A DNA stretch of 48,891 nt, taken from positions 1 through 48,891 of the forward strand of contig CALWVM010000016.1 of NCBI GenBank assembly GCA_944384985.1, given 5' to 3'. Positions 1 through 48,891 of this stretch are shown here, piece by piece. The notes under the pieces were generated by a model. That model saw only the letters and a program-made list of their open reading frames with translations. It did not search any database and had not been told where the DNA came from. Both the position numbers and the translations under genes were made by a program. Source of the DNA: an uncultured Clostridia bacterium (lineage in GTDB: Bacteria; Bacillota; Clostridia; Oscillospirales; Acutalibacteraceae). The first letter of the stretch is position 1. Each line of letters opens with the position of its first letter.

Positions 1-40
1 CATTCTTTTCATCGTAAATGTTTTTCTTCAATTCACTCAT
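1..40 (-). CDS. 5' end of a leftward gene, possibly TnpV-like (partial)
   Basis: The first 13 codons of a minus-strand gene are visible, reading MSELKKNIYDEKN, and the rest lies outside the window. A GAGGAG ribosome binding site sits about 7 bases before the ATG, so the start is well supported. The fragment resembles what I recall of the N-terminus of TnpV-type transposon-associated proteins, where an IYDEKNG-like string precedes a conserved tyrosine-rich stretch. Thirteen residues cannot prove that. A small hairpin (GGCTTG/CAAGCC, 61-79) lies just upstream of the ribosome binding site. Confidence 0.45.
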   Translation of the reverse strand, partial: MSELKKNIYDEKN

Positions 41-289
41 ATTTTTAATCTCCTCATTCTGGCTTGTTTTTTGCAAGCCTGACTCTCCAGAAATATTGGT
101 AAATCATTGGTAAAACTGAAGTTGAAACACAGGAAGTGCTTGATTTACAGGCGTTTTTTCATGTCCGGTAAATCCTGCCGTGGCAGACAAATAGAATTCG
201 ATCCATGTAAAGTCCCCGATTCATAGGATGTCTATTCCATTATAAAGTACGATCGCGGAAAAAACAAGCACAGACTGCCTGCCATCGGT
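41..289. other. Intergenic region, no gene seen
   Basis: No coding region is supported in this AT-rich gap. It holds a small hairpin at 61-79 (GGCTTG, loop TTTTTTG, CAAGCC) and two 9-bp direct repeats ATTGGTAAA at 95-103 and 106-114, set one helical turn apart. The right part lies downstream of the MATE gene that ends at 290, and no convincing terminator hairpin is visible there, only a T-run on the minus strand near 259-264. If the gene at 1-40 belongs to a mobile element, this gap could contain the element boundary. Confidence 0.4.
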
Positions 290-1654
290 TCAGCCGTGCA
301 GATCTCCGCGTGTGCCGGAAAAACGCTTTTTCCGGCTTGCAAAATAGTACCCTACGCCCAGCGCGTCCGCCAAAAACCACCCGATGGGCACCGACCACCA
401 AATGCCGACCACGCCCAGAGCAGGAATTGCGGAAAGCGCATATGCAAGTCCCACACGGGTACCGAGGGAAACGATGGTGAGCACTACGGACATACCGGGT
501 TTTCCAAGCCCGCGGTACAGCCCATAAAGTAGGAATAACCCGCCGATCAGGCAGTAAAACGCGCCCTCAATGCGCAGGTAGCGCATCCCCTCGGCGATGA
601 CGGCGGTTTCCTCGGCATCGATGAAAAGCGCCATCAGCGGCTCGGCAAAAACACAGACAAGCAGCGTGAGCACCAAACTGAAGCCGAGGGAAGTGAGCGT
701 TGCCGTGCGGATTCCTTTTCGAATGCGTTCAGGCTTTTGCGCGCCGAAGTTTTGCGCAATAAAAATAGAAAAGGCGTTCCCAAAGTCCTGCACGGGCAGA
801 TAGGCAAACGCATCGATCTTCACGGCGGCGGCAAACGAAGCCATTACGGTCGTGCCGAAGCTGTTGACCAAGCCCTGTACGGTCAGAATCCCGAAATTCA
901 TAATCGATTGTTGTAAGCACGTCAGTGCCGAAAACCCCGTGATTTCGCGCACGCGCGAACCCCGAAGCCGTATACCGGCTTCCCGCCGCAAAAGATCCGG
1001 GAATTTTATGCGCGTATAAACAGCAATGCCTATGCCGGAAACATACTGCGAAATGACTGTGGCCTCTGCCGCACCTGCTACGCCGCGCCCGAGCTTCGCT
1101 ACAAACCAAAGATCGAGCGCGATGTTCAAAAGCGCAGAAACGGCGAGGAATACCAGCGGTACAACGGAGTTCCCCAGCGCCCGCAGAACCGAAGCAAAGA
1201 AATTGTAAAGGAAGATCCCCAAAAGCCCTGCGAAAATCACCAGCAGGTATTCCCGCATCATGCCGACAAGCTCTTGAGGGGTGCGCAGAAAGCGGAGAAT
1301 TAAATCTGTCCCTGCAAACACCGCTATATTGAGTACCACCGTAACTGAGCCCAGCAGCGCAAAGGATGCAAGGATATTTTCTTTCAGACCCACACGGTCT
1401 TTTTGCCCGAAGCGTATGGAAAACACCGTGCCGCTGCCCATGGCAAGCCCCAAAATGATCGAGGTCAAAAAGGTCATCAGTGAAAAGGCAGAACCCACGG
1501 CGGCAAGTGCATTTGTACCGAGGAATCTGCCCACAATGAGTGTGTCGGCAATGTTGTAGCACTGCTGCAGCAGATCGCCAAAAATCATTGGGATCGCAAA
1601 GCGCAGCATGGTTTTCATCACGGGACCGCGTGTTAAATCCCTGTTCATCCGCAT
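290..1654 (-). CDS. MATE family efflux transporter
   Basis: This 454-residue integral membrane protein has the size and twelve-helix hydrophobic pattern of multidrug and toxin extrusion transporters, which expel cationic or organic compounds in exchange for Na+ or H+. The N-terminal segment with IPMIFGDLLQQCYNIADT is characteristic of the family, with a second related repeat beginning near mid-protein. The open frame begins with GTG at 1657; I take the ATG at 1654, and an ATG at 1648 is also possible because the ribosome binding site is weak. It is transcribed divergently from the Lrp-type regulator at 1803 from a near-consensus promoter at 1695-1723, so that regulator is a candidate controller. 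Substrate unknown. Confidence 0.9.
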   Translation of the reverse strand: MRMNRDLTRGPVMKTMLRFAIPMIFGDLLQQCYNIADTLIVGRFLGTNALAAVGSAFSLMTFLTSIILGLAMGSGTVFSIRFGQKDRVGLKENILASFALLGSVTVVLNIAVFAGTDLILRFLRTPQELVGMMREYLLVIFAGLLGIFLYNFFASVLRALGNSVVPLVFLAVSALLNIALDLWFVAKLGRGVAGAAEATVISQYVSGIGIAVYTRIKFPDLLRREAGIRLRGSRVREITGFSALTCLQQSIMNFGILTVQGLVNSFGTTVMASFAAAVKIDAFAYLPVQDFGNAFSIFIAQNFGAQKPERIRKGIRTATLTSLGFSLVLTLLVCVFAEPLMALFIDAEETAVIAEGMRYLRIEGAFYCLIGGLFLLYGLYRGLGKPGMSVVLTIVSLGTRVGLAYALSAIPALGVVGIWWSVPIGWFLADALGVGYYFASRKKRFSGTRGDLHG

Positions 1655-1694
1655 CACTTTCTTATCGTAATTTATAAATTAACAATTGTAATAA

Positions 1695-1723
1695 ATTATA
1701 AAAAAGTAAAGATATAATGTCAA
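1695..1723 (-). promoter_or_regulatory. Sigma-A-type promoter of the MATE gene
   Basis: On the minus strand a perfect TTGACA (-35, 1723-1718) and a perfect TATAAT (-10, 1700-1695) are separated by 17 bases. The start codon follows about 40 bases downstream of the -10. Confidence 0.85.
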
Positions 1724-1742
1724 GATATAAATTCCGATTCGC

Positions 1743-1771
1743 TTGACTTTTTGGCACAGGCGGTTTATAAT
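1743..1771 (+). promoter_or_regulatory. Sigma-A-type promoter of the Lrp-family gene
   Basis: TTGACT (-35, 1743-1748) and TATAAT (-10, 1766-1771) are separated by 17 bases and point to the regulator starting at 1803. Its -35 lies only 19 bases from the -35 of the divergent MATE promoter, so one bound regulator could affect both. Confidence 0.85.
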
Positions 1772-1802
1772 GCCGACAGAACACGGCGAAAGGGGAACGT
1801 GA

Positions 1803-2261
1803 ATGTTTTTAGACGGACTTGACGAACTGGACCGCAAAATTGTCCGCCTGCTGATTGCAAACGCGCGGATGCCGTATTCCGAGATCGGGCAGCAGACGGG
1901 CATCTCCCGCGTTGCCGTCAAAGCGCGCGTACAGTCGCTGGAGCGCCGGGGCGTTATCGAGGAATACACGACGGTCATCAATCCGCAGAAGATCAGCGGC
2001 GCAGTATCCTGCTATTTTGAGATCGAGACACGCCCGGACACGCTTTCGCAGGTCATCGATATCCTTATGCGCAATGAAACGATCACACAGATCTACCGTG
2101 TGACCGGGAAAAACCGCTTGCATGTGCACGCGGTCGCCGCCTCGAACGAGGAAATGGAGGCGCTGCTCACGGGAACGATCGATCGTCTGCCGGGCGTTTT
2201 GGAATGTACGACCAATTTGATCCTGTCGCGTCTCAAGGACATCAAAGGCTTGCGCCTGTAG
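1803..2261 (+). CDS. Lrp/AsnC family transcriptional regulator
   Basis: This 152-residue protein has the family's usual size and layout. An N-terminal helix-turn-helix (about residues 6-50, with LDELDRKIVRLLIANAR and the recognition segment ISRVAVKARVQSLERRGVI) is followed by an alpha/beta RAM ligand-binding and oligomerisation domain (about 68-145). Members form dimers to octamers that sense amino acids or related small molecules. The ATG at 1803 follows an AAGGGGAA ribosome binding site. It is divergent from the MATE exporter, so a plausible role is sensing a compound the pump exports. That link is inferred from position only. Confidence 0.9.
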   Translation: MFLDGLDELDRKIVRLLIANARMPYSEIGQQTGISRVAVKARVQSLERRGVIEEYTTVINPQKISGAVSCYFEIETRPDTLSQVIDILMRNETITQIYRVTGKNRLHVHAVAASNEEMEALLTGTIDRLPGVLECTTNLILSRLKDIKGLRL

Positions 2262-2316
2262 CCAGTGTGCGCGGGATGCCGCACGCATACAGATTCTAAG
2301 CTCTCAGATGAAAATT

Positions 2317-2352
2317 ACGCCGCCGCAGCCGGTATGACTGCGGCGGCGTTTG
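2317..2352 (+). terminator. Probable terminator after the Lrp-family gene
   Basis: A perfect 12-bp GC-rich stem (ACGCCGCCGCAG at 2317-2328, CTGCGGCGGCGT at 2338-2349) closes a 9-base loop. The following T-rich stretch is short, so efficiency is uncertain. Confidence 0.65.
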
Positions 2353-2367
2353 TATGTAAATTAGGGG

Positions 2368-2396
2368 TTGACGATTAAATCTTAAGTGCGTATAAT
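2368..2396 (+). promoter_or_regulatory. Sigma-A-type promoter of the ROK-symporter-GH36 operon
   Basis: TTGACG (2368-2373) and TATAAT (2391-2396) are spaced by 17 bases. The predicted start point falls near 2402-2404, inside the palindrome at 2395-2425. This leaves a 5' leader of about 150 bases before the TTG start at 2551; a weak TGCCGCC/GGCGGCA inverted repeat lies in it at 2440-2478. Confidence 0.8.
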
Positions 2397-2425
2397 TACT
2401 TTTGATACCCGGTGTCAAAAGTAAT
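2395..2425. promoter_or_regulatory. 31-bp near-perfect palindrome, probable operator
   Basis: Two 15-bp arms, 2395-2409 and 2411-2425, are mirror images around C2410 with 14 of 15 positions matching. The arm reads ATTACTTTTGAYACC. The palindrome starts within the -10 element and spans the expected transcription start, the classic place for a repressor site. The adjacent ROK regulator is the natural candidate to bind it, which would give autoregulation of the whole operon. Confidence 0.75.
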
Positions 2426-2550
2426 GCTTGACTTGTTTTTGCCGCCTGAAAGCGATCTTTATTTTGTGGATGGCGGCAGGTATACAGCGTTCGCCCGTCT
2501 GTTTTTTCGGCGCGCGGCATCGTGTGAGACCGTCGTAGGGGGGGATCGGT

Positions 2551-3531
2551 TTGCTTCATCCGCCGGAGCTTTTTGAAATCAGAAACCGAAATTTCGCAGA
2601 TATCCTTGAAACGCTTCGACGGCATGCGCCTTGCAGTCTCGCACAAATCTCCGAGGAGACCGGCATCGGGTTGACGACCGTCAAAAAATGTATGGAACAG
2701 GGCGTTAAGCTTGGCATGGTGGTGTATGGGGAAATCGCGGAATCTACGGGCGGCAGAAAAGCCCAGCTGTTCTGCCCGAATCCGGAATATCAATATTATC
2801 TGATGATTCTCGTCGATAACAATGATTTTGTCTGCCGGCTGTACGATTTTAACCGCCGCTGTGTAGAGGAGAGCCGCCGGCCGTTTCCCATGGAGGGGTT
2901 CTTTCAGCAGCTTTGTAAGGAAATACACACTTTTACGGCGGAATATGATGTGGGAACGCTCTGCCTGTCGATGCCCTGCGTCATGAAAAACGGCGCGATT
3001 GTGGATTGGTATTACAATCCCGCTTTGCAGGGGTTCCCGCTTCAGGAAGAACTGGAACAGCGCTTTGGCATCCATGTCCTTGTGCAAAATGATATGAAGC
3101 TTACCGTGCTCGGCGCGGCGTCCCACCCGGACGAAGCGGCAAGCCGAAATCTGGTCACCGCGCAATTCGGGCATAACGGCATCGGCGTCGGGGAAATGGT
3201 GAACGGGCAGGTGCTGGAGGGCTTTTCCGGCTTTGCGGGTGAGGTCGGCTACACCCGCGGCATCCGCAAGGACATCATGGGGACGGCGTATCTTGCCCGG
3301 ATCGCGCGCAGCGTTATTATCTGCATCAACCCGCAAAAGATTATTTTTTATCGCTCCAACCGGCAAAACCGATTTGATAAAATTTTTGAAGAGGCGGTGC
3401 GGGGGTTGCCCTCCTATGCTATCCCGGAATATACCGTGTCGGAAGCGTACTTTCAGGATATGACAGACGGTTTCTTTCGCCTGATCGATGCAAAAGGATA
3501 TTATAAAAAAGGAAGCGATCCGAATGCGTAA
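2551..3531 (+). CDS. ROK family transcriptional regulator
   Basis: This 326-residue protein has an N-terminal winged helix-turn-helix (about residues 10-60, AQISEETGIGLTTVKKCMEQGVKLG) followed by a divergent ROK/actin-like ATPase fold (about 75-310) containing an FSGFAGEVGY-like segment. The usual sugar-kinase phosphate loops are not obvious, so a regulator is more likely than a kinase. The start is TTG, chosen because a strong AGGGGGGG tract precedes it by about 7 bases and the HTH begins just after. Its stop overlaps the ATG of the symporter by 8 bases, indicating translational coupling. Inferred role: repressor of this alpha-galactoside operon through the palindrome at 2395-2425. Confidence 0.85.
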   Translation: MLHPPELFEIRNRNFADILETLRRHAPCSLAQISEETGIGLTTVKKCMEQGVKLGMVVYGEIAESTGGRKAQLFCPNPEYQYYLMILVDNNDFVCRLYDFNRRCVEESRRPFPMEGFFQQLCKEIHTFTAEYDVGTLCLSMPCVMKNGAIVDWYYNPALQGFPLQEELEQRFGIHVLVQNDMKLTVLGAASHPDEAASRNLVTAQFGHNGIGVGEMVNGQVLEGFSGFAGEVGYTRGIRKDIMGTAYLARIARSVIICINPQKIIFYRSNRQNRFDKIFEEAVRGLPSYAIPEYTVSEAYFQDMTDGFFRLIDAKGYYKKGSDPNA

Positions 3532-5104
3532 ACACAAGCTCAACAAAACGACCCGCGAGATTATGGCTTATTCTCTGCTGCCGTTCGGCATAAGCACGAT
3601 TTACGGGATCGTCGGCACGGCGCTGAATATGTATTTTACGGATGTGCTGGGGCTTTCCCTGACGATGACGAGCATTCTGGTTTCCGTGACCAAGGTCTGG
3701 GACGCCGTCAACGATCCGCTGATGGGTATGATCGTCGATAAGACCAACACGCGCTTCGGAAAATGCCGCCCTTATGTTCTTTGGATGTCTTTCCCGATGA
3801 TTCTCGCAACGGCGCTTTTGTTCGCGCCGGTGGATTTCGGACAGAAGGGGAATTTTGCCTACGCCATTTTTGCCTACCTGCTGTATTACACCGTCTATAC
3901 GGCGCTGGACATTCCCAACAAGGGGCTCGCGCCGCTGGTGTTTCCTGAGGATAAAACGCGCGTCAAGGCGTTGTCCTGGAGCAATATCCTCGGTTCGCTC
4001 GGCTCTGTGCTGCCGTCCGTTTTGTTTTTCACGGTCGCGGGCATGTGGGGGCGCTCCGACCAGAAAACCGGCTACTTTTTGTCCGCACTCCTGTTTGCAA
4101 CGCTCGGTGCAATCCCCATGTTCTTTTCCGCTTTTGGATTTAAGGAAAAGATTTCCATTCCGCCGCGCAAGGAAAAGTACAGCGAAGGGCTGAAGATCGT
4201 TTTCCGCGATAAAAAATTCATCATCCTGACGATCGCCATGTTCTTTTCCTCCATCGTCAACATCGGCTCGATGTTCCTGCCGTATTTTGCCAAATGGAAC
4301 TGCATCGGCGTGCTGCCGATCGACGATATGTGCAACTGGATCTATAATACCTTTGGCCTCTCCGTCCAGCTTACGAGCGAAGGGCTGCTCACGCCGCTCC
4401 TGCAAATCGGCAGCGGCGCGTCTTATATGCTTTCTATGGCGCTGATTCCGTTGTTCTTAAAGCACATGGACAAAAAGACGCTTTGGATCGGTACCTCTAT
4501 TGTCGGTATTTTTGCGGATATCGTCTGTTTTGCGGTAGGAATTTGGATCGCGCCGTACAACACATTTGCGGGTGCCGTTACCTACATGATGCTGCGCTTT
4601 TTCACCAACTTCCCGGTCGGAATCATGACTGTTCTGACCGTTGCCATGTTTTCCGATGTCGTCGAGGATATCGAAATGCGCACAGGCAAACGGCTGGAGG
4701 GGACCGTATTCTCGTTCCAAAGCCTCATCAGTCAAATCTCTGTTGCCATTTTCAATGCTGTTATGCTCCAGATCGTCAACGCTTTCGGCTATAACGTGGA
4801 CGAGATGACCGTCCTTACAAACGACCTGACGCGGCCCCTGATCCAAAGCACCACGCAGTCTGTGATCTACAACGGCGTCGATTACACACTGCTGCTCAAC
4901 GTGATCTTCTTCCTGCTGACGGCGTTCGGCGCAATCGGCCTGCTGCTCCAGTCTGTCCCGATGTTCTTCTATAAATTCGACGAGAAGGCGCAGGCGGGTA
5001 AGCTCAAAGCATTCCGCGAGGAAAAGGCGCGCCGTGAATCCGAGGAGCTGCAGCGGCTGTACGATGAAGCACAGGCAAAGGTCGCTGCCGGGGAGAAACA
5101 ATAA
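3524..5104 (+). CDS. GPH-type sugar:cation symporter (MFS)
   Basis: This 526-residue membrane protein belongs to the glycoside-pentoside-hexuronide:cation symporter family of the major facilitator superfamily, which includes MelB. It has the diagnostic cytoplasmic loop after helix 2 (AVNDPLMGMIVDKTNTRFGK, then CRPYVLW) and the second-half motif SDVVEDIEMRTGKRLEGTVFS. The ATG at 3524 is preferred over one at 3488 because AAAAAAGGAA precedes it at good spacing; it overlaps the ROK stop. The C-terminus ends in a charged cytoplasmic tail. Lying between a ROK regulator and a GH36 enzyme, it probably imports alpha-galactosides such as melibiose or raffinose-type sugars; substrate is inferred. Confidence 0.88.
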   Translation: MRKHKLNKTTREIMAYSLLPFGISTIYGIVGTALNMYFTDVLGLSLTMTSILVSVTKVWDAVNDPLMGMIVDKTNTRFGKCRPYVLWMSFPMILATALLFAPVDFGQKGNFAYAIFAYLLYYTVYTALDIPNKGLAPLVFPEDKTRVKALSWSNILGSLGSVLPSVLFFTVAGMWGRSDQKTGYFLSALLFATLGAIPMFFSAFGFKEKISIPPRKEKYSEGLKIVFRDKKFIILTIAMFFSSIVNIGSMFLPYFAKWNCIGVLPIDDMCNWIYNTFGLSVQLTSEGLLTPLLQIGSGASYMLSMALIPLFLKHMDKKTLWIGTSIVGIFADIVCFAVGIWIAPYNTFAGAVTYMMLRFFTNFPVGIMTVLTVAMFSDVVEDIEMRTGKRLEGTVFSFQSLISQISVAIFNAVMLQIVNAFGYNVDEMTVLTNDLTRPLIQSTTQSVIYNGVDYTLLLNVIFFLLTAFGAIGLLLQSVPMFFYKFDEKAQAGKLKAFREEKARRESEELQRLYDEAQAKVAAGEKQ

Positions 5105-5177
5105 ATTCAAAGCTTTGGATATGGTCGCCGGCGCAGCGGCTTTGCGACGAAAAACGCTGGAAATCAGAGGAACTGTT

Positions 5178-6848
5178 ATGCTGGATACAAAACAATTTGT
5201 GTGGACACTCAAGTACGAAGCGCAGGGGCGCAGCTTTATCGCGGCGGGCTCTGACACGCCGCATTTTTCGCTCAATATACGGCGCGATGCGCAAACTGTT
5301 TCGGTTTCGATTCTGCCGAAAGTACCGTTGACCATCCAAAGCTTCCGCCTTACGGCGCCGTATGTGTTTGAAAAGGAAGATCGCATCTTTGTCAACGGCT
5401 ATCAAAGCTGGACGGACAGCCTGGAATACCGCCCGGATGGGCAGATGCAGGAGCTCTCTAAGCTGACGGAATTTTTGGTGAACCGTTCGCCGTTTCGGCA
5501 CAGCGGAATGAATAAGTCTGGCGACCTGTGTTTCCATGCCTATCCGCGTAAGCCCGGTATTTTTTACGGCTGGTCATACGGCTATGTTCGCCGCGGCGGT
5601 CAGGTAGAGTTGTTCGGCTCCTTGAGCGAACGCTCCGGCTATACCACCGTCACGTTCGATACGAACGCCGGGACAGTGGAGATCAGCAAGGATTTGGAGG
5701 GCGTCGTCTTTTCCCGGGAAACCGCTCTTTTAGAGCTCGCATGTATTTCCGGTTCTTATGACGCGGCATTTGATCGGTATTTTGAACGTTTGGGCGTGAC
5801 CTGCGCGCAGCAGCGCCGGCGCACGGGATATACGACCTGGTACAATTATTACGGCAATGTGCGTGAGGAAGTCGTGCTGCGGGATTTGCAGAGTATGCGC
5901 GCCGTTCGGAACCGTGTGCAGGTGGATTGCTTCCAGATCGACGACGGCTACCAAACCGCCATCGGCGACTGGCTCTCGGTGGATGAGAAGAAGTTCCCTT
6001 CGGGTATGCAGAAAATTGCGGATGCGATCCATGATGCCGGTATGCTCGCGGGGCTGTGGCTCGCGCCATTCGCGGGCGTCAAAAGCTCTGCGCTGTACCG
6101 CGTGCACCCCGACTGGTTCATCTGCGGCGTCGACGGCAAACCATATAAGACCGGGCACAACTGGGGCGGCTTTTATTCTTTGGATATTTATAATCCCGGT
6201 GTGCGCGGCTATTTGCAGCATGTCTTTGACGTTGTACTTAACGTGTGGGGCTTTGATCTGGTGAAGCTCGACTTTTTATACGGTGCGTGTGTGCTGCCGC
6301 TGCACGGGAAGTCCCGCGGGGAAGTCATGTGCGACGCGATGGACCTGATCCGCGAATTGTGCGGTGACAAGCTGATTCTCGGCTGCGGCGTGCCGTTGAT
6401 GCCTGCGTTTGGCAAGGTGGACTATTGCCGCATCGGTTCGGATATCTCCATGCGCTGGAAAAAGCAAAAGCATGCGATCCGCGAGGAGGTCTCCACGCCG
6501 CACGCCGTCTGCAATACCATCTTCCGCCGCCATCTCAACGGTCGCGCGTGGATGAACGACCCGGATGTTTTTCTGCTGCGCGACGGCAACAATAAGCTCA
6601 GCATGGAGCAGCGCGCGCTTTTGGCAGAGATCAATTCCGTGTTCGGCAGTCTGTTGTTTGTATCCGATGACGTCAGCACATACACGCCGGAGCAGATGCG
6701 TGTATTTGCATCCGCTTTTGCCCCTAAGCAGGTCGAAATCCTGTGTGCCGAATTCACGGATGAAGACGACATTTTTGCAGAATACACGGTGAACGGAGCG
6801 CACAAGACGTTGCGGTTCAATGTGCTTACCGGCGAGCGGCGTCAATAG
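5178..6848 (+). CDS. GH36 alpha-galactosidase
   Basis: This 556-residue enzyme would hydrolyse terminal alpha-1,6-galactose from melibiose-type oligosaccharides. An N-terminal beta-sandwich (about 1-210) is followed by a TIM barrel with the conserved DCFQIDDGYQ segment (250-259), the nucleophile D365 in LVKLDFLYG and the acid/base D422 in CRIGSDIS. It is shorter than the roughly 700-residue group I enzymes and resembles the compact GH36 group. The frame is open upstream to 5034, but the ATG at 5178 has a CAGAGG site 7 bases before it. There is no signal peptide, so it acts in the cytoplasm on sugars brought in by the preceding symporter, and it closes the operon before the terminator at 6949. 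Confidence 0.88.
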   Translation: MLDTKQFVWTLKYEAQGRSFIAAGSDTPHFSLNIRRDAQTVSVSILPKVPLTIQSFRLTAPYVFEKEDRIFVNGYQSWTDSLEYRPDGQMQELSKLTEFLVNRSPFRHSGMNKSGDLCFHAYPRKPGIFYGWSYGYVRRGGQVELFGSLSERSGYTTVTFDTNAGTVEISKDLEGVVFSRETALLELACISGSYDAAFDRYFERLGVTCAQQRRRTGYTTWYNYYGNVREEVVLRDLQSMRAVRNRVQVDCFQIDDGYQTAIGDWLSVDEKKFPSGMQKIADAIHDAGMLAGLWLAPFAGVKSSALYRVHPDWFICGVDGKPYKTGHNWGGFYSLDIYNPGVRGYLQHVFDVVLNVWGFDLVKLDFLYGACVLPLHGKSRGEVMCDAMDLIRELCGDKLILGCGVPLMPAFGKVDYCRIGSDISMRWKKQKHAIREEVSTPHAVCNTIFRRHLNGRAWMNDPDVFLLRDGNNKLSMEQRALLAEINSVFGSLLFVSDDVSTYTPEQMRVFASAFAPKQVEILCAEFTDEDDIFAEYTVNGAHKTLRFNVLTGERRQ

Positions 6849-6948
6849 CCGAACTGGCGGAAGATGTTCGACCCGTACGATGGTTGAATGTCGGCAGGCA
6901 CGATGTATCTACGACTCGCTGATTCTGGATTTAATCTATGGATGAAAG

Positions 6949-6989
6949 TAGCAAGCGGAGGCTTTCCGAAAGAAAGCCTCCGCTTGCTA
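6949..6989. terminator. Bidirectional terminator between GH36 and LysR genes
   Basis: A perfect 18-bp stem (6949-6966 with 6972-6989) around a 5-base loop lies between two convergent genes. The core is GCAAGCGGAGGCTTTC and its complement. Flanking T-tracts are weak in both directions, but stem strength and position fit a shared terminator. Confidence 0.75.
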
Positions 6990-7003
6990 TCCAATATATG
7001 CAC

Positions 7004-7894
7004 TTATTTGGGCAGAAACGCCGCCTGCAATTCCTGCATGAATTTTTCCGACGCCTTTGAGAACACGCTGTATTTTTTCCAAACGAGATATGCAGTTGCC
7101 TCCAGGCGCGGCGTGAGCGGCCGAAAGCATAGGCTGCTGTTTTGGGTGTTGACCAGCCCGTCGAAGCAGACCGTATAGCCTAATCCCTCGTCTACAAGCA
7201 GCGACGCATTGAAAATCAAATTGTAGGTCGCCACAACGTTCAGTTTGGCAATATCCCGCCGGATCCACCGCAAAATGCCGTCGCGGCTGTTGCGCTGTTC
7301 AGAGAGGATCAGGGGCTTATCCCACAAATCTTCAGGCGCGATCTCCGCTTTTTCGGCAAGCGCGGAATCCCGGCGCATCAAAACGCCCCAAACGTCGTGC
7401 ATCGGCAGAGCCAGGGAATTGTATTTTGTGGGGTCTACCGCCGTATACAAAAGCCCAAAGTCAATGAGCCCCTTATCAAGCTGTTCCATGACGAAATCGG
7501 CGTTGCCGCTGGAAATATGATAATGGATATCCGGGCATTGCTTGTGCAGCCTTTGTGCCGCGCGCGCGATCAAACGCACGATTTCGGTTTCGCCCGAACC
7601 GATATATACGTCGCCTGCAATGGTTTCGTCTGAAAGCGAGATCTCCGTTTCGGTTTTGTGCACAAGGTCGAGGATCTCTTCCGCACGCTTGCGCAGAATC
7701 ATGCCGTCCTCCGTGAGCGTGACCTTGCGCGAGCCTTTTACGCCGCGCCGAAACAGAGGCTTGCCGAGTTCTTCCTCTAAGCCTTTGAGCTGGATGGAAA
7801 GTGTCGGCTGCGTCAGGTGCAGGGATTGTGCCGCGCCGGAAAAACTCTGCTCGCGTGCAACAGCCAAAAAGTATTGCAGAACCCGCAGTTCCAT
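7004..7894 (-). CDS. LysR family transcriptional regulator
   Basis: This 296-residue protein has a typical LysR layout. The N-terminal helix-turn-helix (MELRVLQYFLAVAREQSFSG, then AAQSLHLTQPTLSIQLKGLEEELG, residues 1-50) is followed by a linker helix and a two-lobe substrate-binding domain (about 90-296). The start at 7894 is set by an AAGGAGGCGG ribosome binding site. It is divergent from the 77-aa/DUF3737 genes, the usual arrangement for a LysR protein and its target, and AT-rich inverted repeats with ATAGA half-sites lie between them (7937-7981). Inducer unknown. Confidence 0.92.
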   Translation of the reverse strand: MELRVLQYFLAVAREQSFSGAAQSLHLTQPTLSIQLKGLEEELGKPLFRRGVKGSRKVTLTEDGMILRKRAEEILDLVHKTETEISLSDETIAGDVYIGSGETEIVRLIARAAQRLHKQCPDIHYHISSGNADFVMEQLDKGLIDFGLLYTAVDPTKYNSLALPMHDVWGVLMRRDSALAEKAEIAPEDLWDKPLILSEQRNSRDGILRWIRRDIAKLNVVATYNLIFNASLLVDEGLGYTVCFDGLVNTQNSSLCFRPLTPRLEATAYLVWKKYSVFSKASEKFMQELQAAFLPK

Positions 7895-7936
7895 AAAACC
7901 GCCTCCTTGTTTCTTCTTACTATAACATAAAATGAT

Positions 7937-7981
7937 ATAGATTTCTATTATTGTTTTGCATAAAAATAGATTTTCTCTATT
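7937..7981. promoter_or_regulatory. Two ATAGA-type inverted repeats, possible LysR sites
   Basis: ATAGA-TT-TCTAT at 7937-7948 and AATAGA-TTTTC-TCTATT at 7965-7981 share the same half-site and lie 43-87 bases upstream of the LysR start codon. Paired AT-rich dyads near the divergent start are typical of LysR autoregulation. AT-rich dyads also arise by chance, so this is tentative. Confidence 0.45.
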
Positions 7982-8129
7982 ATATCCTCTGCTTTGTGGC
8001 AGTAGCTTCAAACGATCTGCTTGCATAGAATGCAACAGCAAAACATTGTGGAAAAACGGGCAAGCTCACCGCAAAGCCAACAGAAAAAAGTATACGAAAT
8101 ATCTATACAAAAATATAAAATATAGGTAT
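7982..8129. other. Intergenic region between the LysR gene and its divergent neighbours
   Basis: The whole gap from 7895 to 8219 is 325 bases. Besides the dyads at 7937-7981 and the promoter at 8130-8158 I see no gene here. The part around 8103-8140 is very AT-rich with short dyads (AAATATC/GATATTT). Confidence 0.4.
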
Positions 8130-8158
8130 TTGATATTTTAAATGTGCGGCGTTATAAT
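8130..8158 (+). promoter_or_regulatory. Sigma-A-type promoter of the 77-aa protein and DUF3737 genes
   Basis: TTGATA (8130-8135) and TATAAT (8153-8158) have a 17-base spacer and lie about 60 bases upstream of the ATG at 8220. Confidence 0.8.
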
Positions 8159-8219
8159 AAACTTGCCAAACGGGAAACGGCGGAAATGCTGCCGCCCGAC
8201 GGCGAAAAGAGGGATATGC

Positions 8220-8453
8220 ATGGTACAGGATACCCGAAAAGCTGTCCTGCAAAATCTGAAGGACGCCGGCTGCCCGGAGCGTATCATTCGGCAGTTTACG
8301 GAACTTTTGCAGGCGGGAAAGGTCCGCGAAGCGCTTGATCTGCTCGGCGAGCATCGCAGCGCGTTGCTGCGGCGGGTGCACAGCGGCGAAAAACGGATCG
8401 ACTGTCTGGACTATCTCATTTACCAAATCGAACAGCATAACATTGCGTTATAA
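8220..8453 (+). CDS. Small helical protein of 77 residues, function unknown
   Basis: This is a short, charged, probably all-helical protein with a GKVREALDLLGEHRSALL segment and a conserved-looking IDCLDYLIYQIE tail. The ATG at 8220 follows AAAAGAGGG. I recall similar small proteins beside DUF3737 or regulator genes in Clostridia, but no function is established that I can name. It stands 62 bases before the DUF3737 gene in the same direction and probably shares its transcript. No catalytic motif, metal-binding cluster or membrane segment is visible. Confidence 0.75.
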   Translation: MVQDTRKAVLQNLKDAGCPERIIRQFTELLQAGKVREALDLLGEHRSALLRRVHSGEKRIDCLDYLIYQIEQHNIAL

Positions 8454-8515
8454 GGCATTTGCCAAAACCTTTCGCCTTTGTGCGGAAGAAACGGAAAGAA
8501 TAAGAGGTGTGTGTT

Positions 8516-9394
8516 ATGAAGATTATAGAAAACCAGAGCTTTGACGAGGAACGCGCACTGTACGGCAGCCACGGCATCCTGCTGCGTAACGCCGCGTTTG
8601 ACGGCCCTGCCGACGGGGAAAGCGCGCTCAAGGAGAGCAGCGATATCGAACTGCAAAATGTGTTCTGCAACCTGCGCTATCCGTTCTGGCATGACCACAG
8701 ACTTAAGATTCACGACTGCGAAATGACCGAGCTTTGCCGTGCGGCGCTGTGGTACTCCGATCATATCGAAATCACCGGCACCAAACTGCATGGCATCAAA
8801 GCACTGCGGGAATGCAGCGACGTGCAGATGTCGGACTGCGACATTGTCTCGCCCGAATTCGGCTGGTCAGTGCATAATATCACTATGCACAACTGCACGG
8901 CGGACAGCGTGTACTTTATGATGCGTTCAGAGCACCTGCGCTTTTCGGATGTGCGTTTTAAGGGGAAATATTCGTTCCAGTACATTTCGGACGGCGTTTT
9001 TGAAAACTGCACGTTCGACACCAAAGACGCATTCTGGCATGCGAAAAACGTCACAGTCAAAAACAGCGTTGTAAAAGGGGAATATCTCGCATGGTATTCC
9101 GACGGCTTAACGCTCATCAACTGCAAGATCATCGGCACGCAGCCGTTCTGCTACTGCAAAAACCTGAAACTTTTGGACTGCGAAATGATCGATACAGACC
9201 TTTGCTTTGAGCGTTCCGACGTTGAAGCGACCGTCACAACGCCGGTCTTGAGCATCAAAAACCCGTATTCCGGGCGCATTTGCGTGCCGTCGGTCGGCGA
9301 GATCATTCGGGACGATGAAAACGCAAAGTGCGAGATCATCGAGTGCGCGCAGAAGGGCAAAACGCAAAAGCAAAGCGTTGGCGCCTGTGCATAA
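8516..9394 (+). CDS. DUF3737 family beta-helix protein
   Basis: This 292-residue protein consists of repeating strand-turn units such as LKIHDCEMTELCRAALWYSD and LTLINCKIIGTQPFCYCKNL, the pattern of a right-handed parallel beta-helix and of the DUF3737 family. The biochemical role of the family is not known. It has no signal peptide and is rich in Cys, Trp, Tyr and His facing regular rung positions. The ATG at 8516 follows GAGG at good spacing; a GTG at 8507 is less likely. It is probably cotranscribed with the 77-aa gene and perhaps with the cyclophilin-like gene 15 bases downstream. Confidence 0.8.
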   Translation: MKIIENQSFDEERALYGSHGILLRNAAFDGPADGESALKESSDIELQNVFCNLRYPFWHDHRLKIHDCEMTELCRAALWYSDHIEITGTKLHGIKALRECSDVQMSDCDIVSPEFGWSVHNITMHNCTADSVYFMMRSEHLRFSDVRFKGKYSFQYISDGVFENCTFDTKDAFWHAKNVTVKNSVVKGEYLAWYSDGLTLINCKIIGTQPFCYCKNLKLLDCEMIDTDLCFERSDVEATVTTPVLSIKNPYSGRICVPSVGEIIRDDENAKCEIIECAQKGKTQKQSVGACA

Positions 9395-9409
9395 AGCACG
9401 GTGACCTAT

Positions 9410-9922
9410 ATGCGAAAACGACTTGCAGCTTTGGCGGCGGCTGCTCTGTTTTGGCTGTCCGCCGCCGAGTGTACCGAAACAAGCCTTTCAGACGCCGAGT
9501 CACCCGCCATAGAAACGGCAGCAGCGGCGCAGCCGATCGAAGAAGAAACGACGCAAACCGAGGAAACGGCAATGGCAAATTTGCAGATCACCGTGAACGG
9601 CTCGTCCTTTGCCGTCACGCTGTATGATACCGAGGCGGCAAGGGCGCTGCTTGACAAGCTGCCCATGACCGTTACGATGCACGAACTCAACGGCAATGAG
9701 AAATACTGTTACATGAACGAAAGCCTGCCCGCGTCATCCCGGCGCGTCGGGCAGATCCGGACGGGGGATTTGATGCTCTACGGTTCGGACTGTTTGGTGC
9801 TGTTTTATGAGAGCTTTCAAACCTCGTACAGTTACACGCCGCTCGGACATGCGGAAAACGCCGAAGAGCTTGCCGCGGCGCTCGGCACGGGCGACGTGGA
9901 AGTTACCTTTGCGGCACAGTAA
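9410..9922 (+). CDS. Exported cyclophilin-like fold protein
   Basis: This 170-residue protein has an N-terminal hydrophobic signal segment (residues 5-19), a Thr/Glu-rich linker (about 22-55), and a domain from about 57 to 170 (LQITVNGSSFAVTLYDTEAARALLDKLP ... GDLMLYGSDCLVLFYESF) that matches the bacterial cyclophilin-like fold family with no proven isomerase activity. A Cys at position 21 sits where a lipid-anchor Cys would be, but the preceding residue is Glu (LSAAEC), which does not fit a standard lipobox. The protein may therefore be secreted or anchored by its signal rather than lipidated. The ATG at 9410 has a poor ribosome binding site; GTG at 9401 is an alternative. Confidence 0.7.
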   Translation: MRKRLAALAAAALFWLSAAECTETSLSDAESPAIETAAAAQPIEEETTQTEETAMANLQITVNGSSFAVTLYDTEAARALLDKLPMTVTMHELNGNEKYCYMNESLPASSRRVGQIRTGDLMLYGSDCLVLFYESFQTSYSYTPLGHAENAEELAAALGTGDVEVTFAAQ

Positions 9923-10004
9923 TTTTTGAAAATACTGCGGCATATCGCCCAAGAAAATGATTTTGCGGGCGGCGTGTCGTGTGTATTTGGAGATCGAACA
10001 GGAT

Positions 10005-11366
10005 ATGACCGAAACACTGCAAACCCCATCGATTGCATCTCAAAACAAACGGCAGCTTCTGCGGACGCTGCTCTTTTTGTCGTTGCCGACCATTGCGGAA
10101 GAGATCCTCGCCACGCTTCTGCAATATGTTGATACCGCCATGGTCGGGCAGCTCGGCGAGCAGGCAACGGCGTCGGTCAGTATCACCACCAATGTGACAT
10201 GGCTTGTCAACAGCGTTCCCGGCGCAATCGGTACTGCGGTTCTGGTGCTCATTTCCAAGGCGGCGGGCGCAGGGGATAAAGTACAGGTGCAGAAGCTTTC
10301 CCAGCAGGCGCTTTTGTTGGCGGTCGTGTCCGGCGGATTGCTCGGTGCGGTCTCCATTTTGCTCAGCCCTTTTATCCCGGTGTGGATGGGTGCGGAAGCC
10401 GCGATCTGTGCGCAGGCTTCGCGGTACTTTTTCATCATCAGCGTGCCCATGGTGTTCCGGGCGGTCAGCACTGTGCTCGGCGCCGCGCTGCGCGCCGTTC
10501 AAAACACCAAAACGCCTATGCTCATCAGCCTTGCGGCGAACGGGCTGAACATCGTGCTCAATTATGTTTTGATCTATACGTTCGCACTCGGGGTGGACGG
10601 TGCCGCCATCGCCTCGGCAGTGTCCTATGCGCTGTCGGGAATTTTGATGTTTGTCTTTTGCCGCCGCAATGCGTCTTTGCGCTGGCATTGGCGGGCGTTC
10701 TCGGTAGACTGGCGCATTCTGCGCGAATGTGCGGCGGTCGGCACGCCGGTGCTCGGCAGCAGCATGGTCTCGTGCCTGGGCTATGTGGTGTTTGCAAGCC
10801 TTGTCTCCGGCATGGGCACCACGGTGTTTGCCGCGCATTCCATCGCCGTTACGGCGGAAACCATCTTTTATGTCCCCGGTTACGGTCTGCGTTCGGCGGC
10901 ATCCACTCTGATCGGCAACGCACGCGGGGAGGGGAATGTAGCGAAACTGAAATCTGTCGCGAAACTGAGCGTGTGCTTAACGGTTGCAATCATGTGTTTA
11001 AGCGGGTTTCTGTTGTTTTTCGGTGCGGAACCGTTAATGCGGCTGTTCACACCGGTGGACGCCGTGGCGGCCTTAGGCGCGCAGATGCTGCGCCTCGTCG
11101 CGCTCTCCGAACCGTTTTACGGGTTGATGATCGTGCTGGAAGGTGTGTTTTATGGACTCGGCCGCACGCGATACGCTTTCTTTGTGGAAACGGTGGGCAT
11201 GTGGGGCGTGCGTATCCTGTTCACATTTTTGTGCGTGAACGTCTGGGGGCTCTCGCTTCGCGCCGTATGGTATTGCATGATCGCGGACAACGTCTGCAAG
11301 GCAATTTTGTTTGCTGTCCCGTTCCTGCGAAAAAGTACGCGCCGCGCGCTCTTGCAAGTGCAATAA
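10005..11366 (+). CDS. MATE family efflux transporter (second copy)
   Basis: This 453-residue membrane protein has the twelve-helix MATE layout, with LPTIAEEILATLLQYVDTAMVGQLG at the N-terminus and a related repeat after the central loop. It is only distantly similar to the pump at 290-1654, so this is not a recent duplication. I take the ATG at 10005, preceded by GGAG about 12 bases upstream, over an upstream ATG at 9957 with no ribosome binding site. It lies 82 bases after the cyclophilin-like gene with no terminator between, so readthrough is likely. Substrate unknown. Confidence 0.9.
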   Translation: MTETLQTPSIASQNKRQLLRTLLFLSLPTIAEEILATLLQYVDTAMVGQLGEQATASVSITTNVTWLVNSVPGAIGTAVLVLISKAAGAGDKVQVQKLSQQALLLAVVSGGLLGAVSILLSPFIPVWMGAEAAICAQASRYFFIISVPMVFRAVSTVLGAALRAVQNTKTPMLISLAANGLNIVLNYVLIYTFALGVDGAAIASAVSYALSGILMFVFCRRNASLRWHWRAFSVDWRILRECAAVGTPVLGSSMVSCLGYVVFASLVSGMGTTVFAAHSIAVTAETIFYVPGYGLRSAASTLIGNARGEGNVAKLKSVAKLSVCLTVAIMCLSGFLLFFGAEPLMRLFTPVDAVAALGAQMLRLVALSEPFYGLMIVLEGVFYGLGRTRYAFFVETVGMWGVRILFTFLCVNVWGLSLRAVWYCMIADNVCKAILFAVPFLRKSTRRALLQVQ

Positions 11367-11387
11367 TCCTAACCGAAAGGCACAGAA

Positions 11388-11411
11388 AAAGCCGCCCGAT
11401 CGGGCGGCTTT
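11388..11411. terminator. Bidirectional terminator
   Basis: A perfect 24-base palindrome (AAAGCCGCCCGA then TCGGGCGGCTTT) lies between the convergent MATE gene and the leftward kinase gene. It is flanked by an A-run on the left and a T-rich stretch on the right, giving U-tracts in both directions. Confidence 0.88.
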
Positions 11412-11420
11412 CTTTCGTGT

Positions 11421-11831
11421 TTACGCCATGCTTTTCTTGACGCGCAAAATATTCTGTCCGTTTTCGCGGGTGTAGGTAATTTCATCCATGCAGTACTTCA
11501 CGATATACAGCCCCAATCCACCGGGCTCACGCGATTGTGCGTCGCTTGTGAGGTCCGGCGGCTCGGATTGCAGCGGATCGAACGGCACGCCGCGGTCAAT
11601 AAAGGTCAAAATCACCGAAAGCGGTGCCTTGGTCACTTCCACGCGCACGGCCACAGGCCCTACGTCCGGGCGGTATGCATAGCGTGCAATATTACCGAAC
11701 AGCTCGTCGATCGCAATGTCGATCTGCCGCAGCGCTTTTTTGGGGCAGTCGAGCGCTTCCAACTGTGCGTTGACAAAATCCGTTACCGCCTCAATGTTCT
11801 CAATCGTTGCGTCCAGGGTTCGTTCCTGCAT
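11421..11831 (-). CDS. RsbW-like anti-sigma factor kinase (GHKL ATPase)
   Basis: This 136-residue protein is a single histidine-kinase-like ATPase domain of the RsbW/SpoIIAB type, which phosphorylates a serine of a STAS partner and often binds a sigma factor. The N-box pair E43/N47 (DELFGNIARYAY), the G1 motif D79-R-G-V-P and the G2 motif GGLGLYIVK at 104-112 are all intact, so it should bind ATP. The ATG at 11831 follows GGAAGGAGG. It overlaps the 3' end of the phosphatase gene by 32 bases, so the two are coupled. No sigma factor gene is nearby; within the operon its likely substrate is the STAS protein at 15213-15521. Confidence 0.88.
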   Translation of the reverse strand: MQERTLDATIENIEAVTDFVNAQLEALDCPKKALRQIDIAIDELFGNIARYAYRPDVGPVAVRVEVTKAPLSVILTFIDRGVPFDPLQSEPPDLTSDAQSREPGGLGLYIVKYCMDEITYTRENGQNILRVKKSMA

Positions 11832-13608
11832 GACCGTCCTCCTTCCCGTATTGCAAAAATCGCAGACAAAGCATGGTGATGTCGTCGAACTGCGGCACGC
11901 CGTCGGCAAATGCATCCACATCCGCACGCACCTTTTCACAAAGAACTCGTACCGAGTCATCCGAATTTGCCTGCAGCAGCGCTTGCAGCCGATTGCTGCC
12001 GTACAAATGCTCAGCTGTGTCCTCAGCTTCGGTCACACCGTCCGTATACAAAAAGATTCCGTCGCCCGGCTGCAAGTCCAGCGAACTTTTTTTATACTGC
12101 GCGTTTTCCAGCCCTGCCAGAACAAAGCCGCTTTTGGCTTTCAAAAAATCAAATTGACCGTTTCTGCGCACAAGCGGCGGGTTGTGTCCCGCGTTGGCGT
12201 ATTCCAAAGCGCCTGTTTTCAGATTCAGAATTCCGAGCCATGCGGTCACAAACATACCCGCATTGTTGTTTTTACAAAGCTCGGCGTTCGCAAGCGTCAG
12301 AATCTCATCCGGCGTGTGCCCGGCTTCCGCGAGCCCCTTGATAAGCGTTTTCGAGGTCATCATGAACATCGCGGCCGGGATGCCTTTCCCCGAAACGTCT
12401 GCGATCAGGAAGGCAAGCCTGTCCTCGCCGAGCAGGAAGAAGTCATAGAAATCCCCGCCGACCTCTTTGGCGGCGTCCATGCTCGCGTAAATATCAAGCT
12501 CCGATCTGCCGGGATACGGCGGGAACACCTGCGGCAGCGCGGCGTATTGGATGACTTTGGCGTATTCGAGCTCCCGGTCGATCCTTGCGGACGCCTCGGC
12601 GATGTACCGCTTGAGCGTCGTGACCGTGGAGTTGATGTCATCCGAAAGCGAGGCGAATTCCGCGTTGCTGCGCACGTCTACGACTTCATTCAAATTGCCG
12701 CCTGTGATTTTTGCAAGCGAGCGGTTGATCTTGCGGATGTTGTTCACGATCAGGCGCTTAATGAGCACATAGATCAGCAAAAACAGCACCGCAAAAATCA
12801 GAACCTCCATGAACACGAGGATATAGACGGACATGTTCCTTGTGAAAACAGCCTCGCTTTGCGGCAGCACGGCGAGGATGCAGTAGCCCTCGCCGGTCAC
12901 ATACATGCAGTAGGACGGCACGCCGTATACGTTTGCTGAAAACCGAACGCCCTCCGGGGTTGCCGCCGTATCCAGTTGCAATCCGATCTCCGAAAGCGAC
13001 TTACCCTCGCCGCCGCTGCGGTCACTGGCAATGATCTGATCTTCGTTACAGATGATCAGCGAGCCTCCCTCGCCGACATGGCGGTTGCGCGTAGCGCCCA
13101 CGACCTGCCGGTCTATATCCTCCTGAAAATGCGCCGCGTCATAGCCGACCTGCACAAAGCCGCCGCCTGAGAGCACTACGCCCGCGTATTTGCGCCAAAC
13201 GGAAGCGTCAGAGGAGGTCGGCTGATAGCTTTGTACATATTCCCGTGCGCCGTCCAGAAGCGTCAAAAATTCCCTTGACTGCTCGCCGGAGGCCATGTCG
13301 TAATTCCAAAACGCTGCAAAATACCGCTCGATCCCGCCGATAAACCCTGCCAAGATCCCTGCGGGCGCACCGAACAGAAGACCCGCGCAAAGCGGGGCTG
13401 CGTCGCGCACGTTCATTACTGCGCCGTCTATCGGCACGCCGAATTCAGTGTTGCAGATGGCGACAATCCCGAACACAAGCCCATAAAATGCCTGCTTTAC
13501 ACCATAGGAAAGCCTGCCGAACGCAGTTTTGCGCTCCGCCTGATAAAAACAGGCAGAGCATAAAACCGGCAGCAGAGCCAAAAGAGTCAGTTGCAGATAG
13601 GCGCGCAT
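11800..13608 (-). CDS. Membrane SpoIIE-type PP2C serine phosphatase
   Basis: This 602-residue protein has three N-terminal hydrophobic helices (about 3-22, 37-53, 72-92) including a 5TM-LytS-like stretch (FGVPIDGAVMNVRDAAPLCA then GLLFGAPAGI). An extracellular sensor-like region (about 105-258), a transmembrane helix (259-284), a HAMP region (about 285-340) and a PP2C domain (about 350-592) follow. Metal ligands are visible as D386/D389 in GGDFYD, D404 in ADVSGKG and the terminal FDDITML. It would dephosphorylate the phosphoserine of the STAS partner in response to an outside signal. The 5TM domain looks cut short after residue 101 and runs straight into the sensor. The gene starts 4 bases after the symporter stop. 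Confidence 0.88.
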   Translation of the reverse strand: MRAYLQLTLLALLPVLCSACFYQAERKTAFGRLSYGVKQAFYGLVFGIVAICNTEFGVPIDGAVMNVRDAAPLCAGLLFGAPAGILAGFIGGIERYFAAFWNYDMASGEQSREFLTLLDGAREYVQSYQPTSSDASVWRKYAGVVLSGGGFVQVGYDAAHFQEDIDRQVVGATRNRHVGEGGSLIICNEDQIIASDRSGGEGKSLSEIGLQLDTAATPEGVRFSANVYGVPSYCMYVTGEGYCILAVLPQSEAVFTRNMSVYILVFMEVLIFAVLFLLIYVLIKRLIVNNIRKINRSLAKITGGNLNEVVDVRSNAEFASLSDDINSTVTTLKRYIAEASARIDRELEYAKVIQYAALPQVFPPYPGRSELDIYASMDAAKEVGGDFYDFFLLGEDRLAFLIADVSGKGIPAAMFMMTSKTLIKGLAEAGHTPDEILTLANAELCKNNNAGMFVTAWLGILNLKTGALEYANAGHNPPLVRRNGQFDFLKAKSGFVLAGLENAQYKKSSLDLQPGDGIFLYTDGVTEAEDTAEHLYGSNRLQALLQANSDDSVRVLCEKVRADVDAFADGVPQFDDITMLCLRFLQYGKEDGHAGTNPGRND

Positions 13609-13612
13609 AGCT

Positions 13613-15208
13613 TCACCCGCGCTTCCTTAAGATTTTATCGTCCAAAAGCTGCATTTTGCTCGCCTGAAGCAGCATTTCACATTGCAGGAAGCCGGTCGCG
13701 AGGAAATCAAACAGGATGTCTAAAACCAGCACGATCTCCAACGCCTCGGCGGGAATGCCGAGCTGGGAAAATATGATGGTATAGCACGTCAGCGCCCCGC
13801 CGGGAACGGGGGGAGAGGCAACGGTCAGGATCGTCACGATCAGCACCGCCATGATGATCCACGCGACCGATATTTCGACCTGATAGCCTTCCGCCATATA
13901 CAGCGCGCATACCATAAAATTGATGGCTGTGGCGGGGGCATACAGCACGATCCCCAGCGGGATGCCGAAGTTCGTCAATCGGTTACTGATGCCGAGCTCT
14001 TTTTCACAGCAACTGATGTTCGTACCGAACGCCGCAGAGGAGGAAGCGGTCGTCAAGGCGATCAAAAAGGAGGGGAAGCACTTTCGTATGAACAGCGTGG
14101 GCTTTACGCGCTTTTTCAAGCAGATATAACCGATGATCACGGCAAGGATCAGTACCGTCGCGATCGCAAAGAAAACAAGCGGTTTCCGCGCCGTTGTTAC
14201 GACCCCGAGGGAATCTGACCAAATGAGCTGCAGCAGGACGATGAAAATGAAGCAGGGTACAAGGCTGCCGACAAGCTCCATCAAAAATTGGATGATGTAA
14301 TTGATCTGCTCGATAAGTTCCGCCACGACCTTCGTCTGGTTTCCTAAAATGAGCATGACGCTTCCGACAACGGCTGCGATCAAAATGATCTGCATCATGT
14401 TCCCGTCCGTAAAGGGACTGAAAATGTTTTCGGGGGAAATGTCCAGGATCATGTTGAACACGCCGGAAAGCTGCGAGCTGTCCGTGCTGCCTGTAGAAAA
14501 GTGCAGGTTAAAGCAGGGCAGCAGCAGCGCGGCGGAAACTGCGGAAATGAGCAGCGTGAGCCCCAAAAAGCGCAGGATCATCTTTTTGCCGATGCGTCCG
14601 AGCGTCGTCGCATCCCCGATGCCGTAAATGCCCCATGCAACGGAGAGAAAGATCATCGGACCCGCAATGGTGGAGAGGATCCCTAAAAAAGTGTCATAAA
14701 GCGGCGTTAAAACGCTTTCGGTTGCGGCAATGCGCATCGCATCCGGCAAAAGAAAGCCGCCAAACCCGAAGACCAACGCGGCGGCGACCGCAATGCAAAG
14801 GCTCAAAAGCGGATTGATCTTGCGCTTTTTCAGTTTGAAAAGGACCTGGTTTTTGCCGTTGTGATAGCTGTACGCGGGGGAAAGTCCTAAATTCGCAAGC
14901 AGACGTGCGCCGAACTCGCCGAAATCCTCCTCTTGTGTCTTGTCGCTGCTTTCCAAAGGATTGCAAGCGTCCCCCGTCGTTTCCAGCAGGATGTACGGCC
15001 GCCCGAAGCGGCTGCCGGTCCGCATGGTAAACGTGCCGTCAGAACCGAAAAAATCCTGCCACTTTAAAAGCAGCGTCTCCACGGAGAGCCGCAAGCGCAG
15101 GATGCTTTTCTTGTCTGTTGCGGTTTTTTCCAAAAATTGCTGTGTTTTTTCCGATGCCGCGTCTACGGAAGCCGCAGAAAAGGGATAGACCGTTTTTTCC
15201 GTTTTCAT
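13613..15208 (-). CDS. Dicarboxylate-type symporter with N-terminal degenerate GHKL-like domain
   Basis: Residues about 131-531 form a sodium:dicarboxylate (SDF, GltP/DctA-like) symporter, with the serine-rich re-entrant loop TASSSAAFGTNISCCEKELG and the SPPVPGGALTCYT second loop. Residues 1-128 are an extra cytoplasmic domain. By eye it aligns along its length with the operon's own RsbW-like kinase, ending in FGARLLANLGLSPAYSYHNG, which parallels GLGLYIVKYCMDEITYTREN. The ATP-binding residues are not kept: no Asn in the N-box, TGDACNPL in place of DRGVPFDP, and GEFGAR for GGLGL. It may therefore bind a STAS partner without being a kinase. The ATG at 15208 lies 4 bases past the STAS stop; a TTG at 15232 is possible. 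Substrate unknown. Confidence 0.8.
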   Translation of the reverse strand: MKTEKTVYPFSAASVDAASEKTQQFLEKTATDKKSILRLRLSVETLLLKWQDFFGSDGTFTMRTGSRFGRPYILLETTGDACNPLESSDKTQEEDFGEFGARLLANLGLSPAYSYHNGKNQVLFKLKKRKINPLLSLCIAVAAALVFGFGGFLLPDAMRIAATESVLTPLYDTFLGILSTIAGPMIFLSVAWGIYGIGDATTLGRIGKKMILRFLGLTLLISAVSAALLLPCFNLHFSTGSTDSSQLSGVFNMILDISPENIFSPFTDGNMMQIILIAAVVGSVMLILGNQTKVVAELIEQINYIIQFLMELVGSLVPCFIFIVLLQLIWSDSLGVVTTARKPLVFFAIATVLILAVIIGYICLKKRVKPTLFIRKCFPSFLIALTTASSSAAFGTNISCCEKELGISNRLTNFGIPLGIVLYAPATAINFMVCALYMAEGYQVEISVAWIIMAVLIVTILTVASPPVPGGALTCYTIIFSQLGIPAEALEIVLVLDILFDFLATGFLQCEMLLQASKMQLLDDKILRKRG

Positions 15209-15212
15209 GCGT

Positions 15213-15521
15213 TTACCCGGCTTTCCGTTCAATGGTCAGGATGTCGGCAAACCCCGTCATTTCGAATACTTCCATGACCGTCTCGTTCGGATCGAGGATC
15301 ATAACGCCGCCGGTTTGCGCAAAACGCTTTTGCGCGGCAAGCAGAACACGCAGCCCTGCGGAAGATATATATTCCAAATCTGAAAAATCCAGGACCAATT
15401 CCGTAATATTCTCGGCATTGTCAAAGATCTCCGCCTCCAGCTGCGGGGCGGTTACAGTGTCAAGCCTGCCCTCCAGAGTGAGCGTGCGGCGGGCGTTTTC
15501 CTCTTGCTTTCGGATCGTCAT
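15213..15521 (-). CDS. STAS-domain anti-sigma factor antagonist
   Basis: This 102-residue single STAS domain is of the SpoIIAA/RsbV type. The phosphorylation site is visible in LEYISSAGLRVLL, where S54 aligns with the phosphorylated serine of SpoIIAA and RsbV. Such proteins bind an anti-sigma kinase when unphosphorylated and are released on phosphorylation. The ATG at 15521 follows CGGAGG at 8 bases. It is the first gene of a tightly packed operon of STAS, symporter, PP2C phosphatase and kinase, driven by the promoter at 15636-15664, so all parts of a partner switch are made together. Confidence 0.9.
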   Translation of the reverse strand: MTIRKQEENARRTLTLEGRLDTVTAPQLEAEIFDNAENITELVLDFSDLEYISSAGLRVLLAAQKRFAQTGGVMILDPNETVMEVFEMTGFADILTIERKAG

Positions 15522-15635
15522 ATTTGTTGCCTCCGATCGGACGGGCGGCGAAATTAAGGCGCGCATCTGCCCAGCGCAGCGCTCGCATTTTTACGCCGAC
15601 GGAAGACGGCCGCCAAACCCGATTTACCTTTGATC

Positions 15636-15664
15636 ATTATATTCCATCACGCAAAATTTGACAA
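15636..15664 (-). promoter_or_regulatory. Sigma-A-type promoter of the STAS-symporter-phosphatase-kinase operon
   Basis: On the minus strand TTGTCA (15664-15659) and TATAAT (15641-15636) are separated by 17 bases. The first start codon lies about 115 bases downstream. The -10 is perfect and the -35 has one mismatch, so basal transcription by the housekeeping sigma factor is likely. Confidence 0.85.
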
Positions 15665-15712
15665 TGCGACCAGCTTGTCCGCACCGGTGCATTTGGTACT
15701 TTTTGTATATGT

Positions 15713-15748
15713 AAAGCAGCCGACTGCCCGCGGGCAGTCGGCTGCTTT
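15713..15748. terminator. Terminator after the vWA-domain gene
   Basis: A perfect 36-base palindrome (18-bp arms, core GCAGCCGACTGCCCG) lies 38 bases past the stop of the leftward vWA gene and upstream of the STAS operon promoter. The minus-strand T-tract is short, so termination may rely mainly on the stem. Confidence 0.75.
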
Positions 15749-15786
15749 TGTAAGCGCTGTGAACTTTTCGGCGACGCATATGAGGG

Positions 15787-17169
15787 TCACATTGTGCAGA
15801 TTGCTTCACAGCAGCAAAAATCCGTATCGATGTTGTGCGCGATAAACCGCACCTTGAGCTTTCTGGGACCGCATATGGCGTGCGAATCGCGGGCGTTCGG
15901 ATTGATGTCCTCCGGCAGTACAAATTTGATGCATTTCACCAAAATGTCGCGGCAGGACGGCGCGTGGTGTGCAGGGACGGTAATGGCTTTCATGCCGCGC
16001 GGGCACTCTTTGCCGTTTTTGTCGATTTCTGTCAAAATAACGCCTAATGCTACGCGCTTGCCCGGGCAAACGTTTTTCACCGTGACATCTAATTCAACGA
16101 TGCGGCCCAACGATTCCAGCCAAACGTTGCCCAGGTCGACCGAGATTGCATCCTGACAGCCTTCTACGGTGAGCTCGACGGGCGTGGGGCAGGGCTCCGG
16201 CGTGACCACCATGCCGCAGTCGACGGTCACAGTCGGGTCGGGGAACGAAACAACGTTCTTTTCGTCGTCCGTATAGGTGATCGACTCGTTTACAGGCTTC
16301 GTCCCGCCGGTTTGTGCAATATGGCGGATATAAAATTCGAGCGAGGCGCCCTCGCTTGTGGTCGTGCCCAGCTGTGGGATCTTCCATTGCAGTTCGTTGC
16401 TGCTCAGTGTCATCGCCGTGCCCTTGTTCGGCGGGATGACATTCGTGATGACAAAGTCCGGGCTGATGACTTCGTTTATAACGATGTTCGTCGCGCCGGG
16501 CTTGGAAATATCCGCGGCAAGGTCGGCAAAGAGCTGTTCTAATTCCGATTCATCCGGCGTGACCGCTACATGCGAGGCGTCCGGGTCGCTTGCCCAGTCG
16601 TTTAAGGTCTGTACGTCTATGCCGTCCGCGCCCATAAGGCCGATACAGTAGATCGTGATCCCCAACGCTTTCGCCGCCTCGGCGACCGGTGCCGGCGGTG
16701 CACCTGAGGTCGTCTTGCCGTCTGTGAACATGACCATGACCTTTGCATTTTGTGAGGTCGGGTCAAATAATTCCGTCGCCTTGGTAAAAGCGTCGGCGTG
16801 ATTGGTCGAGCCGCCGGCGGAAAGCACGTCTACAGCCGACTTCAGGTCCGCGACCGAGGTGATCAGCTGCGTGTCGGCCGTCGCGGTCGATGCGAAGCTG
16901 ACAATGCCGATGTGGCTGCCGCCGCCGATTTGACCGTCCTTTGCGCCGTCCGTGGACTCATCAAGAATATCAATGAAGGTGTTTGCGCCGATTTTCAAAT
17001 TGGCAAGCGCTGTGCCCGCCATACTGCCCGAACGGTCTAAGATCAAAACGATGTCCGTCGGGTTTTCGGCGATGTCCGGCGCAGCCGTCAGCGCAAGTGT
17101 GACCTTCAGCGCGCCCTCGCAGTCGATGCGGTCCACGCTGATTTGTTTATTGGAATTGGTAATACCCAT
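15787..17169 (-). CDS. von Willebrand factor A domain protein
   Basis: This 460-residue protein has a vWA domain (about residues 35-235) with an intact MIDAS metal site: DRSGS at the first strand, a conserved Thr region and FTDGK later. Downstream are a beta-rich middle region and a C-terminal domain with regularly placed cysteines (VKNVCPGKRVALGVILTE, CRDILVKCIKFVLPED), ending in a Cys-rich DFCCCEAICTM tail. I recall this C-terminal domain from other gut Clostridia, with no known function. No signal peptide or membrane anchor is visible. An AGGAGG site precedes the ATG, suggesting high expression. It is monocistronic, between the terminators at 15713 and 17229. Confidence 0.85.
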   Translation of the reverse strand: MGITNSNKQISVDRIDCEGALKVTLALTAAPDIAENPTDIVLILDRSGSMAGTALANLKIGANTFIDILDESTDGAKDGQIGGGSHIGIVSFASTATADTQLITSVADLKSAVDVLSAGGSTNHADAFTKATELFDPTSQNAKVMVMFTDGKTTSGAPPAPVAEAAKALGITIYCIGLMGADGIDVQTLNDWASDPDASHVAVTPDESELEQLFADLAADISKPGATNIVINEVISPDFVITNVIPPNKGTAMTLSSNELQWKIPQLGTTTSEGASLEFYIRHIAQTGGTKPVNESITYTDDEKNVVSFPDPTVTVDCGMVVTPEPCPTPVELTVEGCQDAISVDLGNVWLESLGRIVELDVTVKNVCPGKRVALGVILTEIDKNGKECPRGMKAITVPAHHAPSCRDILVKCIKFVLPEDINPNARDSHAICGPRKLKVRFIAHNIDTDFCCCEAICTM

Positions 17170-17228
17170 TCTTTTCCTCCTAAAAAGTTGTTTCCCATAT
17201 ATCCTATGCCGCAGTCTGTCCCGCGTGC

Positions 17229-17265
17229 AAAAAAATAAGCAGGGCTGATTTTCGGCCCTGCTTAT
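17229..17265 (-). terminator. Intrinsic terminator of the GH3 gene
   Basis: On the minus strand an 11-bp stem (ATAAGCAGGGC with GCCCTGCTTAT, 17265-17235) is followed directly by a run of T residues, 19 bases beyond the GH3 stop codon. It is a textbook rho-independent terminator. Confidence 0.92.
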
Positions 17266-17283
17266 CCAAAGGGGGTTTGCTTT

Positions 17284-19380
17284 TTACAGCGGACATTTTT
17301 CCACAACTGCGGTGTTAGCCTTGTTTTCAAAATAAAGCGGTTCGGAGCAAATGCTTTGCCCGTCGGAGACCGTAAACGTGTACATCTCGCTCAAATATAC
17401 CGTGTCGCCCTGTTCATTGACCGAATACAGGTCTGCTTCTGAAAGCGGGAAAAGAACTTCCTTTTCCTCACCCGGCTGTAATGCGATGCGCCGGACCGCG
17501 ATCAGCGCGCGGATCGGGTTCAAATAGGGAGCTTTCGGCTGCGTAAGATAGACTTGCAGGACTTCATCGCAGGGGTATTCTCCCGCGTTTTGCAGCTTAC
17601 AGCGGATCGTCAGGTTCTCGATCGTGCACGCCGTGAGACAAAACGTGGTATAAGTCAGCCCATAGCCGAACGGATACTGCACATCGCCGCCGAAATAGCG
17701 GTAGGTGCGGTTTCGCATCGAATAGTCTTCAAACGCAGGCAGATCCTCTACGCTGTTATAAAAGGTGACGGGCAGCTTGCCGCTTGGGGAAACTTCCCCA
17801 AACAGCAGGTTTTTGATCGCCAAACCGGCTTTTGCGCCCGGATACCAGCACTGTAAGATCGCGTTCACACGACCTTTATACGGACGGAAATCCACAGCGC
17901 CGCCGGAAAAGTTCAAAAGGATGATCTTTTTGCCGGTGGCGATCAGTTTCTCCAGCAAGTCCTTTTGCACGTCGGGCAGTTCCAGCGTTTGGCGGTCACC
18001 CTGCTTGCCGAGCATGCCCCCGCCGCCCTGCAAAAGCTCGCCGGCTTCTTCGCCCTCCATCGAGCAGTCAAGTCCCGTGCAAACCAGAAGCACATCCGCC
18101 TGCCGTGCTTTTTCACAAGCCTCGGCACACAGGCGGGCGTTTTCCGCCGTTTTATAGGAATACCCCTGTACATACTCGGTGTCCGCCTGTACTTCCCGCA
18201 CCGCCTGCGGGAGTTTGATAAAGCTTGTTGGGTCGCCAAAATAGTTGCCGAGATAGGCGAGATCATTTTCGGCATTGTAGCCGATGATCAGAATTTTCTG
18301 CCGACCATTCCGAAGCGGCAGCACCCCGTCGTTTTCCAAAAGCACCATGCCTTTTTCCGCCATGGTGACGGCAAAGGCTTCGTGCTCGGGTGTGGCATTT
18401 TCTGCGGGAGAGATCGCGTCGAACGGGCAGTCGTCTGCAAACATGCCGAGGCTGCTTCGCACCGCGAGGAGCCTTGCGGCAGACGCTTGCAGCGTTTCGC
18501 GGCGTACCATTTTAAACGCATAGGAAAGCGGCAGGAATTTGAACATTTTGCCGCATTCCAGTTCACAGCCGGCGTTTAGCGCAAGTGCCGCGCCCTTTAC
18601 CGGGTCGGATGCCAAATGGTGATGCTTAACAATATCGCAAAGCGCGCCGCAGTCCGACACAAAATACCCGTCAAACCCCCAGGCGCCGCGCAGCAATTTT
18701 TGGATCAGGGTTTGCGACGTGCAGCAGCCCTCGCCGTTGACACGGTTGTATGCGCCCATCACGCCGCAGACCTTTCCCTCTTTGACCGCTTTCTTAAAAG
18801 CGGGAAGATAGGTTTCAAACAGATCCTTTTTGGAAACCCTTGCATTAAATGAATGCCGCTGCGCTTCCGGACCGCTGTGCACGGCGAAATGCTTCGCGCA
18901 CGCGGCGGTCTGTATGTAATTCGGGTTATCGCCCTGTAAGCCTTTGATAAATGCAACGCCCAAAATACCTGTCAGATACGGGTCTTCGCCATAGGTCTCC
19001 TGCCCGCGGCCCCAGCGGGGATCCCTGTAAATATTGATGTTCGGCGACCACATCGTAAGCCCTTTATAAATGCCGTAGTCACCTTTTTGCCGGCTTGCAT
19101 TGTATTTGGCACGCGCTTCTACGGAAATGATCCTTGCGGTTTTAAAAAGCAGATCTTCGCTGAATGTGGACGCCATGCAGATGGCCTGCGGGAATACGGT
19201 CGCCGTACCCGCGCGCGCAACACCGTGCAGGCACTCGTTCCACCAGTTGTAGGGGAGAATCGAAAGCCTTTTTATCCCGCGCGAAGCGTTTTTGAGCTGG
19301 GAGATCATCTCGCGCACCGTCAGTTTTTTGGCAAGCTCCCGCCCATTTTGCCTGTGAAATTCCTTTGCACTTGCATTCAT
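17284..19380 (-). CDS. GH3 beta-glycosidase (beta-xylosidase/beta-glucosidase type)
   Basis: This 698-residue enzyme has the standard GH3 layout: TIM barrel (about 20-310), alpha/beta sandwich (about 340-560) and C-terminal fibronectin-III-like domain (about 600-690). Conserved features are GRGQETYGEDP (125-135), KHFAVHSGPE (163-172) and the nucleophile D243 in GYFVSDCGAL. The sequence style, with WNECLHGVARAGTATVFPQA, is that of the bacterial and plant beta-xylosidase group. There is no signal peptide. The ATG at 19380 follows CAGGAG; the frame is open further upstream without a site. It diverges from the LacI regulator, with which it shares an operator-like palindrome, so it is probably part of the same glycan regulon. 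Xylose as leaving sugar is inferred. Confidence 0.9.
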   Translation of the reverse strand: MNASAKEFHRQNGRELAKKLTVREMISQLKNASRGIKRLSILPYNWWNECLHGVARAGTATVFPQAICMASTFSEDLLFKTARIISVEARAKYNASRQKGDYGIYKGLTMWSPNINIYRDPRWGRGQETYGEDPYLTGILGVAFIKGLQGDNPNYIQTAACAKHFAVHSGPEAQRHSFNARVSKKDLFETYLPAFKKAVKEGKVCGVMGAYNRVNGEGCCTSQTLIQKLLRGAWGFDGYFVSDCGALCDIVKHHHLASDPVKGAALALNAGCELECGKMFKFLPLSYAFKMVRRETLQASAARLLAVRSSLGMFADDCPFDAISPAENATPEHEAFAVTMAEKGMVLLENDGVLPLRNGRQKILIIGYNAENDLAYLGNYFGDPTSFIKLPQAVREVQADTEYVQGYSYKTAENARLCAEACEKARQADVLLVCTGLDCSMEGEEAGELLQGGGGMLGKQGDRQTLELPDVQKDLLEKLIATGKKIILLNFSGGAVDFRPYKGRVNAILQCWYPGAKAGLAIKNLLFGEVSPSGKLPVTFYNSVEDLPAFEDYSMRNRTYRYFGGDVQYPFGYGLTYTTFCLTACTIENLTIRCKLQNAGEYPCDEVLQVYLTQPKAPYLNPIRALIAVRRIALQPGEEKEVLFPLSEADLYSVNEQGDTVYLSEMYTFTVSDGQSICSEPLYFENKANTAVVEKCPL

Positions 19381-19397
19381 AAAATTGCACACTCCTG

Positions 19398-19426
19398 TTG
19401 ACAGGATACAATAAAAATTATATAAT
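19398..19426 (+). promoter_or_regulatory. Consensus sigma-A promoter of the LacI gene and glycan operon
   Basis: A perfect TTGACA (19398-19403), a 17-base spacer and a perfect TATAAT (19421-19426). It is the only strong promoter I can find upstream of the long run of rightward genes from 19497 to 48585. Confidence 0.9.
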
Positions 19427-19434
19427 GTGCACAG

Positions 19435-19452
19435 ACCGTGCTCGTGCACGGT
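19435..19452. promoter_or_regulatory. 18-bp LacI-type operator between divergent promoters
   Basis: ACCGTGCTCGTGCACGGT is a palindrome with 8 of 9 positions matching per half and a central CG, the hallmark of LacI-family operators. It covers the region just after the rightward start point (about 19433) and the likely leftward start point (about 19449). A related TGTGCACA dyad lies at 19426-19433. Binding by the adjacent LacI-type regulator should shut both directions. Confidence 0.75.
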
Positions 19453-19455
19453 GTC

Positions 19456-19484
19456 ATTGTACCATAAAACACAAGAGAAAACAA
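19456..19484 (-). promoter_or_regulatory. Probable promoter of the GH3 gene
   Basis: On the minus strand TTGTTT (19484-19479), a 17-base spacer and TACAAT (19461-19456). The -35 is poor (3 of 6) and the -10 good (5 of 6). The arrangement places the operator palindrome at its start point. Confidence 0.55.
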
Positions 19485-19496
19485 GGGAGTCAAAGA

Positions 19497-20510
19497 ATGT
19501 CCATTACAGCAAAAGAACTCGCCGCGCTCGCGGGCGTAAGCCGCGGAACTGTGGATCGTGCGCTCAAAGGCCGGTCCGGCATTTCCCCGGTCACCAAGCA
19601 GCGGATTCTCAGCCTCGCAAAACAATACGACTACCACCCGAACATCATCGGCAAAGCACTTGTGGATTCGGGAAAAACCGTCACGATCCCCGTGCTTATA
19701 AACAGTGTTGGGAACCCTTTCTTTTCCGATGTGAAAAAAGGGCTTTATGCTGCACAAAAAGAGTTTGCACGATATGGCATTCGGCTTGCGCTGACCGAGT
19801 TTAAGGGATATGCCCCCGCGCGGCTTCTGGCGCTTTTAAACGCACTCCCTAAGGATACCCGGTACCTGATCGTCGCCCCGATATGCGATGCGGCGGTCGA
19901 ACAAAAGCTGCAGCAGCTTGTGCAAAACGGCGTTAGCGTCGTGATGCTGACAAGCAGGCTGGAATCGATCCGAAACGCAATGTATGTCGGCTGTGATTAT
20001 TTAAAAAGCGGCAGAGTCGCCGGGCGGCTTGTCGGTCTGCTTTCGGGCGGGCGTGCAAATTTATTCGTCGTCACAGGCAGCGTGCAGCACAAAGGGCATG
20101 CGCAGCGTGTCGACGGCATAAAAAGCGTTTTGGAAAAAGATTATCCGGGCATCCGGCTTTTGGGTGTTTCGGAAAATCTGGATGATGACGAACTCGCATA
20201 CAAGGCGATGAAAACGGCGCTGCGGCGGTATCCGGAAATCGATTTTGTCTACATAACGGCCGGCGGCGTCAACGGGACTTTGCGTGCGCTCGGCGAACAG
20301 AAGCGGCAGATCCGCGTTTGTACTTTCGACGAAACACCTGTGGCGCGCAAGGCGCTGCTTTCCGGTCAAATTTCGGCAACCATTTGCCAGCAGCCGTATG
20401 AGCAGGGCTACAGGGCTGTCAAAGCCGTATTTGAAAAGGCCGTCGGACAGCAGCCGTTCGGCAAAGATATATACACAGAGCTGTCCATCAAGGTGGATCA
20501 GTCCCTTTAA
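19497..20510 (+). CDS. LacI family transcriptional regulator
   Basis: This 337-residue protein has an N-terminal LacI helix-turn-helix (MSITAKELAALAGVSRGTVD, then RALKGRSGI, residues 1-30), a hinge, and a periplasmic-binding-protein-like sugar domain (about 60-330) with the NPFFSDVKKGLYAA opening of the ribose-binding type. The ATG at 19497 follows AAGGGAG. It is the first gene of the glycan locus and divergent from GH3; the palindrome at 19435-19452 is its probable target. It presumably responds to a sugar released from the target glycan. The sensed ligand cannot be read from sequence. Confidence 0.92.
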   Translation: MSITAKELAALAGVSRGTVDRALKGRSGISPVTKQRILSLAKQYDYHPNIIGKALVDSGKTVTIPVLINSVGNPFFSDVKKGLYAAQKEFARYGIRLALTEFKGYAPARLLALLNALPKDTRYLIVAPICDAAVEQKLQQLVQNGVSVVMLTSRLESIRNAMYVGCDYLKSGRVAGRLVGLLSGGRANLFVVTGSVQHKGHAQRVDGIKSVLEKDYPGIRLLGVSENLDDDELAYKAMKTALRRYPEIDFVYITAGGVNGTLRALGEQKRQIRVCTFDETPVARKALLSGQISATICQQPYEQGYRAVKAVFEKAVGQQPFGKDIYTELSIKVDQSL

Positions 20511-20537
20511 TTGATTTAACGCGGAAAATATAAAAAA

Positions 20538-20572
20538 CATCGTCTGATGCCGCAGGTTGCATGCGGGCGATG
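20538..20572 (+). other. Imperfect hairpin between the LacI and GH18 genes
   Basis: CATCG/CGATG (20538-20542 with 20568-20572) and CCGCA/TGCGG (20550-20554 with 20562-20566) can pair with a 7-base bulge between the helices. It is not followed by a U-tract, so it is unlikely to be a terminator. A second, perfect 10-bp hairpin lies inside the next gene at 20642-20666. Together they may set how much transcript continues or persists past the regulator. Confidence 0.4.
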
Positions 20573-20604
20573 CAAAAAGGTTCCGCAGACAGGAGCGCAT
20601 GGCG

Positions 20605-21906
20605 ATGGGGAACGGTTACAAATTTTCAAAGCGGCTTTTTTCACCTTTGGCCTACAGCCAAAGGTGCAGGATCGGCGTCGGTGAAGAATTTCGCTTCGGG
20701 TTTTCAGGCGAAAAAGAGATCAATACAGTCATTCTCTGCGAAAGCGGGTCGCATTGTGCCTCCTTTTCCCTGTTCGGTGAAAAAGCGGACGGGGAGCGTG
20801 TCCTGCTGTATGAAAACGATGTGATCGATCGCTTCCTATACTGTGCGTTCCCAAAGACGCGCCTGAAAGCGGTTATTTTAAGGATCAATCAAAGCGACAA
20901 CGGCAGGCCTGTAAAAATCGATCGGATCGATGCTGCGCTGCATCTGCACGAACAGAAAGATTTTCGCGTCAGCGTGTATTTCCCGATTTTTACCGACTGT
21001 ACCTTTTTTACCGACCGCTTGGAAGACAAGGATCTGGACGCCGCGTTCGACCGCATTACGGATGCCATCGTCATCGGCAACGCAAGGCTTCGACCGGACG
21101 CGACGCTGGATTACGATCCCGAAACGCTGAAACGCGAGCTTGCCGCCATGCGCAAGATCATCGGTGACCGTCCGGTGCGCATTTGGTGCTGTATTTTCCC
21201 GACGGATCGTAAAAACACCGTCCGCATGATTCAAAAGGACTCCGAAAAGCTTTTACATACCATTTTGACATATTGCGATACGTATGGCTTTCAGGGGATC
21301 GATGTGGATTGGGAATATCCGATCCTGCCCCATGCCTGGCGCGCTTACGGGCACCTTTTTGAGATGCTGCAAAGCGCTCTGCAGGGGCGCGATGTCCGGC
21401 TTGCCGCGGCGCTGTCCCCCTGGGGCGTGCAGCTTACGAAAAAAGCAAAAGCCTGCTTGGATTTTGTCAATATCATGGCGTACGATTGGCATAAAAAGAA
21501 CAAACGCCGGAACCACTCTGAATTTTACTCCTGCCATGTATACAGCGCGGCGTATTTCCAAAAACAGCGCTTTTTGAATAAACAGATCTTCGTCGGGATC
21601 CCATTCTACGGGAAAACCTTTGACAATAACGCATTCGCATTTCGCAGCTATAATCTGTTAGACGTACAAAGCCGCGCGCAGAATACGGCTGATTTTGAAA
21701 ACCGCAGCTATTATTTTAACGGCTATAATATGGTTTACAGCAAAACCGCATATAACCTCGATATGGGCTTCGGCGGCGTTATGGTGTTTGCCGGCTTTGA
21801 CGACGTTCCGCGCGAAACGGGACGAAGCCTGTTTGCGGCGTTGGATGCGGCCGTCCGTGACAGAACGCTTCCCGAAAGAGAAACGCAAACGGGAGGGACA
21901 TTATGA
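20605..21906 (+). CDS. GH18 glycosidase, cytoplasmic
   Basis: This 433-residue protein has an N-terminal region (about 1-112) predicted to be beta-rich and a GH18 TIM barrel (about 118-425). The signature DxxDxDxE motif is present as GFQGIDVDWEYP with catalytic E237, and later barrel motifs FVNIMAYDW and VGIPFYGKTF are kept. GH18 enzymes use substrate-assisted catalysis and cut next to a GlcNAc, as chitinases or endo-beta-N-acetylglucosaminidases. There is no signal peptide, unusual for a chitinase, so it probably acts on an imported oligosaccharide. I take the ATG at 20605, 9 bases after AGGAG; an ATG at 20599 is possible. Its stop overlaps the next start as ATGA. Confidence 0.85.
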   Translation: MGNGYKFSKRLFSPLAYSQRCRIGVGEEFRFGFSGEKEINTVILCESGSHCASFSLFGEKADGERVLLYENDVIDRFLYCAFPKTRLKAVILRINQSDNGRPVKIDRIDAALHLHEQKDFRVSVYFPIFTDCTFFTDRLEDKDLDAAFDRITDAIVIGNARLRPDATLDYDPETLKRELAAMRKIIGDRPVRIWCCIFPTDRKNTVRMIQKDSEKLLHTILTYCDTYGFQGIDVDWEYPILPHAWRAYGHLFEMLQSALQGRDVRLAAALSPWGVQLTKKAKACLDFVNIMAYDWHKKNKRRNHSEFYSCHVYSAAYFQKQRFLNKQIFVGIPFYGKTFDNNAFAFRSYNLLDVQSRAQNTADFENRSYYFNGYNMVYSKTAYNLDMGFGGVMVFAGFDDVPRETGRSLFAALDAAVRDRTLPERETQTGGTL

Positions 21907-24194
21907 AAACATATTTTTCTGTCAACCGGTATAAAGCGTCAAGGCTGGTCTCGCGGCGGGAATATCCGCTGTCAAAAAGCATATCTGCGGAAGAGGTTTC
22001 GGTAACACAGCTCTCCAAAACCGAAAAAGACGGCGCTTTAGCAACACACGTCGTTTTTACAGCCAAGAAAGCGCAAAAACAGGTCGGGATCAGCGTAATA
22101 TTTGAAGCGGACTGCCACGAGCTTTCGGACTATATTTTCGCCCCTGCCGCGCTCTACAACGGCAACCGCTTTTACAGCGTCGAACGGGCATACGCGCCGA
22201 TGTATACGGAAGAAGACCTTGCCGCGTGTGCAAAAGGGCCGGTCATTACCGATGTCCCGCGTCTTGCCTTGGACGGCACGGGCAAAGCGCAGCTGAATAC
22301 CGGTGACCTGACCACACCGTGTGCCGGCTTTTATTCCGAGCGCCGCAAGCAGGGCTTTCTGCTGTTTTGGAGACAGCAAAACGAAGCCGGCAACTTCGGT
22401 CTGACGGTATCCGAGGATCTTAAAGCAGGAATGCTGCGCTTTGCCGTTTCCGCTCCCTGCGTGCGCGAGGAGACGAAATACGCCATGTGCACGACCAAAG
22501 CACCGTCGGATGACCGCGGGGTGGATTTGCATCCGGGGGATACGCTGACCTTTGATTTTGAAGAATTTCATTTTCCGTGTAACAGCAAAACCGAGTTTTT
22601 AAACACATTTTTCAAATATCGAACCCGGCAGAGCCTGCCGTATACCTTACCGCATGATGTCCCATGGTCTTATGCGTTTGATCTGTTGGAAGCGAAATAC
22701 AATACGAACAACTGGGTGACGGACGGCGAATTTTATAAATCCTCCGAAGCGACCGGCGATTCGATCTCCCGGCAGTGGCAGACCGGCTGGGTCGGCGGCG
22801 CGATGAACACATTGCCCGGGCTATGCCTCGGCAATTCGGAAAGCGTGGAAAAAAGCCGCAAAACATTGGATTTTGTGTTTGACAAGGTGCAGCATCCTTC
22901 AGGCTTTTTATACGGCGTGTATTGCGACGGCAGACCGTACGGCGATTGCTTTACGGATGAACATAAAGCAAACATCACGATGAGCCGCAAAAACGCAGAC
23001 GCCATGTATTTTATTGCAAAACAGCTTTTGTGCCTGCGCAAAAGGGGCGAGGCGGTTCCCGAAAAATGGAGTGCGGGGCTTCGGAAACTTGCAGACGCAT
23101 TTATAGCTTTTTATGATGAAAATCACGATCTGGCGCAGTTTGTCGATATGGATACGATGGAACCGTTTGCACCCGGTACGGCTTCTGCGGCGATCGCGCC
23201 TGCGGGACTTGCGCTTTGCAGTCAGTTCTTTGCAAAGCAAAAGTATCTGGATTACGCCTGTAAGATCGCACAGAAATACTACGATGAATACGTCTGCGAG
23301 GGCTTTACAAACGGCGGCCCCGGCGAAATTTTAGCATGCCCGGACAGCGAATCCGCTTTCGGTATGCTTGAAAGTCTGATGGCGCTGTATTCCTGCACGG
23401 GGGACGAGAAATGGGTCGCACAGGCCGTGGATACCGCCTCGCTTTGCGCAAGCTGGTGCGTGTCCTATGATTATGCCTATGAAAAGGATACACAATGGGC
23501 CCGGCGCGGCATTGCCACGACCGGCGCCGTTTGGGCGAGTGTGCAGAACAAGCATGCAGCGCCCGGCATCTGTACGCTTTCGGGTGCATCGCTGTTCCGT
23601 CTGTTCCGCGCCACCGGGGACATCCGGTATCTGGAGCTTTGCCGGGACATCAGCCACAACATCACGCAGTTTATCAGTACGCCCGAAAACCCGATGTACT
23701 GTAGTTACGTGTGGACTGAAAAAAATGTGCATCTGCAAAAGGCGCTGACCAGCGCTTATGTCAAAGGCTTAAAGGCCGTGCACGATTCCGGAAAATTCGG
23801 CGCGCGAATGACGGATAAGATATACAACATCGTTTATAACTACCCGGGCCGCATGGGCGAGCGGTGCAACCTGTCCGACTGGGAGGGGAAGGCCAACGTC
23901 GGCGAACTGCCGGGCGGCTCCTGCTGGTGCGAGGTTTCGACCATGCTGACCTATTTTGAGCTGCCCGCCGTTTACATCAACCCCGACACCGGCTTTGTAT
24001 TTGCAATGGATCACGTCCATGCCACTTGCGAAAACGGGTCGGTCACGCTCGAGAATCCGACAAATCACGATGCAGTCTACCGCGTGTTTGCGGAGAGTAA
24101 AGAGCAAAGGCGCGACCCGCTGCCGGAAACCTTTATGCTGGATTTCCAAAGCGTATCCGTACCGGCACACCAACGTGTAACGATAAAAATATAA
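21903..24194 (+). CDS. Putative alpha/alpha-barrel glycosidase of unassigned family
   Basis: I do not recognise the family of this 763-residue protein. Residues 1-230 look beta-rich. Residues about 245-650 show spaced helical repeats with aromatic and Gly-rich turns (SRQWQTGWVGGAMNTLPGL, FTNGGPGEILACPDSESAFG, WARRGIATTGAVWASVQNKH) typical of an (alpha/alpha)6 toroid such as six-hairpin glycosidases or lyases, and a short beta-rich tail follows. E and D residues in the GGPGEILACPDSE segment are candidate catalytic acids. There is no signal peptide. The ATGA overlap with GH18 indicates translational coupling and suggests the two enzymes work on the same substrate. Confidence 0.65.
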   Translation: MKTYFSVNRYKASRLVSRREYPLSKSISAEEVSVTQLSKTEKDGALATHVVFTAKKAQKQVGISVIFEADCHELSDYIFAPAALYNGNRFYSVERAYAPMYTEEDLAACAKGPVITDVPRLALDGTGKAQLNTGDLTTPCAGFYSERRKQGFLLFWRQQNEAGNFGLTVSEDLKAGMLRFAVSAPCVREETKYAMCTTKAPSDDRGVDLHPGDTLTFDFEEFHFPCNSKTEFLNTFFKYRTRQSLPYTLPHDVPWSYAFDLLEAKYNTNNWVTDGEFYKSSEATGDSISRQWQTGWVGGAMNTLPGLCLGNSESVEKSRKTLDFVFDKVQHPSGFLYGVYCDGRPYGDCFTDEHKANITMSRKNADAMYFIAKQLLCLRKRGEAVPEKWSAGLRKLADAFIAFYDENHDLAQFVDMDTMEPFAPGTASAAIAPAGLALCSQFFAKQKYLDYACKIAQKYYDEYVCEGFTNGGPGEILACPDSESAFGMLESLMALYSCTGDEKWVAQAVDTASLCASWCVSYDYAYEKDTQWARRGIATTGAVWASVQNKHAAPGICTLSGASLFRLFRATGDIRYLELCRDISHNITQFISTPENPMYCSYVWTEKNVHLQKALTSAYVKGLKAVHDSGKFGARMTDKIYNIVYNYPGRMGERCNLSDWEGKANVGELPGGSCWCEVSTMLTYFELPAVYINPDTGFVFAMDHVHATCENGSVTLENPTNHDAVYRVFAESKEQRRDPLPETFMLDFQSVSVPAHQRVTIKI

Positions 24195-24217
24195 AAACAA
24201 AGAAAAGAGGCGTGAAG

Positions 24218-26005
24218 ATGCTCGAAATCAAAGACGGCGCATTCTATATGGACGGAAAGCCCTTCCATATCTATTCCGGCGCCATGCACTACTTCCGCAT
24301 TCCCTGCGAATACTGGGAGGACCGGCTGCAAAAGCTCAAGGCCGCAGGCTTCAACACCGTGGAAACCTATGTTGCCTGGAACGTCCATCAGCCGAAAGAA
24401 GAGGCAAAATTTGATTTTGAGGGGCAAAATGACCTGATCGGTTTTATTAAAACCGCCCGGAAGGTCGGGCTGTACGTCATTGTCCGTCCGGGGCCCTATA
24501 TCTGCGCCGAGTGGGAATTCGGCGGCTTCCCGGCGTGGCTGTTAAAATATGAGGATATAAAGCTGCGCTGCTATAATGAACGGTATTTGGGGTTTGTCAA
24601 GCAATATTTCGATGTGCTTCTTCCCATGCTTGCCGAAGAACAGATCACCCGCGGCGGTCCGATCATCGCCATGCAGGTGGAAAACGAATACGGCAGCTAC
24701 GGACGAGACAAGAAATATCTGCGGTATCTGCGTGATTTGATGCGGGATAACGGGATCGATGTTTTGCTGTTTACCTCCGACGGTGAAAGCCGCTACCATC
24801 TTTCCGGCGGCGGGATCGATGAGGAATTCAAAGTGGTGAACTTCGGCAGCTATCCGAAGGATGGTTTTCGTGAGTTGAAAAAATACCAGCCGGATAAGCC
24901 GCTGATGTGCGGTGAGATGTGGTGCGGCTGGTTCGACCATTTTCGTGACAAGCACCATCATTCCAATGATATTTATGTTACAAAAGTCAACAGACGCATC
25001 CTCGATGAGTTTTTTGAGGAAAATGCAAACTTTAATTTTTATATGTTCCACGGCGGCACGAATTTCGGCTTTATGGCGGGCGCAAATTATGACCATGTCT
25101 ATCAGCCTACGACCACGAGCTATGATTACGACGCTCCGCTGAACGAATACGGCGATTATACGAAGAAGTATTTTGTTATGCGTGATGCGCTCTGCCGTTT
25201 ACAAGGGATCGCGCCGCCGCAGCTTCCGCCGCGCCCGCAGACACAGAGCATCGGCCGCGTCGCGCTCACACAGTCTGCGTCCTTTGCGGAGCACATCAAA
25301 CAGAACGCAGAAAAGCACACCGACCACATCCCGCACTATATGGAGTATTACGGGCAGAATTACGGTATGATTTTGTATCATACGGAAATCGAGGGGAACT
25401 ATCCCGACACCCAAATCGCTGCCGGCGGCGTGCATGATATTGCCTATGTCTATGTAAACGGTAAGTTTGTGGGCCGTTATGACCGCTCTTGTCCGCTTAC
25501 CAAAAAGCAAAAGAAAATGGGGATGGACGCGCCCGAGAGCTTTTCTTTCCCGATCCCCGCATTCAACGGAAAAATCACCGTGGATATTTTGGTCGAGGGC
25601 ATGGGCCGCATCAATTTTGCCAAACGCATTCATGACCGCAAGGGTCTCGAGTTTGTCATGATCGGCGAGCAGTATACCTATGACTTCGACGTGTATACCA
25701 TTCCGCTGGATACATACCAAAATCTACCGTTTTCTAACGGTACAAACGGAACTTGCCCGGCCTATTTCAAGGGCGTGTTTCACGCCGACAGTCAGGCGGA
25801 CTGCTTTGTAGACATCCGAAACTTCAAAAAGGGCTATGTGTTCGTCAACGGTAAAAATCTGGGCCGCTACTGGGAGGTTGGACCGCAGCGCACGCTGTAT
25901 TTGCCGGGCGTATGGCTGAAAGAAGAAAATGAGATCGTTGTTTTTGAGCAGGAAGGGTTTGTTAAGCCTGAAATTCAGATCGTTGACAAACCGATTTTTA
26001 AATAA
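24218..26005 (+). CDS. GH35 beta-galactosidase
   Basis: This 595-residue enzyme would remove terminal beta-linked galactose. The TIM barrel (about 1-320) has the GH35 signature GGPIIAMQVENEYGSYG with acid/base E157, and nucleophile E233 in MCGEMWCGWFD. Beta-rich domains follow (about 380-590), with a jelly-roll segment near the end (KGYVFVNGKNLGRYWEVGPQ). Its length matches bacterial and animal GH35 enzymes. No signal peptide is seen, so action is cytoplasmic. The ATG at 24218 follows AAAAGAGG; a GTG at 24212 is too close to that site. Linkage specificity (often beta-1,3 in this family) is not readable. Confidence 0.9.
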   Translation: MLEIKDGAFYMDGKPFHIYSGAMHYFRIPCEYWEDRLQKLKAAGFNTVETYVAWNVHQPKEEAKFDFEGQNDLIGFIKTARKVGLYVIVRPGPYICAEWEFGGFPAWLLKYEDIKLRCYNERYLGFVKQYFDVLLPMLAEEQITRGGPIIAMQVENEYGSYGRDKKYLRYLRDLMRDNGIDVLLFTSDGESRYHLSGGGIDEEFKVVNFGSYPKDGFRELKKYQPDKPLMCGEMWCGWFDHFRDKHHHSNDIYVTKVNRRILDEFFEENANFNFYMFHGGTNFGFMAGANYDHVYQPTTTSYDYDAPLNEYGDYTKKYFVMRDALCRLQGIAPPQLPPRPQTQSIGRVALTQSASFAEHIKQNAEKHTDHIPHYMEYYGQNYGMILYHTEIEGNYPDTQIAAGGVHDIAYVYVNGKFVGRYDRSCPLTKKQKKMGMDAPESFSFPIPAFNGKITVDILVEGMGRINFAKRIHDRKGLEFVMIGEQYTYDFDVYTIPLDTYQNLPFSNGTNGTCPAYFKGVFHADSQADCFVDIRNFKKGYVFVNGKNLGRYWEVGPQRTLYLPGVWLKEENEIVVFEQEGFVKPEIQIVDKPIFK

Positions 26006-26039
26006 TTTTTGATTTGGATCTTATCGGGGGCTAAAAGCT

Positions 26040-27737
26040 ATGAAATCTAAAGCAGAAGTCGCAGCAACTGTAAAAACCTTCGTTACCGACCTGAAAACCT
26101 ATTGGAATCATCCGAGACCCGGCGAATACGTTTCCAATAAGGAATTTTTGTTTTTCGCCTTAGGCTCCGGCGGCTCCAACAACGCCCAGTATACGGGAGG
26201 CAACCTGTCCTTTGCGGCAAGCTGTCTGTTTGTCGGCGCGATCTATGGTCTTCGGATGATGGACTTCGCCATGCTCGGCATCGTCAACATGGTGCTCAAT
26301 TACCTGTTCCAGCCGATCTCCATGATCATTACGGACAATCTCGGCCGTCCGCCTAAGAAAACGATGCGGATGATCCATGGGGCTTCCTTGGCTTTTGTTG
26401 TTGTCGGTATCGCATGCTTTTTTATCCCGCAGGCGCCTTTTGAAAGCTTTATGCCTGCGCTGCCGCAGGTGCTCGGTACAAAGTTCTTAGTGCAGGTGCT
26501 GTCGACTTACTACAATATTCTGGTGTACCGAACGCTCTCCCCCAAGTTTGGAAAATACCGTTGCTGGATCGTCGCCGGTATCCTCCCGTATATGGCAGTA
26601 TTGATGCTGCTGGTCCTGTTCCCGTACAATCGGCTTTCCTACAATGACAAGTTCTGGGTCATGAACTTGATGTTTGCGATCTGGGGCACTTTCGGCTCCT
26701 GCTTTGCGCAGGCCAACAACGTACAGAACGTCATAACGCCGAACACCAATGAGAGAACGCGGATCATTTCGATCGGTTCGTTTATCAGCGGTTTGTTCCC
26801 GTCGATCTACAACATCATTTGGCCGGTAGCGGCTGCGGCAGTCGGCGGGCTTACGAATATTCGAACCTATCGCCTGATCGTGCCGATCATGGTGCTTGCC
26901 ATGGTGCCGTTTACGCTGTTTTTGGCGTTTGGCTGTAAAGATCGTGTGATCCAGGAACAGGATCATAAACCGGAAGTCAACATGAGAAAGGGCTTCAAGG
27001 AGGTGCTTCGCAACAAATACCTTTGGATCACCAATATCTCTACCTGGATCACCACTTTTTCCACAGGCGCGATCAATATCGTCAATATGCTGATCATTTA
27101 CTCCATGCGCCAGGACTGGTTCCAGGGGATCATGTCCTCCATTCTCGGTACGGCGTACACACCCGGCATGCTTTTGTCCCCATGGCTGATCAAAAAGTTC
27201 GGCAAAAAAAGGCTGATGCTGTTCTGCAAATACATGAATGTCTTTTGCACTTTGCTGTCCGTTGCGGGCGTGTATATGAACAGCCTTGTGATCATTGTGA
27301 TCTCGCAATATCTTGCCACCATGCTCGGTTCCGTTATGACGATCATAACGACCTCCATGAGCGCGGATATTTGGGATTATCAGCAGTATATTTCGGGGGA
27401 GCGTTTAGACGGCTGCATGGGTATTTTCAGCTATCTCGCATCGCCTGTCACCACGCTTGCCGCTATGGTCGTGCCGACGCTTTACGGATTGTTTGGCTTT
27501 ACTTCGGACTGGAACATCCTGTTTGACGGCGGCATCCGCAACCGTATTTTTATCGTAACCATTGTCTTGACGGCTTTGACCGGCCTGCTGTCGGCTGTAC
27601 CGTATCATTTTTATGATTTGACGGAGCAGCGTCATGAGGAAATGATGGATGAGCTTCGCAAACGAGCAGAGGCAAAAGACCGCGGTCAAGTACAGGAAGC
27701 GTCACAGTCGTCCGAGAGTGCCGCAGAATCTGTGTAA
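26040..27737 (+). CDS. GPH-type MFS symporter for oligosaccharides
   Basis: This 565-residue membrane protein belongs to the glycoside-pentoside-hexuronide:cation group. The family motif after helix 2 is altered (FQPISMIITDNLGRPPKKTMR), while the second-half motif TSMSADIWDYQQYISGERLD is well kept. A hydrophilic N-terminal extension of about 40 residues and a Glu/Ser-rich C-terminal tail are cytoplasmic. It is the only transporter inside the glycan locus, so it is the likely entry route for the oligosaccharides handled by the surrounding cytoplasmic enzymes. It differs clearly from the symporter at 3524-5104. Confidence 0.87.
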   Translation: MKSKAEVAATVKTFVTDLKTYWNHPRPGEYVSNKEFLFFALGSGGSNNAQYTGGNLSFAASCLFVGAIYGLRMMDFAMLGIVNMVLNYLFQPISMIITDNLGRPPKKTMRMIHGASLAFVVVGIACFFIPQAPFESFMPALPQVLGTKFLVQVLSTYYNILVYRTLSPKFGKYRCWIVAGILPYMAVLMLLVLFPYNRLSYNDKFWVMNLMFAIWGTFGSCFAQANNVQNVITPNTNERTRIISIGSFISGLFPSIYNIIWPVAAAAVGGLTNIRTYRLIVPIMVLAMVPFTLFLAFGCKDRVIQEQDHKPEVNMRKGFKEVLRNKYLWITNISTWITTFSTGAINIVNMLIIYSMRQDWFQGIMSSILGTAYTPGMLLSPWLIKKFGKKRLMLFCKYMNVFCTLLSVAGVYMNSLVIIVISQYLATMLGSVMTIITTSMSADIWDYQQYISGERLDGCMGIFSYLASPVTTLAAMVVPTLYGLFGFTSDWNILFDGGIRNRIFIVTIVLTALTGLLSAVPYHFYDLTEQRHEEMMDELRKRAEAKDRGQVQEASQSSESAAESV

Positions 27738-27750
27738 GGGAGGCAGCAAA

Positions 27751-28614
27751 ATGAAAAAACAAACTCGAACTGTAGCGGCAGGCGTTCTTTTGCTCATGAT
27801 TTTGACCGTGCTGTTTTCTTCCTGCTCTGCAACGGGCAGCAATGCACCGGAATACAAAGACAATGCCGACGGCTGCGGGTTGTACCGCTATACCAGTTCA
27901 TCTACGGAAACCGCTTTCACCGTACCGGATACCCATGCGGGGAAGCCCGTTACGGAGCTAATGGATTTTTGCTTGGCAAACGCCGAATATCTGACAGAGA
28001 TCCATATCGGGAAAAATGTTAAGACCATCGGTATTTGGGCAATGACCAACTGCCAGAATCTTGAGGCGATCTATGTCAGCGAGGAAAATCCGTATTTCAA
28101 ATCAATAGACGGCGTGCTTTATAACAAGGATATGACACAGCTGCTTGTGTACCCGAATGCAAAGTCCAAAATCGTAACGGACGAGAGCGGCAATACCTCC
28201 GGCGGCGAGTTCGTCGTGCCTGATACGGTCAAATCGATTCGTGCCAATGCATTTTACCTCTGCGGGAATCTGCGCTCTATTACGTTCAATGAAGGGCTTG
28301 AAGCAGTAGGGGATAAGGCTTTCTTAAAATGCGGAGGGCTTGAGTCGCTGGCTCTGCCGTCAACGCTTGTTGAGATCGGTACGGACGCTTTTTCCTATTT
28401 GGACAACGCGAAGCTGACCGTAATTGAAATTCCCGCTTCCGTTGAAAAAATCGGGGATTATGCCTTTTTCTCTTCCTCTTCCTCCGTGGAAAAAGTGATC
28501 GTCCATAAAAACAGTGCGGCGGATCTGGAACTTGGCAAAGACTGGCTTCCGAACCAGAAAAACGCGATCAATAAAGAAGCGCCCGTTGAGTTTGTGGGTG
28601 AAGGTAACGGTTAA
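27751..28614 (+). CDS. BspA-like leucine-rich repeat lipoprotein
   Basis: This 287-residue protein has a lipoprotein signal peptide (MKKQTRTVAAGVLLLMILTV, then LFSSC with lipidated C25). About six BspA/LRR_5-type repeats follow, with patterns such as LTEIHIGKNVKTIGIWAMTN and LRSITFNEGLEAVGDKAFLK. Such repeats form a curved surface that binds proteins or glycans. The ATG at 27751 follows AAGGGAGG. Between the symporter and GH39 genes and anchored outside the membrane, it may capture the glycan, but LRR_5 proteins are common and often of unknown function. Confidence 0.85.
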   Translation: MKKQTRTVAAGVLLLMILTVLFSSCSATGSNAPEYKDNADGCGLYRYTSSSTETAFTVPDTHAGKPVTELMDFCLANAEYLTEIHIGKNVKTIGIWAMTNCQNLEAIYVSEENPYFKSIDGVLYNKDMTQLLVYPNAKSKIVTDESGNTSGGEFVVPDTVKSIRANAFYLCGNLRSITFNEGLEAVGDKAFLKCGGLESLALPSTLVEIGTDAFSYLDNAKLTVIEIPASVEKIGDYAFFSSSSSVEKVIVHKNSAADLELGKDWLPNQKNAINKEAPVEFVGEGNG

Positions 28615-28637
28615 GGTTGCCGAAAGGCAGGAAATGC

Positions 28638-30182
28638 ATGAAATCATTTACTTTCCGATTGGACTGCGCCGGTAAGACGGAACCGGTGAAAAAGCACTGG
28701 CAATTCTGTGTCGGCAGCGGTCACGCAGCGCTCGCGCAGCGCGTCGATTATGTGGAACAATTAAAGCTGGTTCATGATGAATTGGGCATAGAACGTGTGC
28801 GCTTTCACGGTATTTTGAATGACGATATGAATGTCTGCGTGCGCCTGTCCGACCATCTCCCCTTGAAAACAAGAAACAAAACCAAAATTTATGATTTCTA
28901 TCAAGTCGGCAGGGTATATGACAACCTTTTGTCCGCAGGTGTAAAGCCTTTTGTAGAGATCGGGTTTATGCCCAAAGCGCTTGCGTCCGGCAAAAAAAAC
29001 GTTTTTTACTACAAAGGCAATGTCACGCTTCCCAAAAATATGGAAGCGTGGAAGGACTTTATCCGCGCATTTGCCCGATTTCTCATCCGGCGTTATGGGC
29101 GGGAAGAGGTTCACACCTGGTACTTTGAGGTGTGGAACGAGCCTGACCTTGCCTGCTTTTTCAAAGGGAGCATGCGGGATTATTTTCGCTTGTACGCAGA
29201 AACGGTCCGTGCCCTTAAAGAAGTGGATGCGCAGCTTTTGGTCGGTGGACCTGCAACTACGCGCGGCCGGCATCTGACAGCGTTTTTGGATTTCTGCCAA
29301 AAAGAAAGCGTTCCGGTCGACTTTGTATCCACCCATCAGTATCCGACTGACGCGCTCGGCCATTCTATCAACCGTGAGCGGCTGCGTCAAATCAGCAAAA
29401 TGGATGCGACCGGCGACAAAACCTCGACCCGTGCGCTTTTACAGCCCGTATTTGACAATGTAAACGATTTTAACAAGTCCTTAAAGGGCTATATGACGCG
29501 CGAAGCCAAACGGGCGCGCGAAGCGGTAGGGGACTTACCGTTGTTTTACACGGAATGGAGCATCAGCTCCAACTGCACGGCTGCCATCCATGACACGCCC
29601 GCTGCTGCGGCGTTCTTTGTCAAAACAGTGCTCGACAATCAGGGTGTTGTGGACGGCTCAAGCTATTGGACATTTTCCGACATCTTTGAAGAACTGTTTT
29701 TCTTTACCGATCCCTTTTGCGGCGGGTTTGGGCTTTTGACGGTAGACGGTATAAAAAAGCCGACGTTTTGGGCGTGTAAAATGCTTGCTTCGCTTCCCGA
29801 CGCGCGTTACCGCCTGCCGGTGACCGATGATGATGTCGAGCTTGCCGCGTTTCGCGGGGAAGACGGCAGCCTGTATTTGCTTTTGTATGCGCAGAACTTT
29901 GAACCGAGCGGCGAAAAATACCGCGCGCACATAGAATTACAGAATGCGGGCGCATTTCGTACATGGAACATAAATCGAGTCGATGCCCAAAACGGGAACC
30001 CCGTTGCGCTTTGGGAAGCCATGGGGAAGCCCGCTGCGCTTTCCAAAGCGGCGCTTGCCGATCTGCGCGCGAAGTCCGAACCGAAAACGGAAAGCGGAAC
30101 CATAGATGCAGGCATTTTGAACAAGGGCATAGACATCCGACTTAGCGACAATGACGTTGTGATGCTGGTCTTAAAACCGTAA
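28638..30182 (+). CDS. GH39 beta-xylosidase-like glycosidase
   Basis: This 514-residue enzyme has a GH39 TIM barrel (about 15-360) with acid/base E168 in FEVWNEPDL and nucleophile E306 in LFYTEWSISSN, followed by a beta-sandwich (about 370-510). GH39 contains beta-xylosidases and alpha-L-iduronidases. The length and a nearby xylose isomerase/xylulokinase pair favour a beta-xylosidase, though other activities are known in the family. There is no signal peptide. The ATG at 28638 follows GCAGGAA; an in-frame TTG at 28617 is less likely. Confidence 0.85.
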   Translation: MKSFTFRLDCAGKTEPVKKHWQFCVGSGHAALAQRVDYVEQLKLVHDELGIERVRFHGILNDDMNVCVRLSDHLPLKTRNKTKIYDFYQVGRVYDNLLSAGVKPFVEIGFMPKALASGKKNVFYYKGNVTLPKNMEAWKDFIRAFARFLIRRYGREEVHTWYFEVWNEPDLACFFKGSMRDYFRLYAETVRALKEVDAQLLVGGPATTRGRHLTAFLDFCQKESVPVDFVSTHQYPTDALGHSINRERLRQISKMDATGDKTSTRALLQPVFDNVNDFNKSLKGYMTREAKRAREAVGDLPLFYTEWSISSNCTAAIHDTPAAAAFFVKTVLDNQGVVDGSSYWTFSDIFEELFFFTDPFCGGFGLLTVDGIKKPTFWACKMLASLPDARYRLPVTDDDVELAAFRGEDGSLYLLLYAQNFEPSGEKYRAHIELQNAGAFRTWNINRVDAQNGNPVALWEAMGKPAALSKAALADLRAKSEPKTESGTIDAGILNKGIDIRLSDNDVVMLVLKP

Positions 30183-30200
30183 AAGCAAGGGGGATTTCCT

Positions 30201-32549
30201 GTGCAGGTACAGTGGGATGCGTTGGCACAAAAGCTCAAGAGCTTGAACAATTCGATCCATAAACCCGATTTCAAAGGTGCGGTGACCACCGCAATGCCGC
30301 GCACCTTTCTGCTCGGCAACGGCGATCTGGCGGCGGTTTCCGACGGCAGTTCTACCCAAAAAGAATATCATTTCGGCAAAAACGACTTTTGGAGCTGCGG
30401 CGACCTGAAAACCAACGCGGTCATGAATTTCGACGTCCGCCGGGTCACAACACTGCGCGCAGGGACTTTGTCGTTTGACAACCTCACAAGCCGAAAGCAT
30501 TTCCGTGAGCAGATCGACTTGGTTTCGGCAAGCGTGCAAAGCGTGTATGACGATGTGACGATCACGGCATGCTGTCTGGCGGATTGCAATGCGATGCTCT
30601 TCACCGTGGTTTCTAAAAACAAAAAGGCGTTGAACCTGACGCTTCGTGTTCCCGATAACGCGGCGGCGTATCCGTGCGCGTATATAGAGGAGGGTTCGGC
30701 AGGGTATATCCGGCGTTCCACGGCAGACTTCGCGAAAAATGAAAGATCCTGGACATCCGCCGTCGCGCTGCGGCTGTTCGATTATGGAAATGATTTAAAA
30801 GAAACCGCGCACACAAACAGTGCGATCCGCTACCATATCGAGCTTGCCGCCAATACGCCGAAACGGCTGATCTTGGCCGTGGGCGGCGGCGGAAAAATCA
30901 ACGACGGAAACGGCAGGCTTCTTGGAAAAACCGCTGTACAGCAGGCGTCAGAGATCATAAACGGACTTTCCGACGCACAAAAGATCGAAAATGCCCTGCA
31001 AAGTCATTTGAATTGGTGGCGTTCGTTTTGGTGCGCTTCCAGCGTCACGCTTTCCGATTTGGACTTGGAGAAGTATTATTACGGCTCTTTATACATTATG
31101 GCATGCTGTTCGCGTGAAGATAAGATGCCGCCCGGGCTGTACGGCAACTTTATTACCACAGACAAGCCGAAGTGGAACGGCGACTTCCACATGAATTATA
31201 ATTTTATTGCGCCGTTTTACGGGATGTATGCCGCCAACCGGCCGCAGTTCGCAAAATGTCTGGTACAGCCGCTGCTGGACTTTATCCCCGAGGGCAAACG
31301 CCGCGCAAAAGAGGAAGTCAAGCTGGTATGCCGCGAGTATGTGTGCGGCGGGGTGTGCAAAGGCCATTTATTTCCGGGACGCCGCGATTTAAAGCAGGGG
31401 GTCGACAACGCCGTGCTGTACCATGTGGCGCTCGGGCCTTACGGTGTTTCGGCATGGGACGAGGACGGCGGGTATTGGCGGCAGATCGACGATGCCGCGT
31501 TTACTGCCATGGGGCTTACGGCGTATTATTTTTATACGCTTGACGGCGGATTCCTGCGGGAAGTCGCAGAGTATCTGGAACTGAATGTCAACTTTTTCCT
31601 GGCATGGCGGGAAAAGGAAACGCTGCCCGGCGGCGGCTACCGTTACAACCTGTGGTCAGGCGCGCATGAAGGGTCTTTTGAGCTGAACGCCACCCATGTC
31701 ATCGGCACCATCAAAAACATCCTGCTTTGCCTGCTGGACGGCGTTCGGCGCGGCTATCTGCAAATAGGCTCTGAAAAGGCCGCAGTTTGGCAGGACTTTC
31801 TGGACCATCTGCCGCAATATCCCGTGCGCACGGCAAAATACGGGAAATTCCCGTTCAAAAAGCAAATGCAGCATGTTTTGGCGCTTGGGGAAAAGGGTTT
31901 GGTCTACAGCAAATATTCCGCGACGGTCGCACTGGAGTTTATTCATCCGTGCGAGGATATGACCTTTGACAGTGACGATACGGTTAAGGCGGCTTCCCGG
32001 CGCACGATCGACTTATATAAGATCTTGGACAGAAATAATTTCCGTCAGGTGAACAACCTGCCGAAGATCTTCATCCATGCCGTTCGCTGCGGATACAGCC
32101 CCGAAAAGGTGCTTTCCGAGTTCAAGCGCCTGTACCGAAAAGATTTTATGGTCAATTATTCGGTCAAGGATTACGGCGACACGCACGGCATTGAAAAGTC
32201 GGGCGGCATTGAATTTATCCACAGTATGCTGCTGTCAAGCGATACGAAAACAGTCAAGGTCTTCCCGAACTGGCTGCAAAACAAAGATGCAAGCTTCGTC
32301 AATCTTCGTGCCCGCGGTGCGTTCTTGGTCAGCGCATCGTATTCGGCAAAAAAACGGTGTGTCGAACAGTTGGAGATCACAAGCCTTGTGCAAAATGAAA
32401 TCCGGATCTATAACGAATTTAAAAACCCGATCGTGCTTGCCGAAAACGGCGAAGCGGTGCCTTATACAAAAAGCGCCGACCGCCACGGCAGGGAGATCCT
32501 CTGCTTTGCTGCCGTGCCGAACGAAGCATATAAAATTTTTGATGCCTGA
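30201..32549 (+). CDS. Divergent GH95-like glycosidase
   Basis: This 782-residue protein follows the GH95 plan: N-terminal beta domain opening with MPRTFLLGNGDLAAVSDGSS, linker, (alpha/alpha)6 barrel and C-terminal beta domain. Aligned by eye with the GH95 protein at 41078, the two catalytic asparagines correspond to N332 and N334 in FHMNYNFIAPFY, and the general acid to E490 in LWSGAHEGSF. The Asp of QIDGNFG appears replaced by E665 in HGIEKSGG. The active site is therefore altered and the substrate may not be fucose. The start is GTG, 7-8 bases after AAGGGGG. No signal peptide. Confidence 0.72.
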   Translation: MQVQWDALAQKLKSLNNSIHKPDFKGAVTTAMPRTFLLGNGDLAAVSDGSSTQKEYHFGKNDFWSCGDLKTNAVMNFDVRRVTTLRAGTLSFDNLTSRKHFREQIDLVSASVQSVYDDVTITACCLADCNAMLFTVVSKNKKALNLTLRVPDNAAAYPCAYIEEGSAGYIRRSTADFAKNERSWTSAVALRLFDYGNDLKETAHTNSAIRYHIELAANTPKRLILAVGGGGKINDGNGRLLGKTAVQQASEIINGLSDAQKIENALQSHLNWWRSFWCASSVTLSDLDLEKYYYGSLYIMACCSREDKMPPGLYGNFITTDKPKWNGDFHMNYNFIAPFYGMYAANRPQFAKCLVQPLLDFIPEGKRRAKEEVKLVCREYVCGGVCKGHLFPGRRDLKQGVDNAVLYHVALGPYGVSAWDEDGGYWRQIDDAAFTAMGLTAYYFYTLDGGFLREVAEYLELNVNFFLAWREKETLPGGGYRYNLWSGAHEGSFELNATHVIGTIKNILLCLLDGVRRGYLQIGSEKAAVWQDFLDHLPQYPVRTAKYGKFPFKKQMQHVLALGEKGLVYSKYSATVALEFIHPCEDMTFDSDDTVKAASRRTIDLYKILDRNNFRQVNNLPKIFIHAVRCGYSPEKVLSEFKRLYRKDFMVNYSVKDYGDTHGIEKSGGIEFIHSMLLSSDTKTVKVFPNWLQNKDASFVNLRARGAFLVSASYSAKKRCVEQLEITSLVQNEIRIYNEFKNPIVLAENGEAVPYTKSADRHGREILCFAAVPNEAYKIFDA

Positions 32550-32585
32550 TGGAAACAGCTGTAATATATCATTAAAAGGCGGTGC

Positions 32586-35546
32586 ATGATGCGCTACTTT
32601 ATTAACAAAACCAATTACCTTGATTTCAGTACGTTTGCCGAAAACCGTTTGGAACACCGCAGCTATTTTATTCCGTTTCGTACATTGGAGACGATGCGGA
32701 AAACCAATTGGTTCTCCGAGCGTTCTGAAAGCGACGCTGTAACGTTGCTTTCCGGCGCGTGGGATTTTATCTATTATAAGACGGCCTCCAAACTTCCGAA
32801 GAATCTGGATACAGACAAGGTGGCATTTCAAAAAATCACTATACCGTCCACTTGGCAAAAAACAGGGTATGATACGGTCAATTATTTAAATTCTAGGTAT
32901 CCGTTTCCGTGCCGACCGCCAAAAACCCCGAAGAACTGTCCGGTCGGGGTATACCGCAAGGTTTTTTCGCTAAATCAGAAAAAGGAATGCAGCTATTTTC
33001 TCACTTTTTTGGGTGCGGGTGCGTCCTTGGATGTCTACCTTAACGGTGTCTATGTCGGTTACAGCGAAGGAAGCCACAACAGTGCGGAATTTGATATTAC
33101 CAAGTATCTGTTTGCGGGGGAAAATGAGCTTTTGGCTGTTGTTTACAAATGGTCAACAGGCACATATTTGGAATGTCAGGATATGTTCCGCGAAAACGGC
33201 ATATTCCGCGATGTTTATATTACGGAACAAGCGGACACATATTTCTTTGATTTTGTATTCCAAACCGAAAAGAGCGAACATGGCTATAAAGCTCTGCTTA
33301 CGGCGGACATCCGCGGCGCGAAAAAGGCGCAATGGAAGGGTGAACTGTTTTCAGACGACGTATGTATCGCTTCAAAGGCCGCGTGTGTAGGGGAAACGGT
33401 TGGGTTTGAAAATTTGGATGTTCGCGAGTGGAACGCCGAGCACCCGATCTGTTATGACCTTGAACTTACTTTGCTCAGTAACGGTCATATTTTGGAATGT
33501 ATCCGACAAAAGGTCGGCTTTCGGACAATAAAGATTGACGGTTGCAAATATTTGCTCAACGGCAAGCTGATTAAATTAAAAGGCGTTAACCATCACGATA
33601 CGCATCCCATCCGCGGCTATGCCATGACTGCCGATGATTTGAAAAAAGATATTGAGCTGATGAAGGCATACAATGTGAATTGTGTGCGTACCTCGCATTA
33701 CCCGCCCGACCCACTGTTTGTTACCATGTGCGATGTTTACGGTATTTATCTTGTGGATGAAGCGGATATGGAAACACATGGTTGTTATAAGCCTAAGTGG
33801 ATCGGTGACAATCCAAAATGGGAACCGCGCATTCTTGACCGTATGTCTGCTTTGTTTGAACGGGATAAAAACCATACCTGTATTGTCATGTGGTCTATGG
33901 GTAACGAATGTACGGGCATCCGAAATTTTGATGTCAGCTACGCGTATTTAAAATCCAAAACCACCATTCCGATCCATTATGAACCCGCTTGCAGAAGCGA
34001 GCGCGTGCATTATGGTATTTTGTCGCATTTTTATACGTCGCCGTGGGATATGCGTGCGCTTGCACGCGGTGAATGGAAGGGCGAAAAGAATTATGATGCA
34101 CCGTTCTTCCTTTGCGAGTATGCGCACAGTATGGGCGTTGGCCCCGGTGCTTTGGATGAATACTGGGATGTGATCTACAGCGACGAGCGCTTTTTAGGCG
34201 GCTGTATCTGGGAGTGGGCGGATCATGCGCATTACAGCGAGACGGCGAAATACAAATATACCTACGGCGGTGACAACGGCGACAAAAAACACGACGGAAA
34301 CTTCTGCTGTGACGGTTTGTTTTTCCCGGATCGCACCCCGTCACCAAGCGCATTTTGTATGAAGAATGTGTACAGTCCGCTGCGCGCTGCGTATCGGGAT
34401 GGGCGCTTGTTTGTAACAAATACCAATCGTTTTGCGTCGAGCGAAGGTATAAGGATCTCATATTATCTGTTGAAAAACGGAGAAAAACAAACGGAAAACG
34501 TTTATGATTCCGCAATCGAGCCGGAGCAGACGGTAGAACTGTCTGCGGATATTGCGTGCAGCGATGCAGATGATGCATTTGTGATTCTGACCTATACCGA
34601 CATGCGTACGAATCAAATCGTCGCCCGTGAGCAGATCACGCTCCGCGAAACTCTGCCGGAGATCGCCGCAAGGCGCTGCGCCGTTCAGTGGAAGAACGAA
34701 AGCGGGAATCTGCTGTTAGAGAGCGAACATCGGAAAATGGAATGGAACAAAAGCGGAAACCTTTGCCGTTTGACCGATCAAAACGGTAAGGATATGTTGT
34801 TTGATAATCTGCGCGGCTTTGTTCCTCAGCTTTCTCAAGCTGTTATTGATAACCACAAGCATATGACGTGGTCGCTGAAAAAAGCCGGTATCCCGCGGCT
34901 ACAGCCGGGCGTGGGAAAACGCGTCTATGACGACTATTTGAATACCGTTTCCACAAAATTTCCGCTGCTGAACGGTCGTAAAAAGCGCTTTGAGGTTGAG
35001 CTTGTGTTTAAAGCGCTGTCCGAAAAGAGGGTGCGTGTATCCTATACGCTTACAAGCCTTTGCAAAAAGCCTTTGGATATTCCGCAAATCGGTTTGACGC
35101 TGAAATTAAAGGGCGAATACAAGAACGTAAAATATTACGGTATGGGTGATGTGGAGTGTTATTCCGATTTTTCCAAGCAGTCTGTTATGGGCGTTTATGA
35201 AACCACTGCAGAGGATATGTACGTTCCGTATATCAAACCGCAGGAGTCGGGGAACCGCAGCGGCGTTCGCTGGGCGGAGATCACAGACAATACGGGCGCG
35301 GGGATACGCATAACAGCTGTTGCAGCACCGCTGAACTTCAAAGCAGTCAATGTTGTGACTGAAAACCTGCAAAATGCCAAGCATACGGAGGACGTGGAAC
35401 GTGTCAATGCAACCGTTCTGCATTTAAACGGGTTTATGCGCGGTATCGGCAGTGCAAGCTGCGGCCCGGATACCGCCGAGCGGTATAAAAAGATTCTGCA
35501 TTTGAAAGAATGTTTTACATACACATTTGACTTTGAAATTATTTAA
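32586..35546 (+). CDS. GH2 beta-galactosidase (LacZ-like)
   Basis: This 986-residue enzyme has the five-domain LacZ layout: jelly-roll, Ig-like, TIM barrel, Ig-like and a large C-terminal beta domain. Acid/base E441 lies in VMWSMGNECTG and nucleophile E511 in FFLCEYAHSMG; the barrel opening GVNHHDTHPIRG is also typical. Length is close to the usual 1,020 residues. Tandem ATG codons at 32586 and 32589 follow AAGGCGG; the second has the better spacing. Cytoplasmic, as no signal peptide is present. With GH35 it gives the locus two beta-galactosidases, probably with different linkage preferences. Confidence 0.92.
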   Translation: MMRYFINKTNYLDFSTFAENRLEHRSYFIPFRTLETMRKTNWFSERSESDAVTLLSGAWDFIYYKTASKLPKNLDTDKVAFQKITIPSTWQKTGYDTVNYLNSRYPFPCRPPKTPKNCPVGVYRKVFSLNQKKECSYFLTFLGAGASLDVYLNGVYVGYSEGSHNSAEFDITKYLFAGENELLAVVYKWSTGTYLECQDMFRENGIFRDVYITEQADTYFFDFVFQTEKSEHGYKALLTADIRGAKKAQWKGELFSDDVCIASKAACVGETVGFENLDVREWNAEHPICYDLELTLLSNGHILECIRQKVGFRTIKIDGCKYLLNGKLIKLKGVNHHDTHPIRGYAMTADDLKKDIELMKAYNVNCVRTSHYPPDPLFVTMCDVYGIYLVDEADMETHGCYKPKWIGDNPKWEPRILDRMSALFERDKNHTCIVMWSMGNECTGIRNFDVSYAYLKSKTTIPIHYEPACRSERVHYGILSHFYTSPWDMRALARGEWKGEKNYDAPFFLCEYAHSMGVGPGALDEYWDVIYSDERFLGGCIWEWADHAHYSETAKYKYTYGGDNGDKKHDGNFCCDGLFFPDRTPSPSAFCMKNVYSPLRAAYRDGRLFVTNTNRFASSEGIRISYYLLKNGEKQTENVYDSAIEPEQTVELSADIACSDADDAFVILTYTDMRTNQIVAREQITLRETLPEIAARRCAVQWKNESGNLLLESEHRKMEWNKSGNLCRLTDQNGKDMLFDNLRGFVPQLSQAVIDNHKHMTWSLKKAGIPRLQPGVGKRVYDDYLNTVSTKFPLLNGRKKRFEVELVFKALSEKRVRVSYTLTSLCKKPLDIPQIGLTLKLKGEYKNVKYYGMGDVECYSDFSKQSVMGVYETTAEDMYVPYIKPQESGNRSGVRWAEITDNTGAGIRITAVAAPLNFKAVNVVTENLQNAKHTEDVERVNATVLHLNGFMRGIGSASCGPDTAERYKKILHLKECFTYTFDFEII

Positions 35547-35559
35547 CGGGAGCGTAACC

Positions 35560-37704
35560 ATGAAGCATTGGGTATTGGACGGCAGCGCGTTTCTGTCGAA
35601 GATCGAAAAAACGGAAAACGGCTTTGTCTTTTCCAACGGGCTTGTGCGCCGCGAAATCGAAAAAACGGGCTGCAAAACCGTGACCTTTGAAAATCTGCAA
35701 AACGGCGTGCAGCTGATTGCCGCGCCGTATGCGGACTTTGAGATTTCCGTAAACGGCAAAACGCAAAGCGCCGCAGTTTTTAAATTTGAAAAAGCGGAGG
35801 AAGTCCCTTGCTTGGAGCGCGTTGCGTTCCGCAAAACCGAGACCATGACCGCCGGCGGCGTATATCCGCCGCCCGGCAAAGCCGTGCTTTTGCATTATTC
35901 GACAGAAGGCTTGCCGTCTGTGACCGTTCGCTATGAGATCTATGACGGAATGCCTGTTATGATGAAGCGCCTTACCGTGCACAATGGCGGCAAAGCTGCC
36001 GTGACGATCGACAATATAGCGGTCGATGTCCTGAAAATTACGGACAACCGCGATACATTATTTGTGGACAGCGATTATGATTCCACCACCGATTTTCTCG
36101 GGCTGGATCTTCAAAAATATGCCAAGCACTACGCACGCTATCGCTATGACACGTTGGAGGTCGCGCCCTTACAGCGCATGAACGTAAAGCTTATGCCCGG
36201 CGAAAGTCTGGATTCCATTGTGTCTTACGAGCTGCTGTTCGGCACAGCCTACTATGAGCAGCGCCTGATCGAAGTCAAAGAGATGTATCGGCGTATTGCA
36301 CCGTGGTGCACGGACAACGTTTCCTTTTTCCATTTGATCTCCAATTCCCCGCGTACCATTCGGAAAGTGGTCGACCAGTGCAAAGAGATCGGTATTGAAA
36401 TGATCATTCAGTCCTTCGGTTCCGGCGTCAATATGGAAAGCGGTAACGAACGGTATCTGGAATGCATCAAAAAGGCATATGATTACGGCCACAGCAAAGG
36501 TATCCGCATGGGCGCGTATACGCTGGCTTATGTCAAAAATTACCGCCCGGTCAAAGGGGATGAAGCCTTGAACCATGACGGCAGCCATATTTGCCGCTGC
36601 CTTGCCACCGACTGGTCGAAGCAGTACATGAAAAATGTTTTGCGCTTTATCGATCGAACCGGCGCGGACGCGGTGGAGATCGACGGCCCTTACGGGATGC
36701 TGATGTGCGCCGGCGGTAAAACACATAACCACGACGATTTTACGGATTCCCAATATAAGCAGTGGAAAGCGTCGGTCGTAGACTGGTACCGCGAGATCAA
36801 AAAGCGCGGCGTCTATATCAATGCGCCGGATTGGCATTTCTTAAACGGTACCAACCGCAGCGGCGTGGGCTATGAGGAGATCGCGTTTTCCGAACGCCGT
36901 TCCGAACAGCTTGTGACTTCGCGTATTTACTATTATAAAGGTACGTTTTCCAAAAACCCGTCGCAGGGCTGGGGCTTTTTGCCGTTGAACGTCTATCACG
37001 GCGGCGGCAAGGATGCACAGTTTTTCCCAACTGCGCAAAATGCGTTTGAATTTGACTGGGCAATGGCGCAGATCGTCGCAAGCGGCGTTTGGCCGACCAT
37101 CCGCGGGAAAAAAGCCTATGACTCAGAGAAGGGAAAAGAGATCTTCACCAAATGGACGACGCTTTATAAAAAATACCGCAGGGTGTTAAACGGCATCACC
37201 GTGCACTTTATGCCGCCGCGCATCGACACCGCCGACCCGTCGCGGACCACCTGCATGGATGCGATCATGAACCAGCTCCCGACAGGCGATGTCCGTGGGT
37301 TTGTGATGTTCTTCAACCAAACGGACGCTGTGCGGACCGAGGACATTACGCTGCCGGTCTATTATACCGGGCTTTCCGATCTGGACGCGCCGCCCGCGCC
37401 GTTTGAAAACACCAAAAACAGCGATGTGCAGTATCCGCTGTACGGCGAAGAGATCGCACCGCTGGTCATCCGCGCCCGTGACGGCTCGGAACGAACCTAC
37501 ATCACCGACGATCAGGTGGAGGATAAGCCTATCCCGCCGATGCCGAAAGGGGAACCGACCGAAAAAACCATCGTCATTTCCGAAAACGACGAAAATCCCG
37601 TTTCATATTCCATTGATTCCAACGCGAACGTACATATGCAGCTGACCCTTCCCGCAATGTCCTATAAATGGTACGTCCTGCGTGCACCGAAAGAGGAGAA
37701 ATAA
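35560..37704 (+). CDS. Clan GH-D-like putative glycosidase, family unassigned
   Basis: This 714-residue protein has an N-terminal beta-sandwich (about 1-245), a TIM-barrel-like part (about 250-540) and a C-terminal beta region. In the barrel, GADAVEIDGPYGMLM places D375 where GH36/GH27 enzymes have their nucleophile (KxDF), and YEEIAFSERR (438-447) or nearby acids could supply the second carboxylate. I cannot place it in a numbered family. There is no signal peptide. The ATG at 35560 follows CGGGAG, 14 bases after the GH2 stop. An alpha-galactosidase-like or alpha-N-acetylgalactosaminidase-like role is possible but not shown. Confidence 0.68.
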   Translation: MKHWVLDGSAFLSKIEKTENGFVFSNGLVRREIEKTGCKTVTFENLQNGVQLIAAPYADFEISVNGKTQSAAVFKFEKAEEVPCLERVAFRKTETMTAGGVYPPPGKAVLLHYSTEGLPSVTVRYEIYDGMPVMMKRLTVHNGGKAAVTIDNIAVDVLKITDNRDTLFVDSDYDSTTDFLGLDLQKYAKHYARYRYDTLEVAPLQRMNVKLMPGESLDSIVSYELLFGTAYYEQRLIEVKEMYRRIAPWCTDNVSFFHLISNSPRTIRKVVDQCKEIGIEMIIQSFGSGVNMESGNERYLECIKKAYDYGHSKGIRMGAYTLAYVKNYRPVKGDEALNHDGSHICRCLATDWSKQYMKNVLRFIDRTGADAVEIDGPYGMLMCAGGKTHNHDDFTDSQYKQWKASVVDWYREIKKRGVYINAPDWHFLNGTNRSGVGYEEIAFSERRSEQLVTSRIYYYKGTFSKNPSQGWGFLPLNVYHGGGKDAQFFPTAQNAFEFDWAMAQIVASGVWPTIRGKKAYDSEKGKEIFTKWTTLYKKYRRVLNGITVHFMPPRIDTADPSRTTCMDAIMNQLPTGDVRGFVMFFNQTDAVRTEDITLPVYYTGLSDLDAPPAPFENTKNSDVQYPLYGEEIAPLVIRARDGSERTYITDDQVEDKPIPPMPKGEPTEKTIVISENDENPVSYSIDSNANVHMQLTLPAMSYKWYVLRAPKEEK

Positions 37705-37708
37705 AGCC

Positions 37709-38950
37709 ATGCAAAAAACCATTCGAGTCGCCATGATCGGCATGGGGGAACGCGGCAAGCAGCTGATGGAGCCTCTGCTGAAAATGGAGGACGTGCAAGT
37801 TGTCGCCGTCTGCGATGCTTATGAGGATCGTACCAAAGCCGCCGCCGAGGCGGTCAAAAAAGAAAACGGCAATATCCCTTTTCAGTCGCAGGACTACAAG
37901 GCGGTACTCTCGCGTGATGACGTAGACGTTGCGGTGATCTCCACCTCCTGGCAGTATCACATTGCCATCGCGATCGAAGCGATGCGCCGCGGTGTTTTTG
38001 CCGCGATGGAGGTCGGCGGTACATATGATCTACAGGAATGCTACGATTTGGTCGAAGCGTATGAGCAGACCAAAACGCCGTTTTTCTTCCTCGAAAACTG
38101 TTGCTACGGCCGCCGGGAGCTGATGTGCTTAAATATGGCACGCGCCGGGGTGTTCGGTGAGATTGTGCATTGTGACGGCGCGTATAAGCACGATCTGCGC
38201 AAGGAGGTTTCCTACGGTAAAGAAAACCGCCACTACCGCCTGCCGCACTATATCCACCACAACTGTGAAAACTATCCGACGCATGAATTAGGTCCCATCG
38301 CAAAGATTCTCGGCATCAACCGCGGCAACCGCATGCTGCGTTTGGTGAGTGTTGCAAGCAAGGCGCGCGGCCTTGCCCAGTACGTCCGTGACAACAAACC
38401 GGACGACACAGAGCTTTTAAACACCGAATTCCGGCAGGGGGATATCGTCACGACCGTGATCACCTGCGAAAACGGCGAAACGATTACCCTGACGCTGGAC
38501 ACCACGCTTCCGCGCATTTACAGCCGAAACTTTACGGTGCACGGGACGAAGGGTATGTACCAGGAGGACGGCGACTATGTTTTTCTGGAAAAGGACCTGC
38601 AAGTCGATATTGCCGAGATCGATACCGACCCGCAGAAGATCTGGAAAAATGCGGACAAATATGCCGAAACCTATGACAATGATTTGTGGAAGCACAAATC
38701 CGCCGGTATGCTCGCCAGCGGCCACGGCGGCATGGATTATCTGGTGCTTCGCGCCATGCTCAGTGCCGCAAGAGGGGAAAGCTATCCTGCGATCGACGTT
38801 TACGACGCCGCCGCTTGGATGAGCATCACCGCACTTTCGGAGCGATCTATTGCAAACGGCAATATGCCTGTCGAGATCCCGGATTTCACAAAGGGCAAAT
38901 ACAAAAACAGAACCGAAAAGTCCACCGGCAAATACGCGCTGGATATATAA
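37709..38950 (+). CDS. GH109-like NAD-dependent glycosidase / Gfo-Idh-MocA protein
   Basis: This 413-residue protein has an N-terminal Rossmann fold with the dinucleotide motif VAMIGMGERGKQL and a C-terminal Gfo/Idh/MocA domain. The segments CCYGRRELMCLNMARAGVFG and CENYPTHELGPIAKI match the pattern of GH109 alpha-N-acetylgalactosaminidases, where the Tyr and His of this region (Y189 and H192 here) are active-site residues. GH109 enzymes cleave through an NAD+-dependent redox elimination. No Tat or Sec signal is present, so it is cytoplasmic. Many sequences in this group are only oxidoreductases, so GalNAc as substrate is tentative. It begins 4 bases after the preceding stop. Confidence 0.75.
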   Translation: MQKTIRVAMIGMGERGKQLMEPLLKMEDVQVVAVCDAYEDRTKAAAEAVKKENGNIPFQSQDYKAVLSRDDVDVAVISTSWQYHIAIAIEAMRRGVFAAMEVGGTYDLQECYDLVEAYEQTKTPFFFLENCCYGRRELMCLNMARAGVFGEIVHCDGAYKHDLRKEVSYGKENRHYRLPHYIHHNCENYPTHELGPIAKILGINRGNRMLRLVSVASKARGLAQYVRDNKPDDTELLNTEFRQGDIVTTVITCENGETITLTLDTTLPRIYSRNFTVHGTKGMYQEDGDYVFLEKDLQVDIAEIDTDPQKIWKNADKYAETYDNDLWKHKSAGMLASGHGGMDYLVLRAMLSAARGESYPAIDVYDAAAWMSITALSERSIANGNMPVEIPDFTKGKYKNRTEKSTGKYALDI

Positions 38951-38999
38951 TGCGAAAAAAACAATTTGCAGGATTTCAGCGCACGGAAAGGAAAACCGC

Positions 39000-41075
39000 A
39001 TGAAAAAAGTTTTTGTTGTTTCCAAAACGCATTTGGATCTGGGCTTTACAAATTACGCTGCCGTTATTAAAGAGACCTATCTCAATGACTTTATTCCCAA
39101 CGCCATTGCGCTTGCGAAGCAGGTCAATCGGGACGGCCGGCGAAACTTTGTCTGGACTACAGGCTCCTGGATCATCAAAGAGGCTTTGGAAAAAGGCACG
39201 CCCGAGCAGCAGAAAAATCTGCGTGAAGCCATAGAACGCGGCGACATTGTCGCCCATGCGCTGCCTTTTACCACGCATACGGAGCTTTTGGACACAGATA
39301 CGCTGGACTACGGTCTGTCTATTGTTGACCGCATCGATGCGCTTCGTGGCAGAAAGACCATAGCGGCTAAAATGACAGATGTTCCGGGGCATACCCGCGG
39401 GCTTGTCAAGCTTCTTGCCAAACACGGGATCCGCTTTTTGCATATCGGTGTTAACGGCGCATCTGCCGTGCCTAAAGTGCCGGAATGCTTCCTTTGGAAA
39501 AGCGGGGACAGCGAGGTCGTCGTTGTCTATTCGGGCGATTACGGCGGGGCGTTCCAAAGCGATCTTTTAGACGAGATTTTGTACTTTGACCATACCCATG
39601 ATAACAGCGGTGCGCCCGAGCCGGAAAAGATTTTGTCTAAAATCAATTCTCTGCGCAAACAGTATCCGGATTACGAGGTTGCGGCCGGTACGCTGGATGA
39701 TTTTGCGGAAGTGATTTGGGAAAAGCGCGAAAAGCTCCCCGTAGTGGAGGAGGAGATCGGCGATACATGGATCCACGGCAGTGCGACCGATCCGTATAAA
39801 TCCGCTGCTTTGCGCGAGCTGATCACTCTGAAAAACAAATGGCTGGCGGACGGCTCTCTGCAAAGGGACAGCGAAGAATATATTGGTCTTGCCGACAACC
39901 TTTTGTGTGTGGCGGAGCATACCTGCGGCATGGATGTCAAAATGTATTTTGCGGATTATGAGCACTATCTGAAAAAAGATTTTCAGGCAGCAAGGGCAAA
40001 AGATACGATCGCTGTCCGCAATCCCTTTGCAGGTTTTCCGCAGAATTTTCTGGTTTTTGCAAGCCGCTTGCTGGGCATTTATAAAAAAAGCTCGTATCAC
40101 GCCTTTGAAAAAAGCTGGGCGGAGCAGCGCGGTTATATCACGGCAGCCGTGGCGGCACTTTCTCCCGGGCACCGTGCGGAGGCGGAACAGCATTTGAGAG
40201 CGCTGCGCCCGAAGACGCCCGCAGCCTTCACGCCGAACGGTGATGCGTTTGCTCCCGTGTCCTGCGGCAAATGGGCAATGCAATTAAACAAAAACGGCGG
40301 CATCGGTGTGCTTTCCTTTGACGACGATGCGGTGATCCGTAAAAACGCCGCGCCGATTTTGGAATACCGATCCTTTGCTTACAGCGACTATCAATTCTGG
40401 CTCGAGCATTATTCGCGTGACTTAAAGCAGAACTTTAGCTGGGCCTACGGCGATTTCGCACGCCCGCTTCTGCAAAAGGTAAGCGGAAAATACCCGACCG
40501 GTCGTTTCCCGTTCACCGTGCAGACCGCAGCCGCCGTGCAGGCGGAAGACAGCGTACAGCTTTTCGTCAACCTTGTCTGTGAGCGAAAATTGTCGGAGGA
40601 GCTCGGTGCGCCGCGTCTGGTACAGTTGGTTTACACCCTGCGTGAAACCGGGCTGACTTTGGATGTCTCCTGGTTTCAAAAAGATGCCAACCGCCTTACG
40701 GAAGCCGTGTATCTGCATATGTATCCGACAGGCGGCAAGGTGACTTTTGACAAGCTCGGCGATGTCATTGACCCCATGAAGGTGGTCTCCAAGGGCGGGC
40801 GGAACCTGCACGCCGTATGGGCCGCAAATGTGGAAACGGAAAAAGGAAAATACAAGATCTACAACCGCCATTCCCCGATTGTTTCACCCGGCAGAGGCAA
40901 GATTTTGGAGTTTGACGATCAGCTTGAGCATATCGAGCAGGACGGCATGACCTTCGTTTTGTACAACAATGTTTGGGGAACGAATTTTCCGCTTTGGTAT
41001 GAAGAAAACGCCGCTTTCCGTTTCGAGATCACCAATGCAGTGTGTCCCGATGCGCAAAAGGAGACAGAGGTGTGA
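39000..41075 (+). CDS. DUF5054 / GH38-like putative glycosidase
   Basis: This 691-residue protein belongs, by its opening [18 protein letters not shown], to the group annotated DUF5054. It keeps the layout of GH38 alpha-mannosidases: H11 and D13 in SKTHLDLGF match the zinc ligands of HxDxGW, and D127 and H131 in [10 protein letters not shown] match the nucleophile/zinc Asp and the His of the DPFGHS motif. A beta-rich C-terminal half (about 400-690) follows. No activity has been assigned to this group that I know of. The ATG at 39000 follows AAAGGA. There is no signal peptide. The zinc-type active site and locus suggest an alpha-glycosidase. Confidence 0.75.
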
Positions 41076-41077
41076 CA

Positions 41078-43456
41078 ATGAAGCTGTATTATGATGCGCC
41101 CGTAAGTCAGCTCATGCGCGCACGATCGGGAAAACGCATGAGCCGTGATGCGTTCTGGGAACAGACCGTGCTGCCCTTGGGAAACGGCAGCATAGGCCTC
41201 AGTGTATACGGGGAGGTCAACCGCGAAAGAATCGTTCTCAACCATAAGACACTGTGGACAGGCGGACCATCCAAACGCCGTCCGCAGTATTGCGGCGGCA
41301 ATATCGACAAGCCCGATGCTTTCGGAAAAATGCCGTCAGATTATTTAAAAGAAGTACAGGCGCTGTTTCAGCAGGGCGAGGTCGATCAGGCGGAAGCCCT
41401 TTGCAATAAGCTGGTCGGTAAAAAAGCGGGCTACGGTGCGTACCAGTGCTGGGGTGAACTGGAGATCACATACAACGGCTTGAAGCCTGCGCCGAATCGT
41501 TATTTGCGGGAATTAGATTTGGATACTGCGGTTTGCAGGGTGGAATATGAAGCGGCTAACGGACGGAAAACGTGTCACGATGCACGGCAGTATTTTGTGT
41601 CCCATGCCGACAGGGTCGCTGTTTTGCATACCGTGCGGCGGGAGGGCGGTCTTTCCTGCACCATCCGCTTAAAACCAAGCCATTTCGGCCGTGTCCGGGC
41701 AACCAAATCCGGGCTTCTGCATTACGGCAGGCTGTTGGATAACGGCTTGCAGTATTGTGCCTGCCTTTTTCTGGATACGGACGGCAAAACCCGTGCTTAC
41801 GGCTCTCGGGTCGTCATTCGTGAAGCAACGTACTTCACCGTGTATTTGTGCATGGATACGGATTATGCCGACAATTATCCCGTGTATCGCACCGGAGAGC
41901 GTTCCGAGCAGCTTCGTGAGCGCGTGACTCGATGTGCGGAAACGGCCATGCATTGCGGCGTGCAGCCGCTTTACGAGCGGCATCTTGCCGATTACAGGGC
42001 GTTATATGACCGTGTTGCGCTGGATTTAGGGGGCAATACGGATTTGCCGCCGACCGACCGGCTGGTGCACACCTATTCAAACCCGGATACGCCGGAGAAG
42101 CATAAGCGCGGGCTGGAAGCGCTTCTGTACCAGTTCGGCAGATACCTGACAATCGCTTCATCAAGAGAAGGCGACCTGCTTCCCTCCAATTTACAGGGCA
42201 TCTGGAATGTTTCCAATACGCCGCCGTGGAACAGCGATTTTCATCTGAATGTCAATCTGCAAATGAACTACTGGCCGGTGTATGTCTCCAATTTGGCGGA
42301 GTGTGCGATGCCGCTTGTGCGGTATATCGATAAGCTCCGTGCGCCCGGGCGTGTGACAGCGCTTGTATACACGGGAAAAGAAGCCTCGCAGAATGGAAAA
42401 GAAGGCTTTTTGTTCCACACACAAAATACGCCGTTCGGCTGGACTTGTCCCGGATGGTGCTTCAGCTGGGGGTGGTCCCCGGCAGCTGTTCCGTGGATCT
42501 TGCACGATGTGTTCGGTGCGTTTGCATACACACAGGATACGGCGCTGCTGAAACATACGATTTACCCGATGCTTAAAGAGACCGCCGGATATTTTTCAAG
42601 AATGCTTATCGAGCATAACGGGCGTCTGGTCACGGCGCCGTGCTTTTCGCCGGAACACGGGCCGCGCACCATGGGCAATACCTATGAACAGTCTTTGCTC
42701 GCACAGCTGTATCTCGATGCGATCGAAGCTGCTGAGACGCTGGGCGTGGACGCAGACCGCGTAAAGGCATGGAAGGAAATCCTTGCCCGTATGCAGCCGA
42801 TCGAGATCGGCGAAAGCGGACAGATCAAAGAATGGTATCACGAAAAGGCTTTGGGTGAGATCGGGGAAAAAGGACATCGGCATTTGTCGCACCTGCTGGG
42901 GCTTTATCCGTGCAATGTCATAAACAAGCGCAACGACCCGGAATATTTGCAGGCGGCGATCGTTTCTTTGAATGACCGCGGGGACAAAAGCACGGGGTGG
43001 GGCACTTGCATGCGCCTTGCTTTGTGGGCGCGCGTCGGGGACGGCGACCGAGCACACCGCCTGATCCAAAGCCTCCTTGCCAACTGCATATATATCAATT
43101 TGTTCGACACCCATCCGCCGTTTCAAATCGACGGCAATTTCGGGTATACCGCAGGCGTCAATGAAATGCTTTTGCAAAGCAATTTGGGCGTTGTGGAACT
43201 TTTGCCGGCTCTGCCTTCCGTCTGGCGGAACGGTTGTGTGCGGGGACTTGTTGCAGAAGGGAATTTTACCGTAGACATAAGCTGGGAAAACGGTCGGCTT
43301 GTAAAAGCAACGGTCGTTTCACGCTGCGGCGGCACATGCGCGTTTTGCTGCCCGCAGGGCAAGCTTTCCTGTATACAGCCGCACGCCTACAATGCGTTCG
43401 GCGATCTGGTGGTCGAGACCCGGCAGGGGGATGTGCTTACGATATGTCTCCTTTGA
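41078..43456 (+). CDS. GH95 alpha-L-fucosidase-type enzyme
   Basis: This 792-residue enzyme has the complete GH95 plan: N-terminal beta domain ([20 protein letters not shown]), (alpha/alpha)6 barrel and C-terminal beta domain. All catalytic positions known from the Bifidobacterium bifidum AfcA enzyme are visible: N391 and N393 in [14 protein letters not shown]526 in FSPEHG and D685 in QIDGNFG. GH95 enzymes are inverting and typically remove alpha-1,2-linked L-fucose; some members act on L-galactose. No signal peptide. The ATG at 41078 lies 2 bases after the previous stop. No fucose breakdown genes are in the window, so released fucose must be handled elsewhere. Confidence 0.9.
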
Positions 43457-43502
43457 TTTTAGCTAAGATATGCAATACATATATTGAAAGCAGGTAAACA
43501 GA

Positions 43503-45635
43503 ATGCAAACCCTAAAAAAATCGCTTTGTCTGCTGCTCGCGTTATGGCCGGTCTTTACCTTCGCTTCGTGTTCTTCGCAAAACGCGATGGCAGAAAAGCA
43601 GGCAACGCCCGTTAACCTTGCCGTGCAGGAACAGCGTGCAAGGGAACAAAAGCAAGGCGATATTTATGTTTCTCCGAGCGGCAGTGACGAAAACCCCGGC
43701 ACAAAAGAACAGCCTGTGCAAACGCCGCAGCGTGCCGTGGAATTGGCGCGTGCGCTCGACAAAGCGGAAAAGGTGATTTATTTCGCGGACGGCGAATACC
43801 GCATTTCGGCACTGACCCTGACCGCCGAGGACAGCGGCATTACTTTCTTTGCCGAAAACGGTGCGGTGTTCAACGGCGGATTGACGCTTGACCCGGCAGA
43901 TTTTGAGCCGTACAAAGACAATATTCAGGTGCTGGATTTGTCCAAATACGGCGTGACAGCCGAGCGCATTGGGCAGGTGCGCGCTTTCGGGCAGTACAAT
44001 CAGGCGGCGAAATACAACGCCGAGGGCAGCCTCTATTGCGAGCTGTTTTGTGACAATGTCCGCATGACCTTAGCGCGTTATCCCAATGCAGGGGAATACC
44101 TGTATACGGGCAAGATCCTCGATAACGGCGATTCGAAAGAGGTCTATACCGACCAAGGCACCGAAACAAATCCCGATTGGGAAACCATGCAAAACCCGCG
44201 CGGCGGCACATTTGAAGCGGACAAAGCCGTGACCGACCGCGTCAAAACCTGGACAAACAGCGACGACATCTGGATGTTCGGCTATTTCCAATATGACTGG
44301 GCGGATTCCACCACGCCGCTGAAAGAGGTCGGCGACGGAACGGTAACTACCGAATACGCCAGCGTTTACGGATTTAAAGAGGGTATGCCCTACTATTTCT
44401 TTAACGTGTTTGAAGAGCTGGATGCGGAAAACGAATGGTACATAGACCGCGATGCCCTCAAACTGTACTTCATTCCGCCCGCGGACTTTCAAGGCAAATC
44501 TCTGGAGATCTCTCTGGAAACCGGCGATCTGGTCACGCTGCAAGACGCGCAGAACGTCACATTTGATGGTATCACCTTTACCGGCACGCGCGCAAGCGCG
44601 ATCCGGGGAACGGGCAGCGACATCACGATCCAAAACTGCACCGTCAAAAATGTCGGGGAAAATGCCATAGAGCTGACGGGCGAGCGTATCCTCGTCGAAA
44701 ACAATACGATCACGGCCACCGGCAAGGCGGGCGTGATCCTCACGGGCGGCGACCGTGAGACGCTCACATCAAGTGAAAATGTCGTAACCAACAATCTGAT
44801 CTATGACTGGTCGCAGGTTTACAGGACTTACCAGGCGGCGGTGAGCCTGAACGGTGTGGGCGCAGTGTGCAGCCATAACGAGATCTACAATTCCCCGCAT
44901 GAGGCGATCACGTACTCCGGCAACAACCACGTCATCGAATATAACGTGATCCATGATGTCGTGCTGGAATCCTCAGATGCAGGTGCGATCTACGCGGGGC
45001 GCAGTTGGAGCTATTACGGGAATGTTATCCGGTACAACTGCATTTACAACATCGGCTCCGAAGATTTTACGCCGAGCGGCATTTATTTTGACGATGCGCT
45101 TTCCGGACAGGAAGCCTACGGGAATCTGCTTATCAACATTCCGGGCTGTGCCTTCCTGTTAGGCGGCGGCCGCGATCTGAAAATCGAAAACAACCTGATC
45201 ATAAATGCGGCCACGCCGATTTACTATGATGACCGCGCAATTGTGGACAGCTCTGCGAGCAGCTGGTTTAAGCACAGCCAAACGCCCGGAGAAGGGCTTT
45301 GGGCAACGCTTACAGAGGTGGATGTGCAGTCGGAAGCATGGAAAGCCGCTTTCCCGGAACTGTCCGCGCTCTCCGATGATTTTGAAAACACCGAAGACCC
45401 GCAGTTTGCCGCCAATCCTGCAAACAGCACCGTGAAGCACAATGTTGTCGTAAACGCCAAAAAGAGTCTCGGCGATATTTCCAATGGGGCTGAAGAATAC
45501 AGCGACATTTCCGAAAATACGCTGTATAAATTGGGCGATGCACCTTTTGCCGCAGACGGCGACTATACGCTGACACAGCTGCCCGAGGACTTTGAGCAGC
45601 TTCCGTTTGATCAAATGGGCAGGACTTATAAATAA
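43503..45635 (+). CDS. Right-handed beta-helix lipoprotein, putative glycan-active enzyme
   Basis: This 710-residue protein has a lipoprotein signal (MQTLKKSLCLLLALWPVFTF, then ASC with lipidated C23), a short linker, and a right-handed parallel beta-helix. The opening IYVSPSGSDENPGTKEQPVQ and the later DITIQNCTVKNVGENAIELT and SSDAGAIYAGRSW are typical of beta-helix carbohydrate enzymes such as GH120 and GH141 or polysaccharide lyases. Conserved Asp residues in the DAGAIY and IYFDDAL turns could be catalytic. It is the only extracellular candidate enzyme of the locus, so it may make the first cut. Family not assigned. Confidence 0.75.
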   Translation: MQTLKKSLCLLLALWPVFTFASCSSQNAMAEKQATPVNLAVQEQRAREQKQGDIYVSPSGSDENPGTKEQPVQTPQRAVELARALDKAEKVIYFADGEYRISALTLTAEDSGITFFAENGAVFNGGLTLDPADFEPYKDNIQVLDLSKYGVTAERIGQVRAFGQYNQAAKYNAEGSLYCELFCDNVRMTLARYPNAGEYLYTGKILDNGDSKEVYTDQGTETNPDWETMQNPRGGTFEADKAVTDRVKTWTNSDDIWMFGYFQYDWADSTTPLKEVGDGTVTTEYASVYGFKEGMPYYFFNVFEELDAENEWYIDRDALKLYFIPPADFQGKSLEISLETGDLVTLQDAQNVTFDGITFTGTRASAIRGTGSDITIQNCTVKNVGENAIELTGERILVENNTITATGKAGVILTGGDRETLTSSENVVTNNLIYDWSQVYRTYQAAVSLNGVGAVCSHNEIYNSPHEAITYSGNNHVIEYNVIHDVVLESSDAGAIYAGRSWSYYGNVIRYNCIYNIGSEDFTPSGIYFDDALSGQEAYGNLLINIPGCAFLLGGGRDLKIENNLIINAATPIYYDDRAIVDSSASSWFKHSQTPGEGLWATLTEVDVQSEAWKAAFPELSALSDDFENTEDPQFAANPANSTVKHNVVVNAKKSLGDISNGAEEYSDISENTLYKLGDAPFAADGDYTLTQLPEDFEQLPFDQMGRTYK

Positions 45636-45731
45636 AGGCATACCCTGTACGGATCTGTTTGTGTGAATACACGGCTGCAAGACAATGGTACAATCCAATA
45701 TCATATTATTTTGAAGACAAGAGGCGCAAAA

Positions 45732-47054
45732 ATGTACGAAAAGATTACCATTCCGACCATCCGCTTTGAGGGTGCTGAAAGCCAAAATCCGCTGGCGTTT
45801 CATTACTATGATGCCGAACGGGAAATTCTGGGCAAACCCATGAAAGACCATCTGAAATTTGCCATGTCCTGGTGGCACACCCTGTGTGCCGGCGGTACGG
45901 ATATGTTCGGGCGCGCGACCTTCGACAAATCCTTCGGCGCTGTGCCGGATACCATGGAACATGCCAAAGCAAAGGTCGATGTCGGCTTTGCCTTCATGGA
46001 AAAGCTGCGGATCCCGTATTTCTGCTTCCATGACATGGATCTGGTACCCGAATCGGATGACATCAACGAAACCAATGCCCGTCTGGACGAGATCTCGGAT
46101 TATATTTTGGAAAAAATGCAGAAAACGGGCATCAAGTGCCTTTGGGGCACGGCCAATATGTTTTCCAATCCGCGCTACATGAACGGCGCGGGCAGCACAA
46201 ATTCCGCTGAGGTGTATACCTTTGCCGCGGCACAGATCAAAAAGGCACTGGATTTGACCGTAAAATTCGGCGGCGAGGGCTATGTGTTCTGGGGCGGCCG
46301 CGAGGGCTATGAAACCCTGCTCAATACGGACGTCAAGTTTGAACAGGAAAATATTGCGCGCTTGATGCGCATGGCGGTGGAATATGGGCGCAGCATCGGC
46401 TTTACAGGCGATTTTTACATCGAGCCGAAGCCGAAAGAGCCTATGAAGCACCAATACGATTTTGACGCAGCGACCGCGATCGGCTTCCTGCGGCAATACG
46501 GGCTCGACAAGGATTTCAAGCTGAATATCGAAGCGAACCATGCCACTTTAGCAGGGCATACGTTCCAGCATGAGCTTCGTATTTCAGCCATAAACGGGAT
46601 GCTCGGCAGCATTGACGCCAATCAGGGCGATCTGCTTTTGGGCTGGGATACCGATGAATTCCCGTGCAATGTGTATGACGCGACCATGTGCATGTACGAA
46701 GTCCTTAAAGCGGGCGGGTTTGTGCACGGCGGGTTAAACTTCGACGCAAAATCCCGGCGCCCGAGCAACACGATGGAGGACCTGGTGCAAAGCTATATTT
46801 TGGGGATGGATACCTTTGCACTTGGGCTTATCAAGGCGGCCGCACTCATCGAGGACGGACGGCTGGACCGCTTTGTCGAGGCGCGTTATGCCAGCTTTAA
46901 AACCGGTATCGGCGCCAAAATCATCCGCGGCGAAACGACGCTTCAAGAACTGAGCGACTATGCCTGTGCCAAGAAGAAGCCCGAAGCGCCGTCCTCCGGC
47001 AGGCAGGAATACCTGCAGGCGGTCGTCAATTCCGTGCTGTTCGGGGAAGGGTAA
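45732..47054 (+). CDS. xylA: Xylose isomerase
   Basis: This 440-residue enzyme converts D-xylose to D-xylulose in the cytoplasm. It is the class II (long) form. Catalytic H100 and D103 lie in CFHDMD, and metal ligands are visible as E231 in [10 protein letters not shown]267 and H270 in [13 protein letters not shown]295 in SIDANQGD, and D306/D308 in GWDTDEFP. The ATG at 45732 follows AAGAGG. It is followed 4 bases later by xylulokinase. Its place at the end of the glycosidase cluster is the strongest evidence that xylose is released from the target glycan. The 96-base gap before it has no convincing promoter. Confidence 0.97.
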
Positions 47055-47058
47055 AACG

Positions 47059-48585
47059 ATGCGGTATGTGATTGGTATCGATCTGGGAACATCGGCGACC
47101 AAAACCGTTTTGTTTGATATAACGGGCAAAAAAATTGCATCCGCCGCAAAGGAATATCCCCTTTTACAGCCGCAAAACGGCTGGGCCGAGCAGGACCCGG
47201 CGGAGTGGTATGCGGCGGCGATCGAGACCCTACGCGCCGTTGTGGAAAAAAGCGGCGTTTCGGCTGCGGATATTGTATCGCTCGGCATTTCCGGGCAGAT
47301 GCACGGCCTTGTGATGCTTGACGAAGCGGGCGAGGTGCTGCGTCCGGCGATTCTGTGGTGCGACCAGCGCACGGAAAAGGAATGTGCGGAAATCACGGAA
47401 CGTGTTGGCTTTGACAGGCTGATTGCAATCACCGCAAATCCTGCGCTGACCGGCTTCACGGCATCCAAAATTCTGTGGGTCAAAAAGCACGAGCCGGCGC
47501 TTTATCAAAAATGCCGCCATGTTTTACTGCCGAAGGATTATCTTCGCTACAAGCTGACAGGTGTTTTTGCCACGGAAATGTCGGATGCATCCGGTATGCA
47601 GCTTTTGGATGTGCCGCACCGCTGTTGGTCAAAAGAGGTGCTGGCCGCGCTCGACATCGATCCCGCCTTGCTCGGCAGGCTGTATGAGTCCCCCGAGGTG
47701 ACGGGTACGATCGGTAAAGAAGCCGCAGGCCTGACCGGGCTTGCGGTCGGCACGCCCGTGGTCGGCGGGGCAGGGGATAACGCGGCTGCCGCTGTAGGTA
47801 CGGGCGTTGTCCGCGACGGCAGGGCGTTTACTACCATCGGGACTTCCGGCGTCGTGTACGCGCATACCGACAAGCCGATCATCGACCCAAAAGGGCGCGT
47901 GCATACCTTCTGCTGTGCCGTGCCGGGCGCGTGGCACGTCATGGGCGTGACACAGGCGTCTGGGCTTTCTTTACAGTGGTTCAAAAACAATTTCTGTATG
48001 CCTGAAATCGAACGTGCAAAGCAGACGGGGAAAGATGTTTACCAAATCACAGACGAGGAAGCATCGAAGATCCCGATCGGCGCAGACAGGCTTTTGTATT
48101 TGCCGTATTTGATGGGTGAGCGCACGCCGCATCTCGACGCGAACTGCCGCGGCGTTTTCTTCGGCCTTTCCGCCATGCACACGCGCGCACACCTCGTGCG
48201 CGCCGTGATGGAGGGCGTCGGGTATTCGCTGATGGACTGTATGCACATCCTGCAAACGATGGGCATTGCGCCTGCGGAAATGATTGCTACGGGCGGCGGG
48301 GGGAAAAGCGCGCTGTGGCGGCAGATGCTTTGCGATATGTTTGAAATACCGGTTTGTACAACCGCCTCGTCCGAAGGCCCGGCATTGGGCGTCGCGATCC
48401 TGGCGGCTGTCGGCGCAGGGATCTACAAAAGCGTGGAGGCGGCGTGCGACGTCATGGTGCAAAAGAATGATAATGCGCTCCTGCCCGTCCCGGAAAACAC
48501 GGCGATTTACTACAAATACCACGCCTTGTATAAAAAACTGTATGCGTCTTTAAAAGACGATTTCCAAGCGCTCGCCGCCCTATAA
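47059..48585 (+). CDS. xylB: Xylulokinase
   Basis: This 508-residue FGGY-family sugar kinase phosphorylates D-xylulose to xylulose 5-phosphate, which enters the pentose phosphate pathway. The N-terminal phosphate loop GIDLGTSATKT, the xylulokinase-type segment GISGQMHGLVMLD (76-88) and the catalytic D240 in VGGAGDNAAAA are all present, as are the C-terminal ATP-site glycines (ATGGGGKSALW). The ATG at 47059 lies 4 bases after the xylA stop, preceded by GGGGAAGGG. It is the last gene before the tRNA. No clear terminator is seen after it. Confidence 0.96.
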   Translation: MRYVIGIDLGTSATKTVLFDITGKKIASAAKEYPLLQPQNGWAEQDPAEWYAAAIETLRAVVEKSGVSAADIVSLGISGQMHGLVMLDEAGEVLRPAILWCDQRTEKECAEITERVGFDRLIAITANPALTGFTASKILWVKKHEPALYQKCRHVLLPKDYLRYKLTGVFATEMSDASGMQLLDVPHRCWSKEVLAALDIDPALLGRLYESPEVTGTIGKEAAGLTGLAVGTPVVGGAGDNAAAAVGTGVVRDGRAFTTIGTSGVVYAHTDKPIIDPKGRVHTFCCAVPGAWHVMGVTQASGLSLQWFKNNFCMPEIERAKQTGKDVYQITDEEASKIPIGADRLLYLPYLMGERTPHLDANCRGVFFGLSAMHTRAHLVRAVMEGVGYSLMDCMHILQTMGIAPAEMIATGGGGKSALWRQMLCDMFEIPVCTTASSEGPALGVAILAAVGAGIYKSVEAACDVMVQKNDNALLPVPENTAIYYKYHALYKKLYASLKDDFQALAAL

Positions 48586-48760
48586 TACAGTCGGAAAATT
48601 TGCTCCTGATCTGTTCCTGCCGATAAATAAATGCGGCAGTGCGAATCGCACCGCCGGTCGGTGCGGCAAACGCAGGCGCCTGTGCCGCGCTTTACAGGAC
48701 TGCTAAAAATCGGAACATGGACTGCCGTTTTTCGGATTTTTAAGTTTTTTGAAAAAAGCC
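48586..48760. other. Intergenic region between xylB and the tRNA-Pro gene
   Basis: No gene is seen. There are three small dyads, CTGCCG/CGGCAG at 48617-48639, GCACCG/CGGTGC at 48648-48664 and AGGCGCCT near 48674, none followed by a T-run. A T-rich stretch lies near 48728-48750. Termination of the long operon may occur here but cannot be pinned to one hairpin. Confidence 0.4.
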
Positions 48761-48789
48761 TTGATTTTGCGCGCGAAATATATTATAAT
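48761..48789 (+). promoter_or_regulatory. Promoter of the tRNA-Pro gene
   Basis: TTGATT (48761-48766) and TATAAT (48784-48789) are separated by a 17-base spacer and end 25 bases upstream of the mature tRNA 5' end. Confidence 0.85.
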
Positions 48790-48814
48790 ACCAAAGCACT
48801 CGAAAGAGCGCCAT

Positions 48815-48891
48815 CGGGGTGTGGCGAAGTTTGGTATCGCGCTTGGTTCGGGACCAAGAGGCCATGGGTTCAAGTCCCGTCACTCCGACCA
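48815..48891 (+). tRNA. tRNA-Pro (anticodon CGG)
   Basis: A 77-base tRNA folds cleanly. The acceptor stem CGGGGTG pairs with CACTCCG (one G-T pair), the anticodon stem CTTGG/CCAAG holds the loop TTCGGGA with anticodon CGG at 48849-48851, and the T arm is ATGGG-TTCAAGT-CCCGT. The 3' CCA is encoded and forms the last three bases of the window. It reads the proline codon CCG. Confidence 0.96.

Follow-up and report, generated by a model that had tools for sequence, protein, structure and literature searches.

A sigma-less partner-switching operon in an uncultured Clostridia bacterium and a putative STAS-docking domain on its transporter

The window analysed here, a 48,891-nucleotide stretch of DNA from an uncultured Clostridia bacterium, contains four genes, all on the minus strand. 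Read leftward they occupy 15521 to 11421, and neighbours either overlap or are separated by very short gaps. Pfam domain matches bear out the sequence-only reading of this locus as one leftward operon for a STAS protein, a symporter, a SpoIIE phosphatase and an RsbW-like kinase, and its statement that the operon has no sigma factor gene also stands, none being adjacent. In the list below gene coordinates are given without stop codons, and the promoter-like and terminator-like sites are consensus matches only, in counts near those of shuffled sequence.

15664-15636, minus strand: promoter-like site (11/12 consensus matches)
15216..15521, minus strand: STAS anti-anti-sigma-like protein, 102 aa (Pfam STAS 1.9e-16; NCBIfam ant_ant_sig 1.1e-20)
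13616..15208, minus strand: SDF transporter, whole gene (Pfam SDF 2.3e-58)
14816..15208, minus strand: transporter residues 1-131, predicted degenerate RsbW/SpoIIAB-like domain and putative STAS docking domain (hhalign, AlphaFold2, PDB folds)
13616..14815, minus strand: membrane part of the transporter, with an SDF (sodium:dicarboxylate symporter) fold and a divergent substrate site (Pfam SDF)
13687..13688, minus strand: point of an in-frame gap of 12 bp (4 codons) in TM8 of the transporter (alignments)
11803..13608, minus strand: membrane SpoIIE-type PP2C phosphatase, 602 aa (Pfam SpoIIE 8.7e-54, HAMP 8.4e-6, 5TM-5TMR_LYT 3.4e-11, the last partial)
13305..13306, minus strand: point of an in-frame gap of 654 bp (218 codons) in the phosphatase (alignment with locus L100)
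11424..11831, minus strand: RsbW-like serine kinase, 136 aa, overlapping the phosphatase gene (HATPase_c_2 2.7e-22)
11388-11411, listed on the plus strand: terminator-like stem of 10 pairs (consensus match)

In the RsbV/RsbW/RsbU and SpoIIAA/SpoIIAB/SpoIIE circuits the kinase phosphorylates the STAS protein and the phosphatase reverses this, and the known targets of partner switches are mostly sigma factors, together with a few signalling enzymes. The window operon resembles these circuits in having a STAS substrate, a GHKL serine kinase and a PP2C phosphatase, but differs from them in being without a sigma factor and in that its transporter carries an extra RsbW-like domain, apparently degenerate. 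When the STAS protein is aligned with SpoIIAA and RsbV, S54 in its motif YISSAGLR falls on the SpoIIAA serine that we take to be the phospho-site, which makes S54 a putative phospho-acceptor, as had been proposed. The kinase ORF opens at 11960, and the ATG at 11831 is the start in relatives. The earlier claim of intact ATP motifs in this kinase holds for all of its N-box, G1 and G2 residues; N47, D79, G81, G104, G105 and G107 are present in 13/13 kinases of such modules, that of the window included. For the phosphatase the best NCBIfam match is SiaA, far below the cut-off of that model.

Two deletions in the window copy, one in the phosphatase and one in the transporter, are absent from the sequence-only reading. 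The reference for both is L100, a relative whose transporter is 97% identical. The deletion in the phosphatase has CCAAAA at both edges and removes residues of the membrane/sensor part, which is full-length in the intact copies of relatives, and the deletion in TM8 has GAAG at its edges. Either true loss or faulty assembly may account for the two gaps, and because 218 residues of the phosphatase and 4 of TM8 are gone, the window copy is perhaps decaying or misassembled. With much of the sensor gone from its phosphatase, this copy may not fit the idea of a phosphatase that senses an external signal.

Profile comparison and structure prediction indicate that the first ~130 residues of the transporter (the N-domain) are a degenerate RsbW/SpoIIAB-like domain. 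An initial hint came from a BLAST comparison within a small set of ORFs from the loci, where N-domain residues 23-120 resembled the HATPase part of a relative's SpoIIE-HATPase fusion (E 5e-6). When a profile of 33 transporter N-domains was aligned by hhalign with a profile of 13 kinases from such modules, the two matched over 119 columns with a probability of 98.4, an E of 1e-14 and 14% identity; the kinase profile was restricted to strong matches, and three HATPase proteins outside the SDF family (two MATE, one ABC) were excluded from it. Several transporter N-domains were also retrieved by a kinase-only profile (best i-E 4e-6), and 10 of the 33 matched Pfam HATPase_c_2 at E<=1, the best at 1.4e-6. 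The window N-domain on its own matched no Pfam family, and running the N-domain profile against PDB sequences gave five weak matches (best E 0.086), no kinase among them, so that the case for homology is built on profile comparison and predicted fold. An AlphaFold2 model of the N-domain from four sequences (pLDDT 79.7) has the predicted order beta-alpha-alpha-beta-beta-alpha-beta-beta, in agreement with a GHKL alpha/beta fold. Its eleven best PDB fold matches are all SpoIIAB, RsbW or UsfX entries (E 1.3e-5 to 2.1e-4, TM by query 0.62-0.70); in most of these anti-sigma-factor entries the protein is complexed with a STAS protein or a sigma factor, and by their titles the SpoIIAB and RsbW fold is what STAS proteins bind. 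A degenerate kinase-like domain of this sort would give STAS docking on the transporter a concrete putative site. A model of the full-length transporter, also from four sequences, had a mean pLDDT of 43.9, higher in the N-domain part, and was set aside. The identity of the N-domain had gone unrecognised in the earlier reading.

It appears that the N-domain has retained the shape of an RsbW-like kinase and not its chemistry. The N-box Glu and the hairpin Asn are each kept in 33/33 N-domains, and the G1 Gly in 32/33 with the following Pro in 27/33 (kinases 13/13), whereas the Mg-site N-box Asn is found in 2/33 and the G1 Asp in 0/33, against 13/13 kinases in each case, these kinase counts being partly a product of selection because the profile took strong matches only. 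The glycine-rich lid, kept in 13/13 kinases, has no conservation across the 33 N-domains. Since the N-domain lacks the nucleotide-binding motifs, it is classed as a related fold and not filed as a kinase.

The surroundings of these transporters were compared between 32 loci with the N-domain (33 proteins) and 20 control SDF loci without it, over a fetched stretch of up to about 7 kb on each side and with neighbouring HMM matches counted at i-E below 1e-3. One locus (L014) was dropped as a duplicate of L101 and another (L078) because the contig end cuts its transporter, leaving no N-domain, although a STAS and a kinase gene adjoin it; four loci (L008, L054, L080, L087) lie on short contigs of 3.1 to 5.5 kb. 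One or more partner genes (STAS, SpoIIE or a separate HATPase) were present in 19/32 N-domain loci and in 0/20 SDF-only loci (Fisher 4.9e-6, for controls that are unmatched for taxonomy and loci that are not phylogenetically independent). All three kinds of partner occur in 9 of the 19, and no partner gene lies nearby in the other 13/32. One locus, L096, owes its place in the count solely to an ABC-ATPase that bears a kinase-like domain, and without it the figure is 18/32. Because the neighbourhood profiles were built from the same pooled loci, the STAS count was repeated with the Pfam STAS model, which by eye gave a STAS within about 7 kb in 13/30 N-domain loci (23 genomes) and in 0/20 controls. 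A STAS is carried somewhere by 19/20 of the control genomes, the nearest on the same contig being 22 kb or more away from the control locus. Conservation of the four-gene order in other genomes, which the earlier reading made a test of its proposal, is borne out only in part: the components recur, but order and strand vary among partner loci, kinase and phosphatase are often fused, 13/32 loci have no partners, and a syntenic place in the same genus has no transporter.

The computed elements are the gene set, the N-domain homology and predicted fold, the loss of the ATP motifs, the intact separate kinase and the association with partner genes; beyond these we infer a contact between the STAS protein and the transporter, its dependence on phosphorylation and its regulation of transport. 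The RsbW-like kinase would phosphorylate the STAS protein and the membrane SpoIIE-type phosphatase would remove the phosphate. Unphosphorylated STAS protein would then quit the kinase and dock on the N-domain of the transporter, which, being catalytically dead, could hold it without phosphorylating it, and docking would alter transporter activity, either opening or shutting transport. We hold this sigma-less partner switch, in which STAS moves between the kinase and the dead kinase-like domain, to be probable, with a confidence that is only a little above even. It suggests that the switch acts directly on transport instead of on genes. The earlier proposal, in which the transporter stands in for the usual sigma-factor target and STAS binds its N-domain, is supported in part, and is strengthened by the predicted N-domain fold, by the 19/32 against 0/20 contrast and by the separate STAS and kinase that serve sigma-F. 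If correct, a transporter with a built-in dead kinase copy would be a new kind of partner-switch target and would account for many orphan STAS/SpoIIE/RsbW sets in gut Clostridia, and the N-domain would be a bacterial pseudokinase-like domain serving as a reader of phosphorylation state.

The membrane part of the transporter has the fold of SDF/DAACS proteins such as GltPh and DctA, and the SDF family profile aligns with GltPh-type PDB structures. It differs from those proteins in the added N-terminal RsbW-like domain and in being without NMDGT (TM7) and the TM8 Arg, residues that bind cations and substrate carboxylates. NMDGT is kept in 4/33 transporters with the N-domain and in 12/20 SDF-only controls, and the TM8 Arg in 3/33 and 13/20, respectively; the window transporter has YAPAT at the NMDGT columns and Ala at the TM8 Arg column. 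The description 'dicarboxylate-type' is thus upheld for the fold and not for the substrate site. A plain dicarboxylate transporter was considered and rejected, the likeness being one of fold only. With most of the substrate-site residues gone, a dicarboxylate substrate is doubtful and the protein may have ceased to transport. These losses favour the idea of a transceptor, in which the SDF part barely or no longer transports but senses a ligand and takes up or frees STAS, with the output of the circuit elsewhere; the occurrence of other STAS outputs in some modules, such as STAS-APH fusions, points the same way. However, the phosphatase is already of membrane and HAMP sensor architecture, the N-domain is found also on members with NMDGT intact, and the window operon has no gene for an alternative output, and we consider the transceptor unlikely.

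It might also be proposed that the N-domain pairs with the RsbW-like kinase, whose fold and family it shares, so that the transporter is bound directly by the kinase, in the classical role of a sigma factor, and is freed by STAS. RsbW-like kinases are dimers and SDF transporters are trimers, which would make an exchange of dimers awkward, and fusions of kinase and phosphatase occur in several loci; such pairing seems to us improbable.

Among 39 genomes of the genus, 10 have a match to the kinase (E <= 1e-8) and 4 of these have the full-length transporter. In genome G025 the syntenic place contains a STAS gene and a phosphatase-kinase fusion but is without the transporter. A MATE-HATPase protein lies nearby in G023, and a protein of 208 residues in G001 weakly resembles the N-domain (1e-4). 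STAS-APH fusions without a transporter are found in G026, G033 and G034, with APH assigned by Pfam in one of them and by position and length in the other two. Because six kinase-bearing genomes of the genus are without a full-length transporter, the module is able to work with other clients or without any known one. The genome from which the window comes has 14 Sigma70_r4 matches and two STAS proteins, the second of which sits in a SpoIIAA/SpoIIAB/sigma-F operon on another contig. The existence of modules without a transporter, and the number of Sigma70_r4 matches, would suit a module that governs a sigma factor encoded elsewhere and a transporter that is merely co-transcribed. Since the recognised sigma-F is served by its own SpoIIAA/SpoIIAB, and since co-transcription leaves unexplained both the kinase-like domain on the transporter and its absence at the 20 control loci, we consider this alternative improbable. 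As a client within the operon a sigma factor was likewise rejected, the operon having none. Within the window there is a single Sigma70_r4 match (1809-1928, 26.5 bits), and the ORF of 152 aa around it is read as a putative Lrp/AsnC-type regulator.

Kinase-like domains are present on other transporters as well. Pfam places HATPase_c_2 at the C-terminus of MATE proteins in three loci (L133, L083, L085), and the ABC ATPase of L096 has a weak C-terminal match to the same family (0.0032, below the Pfam cut-off). A search with one MATE fusion gave 15 matches in 13/295 genomes of the order, and the kinase profile matches the C-terminus of 15/15. A STAS, SpoIIE or another kinase gene was found in 9/16 MATE-fusion loci (the 15 and the query's own), a count that covers fusion loci alone. 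As the N-box Asn is, by eye, often kept in the MATE C-terminal domains, these need not be dead. That the N-domain is a relic with some other job, such as a part in trimer stability or in small-ligand binding, in a neighbourhood that is historical, is very improbable: the 13/32 loci without partners and the eroded ATP motifs speak for it, but Glu43 and Asn119 are kept in 33/33, the fold is kept in several families of the phylum, and a like domain stands in like loci on a second, unrelated transporter family (MATE).

It is conceivable, though we hold it only tentatively and as somewhat less than probable, that unrelated Bacillota transporters have repeatedly acquired RsbW-like domains as receptors for phospho-switched STAS proteins, forming a general class of STAS-gated transporters. 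The added domain would be at the N-terminus in SDF proteins and at the C-terminus in MATE proteins and the ABC ATPase. If this were so, partner switching could set membrane transport within seconds, rather than transcription. The N-domain is a small soluble domain suited to direct tests of STAS binding.

There are precedents for parts of the proposed switch. SiaABC-SiaD of Pseudomonas aeruginosa is a partner switch with a non-sigma, enzymatic target (PMC7647112; PMC8457831), in which SiaC activates the diguanylate cyclase SiaD (PMC7647112). The window operon is similar in that its target would not be a sigma factor, but here the target would be a transporter with an RsbW-like domain, and no diguanylate cyclase gene is found among the four genes. 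In Escherichia coli the STAS-bearing DauA acts on DctA, so that there too a STAS-bearing protein is paired with an SDF-family transporter; the contact is through membrane domains, however, the isolated DauA STAS domain did not bind DctA, and no phosphorylation switch is described (PMC5703999). SLC26/SulP transporters likewise use a STAS fold in transporter control, in the form of a fused domain (PMC8256260), whereas here the STAS protein is separate and the transporter bears the kinase-like partner fold. PMC11418112 treats STAS phosphatases in transcription control only, and no report of a partner switch with a transporter as its target was found in the open-licence literature searched.

The full-length transporter family is sparse, with matches to its profile (E <= 1e-60) in 17/394 genomes sampled from the order and 15/398 from the phylum, some of them SDF-only. 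With the window copy as query, the nearest transporter (97% identity) is on contig CAKMIX010000004.1 of an uncultured Clostridia; the homologue of Candidatus Fimenecus excrementigallinarum is 75% identical, and that of Eubacterium sp. RGIG4416 is 42% identical over its best segment.

The window's copy of the operon is shorter, in frame, at two points than that of L100, a relative's locus whose transporter is 97% identical, and each difference may be a real loss or an assembly error. At 13305/13306 the phosphatase is 654 bp shorter, with CCAAAA flanking both edges, and most of the membrane region and part of the sensor region are missing, while at 13687/13688 TM8 of the transporter is 12 bp shorter, with GAAG at the edges.

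Beside the operon lies a MATE gene:
window 9957-11366, convergent with the operon, plain MATE gene, 469 aa
In the same-genus genome G025 (locus L132) a plain MATE gene likewise adjoins the module, there a STAS gene and a phosphatase-kinase fusion, and the SDF transporter is absent from it. Among the fetched loci, MATE transporters whose C-terminus carries an RsbW-like domain (L175:7058-8815, L178:7041-8798, L179:7003-8757 and L186:6940-8742) are immediately adjoined by STAS, SpoIIE and kinase genes.

STAS domains are also found in fusions. Joined to an APH-type phosphotransferase domain (L073:5833-6957, L033:11078-12238, L134:8740-9903), they adjoin the same kind of module; in L173, L175, L177, L178 and L182, proteins of approximately 530 aa combine a STAS domain at the N-terminus with a kinase domain at the C-terminus.

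A tandem pair of N-domain SDF transporters (L081:6974-10544) adjoins a SpoIIE-HATPase fusion. Three further proteins match domains of these kinds:
L137:2353-2976, 208-aa protein, weak N-domain-like match, no Pfam match, adjoined by a STAS gene and a SpoIIE-HATPase fusion gene
L096:12563-13720, ABC transporter ATPase, C-terminal HATPase_c_2-like domain (Pfam 0.0032), with an N-domain SDF transporter lying approximately 4 kb away
L153:2723-3145, additional HATPase_c_2 protein of the window's genome, adjoining a ferredoxin-domain gene that we read as hydrogenase-like
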